NCBI RefSeq assembly: GCF_001517625.2
Contig: NZ_LN999827.1
Coordinates: forward strand, 205,348 to 269,347
Reading direction: 5' to 3'
Source: Clostridium sp. AT4
GTDB taxonomy: Bacteria > Bacillota > Clostridia > Lachnospirales > Lachnospiraceae
DNA length: 64,000 nt
The notes below the pieces were generated by a model, which saw only the letters and a program-made list of their open reading frames with translations, ran no database searches and was not told the DNA's origin. Shown here piece after piece: positions 1-64,000 of the stretch. Numbering within the stretch: the stretch's first letter is position 1; each line of letters starts with the position of its first letter. Position numbers and translations under genes: made by a program.

Positions 1-282
1 CATACCAATCACAAGCGTGTGTTTATTAAATACTTTTTCACTACGTTCAAACTGAGTGGGATACATACAAAATACCTTCATCCCCAACAGTTCTTCCAGA
101 TAATTCTTTGCAGATAATCCTGCATGATAGCTGGTGCCGGACCCCAATACATAAATCTGCTGGATATCCTTATCCTTAGCATATGCTGTAAACTGCTCTG
201 TGATTTCTTTACGATTGCAAATGATATTGCGAAGTACCTCCGGAGTTTCGCAAATATAACTGTACATTCTGGACTCACTCAT
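1..282 (-). CDS. SIS-domain sugar-phosphate isomerase/deglycase, N-terminal part (cut by window edge)
   Basis: The first 94 codons of a gene running off the left edge. Its ATG at 282 overlaps the stop codon of the IID gene (TAATG), so it is the fifth cistron of the PTS operon. The start ...ETPEVLRNIICNRKEIT and the glycine-rich YVLGSGTSYHAGLSAKNYLEELLG (around residues 45-68) are typical of SIS domains as in the isomerase half of GlmS, AgaS and the FrlB/GfrE/GfrF deglycases. Placed behind a mannose-type PTS, it most likely acts on the phosphorylated imported sugar, for instance an amino sugar or an Amadori compound; the substrate cannot be told from this fragment. The family call is firm, the reaction is inference. 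Confidence 0.8.
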   Translation of the reverse strand, partial: MSESRMYSYICETPEVLRNIICNRKEITEQFTAYAKDKDIQQIYVLGSGTSYHAGLSAKNYLEELLGMKVFCMYPTQFERSEKVFNKHTLVIGM

Positions 283-1133
283 TAGAAAATACCTACGACA
301 GAACCAGCAATTCCAAAGAGAATAATTCCCCAGAGAACAGTGGTCGTCTTTATTCCTTTCTGTAATAATTTGTAAATAACAAATGTTAATCCTAACGGAA
401 GAATATTTGGAAGAATGCTGTTAAATATATCCTGAATCACAACATCTGCTCCATCCATACTGATTACCAGAGGCGTAGAAAGCGCAACCATGGATGCACA
501 CATGGAGCCAACTACTACCAACCCGAGAATTTTAGCCACTTCTGTAAGAAGGGCAATTACTCCCCCCTGAGACATGTTCTCAAGAAAACTGACACCGCTC
601 TTATATCCAAGCTTTAAGCCCTGATAGCGCACAAAAAGCTGTGGAATATTATACATCAGGAAAAACAATACAGCTCCCAATATGCTCCCCTGAGCTGCAA
701 GGCTTGCTCCGATACCGGCTGCAATAATCCTGAGTGTTCCCCAGAAAAAAGAATCACCGATTCCGGCTAAGGGCCCCATTAAAGCAGTCTTAACTGCATT
801 AATAGATTCTTCATCACACTCCTCCCCGTTTTCTCTGGCCTTTTTAAACTTTTCCTCCATAGCTATGGAAGCCCCTGTAATAAACGGAACCACACAGGGC
901 GTTGTATTAAAAATAGCCAAATGCCGCTTCAGCGCTTTTGAAGCCTCCTCTTTATCCGGATACAGCTTTTTTAAAGCCGGCACCATCTGATAAGCGAAGC
1001 CAACATTCTGCATACGCTCATAACAAAAACATGCCTGAAGAGGGAATGTGCGCCAGAACGTCTTTTTAAATACCTCTTTAGTCATAACGGATTCCTGTAC
1101 TCTTCCGTTCTCCTGATCTACATTACTCATCAT
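282..1133 (-). CDS. PTS mannose/fructose/sorbose family transporter subunit IID
   Basis: Membrane subunit IID (283 aa) of a mannose-family phosphotransferase system. With IIC it forms the sugar channel that takes phosphate from IIB. Family signatures include the N-terminal FWRTFPLQACFCYERMQNVGFAY, GPLAGIGDSFFWGTLR around residues 115-130 and a hydrophobic C-terminus ending in GIILFGIAGSVVGIF. Full length for the family. The start overlaps the IIC stop (ATGATG over TGA at 1130-1132), so the two are translationally coupled; ATG at 1133 or 1130 are both possible. Mannose-family PTSs import mannose, glucosamine, sorbose, N-acetylgalactosamine, fructoselysine and others; the substrate here is not established. 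Confidence 0.95.
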   Translation of the reverse strand: MMSNVDQENGRVQESVMTKEVFKKTFWRTFPLQACFCYERMQNVGFAYQMVPALKKLYPDKEEASKALKRHLAIFNTTPCVVPFITGASIAMEEKFKKARENGEECDEESINAVKTALMGPLAGIGDSFFWGTLRIIAAGIGASLAAQGSILGAVLFFLMYNIPQLFVRYQGLKLGYKSGVSFLENMSQGGVIALLTEVAKILGLVVVGSMCASMVALSTPLVISMDGADVVIQDIFNSILPNILPLGLTFVIYKLLQKGIKTTTVLWGIILFGIAGSVVGIF

Positions 1134-1930
1134 AATTCACCCCCCAGATCATCTGACATTTCACAGCCGCCGTCCCCTTCTGCTGCCGCCAACGCCGTTT
1201 TTTCATTTTTTGTATACTGGAAAATAATATAGGCTATTGTCGTTCCGATCACAGCAGCTCCTACTGTATTAACGCCTATTAAAGATGTAAGAACCCATCC
1301 TACAAAGAAAAACGCCGCATTCTTTGTATTAAAGAGAAGCTGCATCAGTATTGCTATTCCCAGAGCCGGGAGCATACCGCTTGCAACTGATAAACCATTT
1401 GTGACACTTTCCGGAATCATTTCTACAAATGTTCCTATAACGGCAGATCCCAGTAATGCCCCTGCAAATACGAGTACAAAATAACTTGCAAAAAACAGGG
1501 CGGCGCCTCCCCAAAGAGCACGGTCAACACCTGAAAAATCTCCTCTTTCAGCCGCCTTATCTGCTTTGCTTACAAAAAATGCATTGGCCGTACGGTCCAC
1601 AATCCCCACCAGCTGTCCAAGGGTCGCAATCGGAAGAGCAAGAGCTACCGCCGCGCTTATATCAAGTCCGGATGTAATAGCAAATGCCGTTGCAAGAATA
1701 CTTCCTGATACTGTATCCGGAGGCGTAGCAGAGCCAATTCCTACAACACCCATCATAACCAGTTCAAGAGAAGCTCCAACAATAATACCTGTCTGTAAAT
1801 CCCCTAAAATAATCCCTACCAAGGGCCCCAGTATTAACGGCCTTTCAATCATCCAAAGCCCAAAGACACGGCTGTCCCATATTCCAAATCCGCCAAGTAT
1901 TCCCAACAAAACCGCCTGTACTATACTCAT
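1130..1930 (-). CDS. PTS mannose/fructose/sorbose family transporter subunit IIC
   Basis: Polytopic membrane subunit IIC (266 aa), the transport partner of IID. It opens with hydrophobic segments (MSIVQAVLLGILGGFGIWD) and carries the IIC feature GASLELVMMGVVGIGSATPPD around residues 52-72, followed by several transmembrane helices. The C-terminal tail (AAAEGDGGCEMSDDLGGEL) is acidic and cytoplasmic. A GTGAGGG ribosome binding site precedes the ATG at 1930, and the IIB stop lies 14 bases upstream. It belongs to the IIA-IIB-IIC-IID-SIS operon controlled from the divergent promoter region near 2.9 kb. Confidence 0.95.
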   Translation of the reverse strand: MSIVQAVLLGILGGFGIWDSRVFGLWMIERPLILGPLVGIILGDLQTGIIVGASLELVMMGVVGIGSATPPDTVSGSILATAFAITSGLDISAAVALALPIATLGQLVGIVDRTANAFFVSKADKAAERGDFSGVDRALWGGAALFFASYFVLVFAGALLGSAVIGTFVEMIPESVTNGLSVASGMLPALGIAILMQLLFNTKNAAFFFVGWVLTSLIGVNTVGAAVIGTTIAYIIFQYTKNEKTALAAAEGDGGCEMSDDLGGEL

Positions 1931-1944
1931 ACCCTCACCTCACA

Positions 1945-2433
1945 CTATTTGTTAAAATTCCTTCTGATTTCCTCGCTGTTCAATTTTCTGGAAGCTGGAT
2001 CTGCCTGCATAAATATATTAATTCCCTTTTGTTCCATACGATCCATTACGCAGATATCATCTTCACTCATATAGGAATTCATATCTATCTGCTTTTTTCC
2101 CTCTCCACTTCTAAGGCCGCCCAACAGCACATCCCTTACAGCACTTCCTGTCTTTCCACACACATACTCTGCATCCTGCATGGTCTTGGTAATAACCATG
2201 ATTGTCCGTTCTGCGTGCTTGGGATTATTGATCACTGCTACCGCTCCCTCCAGAGATTTCATGGAAAGGGTAATTCCCGGAGGTGTTGCCAGCTTAAATG
2301 CAATCTGCATGGTTTTATCTGTAATAACCTTATCGTTCGCTATTACAATAGTGTCAACTTTATAATAATTTGTCCACGCCACAGCTACCTGTCCATGTAA
2401 AAGTCTGTCATCCACTCGCAATACCTTTATCAT
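1945..2433 (-). CDS. PTS mannose/fructose/sorbose family transporter subunit IIB
   Basis: Cytoplasmic phosphocarrier IIB (162 aa). The N-terminal VLRVDDRLLHGQVAVAW contains the phosphorylated histidine (His13) in the family motif DDRLLHGQV. It receives phosphate from His9 of the IIA protein encoded just upstream and passes it to the sugar at IIC/IID. Later family segments such as LLGGLRSGEGKKQID and FMQADPASRKLNSEE are present, so the protein looks intact. IIA and IIB are separate genes here rather than the fused IIAB of E. coli ManX. Confidence 0.95.
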   Translation of the reverse strand: MIKVLRVDDRLLHGQVAVAWTNYYKVDTIVIANDKVITDKTMQIAFKLATPPGITLSMKSLEGAVAVINNPKHAERTIMVITKTMQDAEYVCGKTGSAVRDVLLGGLRSGEGKKQIDMNSYMSEDDICVMDRMEQKGINIFMQADPASRKLNSEEIRRNFNK

Positions 2434-2444
2434 TCCCGTCCCTC

Positions 2445-2879
2445 CTAAAGTTCTCCATCCTGATCTGGAAACTTTTGTTCATCCATATCATTCAAAAAAA
2501 GAATCGTATCCTTTGCCTGTGCTGCAATGCTTTTCAGAAGTTTTATATTTTCTTCTTTTTGATCGGTCAAATCAGTCATTAAAAGACCAATCAGAAGCCC
2601 CAGATTCAATCCGGTCAGCAGATACACATTTTCATATTCCGGAATAATCCTAAGCGCAGCCTGAGTTGTACTTCCCGCCGCCATATCCGTAACCACAATC
2701 ACCTTTTGGTTTCCGAATGACTCAACTGCCTCTCTAAGCATATCGGCAGCCTGTTCCATACTCGTTTCCATCGTGATGCTCAATGCCTTCAAATCCGGCA
2801 CATTTCCTAAAATAAATTCACAGGACTGTGCAATTCCCTTTGAAAATTCTCCATGCGTCAGCAGAACTACATGATTCAT
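2445..2879 (-). CDS. PTS mannose/fructose/sorbose family transporter subunit IIA
   Basis: First gene of the PTS operon (144 aa). It takes phosphate from HPr on His9 of MNHVVLLTHGEFSKG. The start is set at ATG 2879 because an AGGAGG ribosome binding site lies a few bases upstream; an in-frame extension to 2915 would add MYIHYKREQEVS, which crosses that site and the operator, and is unlikely. The VIVVTDMAAGSTTQAALRI segment is typical of EIIA-Man proteins. The C-terminus (DMDEQKFPDQDGEL) is acidic. Transcription should start just downstream of the TTGACA/TATTTT promoter at 2952-2924. Confidence 0.93.
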   Translation of the reverse strand: MNHVVLLTHGEFSKGIAQSCEFILGNVPDLKALSITMETSMEQAADMLREAVESFGNQKVIVVTDMAAGSTTQAALRIIPEYENVYLLTGLNLGLLIGLLMTDLTDQKEENIKLLKSIAAQAKDTILFLNDMDEQKFPDQDGEL

Positions 2880-2904
2880 ACTTACCTCCTGCTCTCTTTT
2901 GTAA

Positions 2905-2914
2905 TGTATATACA
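2905..2914. promoter_or_regulatory. Operator for the HutC/GntR-type regulator (PTS side)
   Basis: TGTATATACA is a perfect palindrome containing GTATATAC, which fits the GT-N-TA-N-AC pattern known for HutC-subfamily GntR regulators. It lies between the -10 of the PTS promoter and the IIA start, where a bound repressor would block transcription. The same GTATATAC octamer recurs at 3038-3045 by the regulator's own promoter. Confidence 0.65.
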
Positions 2915-2923
2915 TTTAACTAT

Positions 2924-2952
2924 AAAATAATATACATTTTATAGTTTGTCAA
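2924..2952 (-). promoter_or_regulatory. Sigma-A promoter of the PTS operon
   Basis: On the minus strand TTGACA (2952-2947) is followed after 17 bases by TATTTT (2929-2924). The start point would lie next to or within the palindromic operator at 2905-2914. Confidence 0.7.
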
Positions 2953-3006
2953 TAGTGTATTGTATATTTTTTAAATATTTTTTACATAAGCAGCATCTGT
3001 ACCCGC

Positions 3007-3035
3007 TTGACATTTGTTTAATATATCAGTAATAT
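3007..3035 (+). promoter_or_regulatory. Sigma-A promoter of the GntR regulator gene
   Basis: TTGACA at 3007-3012, a 17-base spacer and TAATAT at 3030-3035. The GTATATAC operator at 3038-3045 begins two bases after the -10, suggesting autoregulation. Confidence 0.75.
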
Positions 3036-3037
3036 AT

Positions 3038-3045
3038 GTATATAC
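3038..3045. promoter_or_regulatory. Operator for the HutC/GntR-type regulator (own promoter)
   Basis: GTATATAC, identical to the core of the palindrome at 2906-2913 and placed just after the regulator's -10 box. A half-similar TGTATATGAA lies at about 3061-3070. Operator assignment is inferred from the HutC pattern and position. Confidence 0.55.
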
Positions 3046-3079
3046 TTTTATTTGAAATATTGTATATGAAAGGGTAAAA

Positions 3080-3796
3080 ATGAAAAAAACCGCTATATAT
3101 TTACAGATTGCACAGAATATTATAGAAATGATTCAGGATGGCACGCTTCGTCCCGGCGATCAGTTAATGACTGAATCTCAATTATGCGAAAAATATAACG
3201 TCAGCAGGATGACTGTAAACAAAGCCCTTTCCACTCTGGTTGCCCAAAATTATATCAACAGAATTCCGGGAAAGGGAAGTTTTGTATTAGAAGCGAATGT
3301 ATTGAAAAATATCGATGAAAGTGTACCCTCCAGTTTTTCAAGAGACATATTGTCCATTAACAAAAAACCCGGAGCAATTCTCGTAGAATACAGGGTTGTA
3401 TATGCTAAGGAAATACCGGATGCAGCCCGGCAGCTCCTTCTTTCTGATAACGAACTGATTCACTTCATCCATCGCATCCGCACTATTGATGATATGCGTG
3501 TTGCACTAAGCTATACCTATATTCCGTGTAAATATCTTCCTGCTCTGGATGTAACTATTTTAGAGCAATCACTATACCGGTATCTGGACGAGGAATATAA
3601 TATACATCCTTCTGCAACTGACTATACCTTTAAAGCCCTTCTTCCTACAAAAAAACAGCAGGCTCTGCTTTTAACAGAATCCTGTGCTCTTTTAAAGGTT
3701 AGCCATACAAGCGTAATCGATAATGGCGCTCTCTTTGAATATACAGAAACCTATTATGCCGGAAACCGGTATACATACCATTTTTCTAAAAAATAA
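3080..3796 (+). CDS. GntR family (HutC subfamily) transcriptional regulator
   Basis: Local regulator (238 aa), divergent from the PTS operon. Residues 1-72 form the winged helix-turn-helix (YLQIAQNIIEMIQDGTLRPGDQL, SQLCEKYNVSRMTVNKALSTL, wing RIPGKGSFV). Residues about 95-238 form a UTRA/chorismate-lyase-fold effector domain, ending with TSVIDNGALFEYTETYYAGNRYTYHF, typical of HutC-type repressors that bind phosphosugars. An AAAGGG ribosome binding site precedes the ATG. It probably represses the PTS-SIS operon and itself through the GTATATAC sites, released by the imported sugar phosphate; the effector is unknown. A hairpin follows the stop codon. Confidence 0.93.
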   Translation: MKKTAIYLQIAQNIIEMIQDGTLRPGDQLMTESQLCEKYNVSRMTVNKALSTLVAQNYINRIPGKGSFVLEANVLKNIDESVPSSFSRDILSINKKPGAILVEYRVVYAKEIPDAARQLLLSDNELIHFIHRIRTIDDMRVALSYTYIPCKYLPALDVTILEQSLYRYLDEEYNIHPSATDYTFKALLPTKKQQALLLTESCALLKVSHTSVIDNGALFEYTETYYAGNRYTYHFSKK

Positions 3797-3800
3797 TAGA

Positions 3801-3833
3801 AGGCGGAGAAGTCCCATTACAGCTTCTCCGCCT
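3801..3833. terminator. Bidirectional terminator between the GntR gene and the metallophosphoesterase gene
   Basis: A perfect 11-bp stem, AGGCGGAGAAG (3801-3811) with CTTCTCCGCCT (3823-3833). On the minus strand it is followed by TTCTATTATTTTTT, so it is stronger for the 8.7-3.8 kb operon than for the GntR gene. Confidence 0.8.
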
Positions 3834-3838
3834 CATAT

Positions 3839-4339
3839 CTACAAATAATAATGCGCAAATCTCGCCTCTCCATCCTCTCCGATCTCCATAACCATATAGG
3901 AGGGCCGCCTGCCCTCCTGTCTGGGATAGGACAGGCTTCCGGGGTTGAGCACGATCAGATCCTTTTCACCTTCCCGCCGGTCAATCTCAAAAAAAGGCCG
4001 GTGGGTGTGACCGAACATAGCGATATCAAAATCTCTTGACCTTGCCTCTTCTTTTAAATACTCTGTGCTTAAAGACACATGATAGTAATGGCCATGGGTT
4101 AAAAGCGTTTTGTATTTTCCGATCATAAGATCCCGTTCCCGCTCCAGATGGGAAAAGAAGTCATTGTTTCCCAGAACCATCTCCAGTTCACAGCCCGGTT
4201 CTGCCCAATGAGCGATGTACTGTTCGCTTCCTTCGGCATCTCCCAGATGGATCAGCATATCAAAGGGCTTTTCCTTTTCCATGACCCACTGGAGATTTCC
4301 ATCTTTTCTGTGCGTATCACTGACAATCAGTATTTTCAT
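3839..4339 (-). CDS. YfcE/MJ0936-type metallophosphoesterase
   Basis: Calcineurin-like metallophosphodiesterase (166 aa). All metal-binding motifs of the family are present in order: DTHRKDGN (residues 8-15), HLGDAEG, GNND, THGHYYHV and FGHTHRP. It has no membrane segment and is expected in the cytoplasm. It directly follows rdgB (22-base gap), a common pairing in Clostridia. The physiological substrate of this family is usually unknown; members hydrolyse model phosphodiesters. The start has an AAGGAAACAGGGG ribosome binding region. A second YfcE-like gene lies at 7.6-8.2 kb, but the two differ clearly. Confidence 0.9.
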   Translation of the reverse strand: MKILIVSDTHRKDGNLQWVMEKEKPFDMLIHLGDAEGSEQYIAHWAEPGCELEMVLGNNDFFSHLERERDLMIGKYKTLLTHGHYYHVSLSTEYLKEEARSRDFDIAMFGHTHRPFFEIDRREGEKDLIVLNPGSLSYPRQEGRRPSYMVMEIGEDGEARFAHYYL

Positions 4340-4360
4340 CCCCTGTTTCCTTCCTTTATC

Positions 4361-4981
4361 TTACGCCATTCTCCCACCTGTCACCGCAATCTCCTGCTTC
4401 AGCGCGCTCTTCATGGCCTCTAATGCCTTTCCTCTGTGGCTGATCCTGTTTTTCTCCTCCATGGTAAGTTCCGCAGAGGTTTTTCCAAATTCAGGAAGAT
4501 ACAGGATAGGATCATAACCAAAGCCGCCCGTTCCGGCAGGTTCCTTTGCGATCACACCTTCCATATATGCCTCTGTCTGGATCACTCGTCCATCGGGCAG
4601 CACAGCTGCAATATTGCAGACAAAGCGGGCGCTCCGCTCCTTTCCCTCTGCCCCCAAAAGCCGGTCTATGATATTTCTGTTTTTAATCTCATAGGAGGTA
4701 TCCTCTCCCATATACCGCGCAGAATAAACGCCCGGCTCGCCGCCGATATAATCCACTGCCAGACCGGAATCATCTGCCAATACGATCCCGCCTGTATGCT
4801 CCCAGACAGCTCTGGCCTTGATACGGGCATTTTCGGCAAAAGACGTTCCATCTTCTGTAATATCCAGAGAAACTCCTGCCTCCTTCATGGACAGCACAGG
4901 AAGCCCCAGATCGGACAAAATGGCCCGGATCTCCCTCATTTTTCCCTGATTCCCTGTTGCAAAAATGATCTTCTGTTCCAT
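4361..4981 (-). CDS. rdgB: XTP/dITP diphosphatase (RdgB/HAM1 family)
   Basis: House-cleaning nucleotide pyrophosphatase (206 aa) that hydrolyses XTP, dITP and ITP to monophosphates and so keeps deaminated purines out of DNA and RNA. Family motifs are complete: FATGNQGKMREI at the N-terminus, DDSGLAVDYIGGEPGVYSARY (nucleotide and Mg site), GTGGFGYDPILYLPEFGKTSAEL and KNRISHRGKAL. Typical length. It starts 6 bases after the stop of the C1 protease gene and is followed by a metallophosphoesterase, all in one direction, so they are probably cotranscribed. Confidence 0.96.
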   Translation of the reverse strand: MEQKIIFATGNQGKMREIRAILSDLGLPVLSMKEAGVSLDITEDGTSFAENARIKARAVWEHTGGIVLADDSGLAVDYIGGEPGVYSARYMGEDTSYEIKNRNIIDRLLGAEGKERSARFVCNIAAVLPDGRVIQTEAYMEGVIAKEPAGTGGFGYDPILYLPEFGKTSAELTMEEKNRISHRGKALEAMKSALKQEIAVTGGRMA

Positions 4982-4987
4982 AATCCT

Positions 4988-6451
4988 CTATCCTTTTGTA
5001 TTGGTATATGCCTTCAGGCAGAGGTTGCATTTCTGAGTTTCCTCCACACGCTCCCAGAGACTGCCGTCATGGCTCAGATATCCTTCTCCGTCTGTAAGAT
5101 CGACTCTGGCGATCCCGTCTCCGGCATCATATTCGATCGCTGCCGGATGAACGGTATCCGGAGTTTTTATTTTAACTATTATAGCAAATTTTTCTCCTGC
5201 ATCCAATAGTATTTTTTCATCAAAAGGAACCGTATAATAGCCGGAATACATCAGTTTTCCCCTGGCTATGGGCCTTCGGTCATTCAAAGCCCGATCCATA
5301 CGGGCGCTCTGGCTTTCCTTTTCAGCCCCGGAAATCCCCTCCTGTACTTCCGGCAGATATCTGGCCAGATACATTTCATACTCCGTATCGGATCCGGTCG
5401 CATAAAATCCGGCGGCTTCCAGTTCTTCCTTCTCACCTGCCCGGAAGGTATTGGCCGCCCAGACGGTATCCCGACCATAGCCGATCTGCCCTACCCAGCC
5501 GCACAGGTCGCTCTGATAGATCTTTTCATAAAGCCCGGCGGACTCTGCCCCGGTGTATACAATGTTGTGAACACCGATATTGGTATCGTAATAGGACACA
5601 TAAAAATAGCCTTCATCACCAAAGTTTTCTCCCCAGCTGTTGGTACAGATAAATGCGCCGTCACCCTCCAGATCCATATTGAAATTTTCTTTTGGATAAT
5701 CATCATCCCAGCCAATGATAACAGAATCATGGTTCGGCTCGTTCGTTCCCACATAGCAGTAGGAATTCGTATCCCGGTTGTAATACACGGATTCACTGTC
5801 ATAATCCTGCATGGAAGTATAAAGGGAACTTTGAACTCCTCCCTCCAGATATACAGCCCTCTTGATCGCCTCATAATCCTTAGACGGAAGGATCTGGATT
5901 TCCTGTACATGAAGCCTGGGCTTCAGGCCGCAGGGGGAAACGCCGTCTCCATAAGGATCCTCGGATTCCCACACGGGTCCCTGCCAGCCCAGAAGATATG
6001 CCATGGACATGGTATATTCTCCGCCTTCATCCTGTCCCAGCGTATAATTATTATGCATGGACATATGATCCACTGAAAATGACTCATTCTTCTCAGGAAG
6101 AAGCGACGATTCCAGTGCCGTCAGGGAGGCAAAAGCCCAGCAGGTTCCAAGAGAGCCCTGATTTCCAATCTGGGGCGCACGTCCTTCCTCCCTGTAATCA
6201 TAGGAATGGGGCAGAATTGTATCCTCAGGAAGCCCCCGGTTCCAAATCTGGCAGGAAGCATCCTTCTCTCCCACCTCCGGAAGGGCAGAAAGGCTCTGCT
6301 CCGTTTGTTCTGTTTCCTGCTCGCGGACATCTTCATATCCGAACGAACTATCTGGACTCCTTTTATCTGCCAAAACAGCGCAGCCTGCCGTCATAACAGC
6401 TATGCAAACGGCCAAAACAGCCCCCAAAGCCCTCCTATTCCTGTTTATCAA
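4988..6451 (-). CDS. C1 (papain-like) cysteine protease, lipoprotein
   Basis: Predicted secreted, lipid-anchored cysteine protease (487 aa). The N-terminus is a lipoprotein signal (NRNRRALGAVLAVCIAV then TAGC, modified Cys24). Papain-family residues are in place: Gln98 (oxyanion hole) and Cys104 in GNQGSLGTCWAFASLTALE, His241 in NHDSVIIGWDD, and Asn271 in TNSWGENFGDEGYF. The C-terminal ~190 residues form a beta-rich domain of the kind seen in C1-protease/lectin-like proteins of Clostridia. The start is probably TTG at 6451 behind GGAGAAGAAAA, inside the 3' end of the methyltransferase gene. An exported protease within a run of nucleic-acid and nucleotide enzymes is an odd neighbour; substrate unknown. 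Confidence 0.88.
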   Translation of the reverse strand: MINRNRRALGAVLAVCIAVMTAGCAVLADKRSPDSSFGYEDVREQETEQTEQSLSALPEVGEKDASCQIWNRGLPEDTILPHSYDYREEGRAPQIGNQGSLGTCWAFASLTALESSLLPEKNESFSVDHMSMHNNYTLGQDEGGEYTMSMAYLLGWQGPVWESEDPYGDGVSPCGLKPRLHVQEIQILPSKDYEAIKRAVYLEGGVQSSLYTSMQDYDSESVYYNRDTNSYCYVGTNEPNHDSVIIGWDDDYPKENFNMDLEGDGAFICTNSWGENFGDEGYFYVSYYDTNIGVHNIVYTGAESAGLYEKIYQSDLCGWVGQIGYGRDTVWAANTFRAGEKEELEAAGFYATGSDTEYEMYLARYLPEVQEGISGAEKESQSARMDRALNDRRPIARGKLMYSGYYTVPFDEKILLDAGEKFAIIVKIKTPDTVHPAAIEYDAGDGIARVDLTDGEGYLSHDGSLWERVEETQKCNLCLKAYTNTKG

Positions 6452-7610
6452 TTTTCTTCTCCTGACTGCGTCTGGGAGGCTTCGGCCCCATAAACTGATA
6501 GAAATAGGTTTTCAGCATGCCGTTATAGATCTTTCGGTTCTTATCCGCCTTGCGCCCAATGCATTTTTCCGTATCCTCATAGGATGTGATCAGGTACATA
6601 GACCAGGCGTCCAGAGCGGCAAACCGCTCTCCGATTTCCCTGTAGAGAACCGGAAGATTCTTCTTCTCTTCAATCCGCTCTCCGTAAGGAGGATTAGAAA
6701 TAATAAAGCCATATTTTTTCGGATGGCTTAAAGCGCTTACAGGCCGCTGCTGGAAATGGATCATATGGTCCACGCCTGCAGACTGGGCATTTAAGCGGGC
6801 GGCCTTTACGATATCCCCGTCAATATCATAGCCCTGAATATCGACCTGCACGCTGTCATCCACCAGATCGTTTGCCTCATCCATAGCCTCATACCAGCAT
6901 TTGCGCCCGATAATATTTTTCCAGTCCTCTGCCAGGAAAGACCGGTTCATGCCCGGAGCTATATTGGCGGCGATCATAGCAGCCTCAATAGGGAAGGTGC
7001 CGCTGCCGCAGAAAGGATCTACCAGGATCCGATCCTTATTCCAGGGTGTTAAAAGGATCAGGGCCGACGCCAGTGTTTCCGTAATTGGTGCCTTGCTGGT
7101 AAGAGTACGATACCCCCTTTTGTGAAGGGAATCTCCGCTGGTGTCAATTCCAATGGTTACAATATCCTTGTACAGAAAAACCCTCAGAGGGAAGCTGGCT
7201 CCATTTTCTGGGAACCAAGTCACCTTATAATGGCTCTTCATCCGCTCTACCATGGCTTTTTTCATAATAGACTGAATATCGGAGGGGCTGAACAGCTTGC
7301 TCTTGATGGAAGACGCCTTTGCCACCCAGAATTTTCCATCTTCCGGAATCAGTTCCTCCCATGCAATGGCTCTGGTGCCCTGAAACAGTTCTTCAAAGGT
7401 TTCTGCCTTAAAGCTGCCCGCTTTCAATAAAATGCGTTCTGCTGTCCTTAAAAATACATTGGCTCTGCAGATTGCCTCGTCATCTCCGATAAAGGTTACT
7501 CTTCCATCTTCTACAGAAGCGATCTCATATCCCAGATCCAGGATTTCTTTTTTTAGTACTGCCTCCAGGCCGAAATGGCAGGGGGCGATCAGTTCATAGG
7601 TCTGCTTCAA
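6435..7610 (-). CDS. THUMP-domain class I SAM-dependent rRNA (guanine-N2-) methyltransferase
   Basis: RNA methyltransferase (391 aa) of the RlmL-N/YpsC group, expected to modify a guanine in 23S rRNA. Residues 1-160 contain the ferredoxin-like and THUMP RNA-binding part. The catalytic part carries the SAM motif DPFCGSGTFPIEAAMIAA (around 208-225) and the N2-methyltransferase motif SNPPYGER. The C-terminus is basic (GPKPPRRSQEKKIDKQE). The start is a TTG at 7610 preceded by GAGGAGAACCAG. It overlaps the protease gene by 17 bases. The exact modified base is inferred from the family only. Confidence 0.92.
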   Translation of the reverse strand: MKQTYELIAPCHFGLEAVLKKEILDLGYEIASVEDGRVTFIGDDEAICRANVFLRTAERILLKAGSFKAETFEELFQGTRAIAWEELIPEDGKFWVAKASSIKSKLFSPSDIQSIMKKAMVERMKSHYKVTWFPENGASFPLRVFLYKDIVTIGIDTSGDSLHKRGYRTLTSKAPITETLASALILLTPWNKDRILVDPFCGSGTFPIEAAMIAANIAPGMNRSFLAEDWKNIIGRKCWYEAMDEANDLVDDSVQVDIQGYDIDGDIVKAARLNAQSAGVDHMIHFQQRPVSALSHPKKYGFIISNPPYGERIEEKKNLPVLYREIGERFAALDAWSMYLITSYEDTEKCIGRKADKNRKIYNGMLKTYFYQFMGPKPPRRSQEKKIDKQE

Positions 7611-7626
7611 CTGGTTCTCCTCTCTT

Positions 7627-8181
7627 TTACAATTTCATTTCCTTAACCGCTTCACCGTCCAGTGTACGGATGGTAAATACGCCGTCCTCCAAAATACCAT
7701 ATGTATGCGGATTTCCTCCCTTGGGAATGGACACGGAACCGGGATTTAACACCCTGATCCTGCCGCAGTCTCCCTCTGTCTCCTCAGCCTTTAACAGATG
7801 GGTATGGCCGTGTATGAGAATATCACCTTCCTGCATAGGCGGAAGATTGTCCTGATTAAAAATGTGTCCGTGGGTAGCATAAAGGGTCTTTCCCTCCACA
7901 GAAAAAAGGGCATAATCTGCCAGAATGGGGAATTCCAGAACCATCTGATCGACCTCCGTATCACAGTTTCCCCGAACAGCATAGATCTGGTTCTTTAATG
8001 GATTCAGCATGGCAATGACTTCTTTGGGAGCATATTCCTTTGGAAGGTCATTTCTTGGGCCATGATACAGAATGTCTCCCAGCAGCACCAGCCGGGAGGC
8101 ACCGGATTCTTTATAAATATCTAACAGTCTCCTGCAGTAAAAAGCAGAGCCGTGAATATCAGATGCGAACAATAATTTCAT
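7627..8181 (-). CDS. yfcE: YfcE phosphodiesterase
   Basis: Metallophosphodiesterase (184 aa) closely resembling E. coli YfcE along its length: MKLLFASDIHGS at the start, LLGDILYHGPRNDLP, AVRGNCDTEVDQM, THGHIFNQDNLP, HGHTHLLKAEE and LNPGSVSIPKGGNPHTYG. These supply the two-metal site. The start is ATG 8181 with an AAAGGAA ribosome binding site; the reading frame stays open to 8280, but those codons lie in the inverted-repeat element upstream and show no family similarity. Soluble cytoplasmic enzyme; natural substrate not known even for the E. coli protein. Confidence 0.93.
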   Translation of the reverse strand: MKLLFASDIHGSAFYCRRLLDIYKESGASRLVLLGDILYHGPRNDLPKEYAPKEVIAMLNPLKNQIYAVRGNCDTEVDQMVLEFPILADYALFSVEGKTLYATHGHIFNQDNLPPMQEGDILIHGHTHLLKAEETEGDCGRIRVLNPGSVSIPKGGNPHTYGILEDGVFTIRTLDGEAVKEMKL

Positions 8182-8221
8182 GAGATGATGGTTCCTTTCT
8201 TTTTTAGTAGTAAGGTGAGGC

Positions 8222-8363
8222 GTTTCAGGATGGGGCTTCTTGTCCGGCTGTGGGCCGGACAAGAAGCATCGAATGTTCATCCGATGTGAAAACAGGCGGG
8301 AACCCGTGCTTACAAGCGAGCTTGACGCACGGGCTCCCGCCTGTTTTCACGCCGTCCTGAAGT
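8222..8363. repeat. Nested inverted-repeat element (predicted three-way junction)
   Basis: Outer arms TTCAGGATGG (8224-8233) and CCGTCCTGAA (8352-8361) pair with one G-T mismatch and enclose two perfect hairpins: a 14-bp stem 8235-8248/8254-8267, and a long one with a 15-bp stem 8286-8300/8336-8350 continued by CCCGTGC/GCACGGG (8303-8309/8327-8333) and a small inner stem. It fills almost the whole gap between the rhodanese gene and yfcE. It has no T-run and no similarity to an RNA family I know. It may be a MITE-like repeat, an mRNA processing or stability element, or an unusual intercistronic terminator. Confidence 0.75.
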
Positions 8364-8370
8364 GTTTCCT

Positions 8371-8706
8371 CTATTTTAAATCCCACAGAGGTCTTCTGTC
8401 AACGTATTTCCCCCTGTAATCCAACATTCCTCCTGCCAGATCAGACACCTCATATCCCAGGCGCCAGAGGTCTCTGCAGACCACCATGCTCTTGGCGCCG
8501 CGGTCGCAGTAACATACGATCATGCCCTGTCTGGGAAACTCTTCCAAACGTTCTCTTACCTCTTCATATGGTATATTCACACTGCCAAAAATGCGGTTCT
8601 CACCATACATCCACGGTTCTCTCACATCTGCCAGGAGGCGGATCTTTCCTTCCTCCAGCCATTGATCAAGCTGTCTGTACGAGATCATCGGAAAATCATT
8701 CATCAC
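8371..8706 (-). CDS. Single-domain rhodanese-like protein
   Basis: Small rhodanese fold (111 aa) with the expected order: ISYRQLDQWLEEGKIRLLADVREPWMYGENRIFGSVNIP, then the active-site loop CYCDRGAKS with Cys67 as the persulfide-carrying cysteine, and the C-terminal LWRLGYEVSDLAGGMLDYRG. Probably a cytoplasmic sulfurtransferase or sulfur carrier; acceptor unknown. The start is ATG at 8706 or 8703 behind GGTGGAG. First gene of the minus-strand run toward 3.8 kb, but separated from yfcE by the inverted-repeat element, so it may be transcribed alone. Confidence 0.9.
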   Translation of the reverse strand: MMNDFPMISYRQLDQWLEEGKIRLLADVREPWMYGENRIFGSVNIPYEEVRERLEEFPRQGMIVCYCDRGAKSMVVCRDLWRLGYEVSDLAGGMLDYRGKYVDRRPLWDLK

Positions 8707-8795
8707 TCCACCCCGCTTTCTGTTTTCCTTCTGTCTGTGGCGTGTCCTACTGTAGTATATGCGTCTGCTCCGGACAGGTTCCTCACGAAGAAGCC

Positions 8796-8838
8796 TAAAA
8801 AAACGGCATCTGCAAAAAGAGTTCTCTCTGCAGATGCC
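8796..8838 (-). terminator. Rho-independent terminator of the Asn-rich protein gene
   Basis: A 10-bp perfect stem GGCATCTGCA (8805-8814) with TGCAGATGCC (8829-8838), followed on the minus strand by GTTTTTTTAGG. It lies about 40 bases after the stop codon at 8876. Confidence 0.85.
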
Positions 8839-8875
8839 ATTTTTATGCGAATGCCTATCTTTCTGATCTCAAAGA

Positions 8876-9073
8876 TCAGTCGTTAGAATCGTTTCTTGCG
8901 TTGTTTCTTCCGCAGTTCTCGTACTTATTCTCAGCGGAATTCTTCATGTTGTTTTTAGAACGGCTGTTGGATGCATTGTTAGACGCGTTGTTGGAAGAGT
9001 TATTACGGCTGTTGTTCTGTGCGTTATTCTGGCTGTTGCTGTAGCTGTTCATGTTGTCATTTCTGCTTGACAT
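8876..9073 (-). CDS. Asn/Ser-rich small protein, probably spore-associated
   Basis: A 65-residue, highly hydrophilic protein made mostly of Asn, Ser, Arg and Ala (MSSRNDNMNSYSNSQNNAQ...NNARNDSND), with repeated NN-S/A-NN units, one Cys and no membrane segment. ATG 9073 is chosen because AGGAGG sits 7 bases upstream; the frame is open to 9145 but the extra codons cross that site. I do not recognise a named family. It has its own terminator, and upstream a sigma-G-like promoter (GTATA, 17 bases, CATACTA), which suggests forespore expression and a role like that of small acid-soluble or other spore proteins. The role is inference. Confidence 0.7.
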   Translation of the reverse strand: MSSRNDNMNSYSNSQNNAQNNSRNNSSNNASNNASNSRSKNNMKNSAENKYENCGRNNARNDSND

Positions 9074-9149
9074 TGCAAATACCTCCTGAAATGGTTTCCC
9101 TGACAGGCGAAACAGTTTCTGCCGCCGGGATGGTTTACGATACACCTTC

Positions 9150-9178
9150 TAGTATGGCGGAAAACTGTGGTTTTATAC
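9150..9178 (-). promoter_or_regulatory. Sigma-G-type (forespore) promoter of the Asn-rich protein gene
   Basis: Minus strand: GTATA (9178-9174), 17-base spacer, CATACTA (9156-9150). This fits the sigma-G consensus gHATR-N17/18-CATnnTA. The start point would be about 70 bases before the ATG. The rest of 9074-9394 has no gene: it holds this promoter, an imperfect hairpin at about 9230-9272 and the terminator of the next gene. Confidence 0.6.
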
Positions 9179-9295
9179 AAATTCCTCAAAGCGGTTGCTT
9201 TTTTGAAATTTTTGTATTATAAATGAGTATGAGGTAATGCAGTTTCCCTTAAGCTGCACCCTCATCCTTATTAATTATTTATACTCCCCTTTGAG

Positions 9296-9330
9296 AAAAG
9301 GCCAGGATAGCTCCCCTATCCCGGCCTTTC
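9296..9330 (-). terminator. Terminator of the first NlpC/P60 gene
   Basis: Stem AAGGCC-A-GGATAG (9299-9311) with CTATCC-C-GGCCTT (9317-9329), one mismatch, then TTTTCTC on the minus strand. It lies 65 bases after the stop at 9395. Confidence 0.75.
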
Positions 9331-9394
9331 TCTCTATCTTTTTATCCTAATCCTTTGCACGGAATCCGAACCGTGCGTGGGTTTCCCCCGTAAT

Positions 9395-10129
9395 CTACTC
9401 CATAATACTTCTGATCTTTACCGGATTTCTGTAATTCCAGTTGGAAATCGTAATGCCTGTGCGCTCCGTAGAAGCGTGGACGATCTTTCCTTCTCCAATA
9501 TACATGGCAACATGGTCAATGTTGCTTTTGCTTCCGTAAAACAAAAGATCTCCCGGACGCATCTGATCTGCACTGATCTCTTTTCCCTGAAGAGCCTGTC
9601 CTCTGGAAGAACGGTTTAATGTAATGCCTGCACCGTGCTGATACACATATCTGGTAAAGCCAGAGCAGTCCACACCTGTATGAGGATCGCTCCCGCCGTA
9701 TTGATAGGGGCCTCCTACAAACTGCAGGGCATAGTCTGCAAGCTGCTGTCTCTTATAGGAAGCGGATGACTCCCTGGCCTCCTTCTGGATCATGGCGATC
9801 TCGCCTTCCTCTGCCTCTTCCACCACTGCATTTTCAGAAACTGGAAGATATCCTTCTGTATCGTGAACCCGAACCTTCATCCAGCCGTCTCCGCAGTCCT
9901 CTAATACTTCATATGTACTGCCGACCTTCGCTGTAAAAAGAACCTCCTCGCTGTCGCGGTTCTTATTGATATTTACGCTTTCCGCTGTCACGGTCGCCAC
10001 ATACGTACCTGCTGCAAACCCTGGCCCAATGGCTGCCATAGAAGTAAGAGGAGCCGCAAATACCAGCATCCCGCACACAACACCTGTTCCAACCAGTTTC
10101 CTGAAAAAATTATGCATGTTCTTCGTCAT
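9395..10129 (-). CDS. Secreted SH3-NlpC/P60 peptidoglycan hydrolase (copy 1)
   Basis: Predicted cell-wall endopeptidase (244 aa). Residues 1-33 are a signal peptide (FFRKLVGTGVVCGMLVFAAPLTSMAA). Residues about 40-100 form a bacterial SH3 domain (TVTAESVNINKNRDSEEVLF...GSTYEVLEDCGDGWMKVRV). The C-terminal NlpC/P60 domain has the Cys in DCSGFTRYVYQHG, the His in NIDHVAMYIGEGKIVHAS, and supporting residues. Such enzymes cut gamma-D-Glu-diaminopimelate bonds in stem peptides. It may start at ATG 10129 or at 10117, which is better spaced from GGGG. It is a paralogue of the neighbour at 10240-10959, each with its own promoter and WalR-like box. Confidence 0.92.
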   Translation of the reverse strand: MTKNMHNFFRKLVGTGVVCGMLVFAAPLTSMAAIGPGFAAGTYVATVTAESVNINKNRDSEEVLFTAKVGSTYEVLEDCGDGWMKVRVHDTEGYLPVSENAVVEEAEEGEIAMIQKEARESSASYKRQQLADYALQFVGGPYQYGGSDPHTGVDCSGFTRYVYQHGAGITLNRSSRGQALQGKEISADQMRPGDLLFYGSKSNIDHVAMYIGEGKIVHASTERTGITISNWNYRNPVKIRSIME

Positions 10130-10158
10130 CCCCGTTTATTACAAATCTGATTTGAATT

Positions 10159-10175
10159 GTTACATATTTGTTACG
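10159..10175 (-). promoter_or_regulatory. WalR (YycF)-like box, copy 1
   Basis: Minus strand CGTAAC-AAATA-TGTAAC fits the WalR direct-repeat consensus TGTWAH-N5-TGTWAH except at the first base. It begins about 15 bases after the -10 of the gene's promoter, a position that would give repression. Confidence 0.5.
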
Positions 10176-10189
10176 TTCATTACGGTTTT

Positions 10190-10217
10190 ATTATAACATA
10201 CATAAGATTTTCGTCAA
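10190..10217 (-). promoter_or_regulatory. Sigma-A promoter of the first NlpC/P60 gene
   Basis: Minus strand TTGACG (10217-10212), 16-base spacer, TATAAT (10195-10190), in the gap between the two hydrolase genes. Confidence 0.7.
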
Positions 10218-10239
10218 CCTGTTTATATTTTTTTAAGAT

Positions 10240-10959
10240 TTACTCCAAAACACTTACAATCTTCACAGGCTCCCGGTAATTATAAGGAGACAGCTTAATG
10301 CCTGTTTCTTCTGTAGAGGCATGAACAACCTGCCCATTTCCCGCATACATAGCCACATGATTGATCCTGCCAAAGGGACTACTGTAAAAGATCAGGTCTC
10401 CCGGCTGCATCTCTTCTTCGGAAACTTCCGTTCCGCAGGCAGCCTGTCCTGTGGAAGAATGAGGAATCTCCACAGAAGCGCCATACTTCATGACATATCG
10501 TGTAAAACCGGAGCAGTCTACTCCCTTGTTCGGATCGGTTCCGCCGTATTTATATTCGCCTCCCAGAAACTGAAGAGCAAATTCCACTACTTCCCGCCGC
10601 TGTCTGGCCCCGCTGTCCACAGTCTGACGGTTTTTTTCTACCAAAGAGGCATTTCCTGCCGCAGAAATGTATCCCTCCCGGTTTCCCATGCGGATCTGTA
10701 CCCAGCCGTCCTGTTCCTTTTTAAGCACCTCATAAGTCTGTCCTCTTTTTACCTGACCTACGGTTTTGGAATCCTTGCTTTTATATGTATATACATCCAC
10801 AGATGGAGCCTCAATGGTCACCATATAAGAGGATCGGGTCTGCACCTCTGTCCTGGCCGCCGCCATGCTCTCCTGCGGATCCATCATCATAAGTCCTGCG
10901 AAAATAAATACTCCTGCTGCAGCCTTCACTGCAAGCCTGCGAAATACATCCAGCTTCAA
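10240..10959 (-). CDS. Secreted SH3-NlpC/P60 peptidoglycan hydrolase (copy 2)
   Basis: Second SH3-NlpC/P60 protein (239 aa), same layout as its neighbour: signal peptide (VKAAAGVFIFAGLMMMDPQESMAA), SH3 domain (VDVYTYKSKDSKTVGQVKRGQTYEVL...GWVQIRMG) and catalytic domain with DCSGFTRYVMKYG (Cys), RINHVAMYAGNGQVVHAS (His) and C-terminal YNYREPVKIVSVLE. The last segment is nearly the same in copy 1 (WNYRNPVKIRSIME), a clear sign of tandem duplication, although much of the DNA has diverged. Translation probably starts at TTG 10959 behind GGGGAG. It has its own promoter (11061-11033) and a perfect WalR-like box (11005-11021). Confidence 0.92.
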   Translation of the reverse strand: MKLDVFRRLAVKAAAGVFIFAGLMMMDPQESMAAARTEVQTRSSYMVTIEAPSVDVYTYKSKDSKTVGQVKRGQTYEVLKKEQDGWVQIRMGNREGYISAAGNASLVEKNRQTVDSGARQRREVVEFALQFLGGEYKYGGTDPNKGVDCSGFTRYVMKYGASVEIPHSSTGQAACGTEVSEEEMQPGDLIFYSSPFGRINHVAMYAGNGQVVHASTEETGIKLSPYNYREPVKIVSVLE

Positions 10960-11004
10960 ATCTTAACTCCCCTGACTTTTAGAATACCTGAATCGGCTGT
11001 AATT

Positions 11005-11021
11005 GTTACAAAATTGTTACA
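11005..11021 (-). promoter_or_regulatory. WalR (YycF)-like box, copy 2
   Basis: Minus strand TGTAAC-AATTT-TGTAAC, a perfect match to TGTWAH-N5-TGTWAH. It begins 12 bases after the -10 at 11033, so it covers the early transcribed region. Confidence 0.65.
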
Positions 11022-11032
11022 CAACGTAATAA

Positions 11033-11061
11033 AGTATATTCTTTCTGTCAGGATTTGTCAA
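11033..11061 (-). promoter_or_regulatory. Sigma-A promoter of the second NlpC/P60 gene
   Basis: Minus strand TTGACA (11061-11056), 17-base spacer, TATACT (11038-11033). It begins just beyond the 3' end of the HAAS gene. Confidence 0.75.
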
Positions 11062-11093
11062 TGGAAAATGGTGGAATTACCTCTACTTTCCAT

Positions 11094-11618
11094 CTATCTC
11101 CTCGGCCCTCTGAACATCCATATGATCATAAGTATCACAAGAACCGGCCAGATGTGGGCCAGTATAAAGCCGGCCAGGCCTACGATGCCGAAAAAGACGC
11201 TCATTATAAGAAAAATCACGCAAAATACTACAAGGCCTGCGCCCAGGCGCACATACCACTTACTGAAATCCAGAAAATGAATATGGCTGTGTCCGGTATA
11301 GGAGTTTTCCTGACCGTTTCCCTGACTGCCAAAGGGACTCCGGGAACCGGTGCCTGCTTCCCTCTCCTCTGCCGGACCGGAGCCGTATTCATCATAGCCG
11401 TCCGGACGATCCTCCGTATCATATGCCGCATCCACAATGGTTCTGGCAATAATCCTGGGGCCTCCCAGGCTTTCTGTCACTTCCTCTTCCGTACTTCCCT
11501 TTAACACCTCCTGAGAAATATAATCATCATAGTATCGGATATTTTCCTGAATGGCTGAATGGGTCACACGTCCCTCAAGCTCTTCCTTTAATCCCTGTAA
11601 AAATTCATTTTTGGTCAT
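11094..11618 (-). CDS. HAAS/DUF1700-type membrane protein
   Basis: A 174-residue protein whose first 65 residues (MTKNEFLQGLKEELEG...NIRYYDDYI...GSTEEEVTESLGGPRIIARTI) match the HAAS (DUF1700) helical domain, often linked to PadR-regulated membrane stress genes. A Gly/Ser/Glu-rich linker follows, then a hydrophobic C-terminus (LVVFCVIFLIMSVFFGIVGLAGFILAHIWPVLVILMIIW) with one long or two transmembrane helices and a basic end. The ATG abuts the fbp stop codon (TAGATG), so the two are translationally coupled. No PadR gene is near. Function unknown. Confidence 0.8.
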   Translation of the reverse strand: MTKNEFLQGLKEELEGRVTHSAIQENIRYYDDYISQEVLKGSTEEEVTESLGGPRIIARTIVDAAYDTEDRPDGYDEYGSGPAEEREAGTGSRSPFGSQGNGQENSYTGHSHIHFLDFSKWYVRLGAGLVVFCVIFLIMSVFFGIVGLAGFILAHIWPVLVILMIIWMFRGPRR

Positions 11619-13556
11619 CTATTCTGCCCTTTCTTTTATTAAGCCTTCCCGGTATGCTGCCACCAGTTCTTTTAAATCCGCAATCTGTGCCTTGAGCTCC
11701 CGTCCCTTGTCCGTATCTGCCACCATAATCCGGCGAGGCATCCTCTCAACCATAGATACCTTGGGCGTACTGTCCTTTTTAGGATCAAAGGGCATATGCT
11801 CTGCCAGCGACAGCTGATGGGAATTATAAATCAGCGTATAGCCCGCAATGCCTGTGGTGCTCTGATAAGCCTTTGACAGCCCTCCGTCAATGATAAAGAG
11901 CTTTCCGCCTGCTTTTACCGGCTTTTCACCGTCCTTCAGCTTTACAGGCACATGGCCGTTGATAATATGGGAGCCCTCCACCGGGAGACCGAACTCCTCT
12001 AAAATACGGCAGCAGACCTCTTCGCTCTCGCTGAGCTTATAGTAAGGATTCATATTTTCCTTATGCGCTGCCTTATCTTCTACAAAATAATGTTCAAATG
12101 TGGTCATCTTATCCTTACCGAACACAGGAGACTTGGCTCCGCACCAGAGGTACCACATAAGATCCAGTGCTTCCTGCTTTTCCTGCTGTCCGTCCGGCAT
12201 AAAATAGGCGTTGTGGATCTGACGGCCCAGGTAATCCATCAGTTCTTTTCCCCTGTATTCCTTTCCTCCAAAGGTAAGCCCTTCAAAGGTACCATCCTTT
12301 CTCATGGGAATACAGCCATGGTAAAGAAGGTTGGAATTGCAGCAGGTGTAAATGCTCCCGTGGGAATAGAGGAAGCGCACATGACGATGGAGAACCTCGC
12401 TGTGGCGGAAGGAGGCGGACAGCACCCGCAGAAGCTCCTTCTCCCCCCTTGTAAGTTCCAGCGGATTTCTTGGATCGATCGTCGGGAAATTGATATCCAG
12501 CATGGGATAGGCCCTTCCTCCGATCGTTACGGTTCCCATTTCATAATCCACAGCCGGAAGCAGGAGCCGGTCCTCCATCCCATACTCCGGATGGCGCATG
12601 ATCATAGCTCCTTCCACCTTGAATTGAATGACAGCGATCGCCTTGTGCATCCTGGCAGCCAGTCCGGAATCCACTGCGTCGTAAAGATTTTCATCCAGGA
12701 TCCTGGGCATAAAACGCTCGCACGGATCATCCTGATACACCCGCGCCGCAAACATGGAAAGTGGGCGCAGATTGATACCGTAGCCATCCTCCAGCACATC
12801 AAAGCTGTTGTAGCTTATAGCGATCCGCAGTACATTGCAGATACAGGCCAGATTGCCCGCAGCAGCCCCCATCCAGGAAATATCGTGATTTCCCCACTGG
12901 ATATCCACATCATGGAAGCTCATCAGCTCCTGCATAATGATATCCGCCCTGGGGCCTCTGTCAAAAATATCCCCAATAATATGGAGATTATCAATGGTAA
13001 GATTCTGGATCAGCCGGCAGAGCGCTGCTATAAACTTATCCGCAATACTGGTGTCTATGATCGAATGGATAATCTCATTGTAATAAAGCTTTTTATTTTC
13101 ATCATTTCCATCCACATGAAGCAGTTCATCAATGGTATATGCATATTCCTTCGGCATCTTTTTGCGGACCTTGGAACGGGTATACTTGGATGCCACCTCC
13201 CGGCAGATCTGTACCAGCCGGTAAATGGTGATACGCTGCCAGTCCTCCGTATATCTGCCCTGCTTCATCATCCTGGGCAGATGGCGCTCCGGATAATAGA
13301 TCAGGTTTGCCAGCTGCAGCTGCTCCTCCTCCGGGATCACATATCCAAAAGTTTCCTTGATCTTCTCCCTGATAATGCCGGAGGAAGACCGAAGCAGATG
13401 AATAAAGGCTTCATATTCTCCATGAAGATCGCTGAAAAAATACTCCGTTCCCTTAGGCAGACTGCAAATTGCCATCAGATTTACAATTTCCCCTGTCGCT
13501 TCCTTCACAGAAGGAAATTCCCGCGCCAGAAGCTGCAGATATGCCACGTCTCTCAT
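11619..13556 (-). CDS. fbp: Fructose-1,6-bisphosphatase, class III
   Basis: Gluconeogenic enzyme (645 aa) that hydrolyses fructose 1,6-bisphosphate to fructose 6-phosphate. It is the class III enzyme of Firmicutes (B. subtilis Fbp, ~670 aa), unrelated to class I. Metallophosphatase motifs are visible: YFFSDLHGEYEAF, HIIGDIFDRGPRADI, VDIQWGNHDISWMGAAAGN, and later HIINGHVPVK and FIIDGGLSKAYQ. ATG 13556 is chosen because the family starts MRDVAYLQLLAREFPS and GGGGGG precedes it. A 16-bp inverted repeat lies in the leader (13583-13640). The HAAS gene follows directly. Confidence 0.96.
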   Translation of the reverse strand: MRDVAYLQLLAREFPSVKEATGEIVNLMAICSLPKGTEYFFSDLHGEYEAFIHLLRSSSGIIREKIKETFGYVIPEEEQLQLANLIYYPERHLPRMMKQGRYTEDWQRITIYRLVQICREVASKYTRSKVRKKMPKEYAYTIDELLHVDGNDENKKLYYNEIIHSIIDTSIADKFIAALCRLIQNLTIDNLHIIGDIFDRGPRADIIMQELMSFHDVDIQWGNHDISWMGAAAGNLACICNVLRIAISYNSFDVLEDGYGINLRPLSMFAARVYQDDPCERFMPRILDENLYDAVDSGLAARMHKAIAVIQFKVEGAMIMRHPEYGMEDRLLLPAVDYEMGTVTIGGRAYPMLDINFPTIDPRNPLELTRGEKELLRVLSASFRHSEVLHRHVRFLYSHGSIYTCCNSNLLYHGCIPMRKDGTFEGLTFGGKEYRGKELMDYLGRQIHNAYFMPDGQQEKQEALDLMWYLWCGAKSPVFGKDKMTTFEHYFVEDKAAHKENMNPYYKLSESEEVCCRILEEFGLPVEGSHIINGHVPVKLKDGEKPVKAGGKLFIIDGGLSKAYQSTTGIAGYTLIYNSHQLSLAEHMPFDPKKDSTPKVSMVERMPRRIMVADTDKGRELKAQIADLKELVAAYREGLIKERAE

Positions 13557-13582
13557 AATACATCCCCCCGTACGTCGATTGT

Positions 13583-13640
13583 TTGAGTTTCCGCATTTTG
13601 CAGTGTGCCCTGGAGTCTGGTGCGAAATGCGGAAACTCAA
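13583..13640. repeat. Inverted repeat in the fbp leader
   Basis: TTGAGTTTCCGCATTT (13583-13598) pairs perfectly with AAATGCGGAAACTCAA (13625-13640) across a 26-base loop, ending about 27 bases before the fbp start. A lone TATAAT-like -10 lies upstream on the minus strand near 13671. It may be a leader hairpin affecting translation or mRNA stability, or an operator. No known riboswitch pattern was recognised. Confidence 0.7.
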
Positions 13641-13761
13641 AACTGTACACTTATTGCAATTTCGCTAGGATTATAGTACCATATTTGTAGCATATTTTAA
13701 AGTTTTTCCCATAAAACATGATTTAAAAATTTATGACAAACTCTTTTGGAAAGGAAAATCT

Positions 13762-14565
13762 ATGGAAAAATTATATGTATTCGGAACTGGAAACGCCCAG
13801 GCAGTGCACTGCTACAATACCTGCTTTGCCTTAAAAGATGAGGATGAATTTTTTATGGTCGACGCCGGAGGCGGAAACGGAATCCTTAAGATTCTGGAAG
13901 AAATGAATGTGGATCTTTCTCATATCCACCATATTTTCGTGACCCATGAGCACACGGATCACATTTTGGGGATCGTATGGATGATCCGCATGATTGCTGC
14001 TGCCATGAAAAAAGATGCCTATCGGGGACAGCTTCAGATCTACTGCCATCCGGATCTTACCGAAACTATTTCCACCCTCTGCCGCCTGACATTGCAGGGG
14101 AAATTTTACAACATGATCGGAGAACGGATTTTCCTTGTTCCTGTAGAGGATGGAGAAACCGTACACATTCTGGATTATGATGTGACATTTTTTGATATTC
14201 TCTCTACCAAGGCAAAGCAATTCGGCTTCACCACGGTTTTAAAAAACGGGAAAAAGCTTACATTCGCCGGAGATGAACCATTAAACCGCGAATGCGTATC
14301 CATTGTAAAGGGAAGCTCCTGGCTGCTCCACGAAGCCTTCTGCCTCTACAAAGACAGAGACCGCTTTAAACCATATGAAAAGCATCACAGCACCGTAAAG
14401 GAGGCCTGTGAACTGGCCGAAGAGCTTAAAATCCCCCATCTGCTTCTGTGGCACACCGAAGATAAACAGATCTCTGAACGCAAGGCGCTCTATACGGCAG
14501 AAGGACATACCTATTACCGGGGAGAACTGTATGTGCCGGATGACCGTGAGATCATCGCACTGTAA
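13762..14565 (+). CDS. MBL-fold metallo-hydrolase (RNase Z-like)
   Basis: Metallo-beta-lactamase-fold hydrolase (267 aa). Zinc motifs: THEHTDHILGI around residues 61-71, a following CHPD segment, TFAGDEPLNRE (metal-bridging Asp) and a C-terminal LLLWHTEDK. The N-terminus (LYVFGTGNAQAVHCYNTCFAL) resembles the RNase Z/ElaC-like subgroup, but the RNase Z exosite arm is not evident, so I leave the substrate open. Soluble. AAAGGAAAA precedes the ATG. It is transcribed alone and divergently from fbp, with a bidirectional terminator after it. Confidence 0.88.
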   Translation: MEKLYVFGTGNAQAVHCYNTCFALKDEDEFFMVDAGGGNGILKILEEMNVDLSHIHHIFVTHEHTDHILGIVWMIRMIAAAMKKDAYRGQLQIYCHPDLTETISTLCRLTLQGKFYNMIGERIFLVPVEDGETVHILDYDVTFFDILSTKAKQFGFTTVLKNGKKLTFAGDEPLNRECVSIVKGSSWLLHEAFCLYKDRDRFKPYEKHHSTVKEACELAEELKIPHLLLWHTEDKQISERKALYTAEGHTYYRGELYVPDDREIIAL

Positions 14566-14608
14566 ATCCGGCTGCAGGATCTCCTTGATACAAGTTACAG
14601 CAGCGAAA

Positions 14609-14646
14609 AAATGCTCCGGCAGTCTCATAAACTGCCCGGAGCATTT
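14609..14646. terminator. Bidirectional terminator between the MBL hydrolase and the alcohol dehydrogenase
   Basis: AAATGCTCCGGCAGT (14609-14623) pairs with ACTGCCCGGAGCATTT (14631-14646) with one bulged C. The minus strand continues with TTTTTCGC; the plus strand T-run is short. Confidence 0.8.
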
Positions 14647-14665
14647 CCTATATCACTGTACGGTC

Positions 14666-15850
14666 TCACTCACCCATAGCCATCTCATAGATGCGGATCA
14701 TGTCTTCCTCATCCAGTTCCCGGATGCCTGTCAGCCTGCGTGCTCCGCCTCCGGAGCATTTTTCTGCCATCACCTTAAAGTATGCAGGATCCACGCCCAG
14801 TTCCTTTAAGCTCACCGGCATATCCAGGGATTTAAAGTAATCTTCCGTTTCCCGGATACCGGCCTGCGCCGTACGCTCCGGATGTTCAAAATCCATCTCC
14901 TGATTCCATACATTCACTGCATACTGCGCAAAACGGTTCACATCATTCTGATATACATATCTGGCCCAGGAAGCCCAGAGCGCCGACAGGCCTGCACCAT
15001 GGGCGATCCGGTCGTCCATTCCCGACAGTTCATGCTCTAACTGATGAACCGGCATAAATACCTGTCTTCCTGCTCCGGTCAGGTCATTGTGGGAAAGGCT
15101 TCCAGCCCACATCAGTGCCGCTCTTGCCTCATAATCCTCCGGATTTTCATGGACAATCCTTCCTGCTTCGATCACAGCCTTTAACAATCCCTCCGCCATA
15201 CGGTCTGTAAGGCTTGTATCATGTCCCAGACTGAAATACCGCTCCAGAGTATGCATCATAATATCCACTGTGCCGCAGCCTGTCTGGAAGGCATTTACGG
15301 TATAGGTCAGCTCCGGGTTACAGATGGAAAATAAAGGCCTGTGAGTTACACTGTTAAAACCTCTCTTTAGGCCGTTTTCCTCGTTAGTGATCACGCAGGA
15401 GGCGCTCATCTCACTGCCTGCGGCAGCCAATGTAAGAATAACACCAACAGGGAGGGCCTTCTTCGGAACAGCTTCCTTCATATGGAATTTCCATACATCC
15501 ACATCAGGATTCCCTACGCCGTCTGCTATGCACTTGGAGGAATCGATCACGCTTCCTCCGCCTACTGCCAGGATAAAATCTACCTGTTCCCTCCGGCACA
15601 GCTCAATACCCTTTCTTGCCATGGAAAGAACCGGATTGGCCTGAACGCCTCCTAGCAGCACATATCCGATCCCTTCTTCCTCCAATGACCTGCAAACCGT
15701 ATCAAGAAGACCCGTCCGCTTCACGCTTCCTCCGCCAAAATGAATGAGAACCTTCTTAAAGCCATACTCCCGGATCAGCTTTCCCACCTTAAGATGGGTA
15801 TCCTTTCCAAAAATCATCCGCGTCGGTGCATAAAATTCAAAATTTTCCAC
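14666..15850 (-). CDS. Iron-containing alcohol dehydrogenase (butanol dehydrogenase-like)
   Basis: Group III alcohol dehydrogenase (394 aa), probably reducing aldehydes with NAD(P)H in fermentation. The N-terminal NFEFYAPTRMIFGKDT, the GGGSVKRTGLLD and AVGGGSVIDSSKCIADG dinucleotide segments and metal-ligand histidines in the second half (HTLERYFS, MPVHQLEHELSG, DRIAHGAGLSALW) match the BdhA/YqhD subgroup. Translation begins at GTG 15850 behind AGGAG. It stands alone and divergent from the M23 gene. Substrate range is not readable from sequence. Confidence 0.93.
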   Translation of the reverse strand: MENFEFYAPTRMIFGKDTHLKVGKLIREYGFKKVLIHFGGGSVKRTGLLDTVCRSLEEEGIGYVLLGGVQANPVLSMARKGIELCRREQVDFILAVGGGSVIDSSKCIADGVGNPDVDVWKFHMKEAVPKKALPVGVILTLAAAGSEMSASCVITNEENGLKRGFNSVTHRPLFSICNPELTYTVNAFQTGCGTVDIMMHTLERYFSLGHDTSLTDRMAEGLLKAVIEAGRIVHENPEDYEARAALMWAGSLSHNDLTGAGRQVFMPVHQLEHELSGMDDRIAHGAGLSALWASWARYVYQNDVNRFAQYAVNVWNQEMDFEHPERTAQAGIRETEDYFKSLDMPVSLKELGVDPAYFKVMAEKCSGGGARRLTGIRELDEEDMIRIYEMAMGE

Positions 15851-16030
15851 GTTTACTCCTCCTTGTCCTATGCCGCCTCATGCAACCCCACATGGCTCGC
15901 ATTCTGTCCTTATTTTACCACATACGCATCATTTTCTCAATTTAATTTGGCCGTCTCTTCCCCACCATCATATTTTCCCATCCCGCCCCATAGACTGTTC
16001 TCAGGACCTTATTCTAAAGAGGTACTTTTG

Positions 16031-17248
16031 ATGAAGCTTTTCCCTCATTTTATTTCCCATATTTCCAGTTTTTTCCACAAGCACTCCCAGGCGGTCATTT
16101 GGGCAGAGCTTGCAGCACTTGTATTTCTGTTCTCCGGCCTTTTTCCGGCCTTTCACCAAAAAGCCTTAAACGTTCTTTCCGGCCGCCCTTTGGCATCTTC
16201 CTCCGATGCCTCAAAATCCCCGGCAAAAAGCAGTATAAAGTGGGTGGATTTTAATGTAACAGCCGAAGCCTTAAATCAGGCCTTCCGCTATGATGTAGAT
16301 ACCGTTCAAAGCCCGATTCATCTAAACTGGGTCGATCTTCTTGCTCTCCTTGGCAGCCGGTACGGCGGAGATTTTTCCTCCTACCGGCCAAAGGATATGG
16401 AAGCCATGGCAGAAGCGGTATTAAAGGGTGAAACGACAATGGACACACTGAAAGAAAAATCGAAGAACTTTGACTACTACAGAGAAGCATACGGAGCCGT
16501 CCTGGACGGAATGGTAGGAGTATTTAAAGCGGAAATCCCTGTAAGCGAAGCCCCGCCGGAATATGTCTCTGAAAATCAGGATCAGGACTCTGGCACCATC
16601 TGGGTCACAAAATACGGCCTGAAAGCCTTTTCTCCCATCGCCAAGGGCTTTCCCTACAATGATTATGATGATTTCGGGGCAGCAAGAAGCTATGGCTTTA
16701 AGCGCCAGCACCTGGGCCATGACATGATGGGGCAGGTAGGAACACCCATTATCTCCGTAGAGTCCGGCTATGTGGAAGCCATTGGCTGGAACCCCTATGG
16801 CGGCTGGAGGATTGGGATCCGCAGCCTGGATCAGAAACGTTACTATTACTACGCCCATCTGCGCAAAAACTACCCCTACCAGTCCAATCTCTCTCAGGGT
16901 TCCTATGTCCAGGCCGGAGACGTGATCGGCTATCTGGGCCGCACCGGCTACAGCACTACGGAAAATACCAACAACATCGACACACCACACCTCCATTTCG
17001 GACTGGAGCTGATCTTTGACGAAGCCCGCCGCCAGGAGGGAAAGGAGGTGTGGATCGACTGCTATGGGCTGATCCAGTTTCTGGAACGCAGCCGCTGTGA
17101 AACAGTCAAGGTAGAGGGCACCAAGGAATGGATCCGCGTCTATGGCATGAAGGAAGCGGATCCACAAAGGGGCGGCAATCCCCCCGAAGAAGGCAGTTCC
17201 CCGGAAGAAGGCAGTTCTCTGGCTCCTTCTATGACAGGCGGTGGATAA
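16031..17248 (+). CDS. Membrane-anchored M23 family peptidase (LytM-like)
   Basis: Peptidoglycan endopeptidase or LytM-like factor (405 aa). ATG 16031 has AGAGGT upstream; the frame is open back to 15740, but that part overlaps the alcohol dehydrogenase gene and is not coding. Residues 19-40 form a transmembrane signal anchor (AVIWAELAALVFLFSGLFPAF). The LytM domain near residues 215-340 carries RQHLGHDMMGQVGTPI (His/Asp zinc ligands) and TPHLHFGLEL. The tail is rich in Pro, Gly, Glu and Ser with a repeated EEGSSPEEGSS. Its last 20 bases overlap the convergent DUF1015 gene. It may remodel the wall in growth or sporulation; no spore-specific signal is seen. Confidence 0.9.
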   Translation: MKLFPHFISHISSFFHKHSQAVIWAELAALVFLFSGLFPAFHQKALNVLSGRPLASSSDASKSPAKSSIKWVDFNVTAEALNQAFRYDVDTVQSPIHLNWVDLLALLGSRYGGDFSSYRPKDMEAMAEAVLKGETTMDTLKEKSKNFDYYREAYGAVLDGMVGVFKAEIPVSEAPPEYVSENQDQDSGTIWVTKYGLKAFSPIAKGFPYNDYDDFGAARSYGFKRQHLGHDMMGQVGTPIISVESGYVEAIGWNPYGGWRIGIRSLDQKRYYYYAHLRKNYPYQSNLSQGSYVQAGDVIGYLGRTGYSTTENTNNIDTPHLHFGLELIFDEARRQEGKEVWIDCYGLIQFLERSRCETVKVEGTKEWIRVYGMKEADPQRGGNPPEEGSSPEEGSSLAPSMTGGG

Positions 17249-18467
17249 ACAGCCCGCTTCTGAGTTTTGGCTCAAACCAGGTGGATTTAGGCGGCATCAG
17301 CTGTCCTGCATCCGCCACCGCCAAAAGCTCTGTAATGGAAGTGGGATACATGGAAAATGCAAGCTTCATATCGCTGTCCGCTCTGCGTTCCAACTCCTTT
17401 AATCCCCGGATTCCTCCGATAAAATCAATTCTGCAGTCTGTTCTCGGATCACCGATTCCAAGAACAGGTCCTAAAAGCTGATCCTGAAGAATGGATACAT
17501 CCAGCCCTGCGACCGGATCTTCACTCTCATATTCCGGCCTTATCTTCAGACCGTACCATTCTCCCTCCAGATACATTCCAAAGGTTCCCTTCTGATCCGG
17601 GGCAAAGGCCTCCTTTCCCAAAAGATGAATCTCAAATTTTTCTTCTGCTTTCTTTAAAAATTCCTCTTTTCCCAGACCATTTAAGTCCTTTACCACCCGG
17701 TTATAGGGCAGGATCATCAGCTCATCATCGGGGAACAGAACAGACAGAAAATAGTTAAAGGGCTCTTTTCCTGTGTAGTCCGGGTTTTCCTGCCGTCTTT
17801 TAAGTCCCGCCTTGACGGCTGAAGCCGCTCTGTGGTGGCCGTCTGCAATATAGGCCGCAGGAAGCTTCTCAAAGGCCTCCTCTACTACCTTTACCATCCC
17901 GGGATCACCTATTTTCCATACCCTGTGGCGGATACCGTCCTCTGATACAAAATCATACAGAGCCTTCTCCTTTTTTGCCTGCTCCACCAGGCGTTTTAAT
18001 TCCTCCTGCCTGCGGTAAGCCAGAAAAATAGGGCCTGTATGGGCGTTGGTGGCATCCACATGGCGGATGCGGTCCTGCTCCTTGTCTTCTCTGGTATTCT
18101 CATGCTTTTTGATGACCCCGTTTATATAGTCATCCACTGCGCAGCAGGCCACGATCCCGGTCTGGCTGCGTCCATCCATGGTAAGCTCATACAGATAATA
18201 GGCAGGATCGGAATCTGTTACATATATGCCCTCTTTGATCTGGCTGTCAAGAAGCTCCCTGGCCTTTTCATATACCCGGTCATCATATGTGTCTACCTCT
18301 GCCGGAAACTGTGTCTCCGGACGGTCAATATTTAAAAATGAATATGGGTTCCCCTTGACGGCCTCACAGGCCTCCTGCCGATTATATACATCATAGGGGA
18401 GGGCCGCTGTACGGGCCGCCATCTCCCCCCTGGGTCTGATACAGATAAATGGTTTTACTGCTGCCAT
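17229..18467 (-). CDS. DUF1015 domain protein
   Basis: A 412-residue cytoplasmic protein of the DUF1015 family (AAVKPFICIRPRGEMAARTAALPYDVYNRQEA, later LPAAYIADGHHRAASA and FNYFLSVLFPDDELMILPYNRVV). The YIADGHHR motif suggests an enzyme, but no biochemical role is settled. In Clostridia this family is repeatedly found with serC and serA, as here, hinting at a role linked to serine or phosphoserine metabolism. The start has GGAGAAAAATT upstream. A terminator-like hairpin separates it from serA, so it may be partly uncoupled. Its 3' end overlaps the convergent M23 gene by 20 bases. Confidence 0.88.
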   Translation of the reverse strand: MAAVKPFICIRPRGEMAARTAALPYDVYNRQEACEAVKGNPYSFLNIDRPETQFPAEVDTYDDRVYEKARELLDSQIKEGIYVTDSDPAYYLYELTMDGRSQTGIVACCAVDDYINGVIKKHENTREDKEQDRIRHVDATNAHTGPIFLAYRRQEELKRLVEQAKKEKALYDFVSEDGIRHRVWKIGDPGMVKVVEEAFEKLPAAYIADGHHRAASAVKAGLKRRQENPDYTGKEPFNYFLSVLFPDDELMILPYNRVVKDLNGLGKEEFLKKAEEKFEIHLLGKEAFAPDQKGTFGMYLEGEWYGLKIRPEYESEDPVAGLDVSILQDQLLGPVLGIGDPRTDCRIDFIGGIRGLKELERRADSDMKLAFSMYPTSITELLAVADAGQLMPPKSTWFEPKLRSGLFIHRLS

Positions 18468-18552
18468 AATTTTTCTCCTCTTTCTATTCTCCCTGTCCGC
18501 AGAGGCCAGAGACTCAAAAAGCCCTCACAGCCATCCGGCTGATCGCAGAGAC

Positions 18553-18588
18553 CAAAAAGCCTCCACAGCCGGCCGGCCATGAAGGCTC
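18553..18588 (-). terminator. Terminator-like hairpin after serA
   Basis: Minus strand: an imperfect stem between AGCCTTCA (18587-18580) and TGTGGAGGCT (18567-18558), followed by TTTTTGG. A second copy of GGCTTTTTG-(A/G)-TCTCTG lies about 45 bases further on, so the serA-DUF1015 gap holds an imperfect direct repeat. Confidence 0.5.
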
Positions 18589-18636
18589 TTACAATTCACA
18601 CTGCCGATGCCTTAACATCACAGGCTTCATTATCAC

Positions 18637-19800
18637 TTATTTTACCTTGCGCACCCTGAGCACACCCTCGATGGCTTTTAATTTCTCAATGGTAGCCGCT
18701 TCCGGCTTATGCTCCAGATCCAGAAGCGTATAAGCATACTTATCACGGCTCTTATTTGTCATGTCCGTAATATTTACGCCCTGGGCTGCCAGAATTCCCG
18801 TAATCTGTCCGATCATATTTGGGATATTCATATGAAGCACCGCGATCCGGCTCTCTGCCTGGCATACACCCATATCGCAGGCCGGGAAATTCACGGAATT
18901 GCGGATGTTTCCATTTTCCAGATAATCCGTCAGCTCTTTAACAGCCATCACTGCACAGTTATCCTCAGACTCCTTTGTGGATGCTCCCAGATGAGGCGTC
19001 AGGATCACACGATCCATATTGGCTGCTTTGGGATTGGGGAAGTCGCTTACATAGCGGGCCACCTTACCGGATGCCAGCGCCTCTGCCATATCGTCATCAT
19101 TTACCAGTGTGTCTCTGGCAAAGTTTAATACTACCACGCCATCCTTCATCATGTCCAGCTTTTCTTTATTGATCATGCCCTTTGTAGACTCCATAAGCGG
19201 CACATGAACGGTTATGTAATCACACTCCTGGAAAATGGTGTCCACATTGGTAATATGCTTTACATTTCTGGAAAGCCTCCAGGCGGCATTAACAGAGATA
19301 TAGGGATCATAGCCATATACATCCATTCCCAGATGGGTAGCTGCGTTTGCCACTTCTGCGCCGATGGCTCCAAGACCGATGACACCCAATTTCTTTCCCT
19401 TTATTTCACAGCCTGCAAAGGCCTTTTTGCTCTTTTCCGTTGTCTTCGCAATCTGGGGATCTGCGGCATTTTCCTTACACCATGCAAGTCCTCCTGCAAT
19501 ATCTCTGGAAGCCAGGAAGAGCCCTGCCAAAACCAGCTCCTTTACGCCGTTTGCATTGGCTCCCGGAGTATTAAATACCACGATTCCCTTCTTGGCACAT
19601 TCATCCAGAGGGATATTATTCACACCGGCTCCGGCACGGCCTACGGCCAGAAGTCCTTCCGGAAGCTCCAGCTCATGCATGGAGGCGCTGCGCACCAGAA
19701 CCGCATCTGCCTCTGCCATCTGATCGGTAAAGGTATAATCTGCCGGGAACAGCTCGGTTCCGCAGGCAGCAATTGGATTTAAGCACTGAATCTTTTTCAT
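18637..19800 (-). CDS. serA: D-3-phosphoglycerate dehydrogenase
   Basis: First enzyme of serine synthesis (387 aa): oxidises 3-phosphoglycerate to phosphohydroxypyruvate with NAD. The Rossmann motif is GVIGLGAIGAEVANAA (around 142-157). Catalytic segments include VLNFARDTLVND and LTPHLGASTKESEDN (active-site His). The C-terminal ~70 residues (IAVLHMNIPNMIGQITGILAAQGVNITDM) form an ACT domain, probably for serine feedback. It is the short type without the extra ASB domain. ATG 19800 is chosen; it overlaps the serC stop and follows GGGG. Confidence 0.96.
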   Translation of the reverse strand: MKKIQCLNPIAACGTELFPADYTFTDQMAEADAVLVRSASMHELELPEGLLAVGRAGAGVNNIPLDECAKKGIVVFNTPGANANGVKELVLAGLFLASRDIAGGLAWCKENAADPQIAKTTEKSKKAFAGCEIKGKKLGVIGLGAIGAEVANAATHLGMDVYGYDPYISVNAAWRLSRNVKHITNVDTIFQECDYITVHVPLMESTKGMINKEKLDMMKDGVVVLNFARDTLVNDDDMAEALASGKVARYVSDFPNPKAANMDRVILTPHLGASTKESEDNCAVMAVKELTDYLENGNIRNSVNFPACDMGVCQAESRIAVLHMNIPNMIGQITGILAAQGVNITDMTNKSRDKYAYTLLDLEHKPEAATIEKLKAIEGVLRVRKVK

Positions 19801-20888
19801 TTCCCCTGCCCCCATTTCTTCTCAAACTCATCCATAAAGGCTACCAGCTTCTCCACGCCCTCCATGGGCATTGCATTGTAAATGCTGGCTCTCATGCCTC
19901 CTACGGTACGATGTCCCTTTAAGTTTTCAAGACCCGCTGCCTTAGACTCCTTTACAAAAAGCGCATCCATTTCCTCATTTCCCGTGATAAAGGGAACATT
20001 CATAAGGGAACGGTCCTTCTTTTCCACTGTTCCCTTAAAGAGACGGCTCTGATCCAGGAAATCATAGAGAAGCTTTGCCTTCTTCTCGTTGCGCTTTTTC
20101 ATTTCCTCCAGACCGCCCATTTCCTTTAGCCACTTAAATACCTTGCCGCAGATGTAAATGCCATAAGTAGGGGGGGTGTTGTACAGGGAGCCTGCATCCG
20201 CATGGGTCTTGTAGCGCAGCATGGTGGGTGTTCCATCCAGTACATCCTCTCGGATCAGATCCTCTCTGATAATGGCAATGACCGTTCCTGCAGGTCCTAC
20301 ATTTTTTTGGGCACCTGCAAAAATAAGGCCGTATTTCGTCACATCCACCGGCTCAGATAAGAAGCAGGAAGACTGGTCTGCCACCAGATCCTTGCCCTTT
20401 GTATTGGGAAGGGTCCAGAACTTGGTTCCGTAAATGGTGTTGTTCTCACAGATATACACATAGTCCGCATTTTCTGAAATGGGAAGATCGGAACAGTCAG
20501 GAATATAGGAAAATGTCTTGTCTGCACTGGATGCAACAGCATTTGCCTGTCCGTACATCCCGGCTTCCTTATGGGCCTTTTTCGCCCACTGTCCGGTGAT
20601 AATGTAATCTGCTACCCGGTTCTTCATCAGGTTCATGGGAACCATGGCGAACTGCTGGGATGCGCCGCCCTGCATGAAAAGCACCCGGTAATTATCAGGA
20701 ATCTGTAAAAGGTCCCGCAGATCTGATTCCGCAGCCTTGATAATGTCATCGTATGATTTTGAACGGTGGCTCATCTCCATCACTGACATTCCAGTGCCTC
20801 TGTAATCCAGCATCTCTGCTGCAGCTTCCTTCAGAACAGCCTCCGGCAGCACAGCCGGACCTGCGGAAAAATTATAAACTCTGCTCAT
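19797..20888 (-). CDS. serC: Phosphoserine aminotransferase
   Basis: Second enzyme of serine synthesis (363 aa): transaminates phosphohydroxypyruvate with glutamate, using PLP. Starts with the family hallmark YNFSAGPAVLPEAVL. The PLP-binding lysine is in FAGAQKNVGPAGT (around residue 190), and the late motif GMRASIYNAMPMEGVEKL closes the substrate site. It is the first gene of the serC-serA pair, with an overlapping junction to serA. The leader (20889-21095) carries a direct repeat of CTGCATA units (20950-20985) and a TTATCA/TGATAA dyad (20994-21013), but no riboswitch that I recognise. Confidence 0.97.
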   Translation of the reverse strand: MSRVYNFSAGPAVLPEAVLKEAAAEMLDYRGTGMSVMEMSHRSKSYDDIIKAAESDLRDLLQIPDNYRVLFMQGGASQQFAMVPMNLMKNRVADYIITGQWAKKAHKEAGMYGQANAVASSADKTFSYIPDCSDLPISENADYVYICENNTIYGTKFWTLPNTKGKDLVADQSSCFLSEPVDVTKYGLIFAGAQKNVGPAGTVIAIIREDLIREDVLDGTPTMLRYKTHADAGSLYNTPPTYGIYICGKVFKWLKEMGGLEEMKKRNEKKAKLLYDFLDQSRLFKGTVEKKDRSLMNVPFITGNEEMDALFVKESKAAGLENLKGHRTVGGMRASIYNAMPMEGVEKLVAFMDEFEKKWGQGK

Positions 20889-21096
20889 CCTGTCTCCTCC
20901 TTATTCTGGGTGCCTTTCATTTTTTGCCCTGCATCTGTATTTATATATATGCAGACAGTTTTTCACTATGCAGACTGTCCGCCTATATTCGCTTTATCAT
21001 GATGTAGTGATAATGCATTGAAAACACTATACTCCTTTTTTACGAAATTTTCAAGCATAAATTTCAGAATATTTTTCCTTTTCTCTTAGTATTTCC

Positions 21097-21150
21097 AAAA
21101 AAATACAGCCAGATCAGGAAGGCGACTTAATACCTTCCTGCCAGCTGTAT
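21097..21150 (-). terminator. Terminator of the leuB-ilvD-ilvB operon
   Basis: Minus strand: ATACAGC (21150-21144) pairs with GCTGTAT (21109-21103) and CAGGAAGG (21140-21133) with CCTTCCTG (21122-21115), followed by TTTTTTTGG. It begins 6 bases after the ilvB stop. Confidence 0.85.
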
Positions 21151-21155
21151 ATTTA

Positions 21156-22838
21156 CTATCCAATTTTCAAATCTGTATCATCAAAGGCATCTGCAATGGG
21201 TGCTCCCGGAGATACCATGGGAAATACCTTATCATCACAGCCGATCTGACAGTCGATCACAACGGGAATATTCAGGCTGATGGCCTCTCTTAAAACCGGC
21301 TCCAGCTCCTCCTTCTGGGTCACACGGTACGCCTTTGCGCCCATGGCCTCTGCAATCTTTACAAAGTCCACTGCATCATTGAGCACCGTCTGGGAATAGC
21401 GCTTTCCGTAAAAGAGCGTCTGCCACTGACGCACCATTCCCAGCACATGATTATTTAATATCACCTGAATCACAGGGATATTGTAACGGGTGGCAGTAGC
21501 GATCTCGTTCATATTCATGCGGAAGCAGCCGTCTCCGGCAATATTGATCACCGTCTTGTCCTTACAGCCCATCTTGGCTCCAATGGCTGCTCCCAGGCCA
21601 TAGCCCATGGTTCCCAGACCGCCGGAGGTTAAAAGGGATCTGGGATAGCGGTATTCATAATACTGGGCCGCCCACATCTGATGCTGTCCCACCTCAGTGA
21701 CGATCACAGCGTCTCCCTTTGTCATCTCATTGATGGTCTGTATGATAAACGGCCCTGTAAGCACAGACTTGTCGTAACGCAGAGGATACATATCCTTCAT
21801 CCGCTCAATATGGGCGATCCATTCGTCATGGTTGATGGGATCCAGCCTGGCATTGAGCTTTCTCAAGATGACCTTGGCGTCTCCGATGATCCGGGCATCC
21901 ACATGGATATTTTTATTGATTTCCGCACGGTCAATATCAATCTGGAGAATTTTGGCATTTTTTGCAAATTTGGAGGCATTTCCCGTCACGCGGTCGCTGA
22001 AGCGTGCTCCCACTACGATCAGCAGATCTGCCTCTGTGATACCGAAATTGGAGGTTTTTGTGCCGTGCATGCCTACCATGCCTGTATAAAGCTCATCGGT
22101 GCCGTCATAAGCACCCTTTCCCATCAGGCTGTCCGCCACTGGAGCCTGTATTTTTTTGGCAAATGCCCGCAATTCCTCCGATGCATTGGAGATCACAGCT
22201 CCGCCTCCTACAAAAATAAAGGGCTTCTGAGCTTTGCGGATCATGGAAATAGCCTGCTCCACATCCTCCTCTAAAATGGAATCGCTCTGACGCACAATAG
22301 GCTCCGGAGCCTGAGGCTCATATTCACATACAGCCGCAGTCACATCTTTTGTGATATCGATCAGCACCGGGCCGGGCCGGCCGGTCTGGGCTATCGTGAA
22401 AGCACGGCGAATCACCTTTGCTAGCTTATTTATATCTTTTACAATGAAATTGTACTTGGTAATGGGCATGGTAACGCCTGTAATATCAATCTCCTGGAAA
22501 CTGTCCTTTCCCAGCAGGCTGTTAGCTACGTTGCAGGTAATGGCAACTACGGGAACGGAGTCCATATAGGCGGTGGCGATTCCTGTTACCAGATTGGTCG
22601 CACCAGGGCCGGAAGTAGCCAGACACACTCCTACTTTTCCTGTGGCTCTGGCATATCCGTCTGCCGCATGGGAAGCGCCCTGCTCATGAGAGGTAAGAAT
22701 ATGGGTAATCTCATGCTGATGCTGATACAGCGCATCGTATATATTCAGGATGGCTCCGCCCGGATAGCCAAACACCGTATCCACTCCCTGTTCCTTTAAA
22801 CATTCAATAACGATTTCTGCCCCCGTCAATTTACTCAT
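21156..22838 (-). CDS. ilvB: Acetolactate synthase, large (catalytic) subunit
   Basis: Thiamine-diphosphate enzyme (560 aa) joining two pyruvates, or pyruvate and 2-oxobutyrate, in valine/leucine/isoleucine synthesis. The start MSKLTGAEIVIECLKEQGVDTVFGYPGGAIL is the classic IlvB N-terminus; ATG 22838 follows AAGGAG. The catalytic Glu is in SHEQGASHAADGYARATGKVG and the ThDP motif in NIAGDGCFRMNMNEIATA...ILNN. It has biosynthetic rather than catabolic AlsS features. No small regulatory subunit (ilvN) follows; it may be encoded elsewhere. Last gene of leuB-ilvD-ilvB. Confidence 0.96.
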   Translation of the reverse strand: MSKLTGAEIVIECLKEQGVDTVFGYPGGAILNIYDALYQHQHEITHILTSHEQGASHAADGYARATGKVGVCLATSGPGATNLVTGIATAYMDSVPVVAITCNVANSLLGKDSFQEIDITGVTMPITKYNFIVKDINKLAKVIRRAFTIAQTGRPGPVLIDITKDVTAAVCEYEPQAPEPIVRQSDSILEEDVEQAISMIRKAQKPFIFVGGGAVISNASEELRAFAKKIQAPVADSLMGKGAYDGTDELYTGMVGMHGTKTSNFGITEADLLIVVGARFSDRVTGNASKFAKNAKILQIDIDRAEINKNIHVDARIIGDAKVILRKLNARLDPINHDEWIAHIERMKDMYPLRYDKSVLTGPFIIQTINEMTKGDAVIVTEVGQHQMWAAQYYEYRYPRSLLTSGGLGTMGYGLGAAIGAKMGCKDKTVINIAGDGCFRMNMNEIATATRYNIPVIQVILNNHVLGMVRQWQTLFYGKRYSQTVLNDAVDFVKIAEAMGAKAYRVTQKEELEPVLREAISLNIPVVIDCQIGCDDKVFPMVSPGAPIADAFDDTDLKIG

Positions 22839-22880
22839 AGTCCTGTTACTCCTTCTCAAAGGGATTTTGATTTTATCTTC

Positions 22881-24548
22881 TTACTGCTTTACCTGAAGGA
22901 TAGCGCCCTTGTCCGCGGAGGTCACAAGGGAGGCATATCTTGCCAGATACCCCGAGGTCACCTTCGGTTCTCTGGGCTGCCATTTTGCCCTTCTTGCTTC
23001 CAGCTCCTCACCGGATACAAGGACATTCAGGGAATGATTGTCAATATCAATGGAAATCCGGTCCCCTTCTTCCACCAGTGCAATAGGGCCGCCCACTGCT
23101 GCCTCCGGGGATGCATGGCCGATGGAAGCGCCTCTGGAAGCGCCGGAGAACCGTCCGTCCGTGATCAGAGCTACCGTAGAGCCCAGTCCCATTCCTGCAA
23201 TAGCGGAGGTAGGATTGAGCATCTCTCTCATACCGGGGCCGCCCTTGGGGCCTTCATAGCGGATCACAACTACATCTCCCGCAACGATCTTTCCTCCCTT
23301 GATGGCTGCAATAGCATCCTCCTCACAGTCAAAGACTCTGGCCGGACCTTCATGCTTTAACATCTCAGGCGCAACGGCAGAACGCTTTACCACGGCGGAA
23401 TCCGGGGCCAGATTGCCCTTTAGGATGGCGATGCCGCCGGTCTGGCTGTAGGGATTTTCTACCGGGCGGATCACCTCTGGATTTAAGTTTGGACAATTCT
23501 TTATATTTTCTCCCACGGTCTTTCCCGTTACGGTCATGCAGTCCAGATTTAAAAGTCCCTTCTTGCTGATCTCGTTCATCACCGCATAGATGCCTCCGGC
23601 CTCGTTTAAGTCCTCCATATAGGTAGGGCCTGCAGGAGCCAGATGGCAGAGATTCGGGGTTCTGGCGCTGATCTCATTGGCAATATCCACGTTTAAATCC
23701 ACGCCCGCCTCATGAGCAATGGCCGGAAGATGGAGCATACTGTTGGTGGAGCAGCCCAGGGCCATGTCCATAGTCATAGCATTCATAAAGGCTTCTTTTG
23801 TCATAATATCCCTTGGTCGGATATTTCTGCGGTACATCTCCATAACCTGCATGCCGGCGTGCTTTGCCAGCTTAATACGTTCGGAGTAAACAGCCGGGAT
23901 GGTTCCGTTGCCCTTAAGCCCCATTCCCAGAACCTCTGTTAAGCAGTTCATGCTGTTAGCTGTATACATGCCGGAGCAGGAGCCGCAGGTAGGGCAGGTT
24001 TTTCTCTCGTATTCTTTTACGTCTTCCTCGGTAATGGTTCCGGCTGTATAGGCACCCACTGCCTCAAACATGCTGGAAAGACTGGTCTTGTGTCCCTTTA
24101 CGTGGCCTGCCAGCATGGGGCCGCCGCTGACAAATACGGTAGGCACATTGATCCTGGCTGCAGCCATCAGAAGCCCCGGCACATTTTTATCGCAGTTGGG
24201 AACCATAACAAGGGCGTCAAACTGGTGGGCCAGCGCCATGCACTCTGTAGAATCTGCAATCAGGTCTCTTGTTACCAGAGAATATTTCATGCCGATATGA
24301 CCCATGGCAATGCCGTCGCAGACTGCAATAGCCGGAAACACCACCGGAGTACCTCCTGCCATGGCTACGCCCAGTTTTACAGCCTCCACAATTTTATCCA
24401 GATTCATATGGCCCGGCACGATCTCATTGTAGGAGCTTACAATACCCACCATGGGCTTTTTCATCTCTTCTTCCGTCATTCCAAGGGCATTAAACAGGGA
24501 GCGGTGAGGCGCCTGCTGCATACCGGTCTTTACTGCATCACTTTTCAT
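22881..24548 (-). CDS. ilvD: Dihydroxy-acid dehydratase
   Basis: Fe-S dehydratase (555 aa) making 2-oxoisovalerate or 2-oxo-3-methylvalerate from the dihydroxy acids. Cluster-binding cysteines lie in NCDKNVPG and [17 protein letters not shown]. Further hallmarks are [10 protein letters not shown] near residue 77, [20 protein letters not shown] and [19 protein letters not shown]. Full family length. AAAGGAG precedes the ATG; the leuB stop lies 35 bases upstream. Part of the leuB-ilvD-ilvB operon. Confidence 0.97.
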
Positions 24549-24583
24549 ATGTCCGATCTCCTTTTATGGGGTTATTTCTGTAT

Positions 24584-25681
24584 TTAAGCCTCTGTCCGGC
24601 AGATGCGCGCTGCAATCTGATCGCCCATTTCTCTGGTACCCACCTTTTTGCAGCCTTCAGCCATAATATCGCCTGTGCGGTATCCGTCCTCCAGCACCTG
24701 GCGGACTGCCTCCTCCACTGCATCAGCCTCCTGATCCATGTCAAAGGAATACCGCAGCATCATTGCGGCAGAAAGTATCGTCGCAATGGGGTTTGCAAGA
24801 TCCTTTCCCGCAATATCCGGCGCGGAGCCGTGGCTTGGCTCATAAAGGCCGAAGCGGGTTTCATTTAAGCTGGCGGAGGACAGCATACCGATAGAGCCTG
24901 TGATCATGCTGGCTTCGTCGGAAAGAATATCGCCAAACATATTTTCCGTAAGGATCACGTCAAACTGCCCCGGATTCATCACCAGCTGCATGGCGCAGTT
25001 GTCCACCAGCATATGGGACAGCTCTACCTCCGGGTAGTCCTTTGCCACTTCCTCCACTACCTTTCTCCAGAGCCTGGAGGAATCCAGCACGTTGGCCTTA
25101 TCCACGCTGGTAACCTTTTTGCGCCGCTTCATGGCGATATCAAAGGCTTTTACCGCAATACGGCGGATTTCCTTCTCATTGTAGGTAAGGGTATCCACGG
25201 CTGTCATAACCCCGTCCACCTCTTCTGTATGACGTGCTCCGAAATACAGGCCTCCCGTGAGTTCCCTCACGATCACCATGTCAAAGCCGTCTCCGATGAT
25301 TTCTTCCTTTAAGGGACAGGCCTTTGCAAGCTGGCTGTAGAGATAGGCCGGACGGATGTTGGCAAAGAGTCCCAGTCCCTTGCGGATGGCTAACAGCCCT
25401 GCCTCAGGACGCTTATCCGGTGCCACATCATACCAGCGGGAATTTCCCACATCTCCTCCCACTGCTCCTAAAAGGACTGCGTCACTCTCTCTGGCAGTCT
25501 CCATCGCCTCATCTGTAAGGGGCACTCCATATGCGTCAATGGAACAGCCGCCCATCAGGATCTCTTTATATTGAAAGCAATGACCATATACTTCTCCCAC
25601 ACGATCCATCACCTTTTTGGCTTCTCTTACAATCTCAGGACCAATCCCATCTCCGGGAATCAGAGTTACATTATAATCCAT
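24584..25681 (-). CDS. leuB: 3-isopropylmalate dehydrogenase
   Basis: Leucine-pathway decarboxylating dehydrogenase (365 aa). Opens with [16 protein letters not shown], has the substrate-binding [11 protein letters not shown] and the metal/NAD segment [29 protein letters not shown], then [18 protein letters not shown], which separates it from isocitrate and tartrate dehydrogenases. First gene of an operon with ilvD and ilvB; leuA, leuC and leuD are not in the window. A good sigma-A promoter lies about 70 bases upstream. Confidence 0.97.
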
Positions 25682-25748
25682 TCCAGCATTCCCCCTTTAT
25701 TACTATTCGCTCAGGTTATATCTTTCCTATCGCTGACAATTTCTTTTT

Positions 25749-25777
25749 ATCATATCTCATAAAGGGGTGTATTTCAA
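25749..25777 (-). promoter_or_regulatory. Sigma-A promoter of leuB-ilvD-ilvB
   Basis: Minus strand TTGAAA (25777-25772), 17-base spacer, TATGAT (25754-25749). The leader to leuB is about 60 bases, too short for a T-box, and no leader-peptide attenuator is apparent. Confidence 0.7.
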
Positions 25778-25859
25778 CCGTTCTGTCTGAATTTTTGTAC
25801 TTGCAAATATACAATTTTGGAATTGCCTGTATAATCAAAAGTTATACCGCATTTATCTT

Positions 25860-26495
25860 CTACCTGAATTCCCGGATCATGCAGTACTGCTTAAGGTCAA
25901 AGTTTTTCTGTACAATTCCAAAGATCTTAAAGCCGAAATGCTCGTACATGGGAACATTGGCCGGATTATGTGTTTCAAGAGACACCATCAGGTGATGAGA
26001 CTGAGCGTATGCGATCACCTCTTCCATGAGAACAGCCGCCAGCCCGTGGTGCTGCATAGTGGGGCGTACTGCCAGATAGATCACATGAAGGCGTTCCTCC
26101 TGATGAAGCTGATCGGTCCAGCGGGAATTTAAATAATCCCGCCCTTTTACAAAATTCCACAGTGTCTTTAAACTGGGATCTTCTTTTATCAGATACTCGT
26201 CCGTTCTCAGGCCGGCCCAGGCCTCTGCCAGATAAAAGGTCAGAGGATTATAGGGTTCCGATTCATCTGATACGACCAACAGAGCATTCATATCAGGACT
26301 TTCCGCAAAAATTTCACAGGTTTCAAAAAATTCCGTGAGATCGCATTCAAACAGCTCCGGAAGCAGCCTGTTTCTTGTTTCCTGATCCGGGATCAGCTGG
26401 CAGTACAGAGGATCTCCGGAAAAACATTCCACCAAAAGCTCCTGAAGCCTGGGCAGATCCTCTTTTTTTACCCTGTATAATTTATCACTTTCCAT
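25860..26495 (-). CDS. GNAT family N-acetyltransferase
   Basis: A 211-residue protein with a C-terminal GNAT fold: HVIYLAVRPTMQHHGLAAVLMEEVIAYAQ holds the acetyl-CoA pyrophosphate loop (Q-x-x-G-L-A form), followed by VSLETHNPANVPMYEHFGFKIFG. The N-terminal half is an acidic helical part. The acceptor is unknown. ATG 26495 is used, one base after the stop of the M28 peptidase gene, behind GGGAGG; an earlier in-frame TTG at 26522 would overlap that gene and lacks support. Confidence 0.88.
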   Translation of the reverse strand: MESDKLYRVKKEDLPRLQELLVECFSGDPLYCQLIPDQETRNRLLPELFECDLTEFFETCEIFAESPDMNALLVVSDESEPYNPLTFYLAEAWAGLRTDEYLIKEDPSLKTLWNFVKGRDYLNSRWTDQLHQEERLHVIYLAVRPTMQHHGLAAVLMEEVIAYAQSHHLMVSLETHNPANVPMYEHFGFKIFGIVQKNFDLKQYCMIREFR

Positions 26496-26496
26496 A

Positions 26497-28620
26497 TTAC
26501 GAAAACTGCACCTCCCTGTCAAAAACCTTCAGGCACTCTTCCATCTGTCCGATCAGCTTTTCCACAGAAGCTTCCATATACCGGATATCATCCCGGTAGC
26601 ACTGTTCCTGGTTTCCTGCTACCTTAAGAAGTCTCTCATATTCATTCTTCAGATCTGCCCCATGGCCTCCAACTGTTTCCTGAGCGTTCTTCAGATCAGT
26701 CACAAGTTCAAACAGATTTTCATGGCGTATGATACGTCCTGCTCCCCATTTCAGCCGGTCTGCCGGCTGATTAAGCACATATTCCGTAAAATACCTGAAC
26801 ACCTCACGGTCAAATTGGAAGGCATAACGATTATTGTCAATCCCATATACGGCATCCAGACTGCCCTGAGCATCTCCCTGGCGCAGACAATCCAGTGCCT
26901 TGTAAATAGCTTCCAGATTGCTTCCTGCTGCTTCCTGAGGAAACAGCACTTCGTCATGCCAGTTCAAACGCACAAAATAATCCTGTTCCTTTCTGAATAT
27001 ATAAAGCAGGCGGCGGTTAAACTCCCGGCAGCAGCGCTCTAATTTCCGCAGATCGTTCTCTGTTCCTTCCCCCTGTCCATTCTCCCTATCAGCTTCCAAA
27101 AGCTCACCATATCTGTGGTTCACAGCCTTTACTCTGTCGTACAAATCTTCTGCCAGTTTCCCTGCCCGGTTCAGCTTTTTTAAAAGTTCTTCCTCACCGG
27201 CTCCGGTTCTGCCGCACATATCCGGGTCTACACTGGCTTTTACTGCCTGAAACAATCGTCCAAAGTCCAGCGGAACCACTGCCGCCCGGTCAATGGCAAG
27301 TACCAGTCTGCCATAGAGCTCATGGTGGAAACGGAATACGTCCTCCTGATAATACTGTTCATTGTCAAACTGGGAATGGTAATGGGTCTCCATAAACTCT
27401 CCCGCACTAAATTCATTTACCATAGACGGGATTCCCGCAATAGCCATGGAAAAATCATCTGACCAGGTCTGGATGGGATATACCACTTCCAGCCCTTCCG
27501 GATAAGCAGTCGGTATGTTGTCAATGCGTTTTACAAATTCTTCCATAAACGAAGCATATTCATATGTACACCTCACTCCGTCTTTCGGGCCGTGAGCATG
27601 AGCCGGAAGTTCGAAATTTAAGTCTGCAAACACCTTTCCCTGCCATTCCGGCCGGGCTGTGAAGACCTGCTCATAGGCTCCGGCAGACCAGTCATATTTG
27701 GAATTCACTACGCCCCACTCCTCCGCAGCCAGCGCGCAGAACACCAGCGTCTTATTCGGCTTATAGCCTGTCTTTAAAATAGCCCTTGCAATGCCAAACA
27801 TCATGGCAACTGCCGCATTATCATCCTGAAAGCCCGTAAAATAGGAATCGTAATGGGCCGATAGCAGGATCATGGAATCCGTCTCACGCCCTGGGATGCT
27901 TCCTACAATATTAAAGGTTTCCTGATCTCTGATGACCGAAGAACAGGCGTCAAACAGCACCGTTGTCTCCCCATATGCCCGGTGTCCTTCCGCTGCCGCC
28001 AACGCCAGATCTGCTTTGAGCACAGCTGCGTCCGCCTGAGAAATAGAAAAAGCAGCAGCCTCCTTCGGTCCTGCGATATCCTGCGCATTTAAGGCCGTAT
28101 TATGTATTTCCCCATATCCGTTATCCTGAACTGCGATCAGAGCCGCCGCTCCCTTTAAATGAGCCTGATAGACCGGAAAATTGATCCACCACTCTTCTCT
28201 CTGATTGATATCAATGAGGACCAGTTTGCCTGTGACATCTATATTTTCATACTGTTCTGCCGTTCCCCGGCCCAGATATACCATGGAAAACTTCTGAAAG
28301 CCTTCTGTATGAAACTCTGTCTGGTATGCTCCCAGCTGAAATTCATGCTCCTTTCCTTCACGGTCTTTATAGCGCAGCACTGCATGGTGGAAATCCCAGC
28401 TGTCCACGCAGATCTTATCCTTATGCACATCCGAAAGCCCCAGACGCTTCATTTCCTCAAACAGAATATCCCCGGTCTCAAGCTCTGCTTTGGATCCGGC
28501 AGTCCGGTATCCCAGTACAGGATTGGTTTTTGGTTCCTCCATCCTCTTTTCCAGACGGTAGGAATATTCTGTATCGACTGCTTCGATCAACTTCTGTTCC
28601 CAATTCTTCCATTTATCCAT
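26497..28620 (-). CDS. M28 family metallopeptidase with inserted PA-like domain
   Basis: Large zinc aminopeptidase-type protein (707 aa), with no signal peptide and so probably cytoplasmic. A protease-associated (PA) region is suggested around residues 110-190 (LVLIDINQREEWWINFPVYQAHLKGAAALIAV). The M28 core follows: SAHYDSYFTGFQDDNAAVAMM (His and Asp ligands), FCALAAEEWGV (Glu pair) and ETHYHSQFDNEQYY (His). The C-terminal ~230 residues are mostly helical, like the dimer domain of transferrin-receptor/GCPII-type proteins. Substrate unknown. ATG is preceded by GAGGTAACAGAAA. The GNAT gene follows with no gap. Confidence 0.88.
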   Translation of the reverse strand: MDKWKNWEQKLIEAVDTEYSYRLEKRMEEPKTNPVLGYRTAGSKAELETGDILFEEMKRLGLSDVHKDKICVDSWDFHHAVLRYKDREGKEHEFQLGAYQTEFHTEGFQKFSMVYLGRGTAEQYENIDVTGKLVLIDINQREEWWINFPVYQAHLKGAAALIAVQDNGYGEIHNTALNAQDIAGPKEAAAFSISQADAAVLKADLALAAAEGHRAYGETTVLFDACSSVIRDQETFNIVGSIPGRETDSMILLSAHYDSYFTGFQDDNAAVAMMFGIARAILKTGYKPNKTLVFCALAAEEWGVVNSKYDWSAGAYEQVFTARPEWQGKVFADLNFELPAHAHGPKDGVRCTYEYASFMEEFVKRIDNIPTAYPEGLEVVYPIQTWSDDFSMAIAGIPSMVNEFSAGEFMETHYHSQFDNEQYYQEDVFRFHHELYGRLVLAIDRAAVVPLDFGRLFQAVKASVDPDMCGRTGAGEEELLKKLNRAGKLAEDLYDRVKAVNHRYGELLEADRENGQGEGTENDLRKLERCCREFNRRLLYIFRKEQDYFVRLNWHDEVLFPQEAAGSNLEAIYKALDCLRQGDAQGSLDAVYGIDNNRYAFQFDREVFRYFTEYVLNQPADRLKWGAGRIIRHENLFELVTDLKNAQETVGGHGADLKNEYERLLKVAGNQEQCYRDDIRYMEASVEKLIGQMEECLKVFDREVQFS

Positions 28621-28738
28621 TTTCTGTTACCTCACTTGCTTCTTGCCTGTTTTGTAAACGCTTTAAGGAAAAAAGGCGCGGCCGGAGTTTCCTCCTGCTG
28701 CACCTGATGTTCCATTTTTGTTGACAGCCACCTCTCTT

Positions 28739-29734
28739 CTACTGAGCAATTTTGGCTCCGTCCTCTCCTACCAGATAATGATCCGGAGTAATGCAGTTTG
28801 TGAGCATATCTCCATTTTCAGAGCAATAATACTCCTTTTCATTCCAGGGAATCCATCCTGTCTGCATATAGCCCTCTGCGTCAAAGAAATACCACTTATG
28901 TCCAATTTCCAGCCAGCCTCCGGCAGGATACGTTCCGTCTCCCTGATCATACCACCATCTTCCGTCTTCTGTCTGTTTCCACTCACCGGCTGCTCCTGAT
29001 CCTCCCTCTACTCCTGCGCCATCCGGATTCTCCCGGAAGGCAGCGGCCTGCCCACCATTTACATAGATGGTGTTGGAGGAAACCCACTCGCCCTTAATGG
29101 TCGGATCAAACTTATTCACAGCACGGACCTTTACCATGTAAGATTCATTTGGCTTTAACATGCGCTCCCGGCAGTTGATGCTGTTTGTCTCCGTTGTCAG
29201 GGAAGCTCCTACAATTTTATCTCCCCTGTATACTCTCACTTCATAACTTCCCGCTGTGCCGATGACAGGCCATGACGCAATCCCTTCCTGAGAAAGCGTT
29301 ACACCTTCCATATCCTTTAAGGAATTCTGCATGGAAGGAAGGGTAACATCCAAAAGCAGTGTTTCACTGGAGTCCTGTCTGGTAGCCTTTTTAAACTCAG
29401 CTCCACCCTTCAGGGTAATCTTATCCGTTCCAAGAGATGTAAAATAATAATCGTCATTGGCAGTAAGCATAATCCGGATTTCCGGAACCGTATCCTCCGT
29501 CCATCCAAACCCTTCGTTCATTACCTCATAACCGTCTACATTGTAACGGCTGCTGCTGCTTTCAATTTCAATCGTCTCATCGCCATAATCTGTATCTGCC
29601 TCAATATCCGCCTTGATTGTCAGTGAAATAGATGTGATCTTTTTACGGCTTGCTCCATAAACAGGAACTGTTATACAGGCTGCCAAAAGTCCTGCAGCCA
29701 GTCCAAAGGCCAGCCTCTTTTTTAAATGTATCAT
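28739..29734 (-). CDS. Secreted protein with C-terminal choline-binding-type (cell-wall binding) repeats
   Basis: Exported 331-residue protein. Signal peptide LKKRLAFGLAAGLLAACITVPVYGA. The middle part is beta-rich (ITSISLTIKADIEAD..., ATRQDSSETLLLDVTLPSM) and includes a fibronectin-III-like stretch (GTAGSYEVRVYRGDKIVG...LKPNESYMVKVRAVNKFD). The last ~90 residues hold three to four aromatic repeats (WKQTEDGRWWYDQGDGTYPAGGW, IGHKWYFFDAEGYMQTGWI, NEKEYYCSENGDM) of the choline/glucan-binding type that dock on the wall. No catalytic motif is seen. ATG 29734 follows GGGAGG; the upstream TTG in frame is less likely. Confidence 0.88.
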   Translation of the reverse strand: MIHLKKRLAFGLAAGLLAACITVPVYGASRKKITSISLTIKADIEADTDYGDETIEIESSSSRYNVDGYEVMNEGFGWTEDTVPEIRIMLTANDDYYFTSLGTDKITLKGGAEFKKATRQDSSETLLLDVTLPSMQNSLKDMEGVTLSQEGIASWPVIGTAGSYEVRVYRGDKIVGASLTTETNSINCRERMLKPNESYMVKVRAVNKFDPTIKGEWVSSNTIYVNGGQAAAFRENPDGAGVEGGSGAAGEWKQTEDGRWWYDQGDGTYPAGGWLEIGHKWYFFDAEGYMQTGWIPWNEKEYYCSENGDMLTNCITPDHYLVGEDGAKIAQ

Positions 29735-29866
29735 ATGCAAACCTCCCTGTTCTTGTATATATTAGATGCGATCCTATCACTAGAATATAAATTTTCACAT
29801 GGAGTGTCAATGAATTTTTCCTTACAATTCCATTTGCCTGTCATTCCTTTTTATCGCGTTCCCACA

Positions 29867-29904
29867 CAAAAAAAGCTCCGCCAGCTGTTCTCCTGACGAA
29901 GCTT
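29867..29904 (-). terminator. Terminator of rny
   Basis: Minus strand AAGCTTCGTCAG pairs with CTGGCGGAGCTT (three mismatches, 12 positions), followed by TTTTTTTGTG, immediately after the rny stop at 29910. Confidence 0.85.
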
Positions 29905-29909
29905 TCTTC

Positions 29910-31469
29910 CTATTTCGCGTAATCGGTTACCCTGGATTCACGGATCACATTTACCTTGATCTGTCCCGGATATTCCAGTTCGCTTTCAATGCGCTTGGAT
30001 ACTTCCCTTGCCAGCAATACCATATCGTCATCGCTGATCTGCTCAGGAACAACCATAATACGAACCTCACGGCCTGCCTGAATAGCAAAAGATTTGTCTA
30101 CTCCCTTAAAGGAGTTTGTGATATCTTCTAACTGTTTCAATCTGTTTGTATATGTCTCCAGCGTCTCACGTCTTGCACCGGGTCTTGCAGCAGAAATCGT
30201 ATCTGCCGCCTGAACGATACAGGAGATAAGGCTGGTAGGTTCAACATCGCCATGATGGGATTCTACCGCATTCAATACAACTGCAGACTCCTTGTACTTT
30301 CTGCACAGGTCTGCTCCCAGCTGTACATGGGTGCCTTCCATATCATGGTCAACGGATTTACCAATGTCATGTAACAATCCAGCACGTTTTGCCAAACGCA
30401 CATCCACCCCAAGTTCTGATGCTAAAAGCCCCGATAACTGCGCTACTTCGATGGAATGCTTTAAGGCATTCTGTCCATAGCTTGTCCTGAATTTCATCCT
30501 TCCAAGCAGCTTTACCAGTTCCGGATGAATTCCGTGGATACCAACTTCGAGACAGGCAGCTTCGCCCTCTTCCCGCATATTGTTTTCCACTTCTCTCCGT
30601 GCTTTTTCTACCATTTCCTCGATTCTGGCCGGATGGATCCGTCCGTCCACAATCAAACGCTCCAATGCGATTCTTGCTACTTCCCTGCGGATGGGGTCAA
30701 ACCCGGATAAAACAACCGCTTCGGGAGTATCGTCGATGATCAATTCCACACCTGTCAGTGTTTCCAGAGTACGGATATTCCGTCCCTCACGGCCGATAAT
30801 GCGGCCCTTCATCTCATCATTGGGAAGCTGTACCACAGATACTGTAGTTTCAGCCACATGGTCTGCCGCACAGCGCTGGATGGCTGTGACAACCAGATTC
30901 CTGGCTTTCTTATCAGCTTCTTCTTTTGCCTTGTTTTCAAGTTCCTTGATCAGTTTAGCTGTGTCATGTTTTACGTCTTCTTCAACAGATTTTAAAAGAT
31001 AATCTTTTGCCTGTTCGGAGGTCAGACCGGATATCCGTTCCAATTCCTGTATTCCCTGCTCATACTGGGCTTCTACCTCAGCCGTTCTTTTGCCGAGTAT
31101 ATTCTCCCTTCTGATCAGATCTGCCTCCTTCTTTTCCATGGCATCTGCCTTCTTTTCAACGTTTTCTTCCTTGCTCAGCACACGCTTTTCATAACGCTGA
31201 AGTTCCGCTCTTCTTTCCTTGGTTTCCTTTTCCAGTTCATTCTTTGTCTTTAAAGATTCTTCCTTGGCTTCCAGGAGAGCTTCTCGCTTCTTTGTCTCTG
31301 CGGTCTTTAAGGCTTCGTCAATGATCTCTCTGGACTTTTCTTCCGCGCTTCCTACCTTTAATTCATACTGCTTGCGCTCATAGGAACGACCGGCGGAATG
31401 GGCAATAAACCAGGTGATCACAGCCGCGATTGCCGCACCGATCATCAAAGTGACCACTATCTGTAACAC
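29910..31469 (-). CDS. rny: Ribonuclease Y
   Basis: Membrane-anchored endoribonuclease (519 aa) that starts decay of many mRNAs in Firmicutes. Layout: N-terminal transmembrane helix ([19 protein letters not shown]), long charged coiled coil (about 40-200), KH RNA-binding domain ([31 protein letters not shown]) and catalytic HD domain with [20 protein letters not shown] (His-Asp pair). C-terminus [14 protein letters not shown] is conserved. Translation starts at GTG 31469 behind GGAGG. It has its own promoter and terminator downstream of recX. Confidence 0.97.
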
Positions 31470-31517
31470 AGGAGCACCTCCTTATTTAGTTTTCATTGTA
31501 CAAAATACAACATATTA

Positions 31518-31546
31518 ATTTTATACTTTTTTGTAAAGAGTGTCAA
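31518..31546 (-). promoter_or_regulatory. Sigma-A promoter of rny
   Basis: Minus strand TTGACA (31546-31541), 17-base spacer, TAAAAT (31523-31518). A TATAAA overlapping at 15-base spacing is an alternative -10. Confidence 0.7.
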
Positions 31547-31608
31547 GTCTTGATTTCCCCGGCTTTTGTGCATCCTGTAAAACATTTTTCCTGAAATTAC
31601 GGCTTCTT

Positions 31609-32226
31609 CTACTCCTCTTGCCCACTTTGAACCTCTTGCATCACCCTGCGGATCACGTCATAGGAAAAGCCCCGTCTTCCCAAATACGCCCCCAAGCGAT
31701 TTTTCTCTTTGAGATCAGAAAGATCTGCAGTTCGAAGGCGTTTTTTCAAAAGATTTCTGGCAGCCGCAAGGTCATCCTGAGCGCTTCCTTCCAGAATCCT
31801 GGAAATATCCTGGCGGTCCACTCCCTTTTGCTGCAGCTCAAACGCTATCTGGCGGCGGCTTTTTTTCTCCTGATTCATACGGATAAAATTCTCTGTATAG
31901 ACTCTGTCATCAATCAGACGGTATTCCTTCAGAAATTCCATCACTCTGTTTATAACCTCTTTCGGATATCCGTCACCTGAAAGCTTCGTTTCCATCTGTG
32001 CTCCAGTCCTTCCCTGAGCCTGCAGAAGGTAAAGAGCCCGCTCTTTTGCCCTGGGAACCAAAATCTCTTCTAGGATCCGGAGATATACAGTTTCCGGCAG
32101 TTCAGAGCCTTCCTGAATATGAAACCGCTCTGCCTCCCCTCTGTATAAAGGAAAAGCAAAGTCCTCCTCTTCCAGGAAGACTTTGCACTTTCTCTTATTC
32201 ACAGGGGTCACCGCTGTGACCCTCAT
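31609..32226 (-). CDS. recX: Regulatory protein RecX
   Basis: RecA modulator (205 aa). The three-helix repeats of the family are visible ([53 protein letters not shown], then [20 protein letters not shown] and a final [20 protein letters not shown]). It inhibits or tunes RecA filaments. Its ATG overlaps the recA stop codon by four bases (ATGA), so it is translated with recA and shares the LexA-controlled promoter. Confidence 0.95.
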
Positions 32227-33377
32227 GCTTCTTCATCCGCTGCCGGTTCTGCCGCAGGATCTTCTTTTGCTTCACTTTGAGAGGATGCAGGCCGGACATT
32301 CTCTGCCTGCGCTGCCTTTCTGGCCTCTGCCTCAGCCTCCTCTGCTCCCGGAAGCTGATAGCGCACTCTCACCTGTGCCTCGATCTCTGCACAGATCGCA
32401 GGATGCTCTGCCAGATACTGCTTGGCATTTTCACGTCCCTGACCGATTTTGGAACCGCCATATGCAAACCATGCACCGCTCTTTTCCACGATATTTTCCT
32501 TTACGGCCAAATCCAGGATATCGCCTGTTTTGGAAATCCCCTTTCCAAACATGATATCAAACTCTGCCTCTTTAAAAGGAGGAGCAATCTTATTCTTCAC
32601 AACCTTTACGCGGACCCGGTTTCCTACAACCTCCCCTCCCTGCTTTAAGGTCTCTATCCTGCGGACGTCCATACGGACAGACGCATAAAACTTCAGAGCG
32701 CGTCCACCAGTAGTAACCTCAGGATTTCCAAACATAACGCCGACCTTTTCACGAAGCTGATTGATAAAGATAACCACACAGTTAGACTTGCTGATAATGG
32801 CAGTAAGTTTTCGAAGGGCCTGAGACATCAGACGGGCCTGAAGTCCCACATGGGAATCCCCCATCTCTCCGTCAATCTCTGCCTTTGGAACGAGAGCTGC
32901 AACAGAGTCCACGATCACGATATCCACAGCACCGGAACGAACCATGGTCTCTGTGATCTCCAGAGCCTGCTCGCCGTTATCCGGCTGAGAAATATAAAGA
33001 TTATCAATATCTACGCCAATATTCCGGGCATAAACCGGATCCAATGCATGCTCCGCGTCAATAAAGCCCGCAATACCGCCCCGTTTCTGTACTTCTGCCA
33101 CCATATGGAGCGCAACCGTGGTCTTACCGGAAGACTCCGGACCGTATACCTCGATAATCCTTCCCTTGGGGACACCGCCCAATCCCAGTGCAATATCCAG
33201 ACTGATCGAACCTGTGGGAACCGTTTCTATATTCATATTCACACCGGATTCCCCCAGCTTCATCACAGAACCCTTGCCATAGGCTTTTTCAATCTGTGTG
33301 AGGGCCGCATCCAGGGCCTTTAACTTTTCTTCCTGATTCATATCTCTGTTTACGCTCATCTTTTCTTCCTTGCCCAT
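32223..33377 (-). CDS. recA: Recombinase RecA
   Basis: DNA strand-exchange protein and LexA coprotease (384 aa). Walker A GPESSGKT at residues 79-86, Walker B in [27 protein letters not shown]-binding loop L2 region [30 protein letters not shown]. The C-terminal tail is longer than usual and acidic, with Ala/Glu runs ([14 protein letters not shown]..., [14 protein letters not shown]). ATG 33377 follows AGGAGG. The promoter and LexA box upstream show SOS control; recX is coupled downstream. Confidence 0.98.
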
Positions 33378-33434
33378 ATTTTCCTCCTAATGAAATCTCT
33401 CTTTCCGTCTGAAACCGGAGACGGCGCTTCGTTC

Positions 33435-33448
33435 CGAACAAATGTTCT
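33435..33448. promoter_or_regulatory. LexA (SOS) box of recA
   Basis: CGAACAAATGTTCT matches the Gram-positive LexA consensus CGAAC-N4-GTTCG except for the last base. It starts 9 bases after the recA -10 box and covers the transcription start. Confidence 0.85.
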
Positions 33449-33457
33449 TTTAATATA

Positions 33458-33486
33458 ATCATAGTATAGAACCATCCAAATGTCAA
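33458..33486 (-). promoter_or_regulatory. Sigma-A promoter of recA-recX
   Basis: Minus strand TTGACA (33486-33481), 17-base spacer, TATGAT (33463-33458), with the LexA box directly downstream. Confidence 0.85.
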
Positions 33487-33498
33487 CGGATTTTTAGG

Positions 33499-33699
33499 GT
33501 GTATTATTACGTTCTGGTGCAGAATACCGGGGAGAGTGATCTGATTCTGCACGACAGAATGTACGGCTGCGTGCTGTATGGTAAATCCGGGCGAAGAACC
33601 CTGACACGGATGGTTTCTCCATCCAAAGACTGGAAAAGCTGTGAAATGACGCTGCAGCACAGGACAGATGGCCTGTGCTGCAGGTTCAGAATAGCATAG
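33499..33699 (+). other. Hairpin-rich intergenic region with a doubtful small ORF
   Basis: Between the recA promoter and the acyltransferase stop (33487-33754) lie several perfect inverted repeats: GTGCAGAAT/ATTCTGCAC (33517-33525/33544-33552), GGATGG/CCATCC (near 33608-33622), and a 12-bp stem CTGCAGCACAGG/CCTGTGCTGCAG (33652-33663/33672-33683). A GTG-initiated 66-codon frame also spans 33499-33699 on the plus strand, divergent from recA, but has no good ribosome binding site and no family I recognise. The stems suggest a structured RNA at least as strongly as a gene. Confidence 0.35.
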
Positions 33700-33754
33700 A
33701 TTTCCTGTTTTTGCAAGGGTCTTCCTGACCGGAAGTTTTCCTTTCATCTCCCTT

Positions 33755-34870
33755 TCATCTTCCTCTGCCTCCAGAAAGGACAAAATAGGTTCCCGGAAAA
33801 TTTTTTTTCATTGAGCTGCTTATGATACAGGTGATGATAATGATAAAAACAGGCATCAGGATGAACATAAAAAGAGCGCTGGCAGGTGTGGAGGGCAGAA
33901 TGAGGGCCGCCGTTTTATTGAGCAGGCGGACCCAGGGAAAATGAACCGCATAAAGAAAGAAGCTGTTTTTTATGAGGTCTGCGGCAGGCGGAAGGGGAAT
34001 GATGCGGATCAGGCATACCGCCGTGCATACCCCCCACAGGCGTGTAAGAACCGTGTGAAGAGGATGGCCATGGAGAGGAGCAGCCGGAAGGCCTGTAATC
34101 TGAAGCAGCCAAAAGAAAAACGACAGAATTGTGATCTGGATGAATAAGTGCTTCCACCGTTCCTTAAGAGACTCCGCAGGACGGCGCTCCAGATAATTTC
34201 CCAGCTGTTCCCTTCTCAAAGCAAAAAAAGCTGCCGCAGAATAATAAAAAAGAGCATCCAGATTAAGCCAGGGAAACGACACTCCCTTCCATAGACACAG
34301 GATCAAAAAGAGCAGAAAAAGGAGACCTCTTACGTTTTTTTTCAAAAGAACATACAAAACCGGAGCCAGGAGAATAAGCAGGATCAGCTGAAACAGATAC
34401 CAGAACACAGGATTATAACCATAGTGCAGCAGAGCTTTAAGAAACTCCCCGGCAGTAAGCGGAACCGGCGGCTTTCCAATGATCTGACAGATGGCGGGAA
34501 TCCTGGTTGCCGCAGCATAAGCCCCATAGTACAAACTATTCCAGAGAAGATAGGGAAGCAGGATTGTTCTTGACCGGGATCTCCATTTGGAAAACAGGCT
34601 GTTTAGCTGGAAATTTCTGTAAAATAAATACGCAGATATCATAAAAAAACCCGGCACTGCAATCTGAGCCAGCTGACTGGCTGCCAGATGTTCCAGCTGC
34701 TGTACCGTTTCCAGTTCCTGTTCCCCCGTTACAAAAAGTTCTCCATTTAAAGAGTGGGCCCATACGACCAGAAGACTGAACAGAAAACTGAGCCAATACA
34801 CCTTATTTCTGAACCAGTCTTCTTCTGAAATTGTGTTTTGAACCCGTTCCTCCATTTTCCCACCATCCAT
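33755..34870 (-). CDS. Acyltransferase-3 family integral membrane protein
   Basis: Polytopic membrane protein (371 aa) with about ten transmembrane helices. The early segment WLSFLFSLLVVWAHSLNGELF carries the conserved His of OafA/NodX-type acyltransferases, and helices such as FWYLFQLILLILLAPVLYVLL follow the family pattern. Such proteins O-acetylate or O-acylate surface polysaccharides or peptidoglycan. ATG 34870 is chosen because AGGAGG lies 10 bases upstream; the frame is open to 34999, but the added stretch has no transmembrane character. Acceptor unknown. Separate from recA and downstream of prs. Confidence 0.85.
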   Translation of the reverse strand: MDGGKMEERVQNTISEEDWFRNKVYWLSFLFSLLVVWAHSLNGELFVTGEQELETVQQLEHLAASQLAQIAVPGFFMISAYLFYRNFQLNSLFSKWRSRSRTILLPYLLWNSLYYGAYAAATRIPAICQIIGKPPVPLTAGEFLKALLHYGYNPVFWYLFQLILLILLAPVLYVLLKKNVRGLLFLLFLILCLWKGVSFPWLNLDALFYYSAAAFFALRREQLGNYLERRPAESLKERWKHLFIQITILSFFFWLLQITGLPAAPLHGHPLHTVLTRLWGVCTAVCLIRIIPLPPAADLIKNSFFLYAVHFPWVRLLNKTAALILPSTPASALFMFILMPVFIIIITCIISSSMKKNFPGTYFVLSGGRGR

Positions 34871-35013
34871 TTTCCCGCAGCCTCCTAAAGGTGTGTACAA
34901 AAGTCGATCAAAGTCAGCTCCTGTATCTGCTTCAAATAGATGAAATTCAGATACAGAACCAAAAAGGGCCGCTTCCCGCAGGAAACAGCCCCTAAACATT
35001 GCCGCCTTAGAAA

Positions 35014-36183
35014 TCAGCTTCTATACTGCTCCAGCAGACGGTTAATACGGCTGGTAGGTGTGAGAAGCTCGCTTAAGGAAGCATCATGGTTCAGATTGTC
35101 AATGATAAGGGCAATATACTTGCTCATATCTACATTGATATAGTAAGGACGCTGTAAAAGATCCGGCGTCTGATATACCAGATTGGTTGTCAGGATCCGG
35201 TCAATAAAGCCCTTTTCATAATATTCGTCAAATCTGGCAAGTCCGTTTGTAAACAGGCCAAAGGTAGAGCAGATAAATACCTTTCTGGCTTTTCTGCGTT
35301 TTAATTCCTTGGCTACATCCTGCATGCTCTCGCCGGAGGAGATCATATCGTCAATGATCAGAACATCCTTTCCCTCTACGCTGGAGCCTAAAAACTCATG
35401 AGCCACGATGGGATTTCTTCCGTTTACGATCTTCGTGTAGTCGCGGCGCTTGTAGAACATACCCATATCCAGTCCCAGCATATTTGCGAAATAAATAGCG
35501 CGGCCAGTACCGCCCTCATCTGGGCTGATTACCATCATATGATCGCTGTCGATCTTTAAATCAGGCTCATTTTTAAGCAGATGCTTTAAGAACTGGTAGA
35601 TCGGCTGTACCGTCTCAAAGCCCTTTAAATGGATTGCATTCTGAACTCTGGGATCGTGGGCGTCAAAGGTAATAATATTTTCCACGCCCATATTTACAAG
35701 CTCCTTCAGTCCCAGAGCACAGTCTAAGGACTCACGGCCGGAACGCTTGTGCTGGCGGCTCTCATAGAGGAATGGCATGATCACATTGATCCTGCGTGCC
35801 TTTCCTGCTGCAGCTGCGATGATACGCTTTAAATCCTGAAAATGATCATCCGGAGACATATGGTTTGTCATTCCGAAAAGGGAATAGGTCAGACTGTAAT
35901 TACATACATCCACCATGATATAAAGGTCATCGCCTCTTACGGATTCCTCAATAATTCCCTTTCCTTCGCCGGAACCAAAGCGGGGGGTAGATGCATTGAT
36001 AATATAAGAATCTCTCTGATAACCGGTGAAAGCGATGGTAGATTTATGCTCGCTCTCCCGCTCTCTTCTCCAGTCTACCAGATACCTGTCCACCTTATTT
36101 CCCAGCTCCGTACAGCTCTTTAAGGGAATCAACCCAAGAGGGCCCACCGGAATGGTCTCAATGACTTTCTCTTCATATAACAT
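35014..36183 (-). CDS. prs: Ribose-phosphate pyrophosphokinase (PRPP synthetase), long clostridial variant
   Basis: Makes PRPP from ribose 5-phosphate and ATP for nucleotide, His and Trp synthesis (389 aa, against about 315 for the classical enzyme). Recognisable parts are GDDLYIMVDVCNYSLTYSLFG, NVIMPFLYESRQHKRSGRESL (the ATP flexible-loop region, unlike the usual YARQDRK), DAHDPRVQNAIH, the middle MMVISPDEGGTGRAIYFA and the PRPP loop VLIIDDMISSGES. An insert-rich N-terminal part adds the extra length. ATG 36183 follows AGGAGG. Whether it is the only PRPP synthetase cannot be seen here. Confidence 0.9.
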   Translation of the reverse strand: MLYEEKVIETIPVGPLGLIPLKSCTELGNKVDRYLVDWRRERESEHKSTIAFTGYQRDSYIINASTPRFGSGEGKGIIEESVRGDDLYIMVDVCNYSLTYSLFGMTNHMSPDDHFQDLKRIIAAAAGKARRINVIMPFLYESRQHKRSGRESLDCALGLKELVNMGVENIITFDAHDPRVQNAIHLKGFETVQPIYQFLKHLLKNEPDLKIDSDHMMVISPDEGGTGRAIYFANMLGLDMGMFYKRRDYTKIVNGRNPIVAHEFLGSSVEGKDVLIIDDMISSGESMQDVAKELKRRKARKVFICSTFGLFTNGLARFDEYYEKGFIDRILTTNLVYQTPDLLQRPYYINVDMSKYIALIIDNLNHDASLSELLTPTSRINRLLEQYRS

Positions 36184-36275
36184 GATTTCTTTATCCTCCT
36201 GTTTGTACTGCGCGCCAAAAACGCACCTGCCGTTCATTATTATCTTTATACCATCTTTGCATGCATTTCGTCAAG

Positions 36276-37256
36276 CTATCCCCTCTTTAAAACACGGATA
36301 TCCCTGCCGTAAAGGGGAATGATCCGATAGCGCATGATCCGGGAGGTCACACGATCCGTGTAGGAATCCCGAAGCTGCTTTAAAGACAGATTGGTGGAAA
36401 TAATGGTGGAACGGCTCATATTCATACGCTCATTGATGCAGTAAAAAAGCTGCGAAGAGGTAAAGCTGTTATTGAGCTCCGTTCCCAGATCGTCAATGAT
36501 CAGCAGGTCGCAGTCCAGAATATAGCGATATGTGTCTCTCATATCCTCCGGGGTATCATAGTCGAATTTATTTCTGGAAAACACCTCAAACAGATCGCCT
36601 GCCGACAGATAGATCACCGAATGGCCTGAATCGATCAGCTCCTTTGCAATACAGTTTGTAAGAAAGGTTTTCCCCACTCCTGTACTGCCTGTAAAGAGTA
36701 GATTCTCCTTTTTTCGGTCAAAATCTGCAGCAAATTCCCGACAGCCTGCCACCACCCTGCGCATATAATCTGCATTGGTCAGCCCAAGCTCCAGAATGAT
36801 TTCACTGCTGTCATAATAGTCATACGATAATCTGGAAAAATTTTCCTGATCCAGCACATGATCCAGATTGGACTGGGCATAGAGCAGCTTCATCTGAGCC
36901 CTGAGAAAGCAGTGACATTTGCGGCCCTGGCGCCAGCCTGTATCCTCACAGTCCGGGCACCTGTAATGAAGCGTAAGATAGTCCTCCGGATATCCTTTGG
37001 CGCGAATTAAAATAGCCTTCTGCTCCCTTAAATCTGCCAGTTCTTCTCTAAGCTCCGCTAACGCTCCCGTATCCCCGGCCAAAAGCCGCTTTGCCCCGGC
37101 CACAGAACGACTGGCAATCTCCGCTTCCAGTTCCCGGACTGCCGGAATCACCCGGTAAATTTCATTTCTTCGTGCTTCCAGCTGATGCTGGTTTTCAAGC
37201 TGCTGCCTGCCATATTCCCGCATGATTGCGTCGTACTGGGAATTACTCAGTGCCAT
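36276..37256 (-). CDS. dnaI: DnaI/DnaC-like helicase loader ATPase
   Basis: AAA+ ATPase (326 aa) that loads the replicative helicase. The N-terminal part is a coiled region ending in a zinc-binding motif (CPDCEDTGWRQGRKCHC, residues about 100-116) as in B. subtilis DnaI. The ATPase core has Walker A GSTGVGKTFL, Walker B DLLIIDDLG, sensor 1 STIISTNLS and the arginine segment RVTSRIMRYRIIPLYG. It follows the DnaD-domain gene by 45 bases in the same direction, so loader and partner are likely coexpressed. Symbol given by function; the organism may name it differently. Confidence 0.9.
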   Translation of the reverse strand: MALSNSQYDAIMREYGRQQLENQHQLEARRNEIYRVIPAVRELEAEIASRSVAGAKRLLAGDTGALAELREELADLREQKAILIRAKGYPEDYLTLHYRCPDCEDTGWRQGRKCHCFLRAQMKLLYAQSNLDHVLDQENFSRLSYDYYDSSEIILELGLTNADYMRRVVAGCREFAADFDRKKENLLFTGSTGVGKTFLTNCIAKELIDSGHSVIYLSAGDLFEVFSRNKFDYDTPEDMRDTYRYILDCDLLIIDDLGTELNNSFTSSQLFYCINERMNMSRSTIISTNLSLKQLRDSYTDRVTSRIMRYRIIPLYGRDIRVLKRG

Positions 37257-37301
37257 CTCCTGTTCTCCTTCCAGTCTGTAACGCCCTTCCGGGGCGGTTC
37301 C

Positions 37302-38378
37302 TTATGTACGGGGTCTTCCTCCGCCCACCCATTCCTTTACCTGTTTCAACATCAGGGCATCGTAATCTGTATCCCTCTGTTTAAAATTATGGAACTGGTT
37401 TTGAGAGTTCTTTTTCCCTCCCCCATCCTTTGATGCGCTGTTATAGCGCTGAAGCCGCTTTTCCTTATCTCCGCCATTTTCCTGTACCAGAGCCTGACGT
37501 CTGGCATCCAAAGCACGGACATCCTCCATTTTCTTTACGCCGGCTTTCTTCCAGTCTCTTAAAATACGGTCTGCATACTGAAAGCTGGGGCTGTGGATGG
37601 CGGTAATGGTCCGGCTGCAGGCCTCTAAAACGATTTCTCTGGCAAACCCGTACTCCTTAAACCATTTGTCGATCATGGCCTGCTCAGGAGGCGCTGCCTT
37701 GCGGTTGTTAATTCCAAAGGCCCGCATGACCGCAAAGGAATCTTTCGAATAAGCTGCTCCCAGCTCCCGTGCCTCCTGAGATGTTTTAATCCCTTTTTCA
37801 TGCCAGCTCACTGCTACCGTCTCCAGATATCGAACCGAACTGTGGCCGTTCTGGGCACAGTATTCCACAAGATATTCCAGGAGCTCACTGCTCATTCCAA
37901 GGCCCTCATAGAGCCATGCAAATACCTGACAGTCTCTTGGTGTAAAAACTTTATTTAAATATTTCTGCGCAATATAAAGAAGCTGGGAAAACTCCTCATC
38001 TCCGCAAAGCCGGTTTACCTGAGCCGCAGAATACACTGGAGCACGGTCTGCGCTGGCAGCCGTTTCCTCCTTAGCCTCTGCGCAGGAAGCAGCCGGATCC
38101 GCAGCCCAAGGAAGCTCCCCTTCCTGCTTTTTCTCATTTTCTGCCCCGGAAAGAATCCCCAGTTTTTCCCAATAACTTACAGCACGCCGCACATCGGATT
38201 CCGTATGATCGAGAGCATCCGCTATAGACTCCACGGTAAGCTCTTCGCCCTGATGACGCAGAATATAAAGATATACTTTTACATATTCCCCATTGGCACC
38301 GGCCATATATTCATCTATAAACGCATCTGCCACCATGGTAGCCCCTATGCTCCAGCGGTCCTTCCAGTTCATACTCAT
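37302..38378 (-). CDS. DnaD/DnaB-type primosome protein
   Basis: Replication initiation and restart protein (358 aa). The N-terminal winged helix lies around residues 1-90 (FIDEYMAGANGEYVKVYLYILRHQGEELTVESIADALDHTESDVRRAVSYWEKLGIL). A Glu/Ala-rich linker follows, then a DnaD (DnaB_2) domain (about 140-290) with DWKKAGVKKMEDV near its end. The C-terminus is basic and Gln/Asn-rich. ATG 38378 follows AAGGAG; the longer frame to 38555 runs through the promoter. The upstream region contains five DnaA boxes in two tandem arrays, suggesting control by DnaA. Confidence 0.9.
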   Translation of the reverse strand: MSMNWKDRWSIGATMVADAFIDEYMAGANGEYVKVYLYILRHQGEELTVESIADALDHTESDVRRAVSYWEKLGILSGAENEKKQEGELPWAADPAASCAEAKEETAASADRAPVYSAAQVNRLCGDEEFSQLLYIAQKYLNKVFTPRDCQVFAWLYEGLGMSSELLEYLVEYCAQNGHSSVRYLETVAVSWHEKGIKTSQEARELGAAYSKDSFAVMRAFGINNRKAAPPEQAMIDKWFKEYGFAREIVLEACSRTITAIHSPSFQYADRILRDWKKAGVKKMEDVRALDARRQALVQENGGDKEKRLQRYNSASKDGGGKKNSQNQFHNFKQRDTDYDALMLKQVKEWVGGGRPRT

Positions 38379-38433
38379 TTTCACCACTCCTTGCTGCATT
38401 TTCCCTTTTTCTGTCCGGGAAATGTTTGCAGAC

Positions 38434-38442
38434 AGTATATCA
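38434..38442 (-). promoter_or_regulatory. Extended -10 promoter of the dnaD-dnaI operon
   Basis: Minus strand TGATATACT, an extended -10 (TGn-TATACT at 38439-38434), about 55 bases before the ATG and about 50 bases downstream of the triple DnaA-box array. No good -35 is seen, consistent with an activated or DnaA-modulated promoter. Confidence 0.4.
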
Positions 38443-38488
38443 TATCCACTACTAAAAGAAAATAGGGCCTTCTTTCCACTGCTCATTC

Positions 38489-38515
38489 TGTGGATAATGT
38501 GGATATTGTGGAAAA
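38489..38515 (-). promoter_or_regulatory. Tandem DnaA boxes, array 1 (three contiguous 9-mers)
   Basis: Minus strand TTTTCCACA (38515-38507), ATATCCACA (38506-38498) and TTATCCACA (38497-38489) with no spacer. The last is the exact DnaA consensus; the others keep the TCCACA core. An isolated box TCATCCACA of the opposite orientation lies at 38614-38622. Confidence 0.75.
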
Positions 38516-38652
38516 ACCATCCCCCATCTGGTCTCATTCCCCCATAAGCTGTCAATTTTCCGCATAAAACCGTGGTTTTCCAAATCTCCTATCATCCTTT
38601 CATATCAGATGATTCATCCACAGTTTTTAGCTCTGTTTCGTGTTGAAAACTA

Positions 38653-38670
38653 TGTGGATATTGTGGATAA
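38653..38670 (-). promoter_or_regulatory. Tandem DnaA boxes, array 2 (two contiguous 9-mers)
   Basis: Minus strand TTATCCACA (38670-38662, exact consensus) directly followed by ATATCCACA (38661-38653). It abuts the murC stop codon at 38671-38673. Confidence 0.75.
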
Positions 38671-40056
38671 CTACAGCCCAAGGAGCTTTTCTCCCACTTT
38701 TACAATATCTCCGGCGCCCATAGTTATCAACAGATCCCCGTGTATACAATGTTCCAGAATAAATGTTTCAATCTCATCAAAGGACGGAATATAATGGACG
38801 CTTGTACCCAGCTTTTCCAGCCGTTCTGCAATATCCCTTGAACTGACTCCCAGTGTATCCGTCTCTCTGGCTGCAAAGATATCTGCCAGTATCACCTCAT
38901 CAGCACCTGACAGAGCCTGAGCAAATTCATCCAGAAATGCCTTTGTACGGGTATAGGTATGGGGCTGAAATACTACCCAGAGGCGCTTATGGGGATAATT
39001 CTCTGCCGCCTTCAGAGTAGCACTGATCTCCTGTGGATGATGGGCATAATCATCAATCACCGTTACTCCGCCGATCTCTCCCTTTTTCTCAAACCGCCGG
39101 TCTGTTCCCGTAAATTTTCTGAGGCCTGCAATTACGCCGTCAAAGCCTACACCTAATTCCAGAGCGACAGCAATGGCTGACAGAGAGTTGTATACGTTAT
39201 GCTCCCCTGTTACTCCCAGAGAAATCCGGTTTACTACCTCTCCCTGCACAATCAGGTCATAGGACGGTCTGCCAAGTTCGTCATATGTAATGTTTCCGGC
39301 TGTATAATCACTGGACGGATCCTTTCCGAAGGTGATTACGCGGCAGTTCAGTCCCCGGGTAATTTCCTCCACCCGGTCAATATCTTTGTTGATCACCAGA
39401 AGGCCTCCTGCCGGAAGCTTCTCTGCAAACAGACGGAAGGAATGACGGATATCCGCGATATCCTTAAAGAAATCCAGATGATCCTCTTCAATATTTAAAA
39501 TCACCTCAATGGTGGGATAAAAGGATAAAAAGCTGTTTGTATATTCACAGGCCTCTGTGACAAAGAATTCAGGCCCGCCTACCCGTATATTTCCGCCGAT
39601 ATCCTTCAGGATACCGCCTACAGAAATCGTAGGGTCTGTGCCGCCGGCTAACAGAATATCTGTCAGCATAGAGGTAGTGGTCGTTTTTCCGTGCGTACCG
39701 GCTATGGCTATGGACTGCTTATAATTACGCATCAGTTCCCCTAAAAGCTCCGCTCTGGTAAGCTCCGGAAGCCCCTTTGCCCGCACTGCCATAAGCTCCG
39801 GGTTGTCGCCATGGATCGCCGCTGTGTAAACCACGGCCTGAATCCCCGGCTCCTGTTCAATATTGGCGGCCCGCTGGCCGTAATAAATCCGCGCCCCCTT
39901 CTCTGTCAGATGTCTGGTAAGCTCCGTTTCATGGGCGTCAGAGCCGGATACGGTAAATCCGGCGTCCAGCAGGATCTCTGCCAGCCCGCTCATACTGATG
40001 CCTCCGATCCCAATAAAGTGAATGTGTTCCGGTTTGTCAAAATCTATCTGATACAT
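38671..40056 (-). CDS. murC: UDP-N-acetylmuramate--L-alanine ligase
   Basis: Mur ligase (461 aa) that adds L-Ala to UDP-MurNAc, the first amino acid step of peptidoglycan synthesis. N-terminal UDP-binding HFIGIGGISMSGLAEILLDAG, ATP-binding AGTHGKTTTTSM (119-130), the conserved NIEEDHLDFF and DDYAHHPQEI motifs, and the C-terminal FQPHTYTRTKAFLDEFA. Complete. In the gut Clostridia murC is often alone, outside a dcw cluster, as here. The dnaD promoter region with DnaA boxes starts right after its stop codon. Confidence 0.97.
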   Translation of the reverse strand: MYQIDFDKPEHIHFIGIGGISMSGLAEILLDAGFTVSGSDAHETELTRHLTEKGARIYYGQRAANIEQEPGIQAVVYTAAIHGDNPELMAVRAKGLPELTRAELLGELMRNYKQSIAIAGTHGKTTTTSMLTDILLAGGTDPTISVGGILKDIGGNIRVGGPEFFVTEACEYTNSFLSFYPTIEVILNIEEDHLDFFKDIADIRHSFRLFAEKLPAGGLLVINKDIDRVEEITRGLNCRVITFGKDPSSDYTAGNITYDELGRPSYDLIVQGEVVNRISLGVTGEHNVYNSLSAIAVALELGVGFDGVIAGLRKFTGTDRRFEKKGEIGGVTVIDDYAHHPQEISATLKAAENYPHKRLWVVFQPHTYTRTKAFLDEFAQALSGADEVILADIFAARETDTLGVSSRDIAERLEKLGTSVHYIPSFDEIETFILEHCIHGDLLITMGAGDIVKVGEKLLGL

Positions 40057-40133
40057 ATATTATTCCCTTTCCCTGTGATACGGTATGTATTTGTCTGCTT
40101 TCCTTATAATTATATCAAAGTCCGCCGGAAATG

Positions 40134-40290
40134 TCATATGAAATTATAAAAGCATTCCATATACCCGATAGCCTTTTTACTGCCGCGTTTTATTTCATAC
40201 AGCATCTGATCCGCCTTATCGGCCAGATCTTTAAATGTCATGCTCCGGCACAGCAGCAATCCCAAAGGATGAAGATACTGCTGCCTTTGT
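40134..40290 (-). pseudogene. Remnant of a GGDEF (diguanylate cyclase) domain, C-terminal end
   Basis: Two minus-strand frames joined by a frameshift read KAAVSSSFGIAAVPEHDI (about 40236-40290) and TFKDLADKADQMLYEIKRGSKKAIGYM (40150-40236). Together they match the end of GGDEF domains (SiGiA...P...ADkALYeAKr.Gr). A stop codon precedes the first part and no active-site GGDEF motif remains. It lies in the 479-base gap 40057-40535 between murC and queT; the rest of the gap holds the queT promoter and leader. A decayed gene fragment. Confidence 0.65.
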
Positions 40291-40384
40291 TCATCTTATT
40301 TTATCATAAACATATTAAAAAACATAGTTTGCTGTGAGAATACCATAAAACATGTAATGCTGAACTGTTACTAAAACATTCCTC

Positions 40385-40413
40385 TTGACCTGCTCTGCAA
40401 CTCATGCTAAACT
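40385..40413 (+). promoter_or_regulatory. Sigma-A promoter of queT
   Basis: TTGACC (40385-40390), 17-base spacer, TAAACT (40408-40413). Transcription would begin near 40420, at the first stem of the structured leader. Confidence 0.65.
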
Positions 40414-40423
40414 AGGAGACGCT

Positions 40424-40525
40424 GTAAAGCCCAAAAATAAGGTCTAAAGGGGCTTTCCGCCGATTTCCGGCGTAAAATGAATCGAGTGTTCGAGACCTTC
40501 CACTCGTAAAACAAAACTAAAGGAG
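40424..40525 (+). promoter_or_regulatory. Structured pseudoknotted leader of queT, probable preQ1 riboswitch
   Basis: P1: AAAGCCC (40426-40432) with GGGCTTT (40450-40456). Its loop contains AAGGTCT (40439-40445), exactly complementary to AGACCTT (40493-40499), giving a 7-bp pseudoknot. Between them lies a hairpin CGCCG/CGGCG (40458-40462/40468-40472). CGAGTG/CACTCG (40483-40488/40501-40506) flanks the 3' pseudoknot strand. The order (P1 hairpin, inserted hairpin, loop-to-tail pairing) is that of HLout-type preQ1-II/III riboswitches, which control queT. The ribosome binding site AAAGGAG follows at about 40519. The ligand class is inferred from topology and the downstream gene. Confidence 0.6.
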
Positions 40526-40535
40526 ACAACTAAAT

Positions 40536-41027
40536 ATGAACAGGAAAAAAACAGATTTTCTGGTACACGGTGCATTGATCGCAGCCGTGTATGTGGCGCT
40601 GACTATGATGTTCGCTCCCATCAGCTTCGGACCGGTGCAGTTTCGCATCTCTGAAGCGCTGTGCATCCTTCCCTTCTTTACACCGGCAGCCGTTCCGGGA
40701 CTCTTTTTAGGATGCCTGATCTCTAACCTCTTAGGTACAGCCGTGCTCATGGATGTGATCTGTGGCAGTATTGCCACACTGATCGGTGCAGCAGGCTCCT
40801 ATGCCCTTCGGCATCACAAGAGGCTGGTATGCCTCCCCCCTATCCTGGCAAATACCCTGATCATCCCCTGGGTGCTGCGGTATGCCTACGGTTCCCCAGA
40901 TCTGATCCCTTTTATGATGCTCACCGTAGGGATTGGCGAGATTTTGGCCGTTGGGGTTCTGGGAAATGGCCTCTTAGCTATACTGGAGCGTTATAAATAT
41001 ACGATTTTCCGCCAGAGCAGAGCATAA
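40536..41027 (+). CDS. queT: QueT family transporter (queuosine precursor ECF S-component)
   Basis: Small integral membrane protein (163 aa) of the QueT family (COG4708), the substrate-binding part of an energy-coupling-factor importer for a queuosine precursor such as preQ1. Characteristic: KTDFLVHGALIAAVYVALTMMFAPISFGPVQFRISEALCILPFFTPAAVPGLFLGCLISNLLG, with five to six membrane helices and the ISEAL segment. AAAGGAG precedes the ATG. The structured leader with a long pseudoknot supports queuosine-linked control. The ECF ATPases and T-component are not nearby and are probably shared. Confidence 0.93.
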   Translation: MNRKKTDFLVHGALIAAVYVALTMMFAPISFGPVQFRISEALCILPFFTPAAVPGLFLGCLISNLLGTAVLMDVICGSIATLIGAAGSYALRHHKRLVCLPPILANTLIIPWVLRYAYGSPDLIPFMMLTVGIGEILAVGVLGNGLLAILERYKYTIFRQSRA

Positions 41028-41030
41028 AAG

Positions 41031-41082
41031 AATGCCGACGCCTTAGCTTGTAATTTTACAGGTTAAGGTGCCGGCATTTTTA
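41031..41082. terminator. Bidirectional terminator between queT and the arabinose operon
   Basis: AATGCCG...CCTTA pairs with TAAGG...CCGGCATT with small internal mismatches, followed by TTTTTATTATTT on the plus strand. It ends 5 bases before the kinase stop on the other strand. Confidence 0.8.
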
Positions 41083-41086
41083 TTAT

Positions 41087-42694
41087 TTATAATGCATCTA
41101 CAGCCGCTTTTTCAATCATCAGCCCTTTTTTATAATTTTCCATAAACTGATTAAAGCCCTCTATATCTTCTGGTTCCGGAGCTGCTGTTACGCTCTCTGC
41201 CTTTTGAAAAATCCGTTTTTCCAGATAATCCTCTAAAGCTTCCCCTTCTTTTTTATTTATCATATACAGTGCCAGAACTGCAATCCCCCAAGCGCCCCCT
41301 TCTCCGGCTGATTTCATAACAGATACGGGAGTGTTCAAAGCGGCCGCAAGGATTTTCTGAGCCGTTCCCTCCGTTTTAAAGATGCCTCCGTGGCCCCATA
41401 TCACGTCTACCTTCACGCCCTCTTTGTCAAACAGCAGGTCATTTCCGATCTTAAGAGTACCAAAGGCTGCATATAAATGGGTCCTTATAAAATTTGCCAG
41501 ATTAAACCGGCCGTCCTGCCGGCGCACAAACAACGGACGGCCTTCTGCAAAGCCGGCAACCGGTTCTCCTGAAACATAATTGCAGGCCACCAGTCCTCCG
41601 CAGTCCTTATCGCCCTCCAGAGCCTTTCGGAAAAGCCCTCCATACAGCTCATCCCCGCTTATATGAAAGCCAAAGGTATCGCTGAATTCCTTCAGAATAT
41701 TCACCCAGGCGTTCAGGTCTGAGGTGCAATTGTTGCAGTGTACCATAGCCGCCGGAGCCCCCTGAGGCGTTGCCACAAGGTCAATTTCAGAATATACATT
41801 TGAGAGCTCTTTTTCCAGTACAATCATGGAAAATATGGAGGTTCCTGCGGATACATTGCCTGTGCGCGCCTTTACGCTGTTTGTTGCAACCATCCCTGTT
41901 CCCGCATCTCCTTCCGGGGGGCACAGGGGGATTCCGGCCTTCAATGTTCCTTCCGGATCTAAAAGCCCTGCACCCTCCTCTGTAAGAACGCCTGCCTGCT
42001 CCCCTGCCAGAAGAGGCCGGGGCAGGATTTCCCTGATTTTCCATGGAAACGACCGGTCTGAAATCTTTTGGTCAAAACAGTCCAGCATATCCGTATAATA
42101 GGTTCCTGTTTTTGCGTCAACAGGAAACATTCCCGACGCATCATCCACACCCAGTACCCGTTCTCCGGTAAGCATCCAGTGCACATAGCCTGCCAGCGTG
42201 GTGATGTATTTAATATCTTTTACATGAGCTTCCCTGTTCAGGATCGCCTGATACAGATGAGCGATACTCCAGCGCTGGGGAATAGGATAATGGAAGTCTT
42301 CCGTCAATTCCCGCGAAGCCTGCTCCGTTATGGTATTTCTCCATGTGCGGAATGGCACCAGAAGTTCATCATTTCCATCAAATGCCAGATAACCGTGCAT
42401 CATGGCGCTGATTCCAATTCCGCCAATGGTTTCTATCTCTGCCCCATATGCTTCTCTTACCTTTGTTTTAAGATCGCCATAGCACTCCTGCATTCCCTTC
42501 CAGACTGCTTCCATCGAATAGGTCCATATCCCGTTTTCCAGCCTGTTTTCCCACTGGTGGCTGCCATCCGCTATCAATTCTCCCTCTTCTGTCAGAAGAA
42601 CGCCCTTGATTCTGGTGGAACCAAGTTCAATTCCCAAAACCGTTTTTCCTGACTGAATCCTTTTTTTTATGTCCTCTATCCTGATTTCTTCCAA
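41087..42694 (-). CDS. FGGY-family sugar kinase, probable L-ribulokinase (AraK-type)
   Basis: Carbohydrate kinase (535 aa) with the FGGY fold: [16 protein letters not shown] (phosphate 1 loop), [29 protein letters not shown] and [16 protein letters not shown] near the end. Lying 21 bases after araA in the same direction, it most likely phosphorylates L-ribulose to L-ribulose 5-phosphate. It differs from classical AraB in its substrate loops and resembles the separate clostridial ribulokinase type described as AraK. No araD is next to it. TTG start at 42694 behind AAAGGAG. The substrate is inferred from context. Confidence 0.82.
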
Positions 42695-42715
42695 TTTTCT
42701 GCTCTCCTTTAACGG

Positions 42716-44212
42716 TTATCTGTAAAATAATTCTCCAAGCATAAGATCCCGTTTGAAATTCCTGATTGTAGTATCCTTATCAATATATACTGCCTCTATT
42801 CCCATTGCAGCGGCCCAGTCTCCCATCTGCTCTGCTGTGAGGTCATAGGAAAACGCAGTATGATGGGCGCCTCCCGCCAAAATCCATGCTTCCGCACCTG
42901 TGCAGAGATCCGGCTCCGGCCTCCAGAAATTTGCTGCCACCGGAAGCATGGGCATGGGTTTTTCCGTCCTCCGGCAGTTAACGTCATTTATGATCAGCCG
43001 GAATCTGTTTCCAAGATCTATCAGGGAAACCGCAATTCCGGGCCCCTCCTTACAGGTAAATACCAGTCTTGCCGGATCTTCCCTGTCTCCCATAGATAGG
43101 GGCTGGCAGCGGATGCTGACCGTCCCCTCTGCCATGGTGGGGCAAACCTCCAGCATATGAGCCTGCAGAATTCCTTCCTTTCCTTTTACGAAATTGTAGG
43201 TGTAATCCTCCAGCATGGACGTGCCCTTTGCGTCCTTCATATCCTCTGTCATAAGCTTCATCAGACGAACCATTCCGGCCACCTTCCAGTCGCCCTCCGC
43301 TCCAAAGCCATAGCCCTTCTGCATCAGTCTCTGAATCGCCAGTCCCGGCAGCTGCTTTAATGAACCCAGATCTCCAAAATGGGTTACAATGGCCTGATAG
43401 CCCTTTTCCTCCAGAAAACGCTCAAATCCCAGCTCAATCTGTGCCTGAACGGCTGCATGACGCCTGAATCCCTCCGGATCTCTTCCATCCAGTAAAATAT
43501 CATAGGTTTCATAATATTCATCCACCAGCATTCTGGTATCTGCCTCAGACACGCTGTCTACACACTCTGCGATTTCATTTACCGGATATGTATCAATCTC
43601 CCAGCCGAATTTCAGCTGCGCCTCTACCTTATCGCCTTCCGTAACCGCTACATTTCTCATATTGTCAGCTACACGCATAATACGGATACGGCTGCTTTCA
43701 ACAATTCCTACCGCTGTTCTCATCCAGGATGCAATCCGTTTCTGAACTTCTTCATCCTGCCAGTAGCCTGCAATCACTTTCCGTTCTATTCCCATCCTTG
43801 TTACAATATGGCCATATTCTCTGCCACCGTGGGCAGACTGGTTTTCATTCATAAAATCCATATCAATGGTATCATAGGGAATTTCTTCATTAAATTGCGT
43901 ATGTAAATGCAGCAGCGGCTTTCTGTATTCCCGAAGCCCTAAAATCCATGATTTCGCAGGTGAAAACGTATGCATCCACGTAATTACTCCTGCACATTCC
44001 TCATCCAGATTGGCCTCGTTCAGCGTTCGCCTGATCTGCTCATTTGTAAGCAGCGTAGGCTTCCAGATCACTTTATACGGAAGGACTCCCGATTCATTTA
44101 AGCCCTCAACCATACGCTTTGAATGTGCAGCCACATGCTCCAGGCATTCATCCCCGTACAAATCCTGAGAGCCCGCGCAAAACCAGAAACTATAATTTTT
44201 TCTCTTCAGCAT
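42716..44212 (-). CDS. araA: L-arabinose isomerase
   Basis: Converts L-arabinose to L-ribulose (498 aa). N-terminal YSFWFCAGSQDLYGDECLEHV, the substrate/metal residues in the FDFGAEGDWK-like segment YGFGAEGDWKVAGMVRLMK, CPTMAEGTVSIRCQPLSMG, and the late PVAANFWRPEPDL...AWILAGGAHHTAFSYDL with metal-binding histidines. Complete and typical length. First gene of the arabinose operon; the promoter (44262-44235) faces that of the AraC-type regulator. Confidence 0.97.
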   Translation of the reverse strand: MLKRKNYSFWFCAGSQDLYGDECLEHVAAHSKRMVEGLNESGVLPYKVIWKPTLLTNEQIRRTLNEANLDEECAGVITWMHTFSPAKSWILGLREYRKPLLHLHTQFNEEIPYDTIDMDFMNENQSAHGGREYGHIVTRMGIERKVIAGYWQDEEVQKRIASWMRTAVGIVESSRIRIMRVADNMRNVAVTEGDKVEAQLKFGWEIDTYPVNEIAECVDSVSEADTRMLVDEYYETYDILLDGRDPEGFRRHAAVQAQIELGFERFLEEKGYQAIVTHFGDLGSLKQLPGLAIQRLMQKGYGFGAEGDWKVAGMVRLMKLMTEDMKDAKGTSMLEDYTYNFVKGKEGILQAHMLEVCPTMAEGTVSIRCQPLSMGDREDPARLVFTCKEGPGIAVSLIDLGNRFRLIINDVNCRRTEKPMPMLPVAANFWRPEPDLCTGAEAWILAGGAHHTAFSYDLTAEQMGDWAAAMGIEAVYIDKDTTIRNFKRDLMLGELFYR

Positions 44213-44234
44213 ACTGTCACCTCATCTGTTTTTT

Positions 44235-44262
44235 ATTATAAAACTCTGATTCTATTTTACAA
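44235..44262 (-). promoter_or_regulatory. Promoter of araA and the sugar kinase
   Basis: Minus strand TTGTAA (44262-44257), 16-base spacer, TATAAT (44240-44235), 23 bases before the araA start. Confidence 0.6.
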
Positions 44263-44335
44263 AACAGGGCAGAAGGGCACAATTCCATAATCTTGCCACT
44301 CTTATTTTAAAGTTACCTGCTGCGACTGCTTACTA

Positions 44336-44363
44336 TTGTCATTTTCCAGAAATACGCTATAAT
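44336..44363 (+). promoter_or_regulatory. Promoter of the AraC-type regulator
   Basis: TTGTCA (44336-44341), 16-base spacer, TATAAT (44358-44363), about 48 bases before the start codon. With the araA promoter it forms a divergent control region. Confidence 0.65.
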
Positions 44364-44410
44364 TTTATCAGAACCGCAGCATAAAACCTTCAAATTGCGA
44401 GGTGAAAATT

Positions 44411-45454
44411 TTGAATCTGGACGAAATATGCAGACAGCTTATATCCTCTGCCCCAAGGCAGTTAGAGCCCGGTCATCCTCTGGGAACCAGACTGCTTTCT
44501 GTCGAATATTCCAAATCTGCAAAGGAAATCAAGACATATCCCCTGCTTTCTTCCCAGCGGATCTTCTTTCTGTGCTGGGATTTCTGCGGCAGAAATCAGC
44601 TTCGCGCTGCCATGTATCCTGCGCCTGACCGCTTCTGCTGCCGCTTTGCCTTCGAAAGCGGAGCTAAAACACAGCGCCATACCCATGACTATATTGAGCT
44701 TGGATATGTTGTAAAAGGTAACTTCCGGCAGAATATTTCCGGAAAGGATATCGTATTTCATGAGGGCGATGTCTGCCTCATCGACAAAAACTGTATCCAT
44801 CAGGATTATCTCTCCTGTCAGGATTCCCTTGTGCTCTTTTTCGGAATTGAAAACAGCATGTTTGAGGAAGTGATAAATGAGCATATTACCACGGAAAAAA
44901 TCATCACCTTTCTTCAAACTGCGCTGATGAAGCAAAATGACCTGCAGCAGTATATTCATTTTCACCCCGCTGCGAATGCCCGTAAGGAGATTGAGCCCTG
45001 CCTTTCCCTTCTTCTGACAGAGCTGTATGAAAATAAAACCGGAGCCTCCTACATCTGCCGCGGTCTTCTTCTGCGTATTTTTAAAATTTTAAGTACAGAC
45101 TATGATTTTTCCCTTACCAGAGAACAGCAAAAAAACATCAGCTGGTCCGTCTTTGAAGAAGTATGCAGTTATATCCAGACCCACTATCAATCCGTCACAA
45201 CCCGCGAGCTGATGGAACGGTTCCATTTTCAGAGAGATTACTTCAACCGGCTGATCCGCAGCAAAACAGGGATGACCTATTCGGAGTACCTTCAGAGTAT
45301 CCGTCTGGAACAGGCAAAACGGATGCTGATTGAAACAGACTTAACCATATCCGAAATTGCCGAACAGACAGGATACCATAATAAAGGATACTTCTACCGG
45401 ATTTTTACGAAAAAATATAATATGACGCCTGGCGAATACAGAAAATTCATCTGA
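44411..45454 (+). CDS. AraC family transcriptional regulator
   Basis: Regulator (347 aa from the TTG at 44411, which has GAGGTG 8 bases upstream; GTG 44402 would add three residues). Residues about 80-150 form a cupin sensing domain (RHTHDYIELGYVVKGNFRQNISGKDIVFHEGDVCLIDKNCIHQD). The C-terminal ~100 residues hold two helix-turn-helix motifs of the AraC type (TTRELMERFHFQRDYFNRLIRSKTG and LTISEIAEQTGYHNKGYFYRIFTKKYNMTPGEYRK). Divergent from araA, so it probably controls the arabinose genes. The effector may be L-arabinose; not demonstrable here. Confidence 0.92.
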   Translation: MNLDEICRQLISSAPRQLEPGHPLGTRLLSVEYSKSAKEIKTYPLLSSQRIFFLCWDFCGRNQLRAAMYPAPDRFCCRFAFESGAKTQRHTHDYIELGYVVKGNFRQNISGKDIVFHEGDVCLIDKNCIHQDYLSCQDSLVLFFGIENSMFEEVINEHITTEKIITFLQTALMKQNDLQQYIHFHPAANARKEIEPCLSLLLTELYENKTGASYICRGLLLRIFKILSTDYDFSLTREQQKNISWSVFEEVCSYIQTHYQSVTTRELMERFHFQRDYFNRLIRSKTGMTYSEYLQSIRLEQAKRMLIETDLTISEIAEQTGYHNKGYFYRIFTKKYNMTPGEYRKFI

Positions 45455-45476
45455 AATTACTGCCAAACTTTTCATC

Positions 45477-46397
45477 CTATACTTTCATAGTAATCGTAAG
45501 AAGGATAAATATAGCAATCGTAAATACTGAATACAAAGAAATGGTAGTAGATAGGTAAATACCATCCTCTTCCGTTTTTGCATAAGCTGGAATCACAAAG
45601 GTCGGCGGAAGGAACAGATACAATATAAGAGCCGTTTTCATTTCAGCCGTGGCAAACATATCCTTTAACAGAATCATAATCACCGCAAGTATAGCACCCT
45701 GAATTACCATACGGCCCGCCACGGCCTTTCCGCATTTTTTAAGCACTGCCCGGTCAAAGCTGAGCCCGTATCCCACTACAACCAATATAACGGCTGAAAG
45801 GGCTGACGTAATCATATCCTTAGCCGACGTATACAGCGCTCCTGCCATGGTATTTAAAAATGAACCGGCCACCCCCGTCACTCCCACTGCAATTCCCAGA
45901 AAAACGCCCCAGAAAACCGGTGAATGAAGTACATTGGAAATCATTTCTGACGGCTGTACCTTCCCGTTTACAGAGGCGGTAAGAAATGCCAGAAATACTG
46001 TAAATACAAATATGGTATTGGCAATATCCAGAGTGGCAATATTAGACAGCCGGGCTTCTCCGCATAAAACAGCATACAGGGGATAACCCAACATTCCTCC
46101 CTCAAAGCTGGTGACTAAAAAGGGGAAAAATATTCCTGCCGACGGGACAGCTCTTTTTATGAGCATTCCTATGATAAAAGCAGCGGAAAGCGCCAGAAGC
46201 ATTATTCCTATGACGGCAATAGTAGCTGATGTGTATTCGGTGGTTGCAAGCGTATGAAACAGCAAAACCGGCAGCATCAGGCTGGTTGCCAGTGTCTTTA
46301 ATCCCTCCATCCCCTCTGTGGTAATCATCTCTGTTTTTCTGCAGAAAAATCCAATTAAAACCATTAAAATAACCGGGGAAATTTTTATTAAAACCAT
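45477..46397 (-). CDS. AEC family transporter (auxin efflux carrier-like)
   Basis: Membrane transporter (306 aa) of the AEC family, with about ten helices: VLIKISPVILMVLIGFFCRK at the start, GLKTLATSLMLPVLLFHTLATT, and a C-terminal half starting around VILVVVGYGLSFDRAVLKKCGKAVAGRMVIQGAILAVIMILL. Members export or exchange organic acids or auxin-like compounds; the substrate is unknown. ATG 46397 follows AAAGGAG; a longer frame exists to 46499 but its codons lie in leader sequence. Convergent with the AraC gene, 22 bases away. Confidence 0.88.
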   Translation of the reverse strand: MVLIKISPVILMVLIGFFCRKTEMITTEGMEGLKTLATSLMLPVLLFHTLATTEYTSATIAVIGIMLLALSAAFIIGMLIKRAVPSAGIFFPFLVTSFEGGMLGYPLYAVLCGEARLSNIATLDIANTIFVFTVFLAFLTASVNGKVQPSEMISNVLHSPVFWGVFLGIAVGVTGVAGSFLNTMAGALYTSAKDMITSALSAVILVVVGYGLSFDRAVLKKCGKAVAGRMVIQGAILAVIMILLKDMFATAEMKTALILYLFLPPTFVIPAYAKTEEDGIYLSTTISLYSVFTIAIFILLTITMKV

Positions 46398-46563
46398 AAT
46401 GCTTCTCCTTTGATTCTTGATAGATAATAGGCGTTTGCGAAACACCATAAGCTGCATAAATACGGCATTTTTTGTTTCTAAAATAAAATATCTCCTCAAG
46501 ATTTATGGTAAAATAGAGCTGCGAGAAACTATCAACCAATCCACCTAAAGGAAATATACCTAT

Positions 46564-46726
46564 ATGATAGCATATAAACAACTCACTTGGACATAAATTT
46601 TTGATTTTTGATAATTGTCAGAATAAATTCGACAAGGACAACTATCAGTTTCTTTCACTTTTCGATGAAGCTATTGACGGGAAACAAGATTTCTCCTGTA
46701 TACATAAATCCAGTAAAACAGGTTAA
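46564..46726 (+). pseudogene. Remnant of a transposase N-terminus
   Basis: The plus strand begins ATG ATA GCA TAT AAA CAA CTC ACT, then after stops and a frameshift reads NCQNKFDKDNYQFLSLFDEAIDGKQDF before ending at TAA 46726. This recalls the N-terminus of IS1182/IS4-like DDE transposases (YKQL-T-x-x-F...CQNKFDxDKYxFLSLLDE). The catalytic part is absent. It fills the 367-base gap between the AEC and aldo/keto reductase genes, with no terminal repeats recognised. A degraded insertion. Confidence 0.55.
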
Positions 46727-46764
46727 ATTATGTTTTCAGGACAACTTTCATATGTGGCAGATCT

Positions 46765-47751
46765 TTAGGGAGTAGTTTTCAAAATTATCTCCCACTCTTC
46801 ATCTGTTAGTTGCTTTTTTCCACAGTTGTATTGTCCCATAATTTCTTTCATCCTCGATTCATTGCTTCCTCCCATGATAAACATTGCGGGAAAAGAAGAA
46901 CGGAGAACATATTCTGCCATAATCCACGAAAGAGAATACTGCTTTTTTTTCATCAGCTGTTTAAGACGATCTGCACGAATTCTGTTTACAGGCGTATCAT
47001 ATTTTTTTCTTGTATCAGAGCCTAGCGCGCCTGAACCGCCTCTTATATATAAAGGAAAATATCCCTCTGCCTGGGCAGAATAACCGTAAACTGGTATTTG
47101 CAGCTTTTCGTAGGCCATGTATTCGCTATTATCCATACAGACAATCGTGGAATCTCCCCAATCAGAGGGAGTGCAGATACCTAGACCATACTGGATCTGG
47201 GATGCCACAGCTCCTGACAAACCATGGGATGCCGCATATTCATTCGCTTCCATGATACGTTTCGCCGTCCAGTTGGAAACACCAAAATAGCGAATGTATC
47301 CCTGACGAATCCACTGGTTCATCCTCTCTACGATTTCTCCCGGAGAAAAGCGAAGATCATCGCGGTGAAGCCAGTAAAGATCAATGTAATCGGTCTGAAG
47401 AGCCGTCAAACTGGCTTTCAGATCCTTCTCCAGATTCTCCTGACTCAGATCTCCTCTTGTTGCATTATATCCTCTGGGCTTGATACCTCCCTTGGTTCCC
47501 AGAAAAACAGACTCACGTTTCTTGCCGGAAAGCCATTTTCCAATTGCCTTTTCGCTGGCACCGGCACCGCCTGGAATCCAGTCGGCGTAACATCTGGCAG
47601 TATCAATCTGATTTCCTCCCATGGATACAAATGTATCGAGCAGACGTTCGCTTTGCGTCTGAGAAATCCTGCTTCCAAAGTACATGGTTCCTAAAACAAT
47701 GTTTGATACCGGGACACTGCCCGGAAGTGAAAGTTCATTCGTATCAGCCAT
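46765..47751 (-). CDS. Aldo/keto reductase
   Basis: NADPH-dependent oxidoreductase (328 aa) of the AKR superfamily. The TIM-barrel start VPVSNIVLGTMYFGSR, QIDTARCYADW (catalytic Asp and Tyr region), GTKGG (catalytic Lys) and LYWLHRDD (His) are all present. The late segment SLSWIMAEYVLRSSFPAMFIMGGSNESRM binds the cofactor. Last gene of the pectin-related locus, 27 bases after the alpha-galactosidase. It may reduce or oxidise a sugar released in the pathway (AKRs acting on sugars or uronates are known); the real substrate is open. Confidence 0.9.
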   Translation of the reverse strand: MADTNELSLPGSVPVSNIVLGTMYFGSRISQTQSERLLDTFVSMGGNQIDTARCYADWIPGGAGASEKAIGKWLSGKKRESVFLGTKGGIKPRGYNATRGDLSQENLEKDLKASLTALQTDYIDLYWLHRDDLRFSPGEIVERMNQWIRQGYIRYFGVSNWTAKRIMEANEYAASHGLSGAVASQIQYGLGICTPSDWGDSTIVCMDNSEYMAYEKLQIPVYGYSAQAEGYFPLYIRGGSGALGSDTRKKYDTPVNRIRADRLKQLMKKKQYSLSWIMAEYVLRSSFPAMFIMGGSNESRMKEIMGQYNCGKKQLTDEEWEIILKTTP

Positions 47752-47778
47752 AGTCTGTTCCTCGTTTAAATTTTTGTT

Positions 47779-49977
47779 TCAGGTATTTTTGTGAATTTCC
47801 TGAATTGGAATTTCTATCAGAGTTCTCCCTGTTTTGCGGACATGTATCTCAACCTCACGATTATGGTCCTTTGTTTCATATCCTTCAGGAAGAAGCACAT
47901 GATATATACTTTCCGTTTCAAAAAGGTGTTGCATCTCAAAGATCAACGTTTCCTTTTCGATCTTTAGAACCTCTGTTTCCCCGCCTATAGAGTAATGTGC
48001 CGTACTTTTGACGATAAAAGGCATTGCAGGATCATATTCCTGAATTTTAAATACAGCACTGCCGTGAGGCAGTATTACGCCCATGGATACAGTATCCCCG
48101 TATTTTATATCTGTCTGATAACATCCAGAATAGAATTCTGCCACAAGATAAACGCGATCCTTTTTTAAACCGGATATCGTTTTTTCTGTCAGCTGAAATG
48201 CGGCAGGTATTTCTGTTTCATCATTCCAGTTTATGAGTACGAAGCTATGCCACTTTTTTTCCGGCAAATAGATATCAGCCATATTCGGAAAACGGCATTC
48301 GCCAAAAAGATTTCTCACCTCTACCTTCCGTTCCATAACAGGGAGTATATGCTCCAGCTGATAAAGCCGGTCATTATCAATGGATGCCAAAGGCTCTGTG
48401 GAACATATGAGACCACCTCCCAGGTACTGGTTAACTACAGTTGTCTTTACTTCTTCCTCATTCAGCAGTCCCAGAGTCAGTCTCAGCCCCCGCGTCATTT
48501 GCTTTTGTCTGCGTACCATCAGGGCGTCAGGATCATTATTCCACCAGCTGTTCATATAATAACGGAGCATATTTTGTTTCACGGTAAAGGGTTGGGCCTT
48601 ACCATCCCGGTTGATGTTCGATTGCCACATAGACAGAACATCGGCGCTCATTCTCTGTCCATCAACCAGTCCAATAATAGGATCGTAAAGACCTCCGCAC
48701 ATCAGAAAATAAGAATCATTGCCCATCCCTTTGCGTACAGCCTCTGTCGCCCGGAAATATGCCTGTACCAGTGTAACTGTTTTATCAAAGAAATCTGCAT
48801 CTTCATATAAAACGGCAGCTCTGGTAAAATCCAGTTTATGATAGGTATAACCCCAGTCAAAGGTTAGTTTTTTGTAAAGTTCTGTAAAATACGGATAAAC
48901 CTCAGGGTTGGTAATATCAAAGACCTGATATACGGTATCATTCATATGGAACAGGCAGGGAACTCCTGTTTTGTCACGTAAAATCCACTTTGGATGTTTC
49001 TTCCATACAGATGCCGTTTCATGTGCAATAAAAGGACTGGTCCAGATACCCGCCGTCAAGCCTGCATTACGGATTTCCTGTGCCACTTCTTTCATGGAAC
49101 GGGGAAATTTTTCATTTGGTTCCCATTCTCCCAAAGTAATTTCCCAGCCTTCATCTACCTGAAACACATCAAAGGGCAGCTGCTTTTTCTTTATTTCTGA
49201 AAGAGAAAGAGCCACATCTTCATAGGTCACTGTCAGTCCATAGTAATACCAGGTGCAAAATACAGAAGGTGCTTTTGAATGATATCTGGCATTGTATCGT
49301 TCTGCTTTTTCCATAGAAAAATCCCGGATGAGCCGGTTTTCATCTTTTCCGGAAGCGATAAGAAGCTCCTCTCCCTCAAAATTCTTTCCTGGTTCCAGCA
49401 CAATATTGATAGAAGAACATCCGCAGACTATAAGACCTTCGTCAGCCTGCTGTTTATATTCTGCTGCAATACAACAATCTACAAAACAGTTTCTTCCTGT
49501 CATAAACCCCCAGAGCATTGTTGTATCCTGATAATGAAATAAAGTCAGAGAATCGCTATGAATGATCTGCGATGCATTATTTTTCTGGTCTCCCGTTTCT
49601 GTCATACCGCCTGTTCCGTCTGCCAGCCGTCCATCCCGTATTCCAGGACAAAATACAGTGGGAACATCATTTTTGTGACGTCCCTGACGGTATACAAGAA
49701 AATTCTCAAGGTTCTGTTCGAAGAGTGTAAAATCCTTTTGATCCTGCACCCGAATGTAATTCATCTCTCTGAGAATAACAGGATGTGTTCCTGTGTTTTT
49801 CACTTTCATGCGCAGCCGCATATTTCCGTTCTTCTCACGTTCTGTCATACAAACTGCAAGAAGATCTTCATTCTGTCCGATCCCTTTCTCCAATGAAAGC
49901 TGTCTTTTCAATCCATCTTTTTCATACACTATATCCTGAGAAAAAATAAGCTTTATATTTTCGCTTTTATACTCCAT
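47779..49977 (-). CDS. Alpha-galactosidase, GH36/clan GH-D
   Basis: Retaining glycoside hydrolase (732 aa). The N-terminal ~240 residues are a beta-sandwich. The TIM barrel follows (FCTWYYYGLTVTYEDV..., LPFDVFQVDEGWEITLGEWEPNEKFP, LTAGIWTSPFIA) with the nucleophile Asp383 in WGYTYHKLDFTRA (KxD motif) and acid/base Asp446 in QRMSADVLSMW. A C-terminal beta domain ends the protein. No signal peptide, so it acts inside on imported oligosaccharides. In this locus it could remove alpha-galactose or a related sugar from pectic oligosaccharides, but classical melibiose/raffinose activity is also possible. GGAGA precedes the ATG. Confidence 0.9.
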   Translation of the reverse strand: MEYKSENIKLIFSQDIVYEKDGLKRQLSLEKGIGQNEDLLAVCMTEREKNGNMRLRMKVKNTGTHPVILREMNYIRVQDQKDFTLFEQNLENFLVYRQGRHKNDVPTVFCPGIRDGRLADGTGGMTETGDQKNNASQIIHSDSLTLFHYQDTTMLWGFMTGRNCFVDCCIAAEYKQQADEGLIVCGCSSINIVLEPGKNFEGEELLIASGKDENRLIRDFSMEKAERYNARYHSKAPSVFCTWYYYGLTVTYEDVALSLSEIKKKQLPFDVFQVDEGWEITLGEWEPNEKFPRSMKEVAQEIRNAGLTAGIWTSPFIAHETASVWKKHPKWILRDKTGVPCLFHMNDTVYQVFDITNPEVYPYFTELYKKLTFDWGYTYHKLDFTRAAVLYEDADFFDKTVTLVQAYFRATEAVRKGMGNDSYFLMCGGLYDPIIGLVDGQRMSADVLSMWQSNINRDGKAQPFTVKQNMLRYYMNSWWNNDPDALMVRRQKQMTRGLRLTLGLLNEEEVKTTVVNQYLGGGLICSTEPLASIDNDRLYQLEHILPVMERKVEVRNLFGECRFPNMADIYLPEKKWHSFVLINWNDETEIPAAFQLTEKTISGLKKDRVYLVAEFYSGCYQTDIKYGDTVSMGVILPHGSAVFKIQEYDPAMPFIVKSTAHYSIGGETEVLKIEKETLIFEMQHLFETESIYHVLLPEGYETKDHNREVEIHVRKTGRTLIEIPIQEIHKNT

Positions 49978-49992
49978 ATTAAATTTCTCCAG

Positions 49993-51435
49993 TTAAAGGG
50001 ATGCTGTCAGCACACCCTGAAATTCGTTAAATTGGGTTTCCTCTGTTTTTTTCATCATAAGGGTAAGAGTCCCATTTTCAGAGAATACAAGTTTAAAATG
50101 AATGGCCGCCACTAATTCATCAGTTAGTTGGGAGCAGATGTAAAGGGTATCCCTGTCACACCAGGTGGCTGATGATACGCACAGCTGTCTGTATTCAGGA
50201 AACAGGCAATTCCTGTGTTTTCCTATGCCAAAAAAAATCTGATGAGTTCCACGCTCATTTTCATATTCCAGAATTCCCTGTTGCTTATTTTCAAAAATGA
50301 CCCGCAGTCGCTTAAATCCGTTTTTGTTAGGATAAAAAAAGTAATTTTTTCTATCTATAGTTTCCTGAAGATTTTCTTTGTTTTGTACGTTCAATACCGG
50401 CAGTGTCAGATTTGCCAGCCTGTTTTTCATCATTTTCTGCAATCCGTCATCTTCAGGAAGCATATCATCTGATAATGTTTCAAAGATCTCTGTGCGGATA
50501 CTATGAATAATCATATCATCACCGTTTGGAATTCCCTGGGTGTCAGAGGTCATTACAATAACCATATCCTGCTTGGGGAAACACAAGGTGTTCTGGCTTC
50601 CCATTCCCAACATGGCGAAACCATTATCCGGCATCTTCCAGAACTGATATCCGTATCCCCAATCTCTGGTGGAACTCATAATGGTAGGTGTCTGAAAAGC
50701 CAGAGCCTGATCCAGATATTCCTTCGGATACACCTGTTTTCCTTTTGACTGTCCATAATCATCCGGGTGTTTTCCTCCATTCAGGATCATCAGTCCCACC
50801 CGCATCATATCTATTGGTTTTGCCATCAGTCCTGTGCCACCCATAGAAACGCCAAATGGATCTGGCATAATATAGCTTTCTTCGGAAAAGCCGATCTGAC
50901 GCAATAGCCTGTCCTTCAGAAAATCCAGCAGTTTCTGACCGGTTAATTTTTCTACCAGCGCGCAAAGCGTATGGGAAGAAGATGTATCGTACATAAAAAC
51001 AGTTCCTGGGCGATGAGTTGGAACGGTCTGGAAAAAACTTCTGACCCAGTTTTCCGTAGAGCTGGTTTTATTATAGGTTGTCATGTTATGGCAGGTTTCC
51101 ATTTTCAGCATATCTTCTATCGTCATTTCAGTCATCCAGGGATGTACCTTTCCCGGAAGATATTCCGGGAAATAATTGCAAATTTTATCCTGAAGGCAAA
51201 TTCGTCCCTCAGATACCAAAAGGCCAATAGCCAGAGAGGTATAGCTTTTGGTCTGTGAAAACATACGATGCAGCGTATGTCTTTCATAGGGCTTATAGTA
51301 GGCTTCCAATACTAAATATCCGTGTCTTGCAATGAGGATACTGTGAACGGGTATTTTCTGTTCTTCTAATCGGTCAATAAAACGGAGCAGGGAACGGGAA
51401 GAGATTCCCTGCTTTTCTGGTGTACTAATTTTCAT
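49993..51435 (-). CDS. Beta-lactamase-fold serine hydrolase
   Basis: Serine hydrolase (480 aa) of the class C beta-lactamase/esterase family. The nucleophile motif S-x-x-K is SQTK (Ser60, Lys63) in HRMFSQTKSYTSLAIGLLVSEG, followed by DMLKMETC and a Tyr-containing MYDTSSSHTLCALVEKLTG where the family has YxN. Further, GTGLMAKPIDMMRVG is typical. No signal peptide. In carbohydrate loci such proteins often act as esterases on acetylated sugars, a plausible role for acetylated pectin fragments, but this is inference. ATG 51435 follows AAGGAG. The gene is 7 bases downstream of the beta-propeller gene. Confidence 0.85.
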   Translation of the reverse strand: MKISTPEKQGISSRSLLRFIDRLEEQKIPVHSILIARHGYLVLEAYYKPYERHTLHRMFSQTKSYTSLAIGLLVSEGRICLQDKICNYFPEYLPGKVHPWMTEMTIEDMLKMETCHNMTTYNKTSSTENWVRSFFQTVPTHRPGTVFMYDTSSSHTLCALVEKLTGQKLLDFLKDRLLRQIGFSEESYIMPDPFGVSMGGTGLMAKPIDMMRVGLMILNGGKHPDDYGQSKGKQVYPKEYLDQALAFQTPTIMSSTRDWGYGYQFWKMPDNGFAMLGMGSQNTLCFPKQDMVIVMTSDTQGIPNGDDMIIHSIRTEIFETLSDDMLPEDDGLQKMMKNRLANLTLPVLNVQNKENLQETIDRKNYFFYPNKNGFKRLRVIFENKQQGILEYENERGTHQIFFGIGKHRNCLFPEYRQLCVSSATWCDRDTLYICSQLTDELVAAIHFKLVFSENGTLTLMMKKTEETQFNEFQGVLTASL

Positions 51436-51442
51436 GATACGT

Positions 51443-53491
51443 TCACTCTCCTTTTTGACGCTCTTTTTTACTGAAATCCAGATAGAAGTTATCTGGATAA
51501 GCATATTCGCCTCGATAATTAGACGCATTGTAAATCGGGAATTTTACAGGGTGGTAACTTTGGGGCCTGGGGCTGTCTTCCTGTGTATAGATATACATAC
51601 TGTGGTAATCCCATACTACCAGTTCATCCCGTTCGTCACCGGTCAGATTGATTGCTTCACAGCACAAAGTCGGATGTCCATCATCAGGGAAGGAGACAGA
51701 TCGAATACCCTTCCCATTCATCAATCCGCCATTGAAGGGATCTGCATTGATCAGGATTAGTTCCTGTCCGCTGCCGTCCCAATTTACAGGACACAGAATA
51801 TTGCCGTTCATTTTATTTTCTATCTCCCATAATTCTTTCCCATCTGAATCATAAAGGTAAATTACACCCTGATGTCCCCAGAAATTTACCACCGCAAGCT
51901 CAAATCCAGGTCTTTCCGGACAATAATTGGCTACGCTGACTCTTTGGGCGTGGCCAATCAGATCTCTGGTTACTATATTTCCATAAAAATCACCAATAAA
52001 AAAACCCTGGGTTCCGGATACACAGGCAAAATATCCCGTTCCATCTCCGCGAAATTTTCCGGCTACTATTTCATCGGTATGATCTTCTGTGATGGGATAG
52101 GTCCAAAGCTCACATCCGTCTGCATCCAACATGGTATAACCCACCAGCACTTCATCCCGTCCGTCTCCGTTAATATCCACTGGCAGCGGACAATGCCCCG
52201 TGTTTTTATGACTTCGGTATTTCCATAGAAGATTTAAATTTTCATCGAGAGCGTAGACACGGCAGTATCGATCCTTGATCAGAATATCTGCCGGTCGGTC
52301 TTTTCCTCTGAAATTGCAGATACGAATGCCATCCGGGTTGATTCTGTCAAAGGCGTAGATTTGATAGGGCACTCCGATTAGTTCACTGTCATTGTCATCA
52401 GAACAGGGGGTTTTTACTGATTTTTTTATTTTTCCGGTGGTTCCTTCCAGAATCTGAATTTCAAAATTTCTCCCTACAATTACCTCATCTTTTCCATCTC
52501 CGTCGATATCATATATCTGAAATGGCATATCAGCAGAAACCTTTCCCAAGATATTCGCATTAATCGAAGGCTCTCCCAGCTGCCACAGAACACGGCCTTC
52601 CAAGTCAATAGCTGTCAGACAGCTTATAAAACCGTAGGCATCCCGGCTGATACGCTTCTGCATCTGTGCCAATACCACAAACCATTCGTCTGTTCCTGTC
52701 AGATGGCCGAAACGAACCTGTCGGCTGGTGCCGAAATCCTGAAGGTCAATGGTTTTCCACAGTTTCATGGCCGGATGAGAAGACATCTCGTTTTCTTCCA
52801 ATTCCTTTGCCTGTCTTGTACGTTCTTGGATTGCCTGAAATTCTTCCGTTGATACCAAAGTTTCAAAATCAGTAAATTGAGAAGGACAATCTGCGGTAAT
52901 TCCTACCCTTCCGCCTCTTAAAGCCTGTTGTACAGAAACAGAAAACAGCAGATGTCCATTGATACGGCAATCCACATATCCTTCATGACAGATTGCCTCC
53001 AAAAGGTAAAATTCATCGCAGCCATGAGGAAATTCTGCTTCTGCCAAAGTCATTATATCTTCTTTGTGACGATAAGAAAGAACAGCCCTGTCTCTGTTTT
53101 CCAGACAGAACGCCAGTGTATCGATACTGTCTCTCATACAGAAAACGATTCCTGCTGTACCTTTCGTAGAAAGACGTCTCAATTTTACGGATACCGTATA
53201 TTCCCCCCACTCTTTTTCTCCTGTTTCCAGAGTTGGAAATATTCTGTGAGGCCTGTTTTTTTCGATCCTCATAGATTCCATATAATGAACCCCCTGATAT
53301 TCGGTAATAATCCAGGTGGGGCCCGTACCATTATAGGTATAATTGCAGACCGGATCATACCAGACTCCTCGGTACCCCTCTTCTACAATATAATGATATT
53401 CACCGGCAGCAGTATGATCTCTGTCATACGGAAATTCACCAATAGGAAAATCGTGAAAGTCTTCCTTTCTCAGTATTATATCTCGTTTCAT
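51443..53491 (-). CDS. Intracellular jelly-roll plus beta-propeller protein, possible rhamnogalacturonan lyase-like enzyme
   Basis: A 682-residue protein with no signal peptide. Residues about 55-220 read as a concanavalin/LamG-like or DUF1080-like jelly roll (EWGEYTVSVKLRRLSTKGTAGIVFCMRD, YVDCRINGHLLFSVSVQQALRGGRVGI). Residues about 240-660 form a propeller with FG-GAP/Ca-binding repeats such as IYDIDGDGKDEVIVG, VDINGDGRDEVLVG and INLTGDERDELVVWDY. PL11 rhamnogalacturonan lyases (YesW/YesX) use similar propellers, and YesX is cytoplasmic, but I cannot assign the PL11 catalytic residues here. Between a PL22 lyase and a serine hydrolase, a role in pectic oligosaccharide breakdown is the best guess. 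Confidence 0.7.
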   Translation of the reverse strand: MKRDIILRKEDFHDFPIGEFPYDRDHTAAGEYHYIVEEGYRGVWYDPVCNYTYNGTGPTWIITEYQGVHYMESMRIEKNRPHRIFPTLETGEKEWGEYTVSVKLRRLSTKGTAGIVFCMRDSIDTLAFCLENRDRAVLSYRHKEDIMTLAEAEFPHGCDEFYLLEAICHEGYVDCRINGHLLFSVSVQQALRGGRVGITADCPSQFTDFETLVSTEEFQAIQERTRQAKELEENEMSSHPAMKLWKTIDLQDFGTSRQVRFGHLTGTDEWFVVLAQMQKRISRDAYGFISCLTAIDLEGRVLWQLGEPSINANILGKVSADMPFQIYDIDGDGKDEVIVGRNFEIQILEGTTGKIKKSVKTPCSDDNDSELIGVPYQIYAFDRINPDGIRICNFRGKDRPADILIKDRYCRVYALDENLNLLWKYRSHKNTGHCPLPVDINGDGRDEVLVGYTMLDADGCELWTYPITEDHTDEIVAGKFRGDGTGYFACVSGTQGFFIGDFYGNIVTRDLIGHAQRVSVANYCPERPGFELAVVNFWGHQGVIYLYDSDGKELWEIENKMNGNILCPVNWDGSGQELILINADPFNGGLMNGKGIRSVSFPDDGHPTLCCEAINLTGDERDELVVWDYHSMYIYTQEDSPRPQSYHPVKFPIYNASNYRGEYAYPDNFYLDFSKKERQKGE

Positions 53492-53507
53492 TGTATTTCT
53501 CCGTCAG

Positions 53508-54677
53508 TTAAATGGATTCCGGTACATCTACCAGAAACAGGTTGTCATGCCATTCATCTGTATCTGCTGCATACAAAAGCTTCTTTCCATCCCAACTGAA
53601 CGTAGGGTGACAGTGTGAACGCTGATAATGCCAAGTAGTATTATGATGTGCCAATATCTTCATTTTTGCCGTCCCATCTTCTGCTGGCTGGATCAGAAGA
53701 ATGTCATCCACTGCATCCCCTGCAAACATGGACAAATCTCCATTGGCAAAATAATGGTTGCAGTAGAAGGGCATATTGATTTTCCGGTATACCTTACCGT
53801 CCTTATGGGCAAAACCAAAATAAGGTATCTCTGCGCTTACATGTTCCGACGCATAAACCTGGCTTTTTGAGTTTGAGATAGTTCCATCATGGCCGCCCCG
53901 CCGATTGTCAAAGATCACATCTCCGTTTTGCGCCCAGAATTCATGTCCCACACAGTCATCCTCTGTCTGTCGGAAACAAGGCCAGATATCACCTGTATTC
54001 ATATTGATCATCCAGATTCTCTGCTGTACATAATTCCATGGGCCTTCGTGACAGAACATGGCAATATCTGGATTATCTGGAGAAAACTGAAAATGGCTTA
54101 ACCAGTGCGTATCCCGGAATACATCATGAAATTCACTTCCATCCAAACGGATAACAGAAACACGTCCATCCTTTGTAGCAAACATTTTCTCTTTAAAACC
54201 GGCATAATTAGGACCACCGTCCGGCAGTGCATCCACATCTTCATTTCTGTTGAAGCCGATCCATTGCTTGTCACAGCTGAAGGAAAGATTCTGCAGCAGC
54301 ATATGATTTTTTTCTTCGTACAGAAGTTTATTTTCTCCGGTCTTTGTATTGTAAAGACGCAGTTGGGAGCCGGTAACATAAGCCACATATTCTCCGTCAG
54401 GCGTCTTGGTGATTCTTCCTACCTCTACCCCCAGTGGGTCATCTGTCAGTTGTACCATTTCCCCGCTGTCCAGATCCATTTTAAACAGATTGCATATTTC
54501 TGTACCCTCGTGTTCTCTGTTGGACAGAAAATATATGGTTTTTCCATCTAGGTCAAAAGAATTTTCCGTAAAATAAAAATGATAATTTATCCCCTGATTT
54601 GTAAGCTGTGTAATCTGTGCACCGCTTTTTTCATCTGTATAAGTCCTCTTTTCGGATGGGTATACTGTTCCGATCAT
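53508..54677 (-). CDS. ogl: Oligogalacturonate lyase, PL22
   Basis: Cytoplasmic beta-propeller lyase (389 aa) that splits unsaturated or saturated digalacturonate to 5-keto-4-deoxyuronate (DKI). It aligns with Ogl of Erwinia/Yersinia in the active site: catalytic His245 in VGHEFWAQNGD, manganese ligands His308 in PFYCNHYF, Gln352, His355 and His357 in YQRSHCHPTF (known enzyme: Q-x-x-H-x-H). FCHEGPWNYVQQRIWMIN and the end LFLVDVPES also match. No signal peptide. AGGAGG precedes ATG 54677. The gene lies behind a hairpin after the ABC solute-binding gene. Confidence 0.9.
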   Translation of the reverse strand: MIGTVYPSEKRTYTDEKSGAQITQLTNQGINYHFYFTENSFDLDGKTIYFLSNREHEGTEICNLFKMDLDSGEMVQLTDDPLGVEVGRITKTPDGEYVAYVTGSQLRLYNTKTGENKLLYEEKNHMLLQNLSFSCDKQWIGFNRNEDVDALPDGGPNYAGFKEKMFATKDGRVSVIRLDGSEFHDVFRDTHWLSHFQFSPDNPDIAMFCHEGPWNYVQQRIWMINMNTGDIWPCFRQTEDDCVGHEFWAQNGDVIFDNRRGGHDGTISNSKSQVYASEHVSAEIPYFGFAHKDGKVYRKINMPFYCNHYFANGDLSMFAGDAVDDILLIQPAEDGTAKMKILAHHNTTWHYQRSHCHPTFSWDGKKLLYAADTDEWHDNLFLVDVPESI

Positions 54678-54723
54678 AGCTGTTCCTCCTACTTTTTCCT
54701 TTTGCCTTTTTATTTTTTGCGTA

Positions 54724-54762
54724 AAAGCGGGCGTGCCGGTATAACCGCCGGCGCGCCCGCTT
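54724..54762. terminator. Intra-operon terminator/processing hairpin between the binding protein and PL22 genes
   Basis: AAGCGGGCGTGCCGG (about 54724-54739) pairs with GCCGGCGCGCCCGCTT (about 54747-54762), a very GC-rich stem. On the minus strand it is followed by TTTTACGC, a weak T-run; the plus strand has TTTTTATATTTT. It would lower downstream expression or stabilise the transporter mRNA. Confidence 0.7.
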
Positions 54763-54801
54763 TTTATATTTTGGGTAAAAATTTAAATCTGCTGCAATTT
54801 T

Positions 54802-56190
54802 TTAGTTTGCCATATAATTTGCATAAGCCTCATTTAAGTGCTCTGCCCACAAATCAAGCAGTTCCTTTGCTGTCATATCGCCGGACATTACAGACTGGAT
54901 ACCTGGCTCAATATAGGTAGAATTGATGTTGCCCCATTCAGGCAGATATGCCGGAGAGGTATATGTCAGGCAATTATCCTGACTGGTAGTTTCGATGGCG
55001 CACTGGATGTGCTGCATTTCGCTCATCCATTCATCTTCATAGCAGGCAGTATTGGTTGGAAGCTGTCCGATGGACTGATTCCAGAAGCTGTTTGCATAAT
55101 GATCACACATAAATGTAATCCATTTCCATGCCGCTTCCTGATTCTCGCAGGTATCAAACATACAAAGACCAGTTAAAGCACCGCCGTAATTGATGTATTT
55201 GCCGTTGTCTGCTGTAGGAAGCGGATTGGCGGTAAAGCCTTCGGTTCCGCCGAATGCTGTTACATGGCTGCCATAAGATCCAAGGTTGTGTGTAAACATT
55301 GCACATACGCCAGAGTCAAAATTTGCAGAAATTTCCTTGTAACCTGCGGTAATATCACTTTCAGGCGTATATTTCCCATACAGTCCAAGATATTTTTCAA
55401 GGAAAGCAACTGCCTCATCGCAATTAATAGTTGTCTTTCCATTCGCGTCAAATACTTCATTTGTTCCCAGATAAGAATAAATAAAGTCAATTAATACCGC
55501 AGGTGAAGCCGCACCGCCGCGGATAGTATAGCCATACTGGTCATTATCCTTATCGGTTAGCTTCTCGGCTGCCTCAAAGAAATCATCCCAGGTCTTAGGG
55601 GCTTCTACTCCAGCTTCTGCAAGCATCTTATCATTTGTCCATAAAGTAATAAAATTGGCAGATGTAGGCATCATGTACAGCTTACCGTCCTTGTTATAGG
55701 TGCGGCAGGTTTCCATATACCCCTCTTCCATATCCTTGGAGCCTTCCCAGGAAGTGAACATATCATCCAGAGCTACGCAGTGGCCCTGTCCGATTACTGT
55801 CGATGCCCAGGAGTTATTTAAACCGCCTACGTCAGGTGTTTCACCGGCTGCGATTGCTGTCTGGTATTTGGAAAGAGCATCGCTGGAGGAAAGTCCCAGA
55901 TATTCGATATGGATATCCGGATTTTCTTCTTCAAATTTTTCAATAATTTCCATATAAAACTCGGTACGCTGATCACCTGCATTTTCGTCCCAGAAGGTAA
56001 CAGTTACCTTATCACCGGAAGCTTCTGATTTTGCCTCTTCTGTCTTTGCTTCAGCAGCCTCTGATTTTGATTCGGATGATGCTGCCGCAGGCGTCTCACT
56101 GTCTCCGGAACCACCGCAGGCTGTCAGCGCTGCTGCCATAGCTGCTGCCATTGTGCATGCCAATACTTTTTTCATTTTTTTCATAGTCAT
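54802..56190 (-). CDS. Sugar ABC transporter substrate-binding lipoprotein
   Basis: Extracellular solute-binding protein of the CUT1 type (462 aa). Lipoprotein signal MKKVLACTMAAAMAAALTAC with the modified Cys25, then an Ala/Glu/Ser-rich linker. The core resembles maltose/oligosaccharide binding proteins (VTVTFWDENAGDQRTEFYMEIIEKFEEENPDIHIEYLGLSSSDALSKYQTAIAAGETPDV, later AAWKWITFMCDHY). It delivers oligosaccharides, probably pectic ones by context, to the two permeases encoded upstream. ATG 56190 is used, with AAGGAG; M3 at 56184 is also possible. Confidence 0.92.
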   Translation of the reverse strand: MTMKKMKKVLACTMAAAMAAALTACGGSGDSETPAAASSESKSEAAEAKTEEAKSEASGDKVTVTFWDENAGDQRTEFYMEIIEKFEEENPDIHIEYLGLSSSDALSKYQTAIAAGETPDVGGLNNSWASTVIGQGHCVALDDMFTSWEGSKDMEEGYMETCRTYNKDGKLYMMPTSANFITLWTNDKMLAEAGVEAPKTWDDFFEAAEKLTDKDNDQYGYTIRGGAASPAVLIDFIYSYLGTNEVFDANGKTTINCDEAVAFLEKYLGLYGKYTPESDITAGYKEISANFDSGVCAMFTHNLGSYGSHVTAFGGTEGFTANPLPTADNGKYINYGGALTGLCMFDTCENQEAAWKWITFMCDHYANSFWNQSIGQLPTNTACYEDEWMSEMQHIQCAIETTSQDNCLTYTSPAYLPEWGNINSTYIEPGIQSVMSGDMTAKELLDLWAEHLNEAYANYMAN

Positions 56191-56221
56191 CTACACTCCT
56201 TTTTATAAATCTGGGATGTCA

Positions 56222-57064
56222 TTATCCCTTAACTGCTCCTGAACTGAGTCCGCCCACCAGATTTTTCTGAACATAGCTGAAAAGGATCAGAGTAGGCACA
56301 ACAGCGATTACAGCACCAGCCGCCAGCTGTCCATAATTAATACTGAACTCGCCTACCAGATTTTTTAAACCTACAGGAAGGGTCAGCTTATTTTGCTTGC
56401 TGATAAACATAAATGAGAAGAGAAATTCATTCCAACAGGAAATAAATCCGTATGCAGCAATGGTAGCGATACCAGGTTTTAATACCGGAAGCAGTACATG
56501 CCAGATTGCCCCCAAACGGCTGCATCCATCAATCTGTGCGGCCTCCTCAATGGTATAATCAATTCCTCCTACAAATCCCCGCATCAGTATGGAATTAAAT
56601 GGGAAATGGAAGGTAGTATTTACAAGCACCAGTGCAAACAGGCTGTTTAACATACCCAGATTCTTAAAAATAATGAAAATCGGTGTAATCAGCATGGCCC
56701 CAGGAATGAACTGCGTACAAAGAAGGATCAGCATAAATATATTTTTTCCTTTGAATTTAAAACGGGACAGTGCGTATCCCGTCAGTACGGAGATCACAAC
56801 AATAAACATTACACCAAATGCTGAAATGAACAAACTGTTTTTAAAATATGTACTGAATCCGCTTTTCGTCCATGCTTCCGAATAATTTTTCAGGGTAAAT
56901 GCTGCCGGCCAGTATGTAACGGTCTTGGAGGTAATCTCTGCAGAAGGTTTAAACGACGTGGCCAGACACCAGTAAATTGGAAACAGGATAAAAAGCAGTA
57001 TAACAATAAGAGCTGCGGAAAATGCAAGTTTGAACCATATTTTTTTTGCTTTATGAGTTCCCAT
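56222..57064 (-). CDS. Carbohydrate ABC transporter permease (MalG type)
   Basis: Six-helix permease (280 aa) of a CUT1 importer. First helix LAFSAALIVILLFILFPIYWCLATSFKPS. The cytoplasmic EAA loop that contacts the ATPase is DYTIEEAAQIDGCSRLGAIWHVLLPVLKPG. The C-terminus SYVQKNLVGGLSSGAVKG is the usual end of this family. ATG 57064 is placed 9 bases after AAAGGAGG; ATG 57073 would leave no spacing. The gene begins two bases after the stop of the partner permease. No ATPase gene is in the locus. Confidence 0.95.
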   Translation of the reverse strand: MGTHKAKKIWFKLAFSAALIVILLFILFPIYWCLATSFKPSAEITSKTVTYWPAAFTLKNYSEAWTKSGFSTYFKNSLFISAFGVMFIVVISVLTGYALSRFKFKGKNIFMLILLCTQFIPGAMLITPIFIIFKNLGMLNSLFALVLVNTTFHFPFNSILMRGFVGGIDYTIEEAAQIDGCSRLGAIWHVLLPVLKPGIATIAAYGFISCWNEFLFSFMFISKQNKLTLPVGLKNLVGEFSINYGQLAAGAVIAVVPTLILFSYVQKNLVGGLSSGAVKG

Positions 57065-57065
57065 T

Positions 57066-57968
57066 TTATGCATCCTCCTTTCCGTAACCGGACATTTTCA
57101 GATAAACTCCAGCAAAGATCAGCAAAATGAAGAAAGCAATCACTGCTAAAGTAGAACCATATCCGTAATTTCCATTTTTTACAGACATATTAGTCATATA
57201 CATTGTCAATGTGGTCGTTCGGTAAGAAGGACCGCCGCCTGTCAAAGTAAAGATCAGGTCTACATTGTTGAATTCCCACACTGCCCGAAGCAGGGTAGTC
57301 AAAATGATAGTATCCTTTAAAATTGGCAGCTTAACCAGAAAAATCTCCTGAAGGGTAGTTGCTCCATCTACAACGCAGGCCTCATGAAGATCGGATGGAA
57401 TATTCTGCAGTGCTGCGAGAATGGTGATTGCAAAGAAAGGAATACCCCTCCAGATCTCAGCAACTGCTGTTGCCTTAAATACGGTTTTCATATTTCCCAG
57501 CCAGGCCATATTTTTAGAGATCAACCCCAGATCCCGGCAGATAGAATTTAAAAGTCCGATATTTTCATTATAGATCAGTGACCAAAGCATAGAAGTTAAA
57601 ACACCGGATACTGCCCACGGAAAGAATACGATACAACGATAGATGCCTCTTCCTTTAAATTTCTTATCGAGGAGCAGAGCAAGCAATATTCCAAAAACAA
57701 GCTGGGAACAAACCTCTACCAGAACCCATTTGACAGATACGCCCAGAGAACGATAAAAAATCTTGTCTCCAAATAAGTTTTCGAAGTTTTCAAGTCCCAC
57801 AAATCCTTTATCAGCAATTTTGGTTACATCATAGCTCTGCAGGCTGTAGAAAAACACAGTTACCAGCGGATATGCAAGAAATGCCAAGATAAAAAACATT
57901 GCCGGCATCAGAAATAAATAAGGCATCATGTCCTTTTTGGCAATGCCGGTCTTTACTTTTAGTCTCAT
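57066..57968 (-). CDS. Carbohydrate ABC transporter permease (MalF type)
   Basis: First gene of the transporter operon (300 aa), partner of the MalG-type permease. Helix-rich, starting KDMMPYLFLMPAMFFILAFLAYPLVTVFFYSLQSYD. The EAA loop is DLHEACVVDGATTLQEIFLVKLPILKDT, followed by the family motif FTLTGGGPSYRTTTLTMYMT. It precedes the second permease and the binding protein in one operon starting at the promoter near 58.0 kb. Typical of CUT1 importers that share the MsmX ATPase. Confidence 0.95.
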   Translation of the reverse strand: MRLKVKTGIAKKDMMPYLFLMPAMFFILAFLAYPLVTVFFYSLQSYDVTKIADKGFVGLENFENLFGDKIFYRSLGVSVKWVLVEVCSQLVFGILLALLLDKKFKGRGIYRCIVFFPWAVSGVLTSMLWSLIYNENIGLLNSICRDLGLISKNMAWLGNMKTVFKATAVAEIWRGIPFFAITILAALQNIPSDLHEACVVDGATTLQEIFLVKLPILKDTIILTTLLRAVWEFNNVDLIFTLTGGGPSYRTTTLTMYMTNMSVKNGNYGYGSTLAVIAFFILLIFAGVYLKMSGYGKEDA

Positions 57969-57994
57969 GATTGTTCCTCCCTTCTGATGATTTT

Positions 57995-58023
57995 ATTATA
58001 TAAAACAGGACATCCTGTTTACA
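57995..58023 (-). promoter_or_regulatory. Promoter of the transporter/lyase operon with an 18-bp palindrome
   Basis: Minus strand TATAAT (58000-57995) with a weak -35 TGTAAA 17 bases upstream (58023-58018). AAACAGGA (58003-58010) and TCCTGTTT (58013-58020), centred on CA, form a palindrome filling the spacer. A regulator binding there would affect polymerase directly. The weak -35 agrees with activation by the two-component regulator. Confidence 0.55.
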
Positions 58024-58143
58024 GATTCTTTTCTATATAAAATGTTTAATTTTTTATACTGTATGAGTGTTTTTTGTATTGTTTTTTATATTGTATAAAG
58101 TTGATTTGCACAAAATAGAGGCAATAAAAAGGGATGTATTTGG

Positions 58144-58175
58144 CAAAAAAAGAAGAGCCTTCCTGATCGGAAGGC
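58144..58175 (-). terminator. Terminator of the two-component system operon
   Basis: GCCTTCC (58157-58163) pairs with GGAAGGC (58169-58175); on the minus strand the stem is followed by TCTTCTTTTTTTGCC. It lies 18 bases after the response regulator stop and separates the regulators from the transporter operon. Confidence 0.85.
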
Positions 58176-58192
58176 AAGGTTGCCGAATATTT

Positions 58193-59794
58193 TTATATCT
58201 GATCCCGGTAGACTCCGGGAGAAATGCCCGTATATTTTTTAAAACATACAGCAAAATACTGAGAACTGTTATAGCCCACCTGCTCTGCGATTTCATTAAC
58301 TGTGTATCCGGTTGTACGCAGAAGCTCCTTCGCCTTTTCCATTCGAACCTCCAACAAATGAGCGCTGAAATTCTGTTTCGTTTCCTGTTTAAACAGAACA
58401 GCCAAATACGGAACACTGATATTCAAAAAGGCTGCAATATCATTCAGGCTCAGATCCTCCTTATTATAATTGCGTTTTAAATATTCCAGAGCCTGTTCTG
58501 CAATTTTCTTTTTGTGATTCCCTCCTTTTTTGCGCTTTTCTGCGATGCTGACTGCAAAACGCAGGATATCATCCTCCATTTCATCCAGGGTATTCAGCTG
58601 TTGAATATGGTTTAAATAATATAGATAACTGACAGATTCATCTCCAGAAGAAGCTTCTCCCTTAAAGGCCGTGATTGCCAGTTCTGTTGTTACCATTTTA
58701 GCTGATTCCAGAGATATGTATTTTTTGTGGCGGAAGGGTTCATAAATATTTTTAATATCTGCCTCCACCTCTTCTGTCATTCCCATGCGGATGTGATGCA
58801 GAAAAGTATCTGTTGGAAGAACGATTTGTATTTCTTCTTTTCTTTCCTGAACGGAATCAGAGGCATAAATCACCTTCCAGCCTTTTCCTTTTAACATATG
58901 GCGATTATCTACAGCATGGCGAACTCTTTTGAAGGATTCGGGTAATTCTTCTATATATCTGCGGCTTCTTCCCACTGCCAAAGTAATGCGGCACCACAGT
59001 TCTTCTTTTTCCAGCTCCAAAATTCTGTCTATAAACATACGTATAAAAGCAGGATTAAACACATCTTTTTTCTGAGCTGCCAGTACCATCTGAATGTGTG
59101 TGCTTACATTTCTGGCAAAATATAATTCAAAATGCTCCCCTGTTTCTTCCGTTAACATATCTTTTTTCTGTAAAATTTTCATCTGAAGCTGTCGTTTTGA
59201 CTCTCCTATCTCGCCCTCCAAAACCTTTTGGCTCTTCAATACATCTACAGCCGCCATCATTACCAGATAACATCCTACTTCTGTTGGAATTCCCACCCCC
59301 ATAGCCTCTTTATTTATATCTTCCTTTTTTATTTTTCCATACAGCATCCGATTAATAAAATTGCTGCGGGAAAGCTCCTGGCTTTTTCCCACAGCTTCCG
59401 CTGCTGCCTCCTCCTTTTCAATATCGAAGGCTGCACGTTCTACTGCACTTAAAAGCTTTTCTGTTGTTATCGGTTTTAAAAGAAAATCAAAGGCCTGAAG
59501 CTGTACTGCCTTATGGGCATATTCAAAATATTCATATCCAGTAAGAAACAGTACTCTGGTTTTTAATTTTTCCATTCGAATATGTTCCAACAGATTGATT
59601 CCATTCATAAAAGGCATATTGATATCCGTAATAATAATATCTACCGGATGGGACTTTAGATATTCCCAGGCTGTTTCTCCATTTTTAAACGTTCCTGCAA
59701 CATCAAATTGATGAGCCTCCCAGTCAACCAGCTGTAAAAAACTTTCTCTTATAAGCTCCTCATCATCAATAAACAGGATGCTATATCTTCTCAT
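58193..59794 (-). CDS. YesN-type response regulator with AraC DNA-binding domain
   Basis: Response regulator (533 aa) of the YesN group, partner of the kinase upstream. Residues 1-125 are the receiver domain (YSILFIDDEELIRESFLQLVDWE, phosphorylated Asp57 in VDIIITDINMPFMNG, FLTGYEYFEYAHKAVQLQAFDFLLKPI). A long middle region follows (about 130-410). The C-terminal AraC domain has LNDIAAFLNISVPYLAVLFKQETKQNFSAHLLE and YTVNEIAEQVGYNSSQYFAVCFKKYTGISPGVYR. Very likely activates the transporter and enzyme operon. Its start lies 15 bases after the kinase stop. Confidence 0.93.
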   Translation of the reverse strand: MRRYSILFIDDEELIRESFLQLVDWEAHQFDVAGTFKNGETAWEYLKSHPVDIIITDINMPFMNGINLLEHIRMEKLKTRVLFLTGYEYFEYAHKAVQLQAFDFLLKPITTEKLLSAVERAAFDIEKEEAAAEAVGKSQELSRSNFINRMLYGKIKKEDINKEAMGVGIPTEVGCYLVMMAAVDVLKSQKVLEGEIGESKRQLQMKILQKKDMLTEETGEHFELYFARNVSTHIQMVLAAQKKDVFNPAFIRMFIDRILELEKEELWCRITLAVGRSRRYIEELPESFKRVRHAVDNRHMLKGKGWKVIYASDSVQERKEEIQIVLPTDTFLHHIRMGMTEEVEADIKNIYEPFRHKKYISLESAKMVTTELAITAFKGEASSGDESVSYLYYLNHIQQLNTLDEMEDDILRFAVSIAEKRKKGGNHKKKIAEQALEYLKRNYNKEDLSLNDIAAFLNISVPYLAVLFKQETKQNFSAHLLEVRMEKAKELLRTTGYTVNEIAEQVGYNSSQYFAVCFKKYTGISPGVYRDQI

Positions 59795-59809
59795 TATTTT
59801 TCTTCTCCT

Positions 59810-61594
59810 TTAGACTTGGACAGATTCCTTTTTCATGTTCTTCATGGCAAAACAGATTCTTACACAGGTATTCTGAGGCAGGGATTCGATTTCAAGACCA
59901 TATTGTGTGCCAAATTCAAATTTGATTCGGGAATCTACATTTTTCAGTCCGAAGCTTACCGTATCCTCCCCGGAAATTCCATCGCGAAGGCAGGATTGGA
60001 TCTTTTTCAGATGCGCCTCATCCATACCTGGGCCATCATCATGCACCTCCAAATAAGCGTTTTCTCCGTCGTAGGTTCCGCCTAAAATACATATATTTCC
60101 GAAGTCATGCTTTTGTTTGATCCCGTGGTAGATGGCATTCTCTACCAGAGGCTGCAGGGACATTTTCGGAATACGGCATTTTAAAATTTCCGTGTCACAG
60201 TCAATGGTATAATCAAAGAGATCCGAATACCTGAAATGCTGGATAAAGAGATAATTTTTCACATGCCTCAGTTCTTCTTCTACCGTAATAATATTTTCTC
60301 CTCTGTTCAGACCAATGCGATAAAAGGTAGCCAGAGCCGTAAGCATCTCACTGGCTTTCTCTGTTTTTTTCAATTCGCACAGTTGGATAATAGAATACAG
60401 TGTATTATACAGAAAATGTGGATGGATCTGTTCCTGCAGCAAAGCAACCTCAATCTGCCGTTTAGCCTCCTGTTCCAGTTCCACCTGTTTTAACAGATGG
60501 TTAATACGCTGGCGCATTTTCTCCAGACTGTTGCTCAGAGTAGTAATCTCTGCATAAGAATGAAGAGATATCTCATGATCCAGAATATCTGTATCCTCTA
60601 CTTTTTTTGTCAATGCCCGAAGCGAATAACTGACTGCATTAGACAGAAGCCCCAAAAGTCCTGCCATGACTGCAATCATGGTTATCGTAATAATCATTAC
60701 ATCGCGCATAATATAATGGGCGTTGGAAATACTGCTTTCTTTGACATTATAAACAAGCTTCCATCCGGTCAGATCAATATTCTCATACATAAAATAATAA
60801 TTATCCAAAAGCTCTGTTTGAATACCGCCGTTTCGCTCTGCATTTTCAATCAGATAATCCCTGTTGTCCTGCACCACATTCCATGCAGCCTGTTGTCCGA
60901 AATGCATACTTCCGTAATCAGTCAGTATGCTCAGGCTGGCCTCCTGATCCAGTGCAGTTACATCCAGTATATTTTCAAAAAAATCCTGTTTCAGTGCAAT
61001 GAGGATGATTCCATTCTGCTTTCCTTCATATAGATGAAACAGTACAGCGCCAACCTCTTCATCTGGTATCAGATCTCTGCAGGAATCCGCATCTACCCAG
61101 TAATACTTATTTTCAGGAAATCGTTCTTTCCACGTCTGGTATGTATAATGAATTTTCAACAAATTTTTGTTATATGCCTGAGTCAATACCTTTCCATCCC
61201 CGAAATTCAGATATACATTATGGACGCAGGCAGAATTGACATTTAGAAACTGATTTAGGAGCTTATTCAGATAAATATAGCTGGCTGCCGCATGGGACAG
61301 CCGATATCTGTCAGATTTCATACTGCGCAGCCAAAGCAGGTTTTGATCGGATTCCAAGGCCAGAAAGCCCTTATATACGTTAGATATATAATTATCCAGA
61401 TATACATCAAACTGTTTTACTACAATTGACATATTATCCTTTACATTCTGTCTTATTTTCGCTTCCGACAGATTTGTCACTATCATACTGAAACTTATAA
61501 ATACGATACTGACAAGAGACACCATGGATAATGTCAGAAGCCGGTGGAAGGTGATTTTTTCATACCACTTTCGTAATCCTTCGTATTTTTTCAT
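59810..61594 (-). CDS. YesM-type sensor histidine kinase
   Basis: Sensor kinase (594 aa) of the LytS/YesM (HPK8-like) type. Transmembrane helix at about 16-40 (LLTLSMVSLVSIVFISFSMIV), a large extracellular sensor region (about 41-295), a second helix (VMIITITMIAVMAGLLGLL) and a HAMP-like segment. The phosphorylated His is in LLQEQIHPHFLYNTLYSIIQL and the ATPase domain in MSLQPLVENAIYHGIKQKH and LEVHDDGPGMDEAHL. Such kinases sense extracellular sugars, sometimes through the binding protein. First gene of the kinase-regulator pair. Confidence 0.93.
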   Translation of the reverse strand: MKKYEGLRKWYEKITFHRLLTLSMVSLVSIVFISFSMIVTNLSEAKIRQNVKDNMSIVVKQFDVYLDNYISNVYKGFLALESDQNLLWLRSMKSDRYRLSHAAASYIYLNKLLNQFLNVNSACVHNVYLNFGDGKVLTQAYNKNLLKIHYTYQTWKERFPENKYYWVDADSCRDLIPDEEVGAVLFHLYEGKQNGIILIALKQDFFENILDVTALDQEASLSILTDYGSMHFGQQAAWNVVQDNRDYLIENAERNGGIQTELLDNYYFMYENIDLTGWKLVYNVKESSISNAHYIMRDVMIITITMIAVMAGLLGLLSNAVSYSLRALTKKVEDTDILDHEISLHSYAEITTLSNSLEKMRQRINHLLKQVELEQEAKRQIEVALLQEQIHPHFLYNTLYSIIQLCELKKTEKASEMLTALATFYRIGLNRGENIITVEEELRHVKNYLFIQHFRYSDLFDYTIDCDTEILKCRIPKMSLQPLVENAIYHGIKQKHDFGNICILGGTYDGENAYLEVHDDGPGMDEAHLKKIQSCLRDGISGEDTVSFGLKNVDSRIKFEFGTQYGLEIESLPQNTCVRICFAMKNMKKESVQV

Positions 61595-61841
61595 TTCTTC
61601 TCTCCCAAATGTTTTATTATTTTGCTTTTGCCACAGTATTTTTGATTCAAATAAAATGACAGATATTTTTGACTATAGTTTAGATGATGGAAATCGAAAA
61701 TGCAATCTGTATTTATTAATTTCTAACTATTCAGAACAACCCTTATTCAAAGGTGAACTCCGGATAACCCGATATTGCATGTTTGATTGCTATGAATGCA
61801 TTGTATCCCTGCTTATGTGCTGTACTAATGTAGGACATGAT

Positions 61842-62171
61842 TTTCAGAACAGGAAAAACAATCAAATTCAGTTCAAAAAGCAGCTTGCAGAACTCCGGAA
61901 GGAAAGTGATTTTCTAAAAAAGCAGCGGCATTCTTTGCGAAGGAAATCTATCAGAGGATCATCAATTTCCTTCAGAAATACAACAATTATTGGGGGCTCA
62001 GATGATTTCAACACATTGAAAAATGATCTTATTTACCAACATTATTATCGCACAGAGAAAGAACTCTACACAGCAATCAAAGAATTTGCATATGTACAAT
62101 ATAATCATGTACATCCGCATTCTTATAATGACTACAAAACGCCTTATGAGACTCGCTACGGAGTCGTATAA
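61842..62171 (+). pseudogene. IS3-family transposase remnant with internal deletion
   Basis: One plus-strand frame reads IQFKKQLAELRKESDFLKKQRHSL, like the end of IS3-family OrfA, then after a non-matching stretch TEKELYTAIKEFAYVQYNHVHPHSYNDYKTPYETRYG, like the C-terminal end of OrfB (Y-N-x-x-R-P-H-S...TP). The DDE catalytic core between them is missing, so the element is dead. It lies in the 737-base gap between the kinase and ccdA genes. The rest of the gap (61595-61841) shows only the kinase leader and no other gene I can support. Confidence 0.6.
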
Positions 62172-62259
62172 ACCCTGTGATAGAAATTAAGAGTGTTACA
62201 AACAAGCTTGACCATAACACCGATAACTGATTGATATAAGTTGTAACATAATATAAAAA

Positions 62260-62315
62260 ATTGCCGCAAAAGCAATTCCTCTTTAAAAACAGGATTCCAT
62301 TGCTTTTGCGGCAAT
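62260..62315 (-). terminator. Terminator of the CcdA-TlpA gene
   Basis: A 17-bp perfect stem ATTGCCGCAAAAGCAAT (62260-62276) with ATTGCTTTTGCGGCAAT (62299-62315), followed on the minus strand by TTTTTTATATT. It begins 16 bases after the stop codon. Confidence 0.9.
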
Positions 62316-62331
62316 CTTATTTTATGCTGTT

Positions 62332-63693
62332 TTATCTTCCTTCCATCTTCCCGTCCAACGTCTGACGTACAATGCTGTCCATCATATCCGCTGACAGCAT
62401 ACCGCTCACATATCCAAATACGTTTCCATCCCGGTCAATCATAAAGGTGGTTGGGAAGGACATGATACCATAGGAATTAAACAGCTCTCCCTCTGTGTCC
62501 ATCAGTACCGGGTAAGTATACCCTTTTTCTTCCATAAATGCGGCAATTTCTTCCTCAGAGCCTTCCTGTCCCATATTGGGCGCAGCAACGCCCAGAACAA
62601 TTACCGCATCCTCTCCCTCTGTGGCAGACTTTTCATACAGCTTCTGAATATCCGGCATCTCAGCCTTACAGGGCGGACACCAGGTTGCCCAAAAGTTCAG
62701 AAAAATCGTCTTTCCTCTGTAATCCTCCAGTCTGTGAATATTTCCGTACTGATCCTCCAGTTCAAAATCAACTGCCGGAATCACGGGACGCGCATCGGCT
62801 GCCGTTTCTGCAGGCGCTGTTTCACCGGAAGCCTCCTCTGAAGCAGCTGTGCTTTCAGGCCCGCCTGTCCCGGACTCTGTACTTTCTCCTTCGTTATCTG
62901 CTTCTGCTTTCTCCGCCACAGTGCCTTCTTCCATACGCTCCGTCCGGGGAACCTGTGTGCCGGAAATGCGTGATAAATATCCGGTCACATCATTCATTTT
63001 CCCGGTAAACATCAGAATACCCATAAGCACCATAAGGATACCGCCGATCTTTACCGTATACCGTACCACTCCCCTGTATTTCCTAAACAGTTCCAGAAGC
63101 CGGGTGGTAAAAAGCCCCACAAACAGAAACGGCAGCACAAAGCCCAGCGTATAAACGCCAATCAGGCCAAAGCCCTGTGATCTGGTCGCCGCGGAAGCGG
63201 CCATCAGAAGGACGCTTGTAAGAGCCGGTCCCACACAGGGCGTCCAGGCAAAGCTGAAGGTAAAGCCCATGAGCAGGGCAGTAACCGGAGACATGGCAAG
63301 GCGGTCCAGCTGAAACGGAAGACGGTGCTCCCTTCCCAGAACCGAGGATGTTCCAAATATCCCCAGCTGATACAGGCCAAACAGCATCACGAGAATACCG
63401 CCCACCCGTGCAAACATAGCCTGGTGGCTGTGAAAAAATCCTCCTACAGCCGATACGCCAAGCCCCAGAAGAAAAAAGGCAAAGCTGACTCCTGCCACAA
63501 AGAAAAGGGTATGAACCAACACTTTGCTTTGTTTATAATGAATCTTTCCGTCTTCGCCCTTTACGGCTGTTCCGCCGGAAAGATAGCCGATATAAAGGGG
63601 CAGCAAAGGCAGCACACAAGGGGAGAAGAAGCTTAGAAGACCCTGTAAAAATACGGTTACTGCAGATATACTTACATCCAATGTAAATCCCAT
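62332..63693 (-). CDS. CcdA-TlpA fusion: transmembrane electron carrier with thioredoxin domain
   Basis: Two-domain redox protein (453 aa). Residues about 1-230 are CcdA (SFFSPCVLPLLPLYIGYLSG with the first redox Cys, FSFAWTPCVGPALTSVL with the second, six helices). A Glu/Ser/Thr/Ala-rich linker follows (about 240-300). The rest is an extracytoplasmic TlpA/ResA-like thioredoxin with the WCPPC active site in FLNFWATWCPPCKAEMPDIQKLY and the cis-Pro segment SFPTTFMIDRDGNVFGY. It passes electrons from cytoplasmic thioredoxin to exported disulfides; partners could be methionine sulfoxide reductase or other secreted thiol proteins. Single gene with a strong terminator. Confidence 0.93.
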   Translation of the reverse strand: MGFTLDVSISAVTVFLQGLLSFFSPCVLPLLPLYIGYLSGGTAVKGEDGKIHYKQSKVLVHTLFFVAGVSFAFFLLGLGVSAVGGFFHSHQAMFARVGGILVMLFGLYQLGIFGTSSVLGREHRLPFQLDRLAMSPVTALLMGFTFSFAWTPCVGPALTSVLLMAASAATRSQGFGLIGVYTLGFVLPFLFVGLFTTRLLELFRKYRGVVRYTVKIGGILMVLMGILMFTGKMNDVTGYLSRISGTQVPRTERMEEGTVAEKAEADNEGESTESGTGGPESTAASEEASGETAPAETAADARPVIPAVDFELEDQYGNIHRLEDYRGKTIFLNFWATWCPPCKAEMPDIQKLYEKSATEGEDAVIVLGVAAPNMGQEGSEEEIAAFMEEKGYTYPVLMDTEGELFNSYGIMSFPTTFMIDRDGNVFGYVSGMLSADMMDSIVRQTLDGKMEGR

Positions 63694-63814
63694 AAATAAC
63701 CTCCAATTCTAAAATGTACTCTTTTTATACCCTGATATCTGCCCTTTTGTCAAGTGAGCTTGTCACAGACAAATATTATTTCAAAAGTTCATAAAAAGTT
63801 CATCTGCGCCAATA

Positions 63815-63844
63815 TTGGCATATATTTTAAAAATATGATATAAT
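63815..63844 (+). promoter_or_regulatory. Sigma-A extended -10 promoter of the last gene
   Basis: TTGGCA (63815-63820), 18-base spacer, TATAAT (63839-63844) preceded by TG one base before it (TGATATAAT). It lies 27 bases before the start codon. Confidence 0.7.
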
Positions 63845-63871
63845 ACAGCCTCAGGAAAGGAGTTTTCAGAT

Positions 63872-64000
63872 ATGAACCATTTTATGGCAGCAGCCCTTTC
63901 AGCGGCGCTTTCCATTTCTATGACAGCATCATCTTCCCCGCTTACGGCTTTAGGCGCAAAGAACGGCAGCCGGGATTTTTCACTTTTTTTCAGCGGACCC
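63872..64000 (+). CDS. Secreted protein of unknown function, N-terminal part (cut by window edge)
   Basis: The first 43 codons of a gene running off the right edge. ATG 63872 follows AGGAAAGGAG. The start MNHFMAAALSAALSISMTA with SSPLTALGAKNGS after it looks like a signal peptide, although its N-terminus lacks the usual lysine or arginine. Too little is visible to name a family. It is divergent from the CcdA-TlpA gene. Confidence 0.6.
   Translation, partial: MNHFMAAALSAALSISMTASSSPLTALGAKNGSRDFSLFFSGP

Follow-up and report, generated by a model that had tools for sequence, protein, structure and literature searches.

Spacerless DnaA-box arrays as a putative DnaA-responsive region upstream of the dnaD-dnaI promoter in Lachnospiraceae

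In Bacillus subtilis, DnaA activates sda and represses several operons; the sda promoter carries an upstream cluster of DnaA boxes, and this gene is directly activated by DnaA (PMC4447404). That study lists eight high-affinity B. subtilis regions, none of which is located at dnaD (PMC4447404). DnaA boxes are also present upstream of a replication-related operon of Escherichia coli, nrdAB, which is subject to activation or repression depending on the level of DnaA and its nucleotide, while the DnaA regulon of Caulobacter crescentus includes dnaQ and dnaB, the latter being a helicase-related replication gene with predicted boxes upstream (PMC8203912). Strong DnaA boxes clustered outside oriC are a further known arrangement, represented by datA of E. 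coli and by the DnaA-box clusters of B. subtilis, which jointly affect initiation (PMC5295017). The B. subtilis DnaD protein has itself been found to interact with DnaA and to inhibit its cooperative binding (PMC5295017).

A window of 64,000 nucleotides from Clostridium sp. AT4 contains a locus, between murC and the dnaD-dnaI genes, that resembles each of these systems in part. There is an upstream cluster of DnaA boxes, as at sda; the boxes precede replication-related genes, as at nrdAB, and helicase-related ones, as in C. crescentus; and strong boxes are clustered outside oriC, as in the B. subtilis clusters and datA. The locus differs from sda in its target gene, in the spacerless 9-bp packing of the boxes and in a helical phasing to the promoter that extends across the family, and activation, which is direct at sda, is here presumed from geometry. 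Gene, box layout and phylum all differ from nrdAB. In C. crescentus, the target is the helicase gene itself rather than the helicase-loading genes, the lineage is unrelated and no array or phasing is described. Unlike the B. subtilis clusters and datA, the boxes studied here keep a fixed helical phase relative to a single promoter. Neither a report of DnaA controlling dnaD nor a paper combining Lachnospiraceae with DnaA boxes was found in the searched open-access literature, and we know of no circuit from DnaA to helicase-loading genes in B. subtilis or E. coli.

DnaA boxes and predicted promoter in the murC-dnaD gap

The murC, dnaD-like and helicase-loader genes around the arrays are located on the minus strand. 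The upstream neighbor is murC (38671..40056), and the arrays are followed by a dnaD-like gene encoding a DnaD-domain/DnaB_2 protein (37302..38387). Downstream of dnaD are a gene for a helicase-loader-type AAA+ ATPase (dnaI/dnaC-like, NF005304; 36276..37256) and a ribose-phosphate pyrophosphokinase gene. This annotation agrees with a preliminary description of the window, made from the sequence alone, in which the arrays were placed upstream of genes for a DnaD primosome protein and a helicase loader. The five minus-strand 9-mers of that description, arranged without spacers as a triplet and a pair, were all recovered at their positions. The promoter-proximal triplet, TTTTCCACA-ATATCCACA-TTATCCACA (38489..38515), is conserved in relatives and consists of boxes at 38507-38515, 38498-38506 and 38489-38497, respectively. 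The pair, TTATCCACA-ATATCCACA (38653..38670), starts at the first base past the murC stop codon, with boxes at 38662-38670 and 38653-38661. A further box of opposite orientation, TCATCCACA, is present on the plus strand at 38614..38622. Among the matches at this locus, two are exact and several are near consensus.

Shuffling of the window gave a chance rate of 17.1 DnaA-box matches (at most one mismatch) per 64 kb. Six boxes were present in 182 bp, against 0.05 expected by chance (P ~2e-11). A pattern for two abutting boxes, WTWTCCACAWTWTCCACA, occurred four times in the whole 3.4-Mb genome, with three of these occurrences being at the murC-dnaD locus, while the reversed control pattern was found 0 times in the same genome. 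Chance clustering was ruled out by the shuffle rate, these whole-genome counts and the conservation in relatives described below. The spacerless packing had been called unusual, which holds within this genome, where the oriC contains no spacerless boxes, but not for the murC-dnaD locus, at which such packing is the rule across the family.

Promoters were predicted by rule: the search for a -10 reached 130 bp downstream of the array, and an extended -10 with no more than one mismatch in its hexamer was accepted. In the window, the predicted extended -10 of the dnaD promoter is TGATATACT (38434..38442, minus strand; hexamer 38434-38439), located 49 bp downstream of the triplet, in keeping with the spacing of about 50 bp given previously. 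In most loci, an extended -10 (TRTGnTATAAT) was predicted, and the conserved -35 region resembled TTTTCTTTT and matched TTGACA poorly. A consensus promoter scan of the window found nothing because the -35 is poor. The promoter logo contains a conserved element in the -35 region, CTATTTTCTTTT in the window (38454..38465, minus strand) and CTATTTTCTTTT or TTCTCATTTT at the same place in relatives, which is unlike TTGACA and could be the site of a second regulator.

Conservation across the Lachnospiraceae and phasing to the -10 hexamer

Both genome contigs and whole genomes served as sources for the dnaD loci of relatives, and the murC stop was used to orient the loci. The sample comprised approximately one locus per genus, with 83 loci having a murC-dnaD gap of at least 80 bp and 5 having a shorter gap. 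At least one spacerless run was detected in 78 of the 83 loci with the longer gap and in 0 of the 5 with the shorter gap, counts that overstate independence as the genera are related; the boxes are, hence, conserved together with the target gene and its own promoter. Two or more runs were present in 43 of the longer-gap loci, and the first run started 0 to 3 nt past the murC stop codon in 63 of the 78. Across the murC coding sequence of the sampled loci (122 kb), no spacerless run was detected. Of 299 family genomes (approximately one per genus), 80 had the full architecture of pair, gap and array, and a reversed control had 0 matches in the 299; within a class-wide sample of 148, the architecture was present in 0 of the 142 genomes from outside the order. 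At outgroup dnaD loci without murC upstream, the boxes were mostly missing. Comparison of the murC-dnaD gap across the family had been named earlier as a check on the arrays, and their conservation was borne out.

The last box of the array was mostly separated from the -10 hexamer by 46 to 50, 55 to 60, 66 to 71, 78 to 81, 87 to 91 or ~100 bases. This distance is quantized (49, 59, 69, 79 and 89 bp), with a best period of ~10.25 bp, such that the boxes are at a fixed geometry to the dnaD promoter. With the start of the -10 hexamer set as -12, the last box is centered, in different species, at about -66, -76, -86 or -96. A first set of loci (n = 90) gave a Rayleigh vector of 0.70 at 10 to 10.25 bp. 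A second set of 60 loci was fetched after the pattern had been noticed and yielded a promoter in 54; for this set, which shares a few genomes with the first (G023, G091, G153 and G157), R was 0.85 at 10.25 bp versus 0.54 at 9 bp and 0.02 at 8 bp. Following removal of identical promoters (n = 137), R was 0.75 at ~10.25 bp versus 0.51 at 9 bp. A control distance, from the -10 to the start, gave an R of only 0.22. Approximately a tenth of the loci had no clear array or no promoter under the rule.

A murC tree contained 42 changes of the array-to--10 distance. After removal of changes of ±9, the larger changes clustered on whole turns of the helix (V = 0.63), a value reached by 0 of 20,000 random draws. 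The phase was unchanged in a clade whose intergenic region is short and built differently. An origin of the periodicity in the gain or loss of 9-bp boxes was rejected, as a 9-bp period fitted worse (0.51 versus 0.75) and the steps of ±9 had been excluded from the tree test. As the murC-proximal pair was phased more weakly to the -10 (R of 0.42 to 0.48), no looping is proposed.

Alternative roles of the arrays and control of dnaD-dnaI

Most relatives have a hairpin followed by a T-tract, with the 5′ arm being supplied by the second box of the pair and the 3′ arm by a downstream TGTGGAT. Among the 78 loci, the 3′ arm was present in 51 and the T-tract in 44, and three example hairpins of relatives had folding z scores of about -6 to -8.4. 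From these features, we read the hairpin and T-tract of relatives as a probable intrinsic terminator of murC made from DnaA-box sequence. The T-tract has been lost from the window species, in which the hairpin was no better than shuffles (z of -1.15). Read on the murC strand, the opposite box TCATCCACA is the equivalent of the hairpin's 3′ arm in relatives, and its presence is explained by the second box of the pair doubling as a terminator arm in most relatives. This sixth box does lie between the two arrays, as previously described, but its reading as an independent inverted DnaA site was set aside in favor of the terminator counterpart. The T-tracts and the folding of the example hairpins could be taken to mean that the boxes are kept mainly as a murC terminator or other RNA-level element rather than for DnaA. 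This is very improbable, as it leaves unexplained the first box of the pair, the promoter-proximal triplet, for which a hairpin partner is not needed, and the phasing; moreover, the window species has retained its boxes despite the lost T-tract and nonsignificant hairpin.

A role as a DnaA-titrating locus, in which the boxes would soak up DnaA and delay initiation with the position beside dnaD being incidental, had also been suggested and is a less remote but still unlikely explanation. The locus shares clustered strong boxes outside oriC, both exact and near consensus, with the B. subtilis clusters and datA, and other box clusters are present in the same genome. It was also origin-proximal in nine genomes (3 to 22% of genome length from dnaA), a position that may only reflect conserved gene order. 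Titration, however, does not require the boxes to be phased with a promoter, nor does it predict that they should be lacking precisely at loci whose murC-dnaD gap leaves no room for a dnaD promoter, as in the five short-gap genera. Titration may be an added role beside control of dnaD. The clustering of strong boxes beside replication genes had, in addition, led to the suggestion of a secondary or ancestral replication origin, which is scarcely credible and was rejected. A standard bipartite oriC flanks dnaA, with dnaN, on another contig of the AT4 genome, and the locus was not adjacent to dnaA-dnaN in this genome or in nine relatives; in nine genomes, it was origin-proximal but not at the origin, at a variable distance of 155 to 1,096 kb from dnaA. 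An earlier proposal to place the locus by GC skew likewise gave no sign of an origin: in a complete relative (G302), the sampled skew flipped at dnaA and again between 1.4 and 1.7 Mb but kept its sign on both sides of the dnaD locus (3.11 Mb).

Direct control of the dnaD promoter by DnaA was the best-supported explanation because titration alone would not need phasing. Conservation and the helical phasing to the dnaD promoter provided strong support for the preliminary suggestion of DnaA control of helicase-loading genes, and the arrays are probably an upstream regulatory region through which the dnaD-dnaI promoter responds to DnaA. Bound to the promoter-proximal array on a single helix face, DnaA would from there act on RNA polymerase at a promoter that has an extended -10 and a poor -35. 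The pair following murC would add binding sites, as well as being part of the putative murC terminator in most relatives. The geometry is that of an upstream regulator contacting RNA polymerase from one helix face, as with class I activators, and because of this resemblance activation is favored as the probable sign of control. Activation and certain forms of repression would account equally well for the phasing, and repression at high levels of DnaA-ATP, by analogy with E. coli nrdAB, is possible. A broader proposal, that DnaA directly activates the helicase-loading genes across the Lachnospiraceae through a short spacerless run on a fixed helical face, is advanced tentatively, at slightly less than even weight.

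DnaD and the helicase loader act after DnaA in initiation. Since DnaD does so and also modulates DnaA binding in B. subtilis, DnaA control of dnaD would close a regulatory loop between the initiator and helicase loading. If this is correct, the activity of the initiator sets the supply of helicase loader, a form of coordination that, to our knowledge, has been little studied outside model species. The arrays provide a compact, conserved target within one of the major families of the gut. From the helix-phase rule, a 5-bp shift of the array is predicted to abolish control and a 10-bp shift to keep it. The spacerless 9-bp packing, being absent from the genome's own oriC, raises the question of how DnaA sits on abutting sites and whether such an arrangement favors one nucleotide state of the protein.

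Other motifs and box clusters

A TTnACATAA motif, absent from the window species, was observed just past the murC terminator in 25 of the 88 sampled loci, 61 to 65 nt after the murC stop (for example, in L043, L106 and L111), and was sometimes accompanied by an inverted copy, TTATGTnAA, in the hairpin loop. Elsewhere in the AT4 genome, four exact DnaA boxes are located between two apparently convergent genes (C3:33012-33193; L035 4013-4194), forming a candidate titration cluster, and three exact and several near boxes are present inside a predicted pseudouridine-synthase reading frame (C7:2098030-2098306; L039 4031-4307). The sole other spacerless pair in the genus of the window species was found in the secA-hpf intergenic region, where in the AT4 genome it is accompanied by two or three further boxes (C7:1936645-1936760; L038 ~4146-4261). 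This pair was upstream of hpf in every member of the genus from which it was retrieved, and hpf, a ribosome-hibernation gene, is a possible candidate for control by DnaA.
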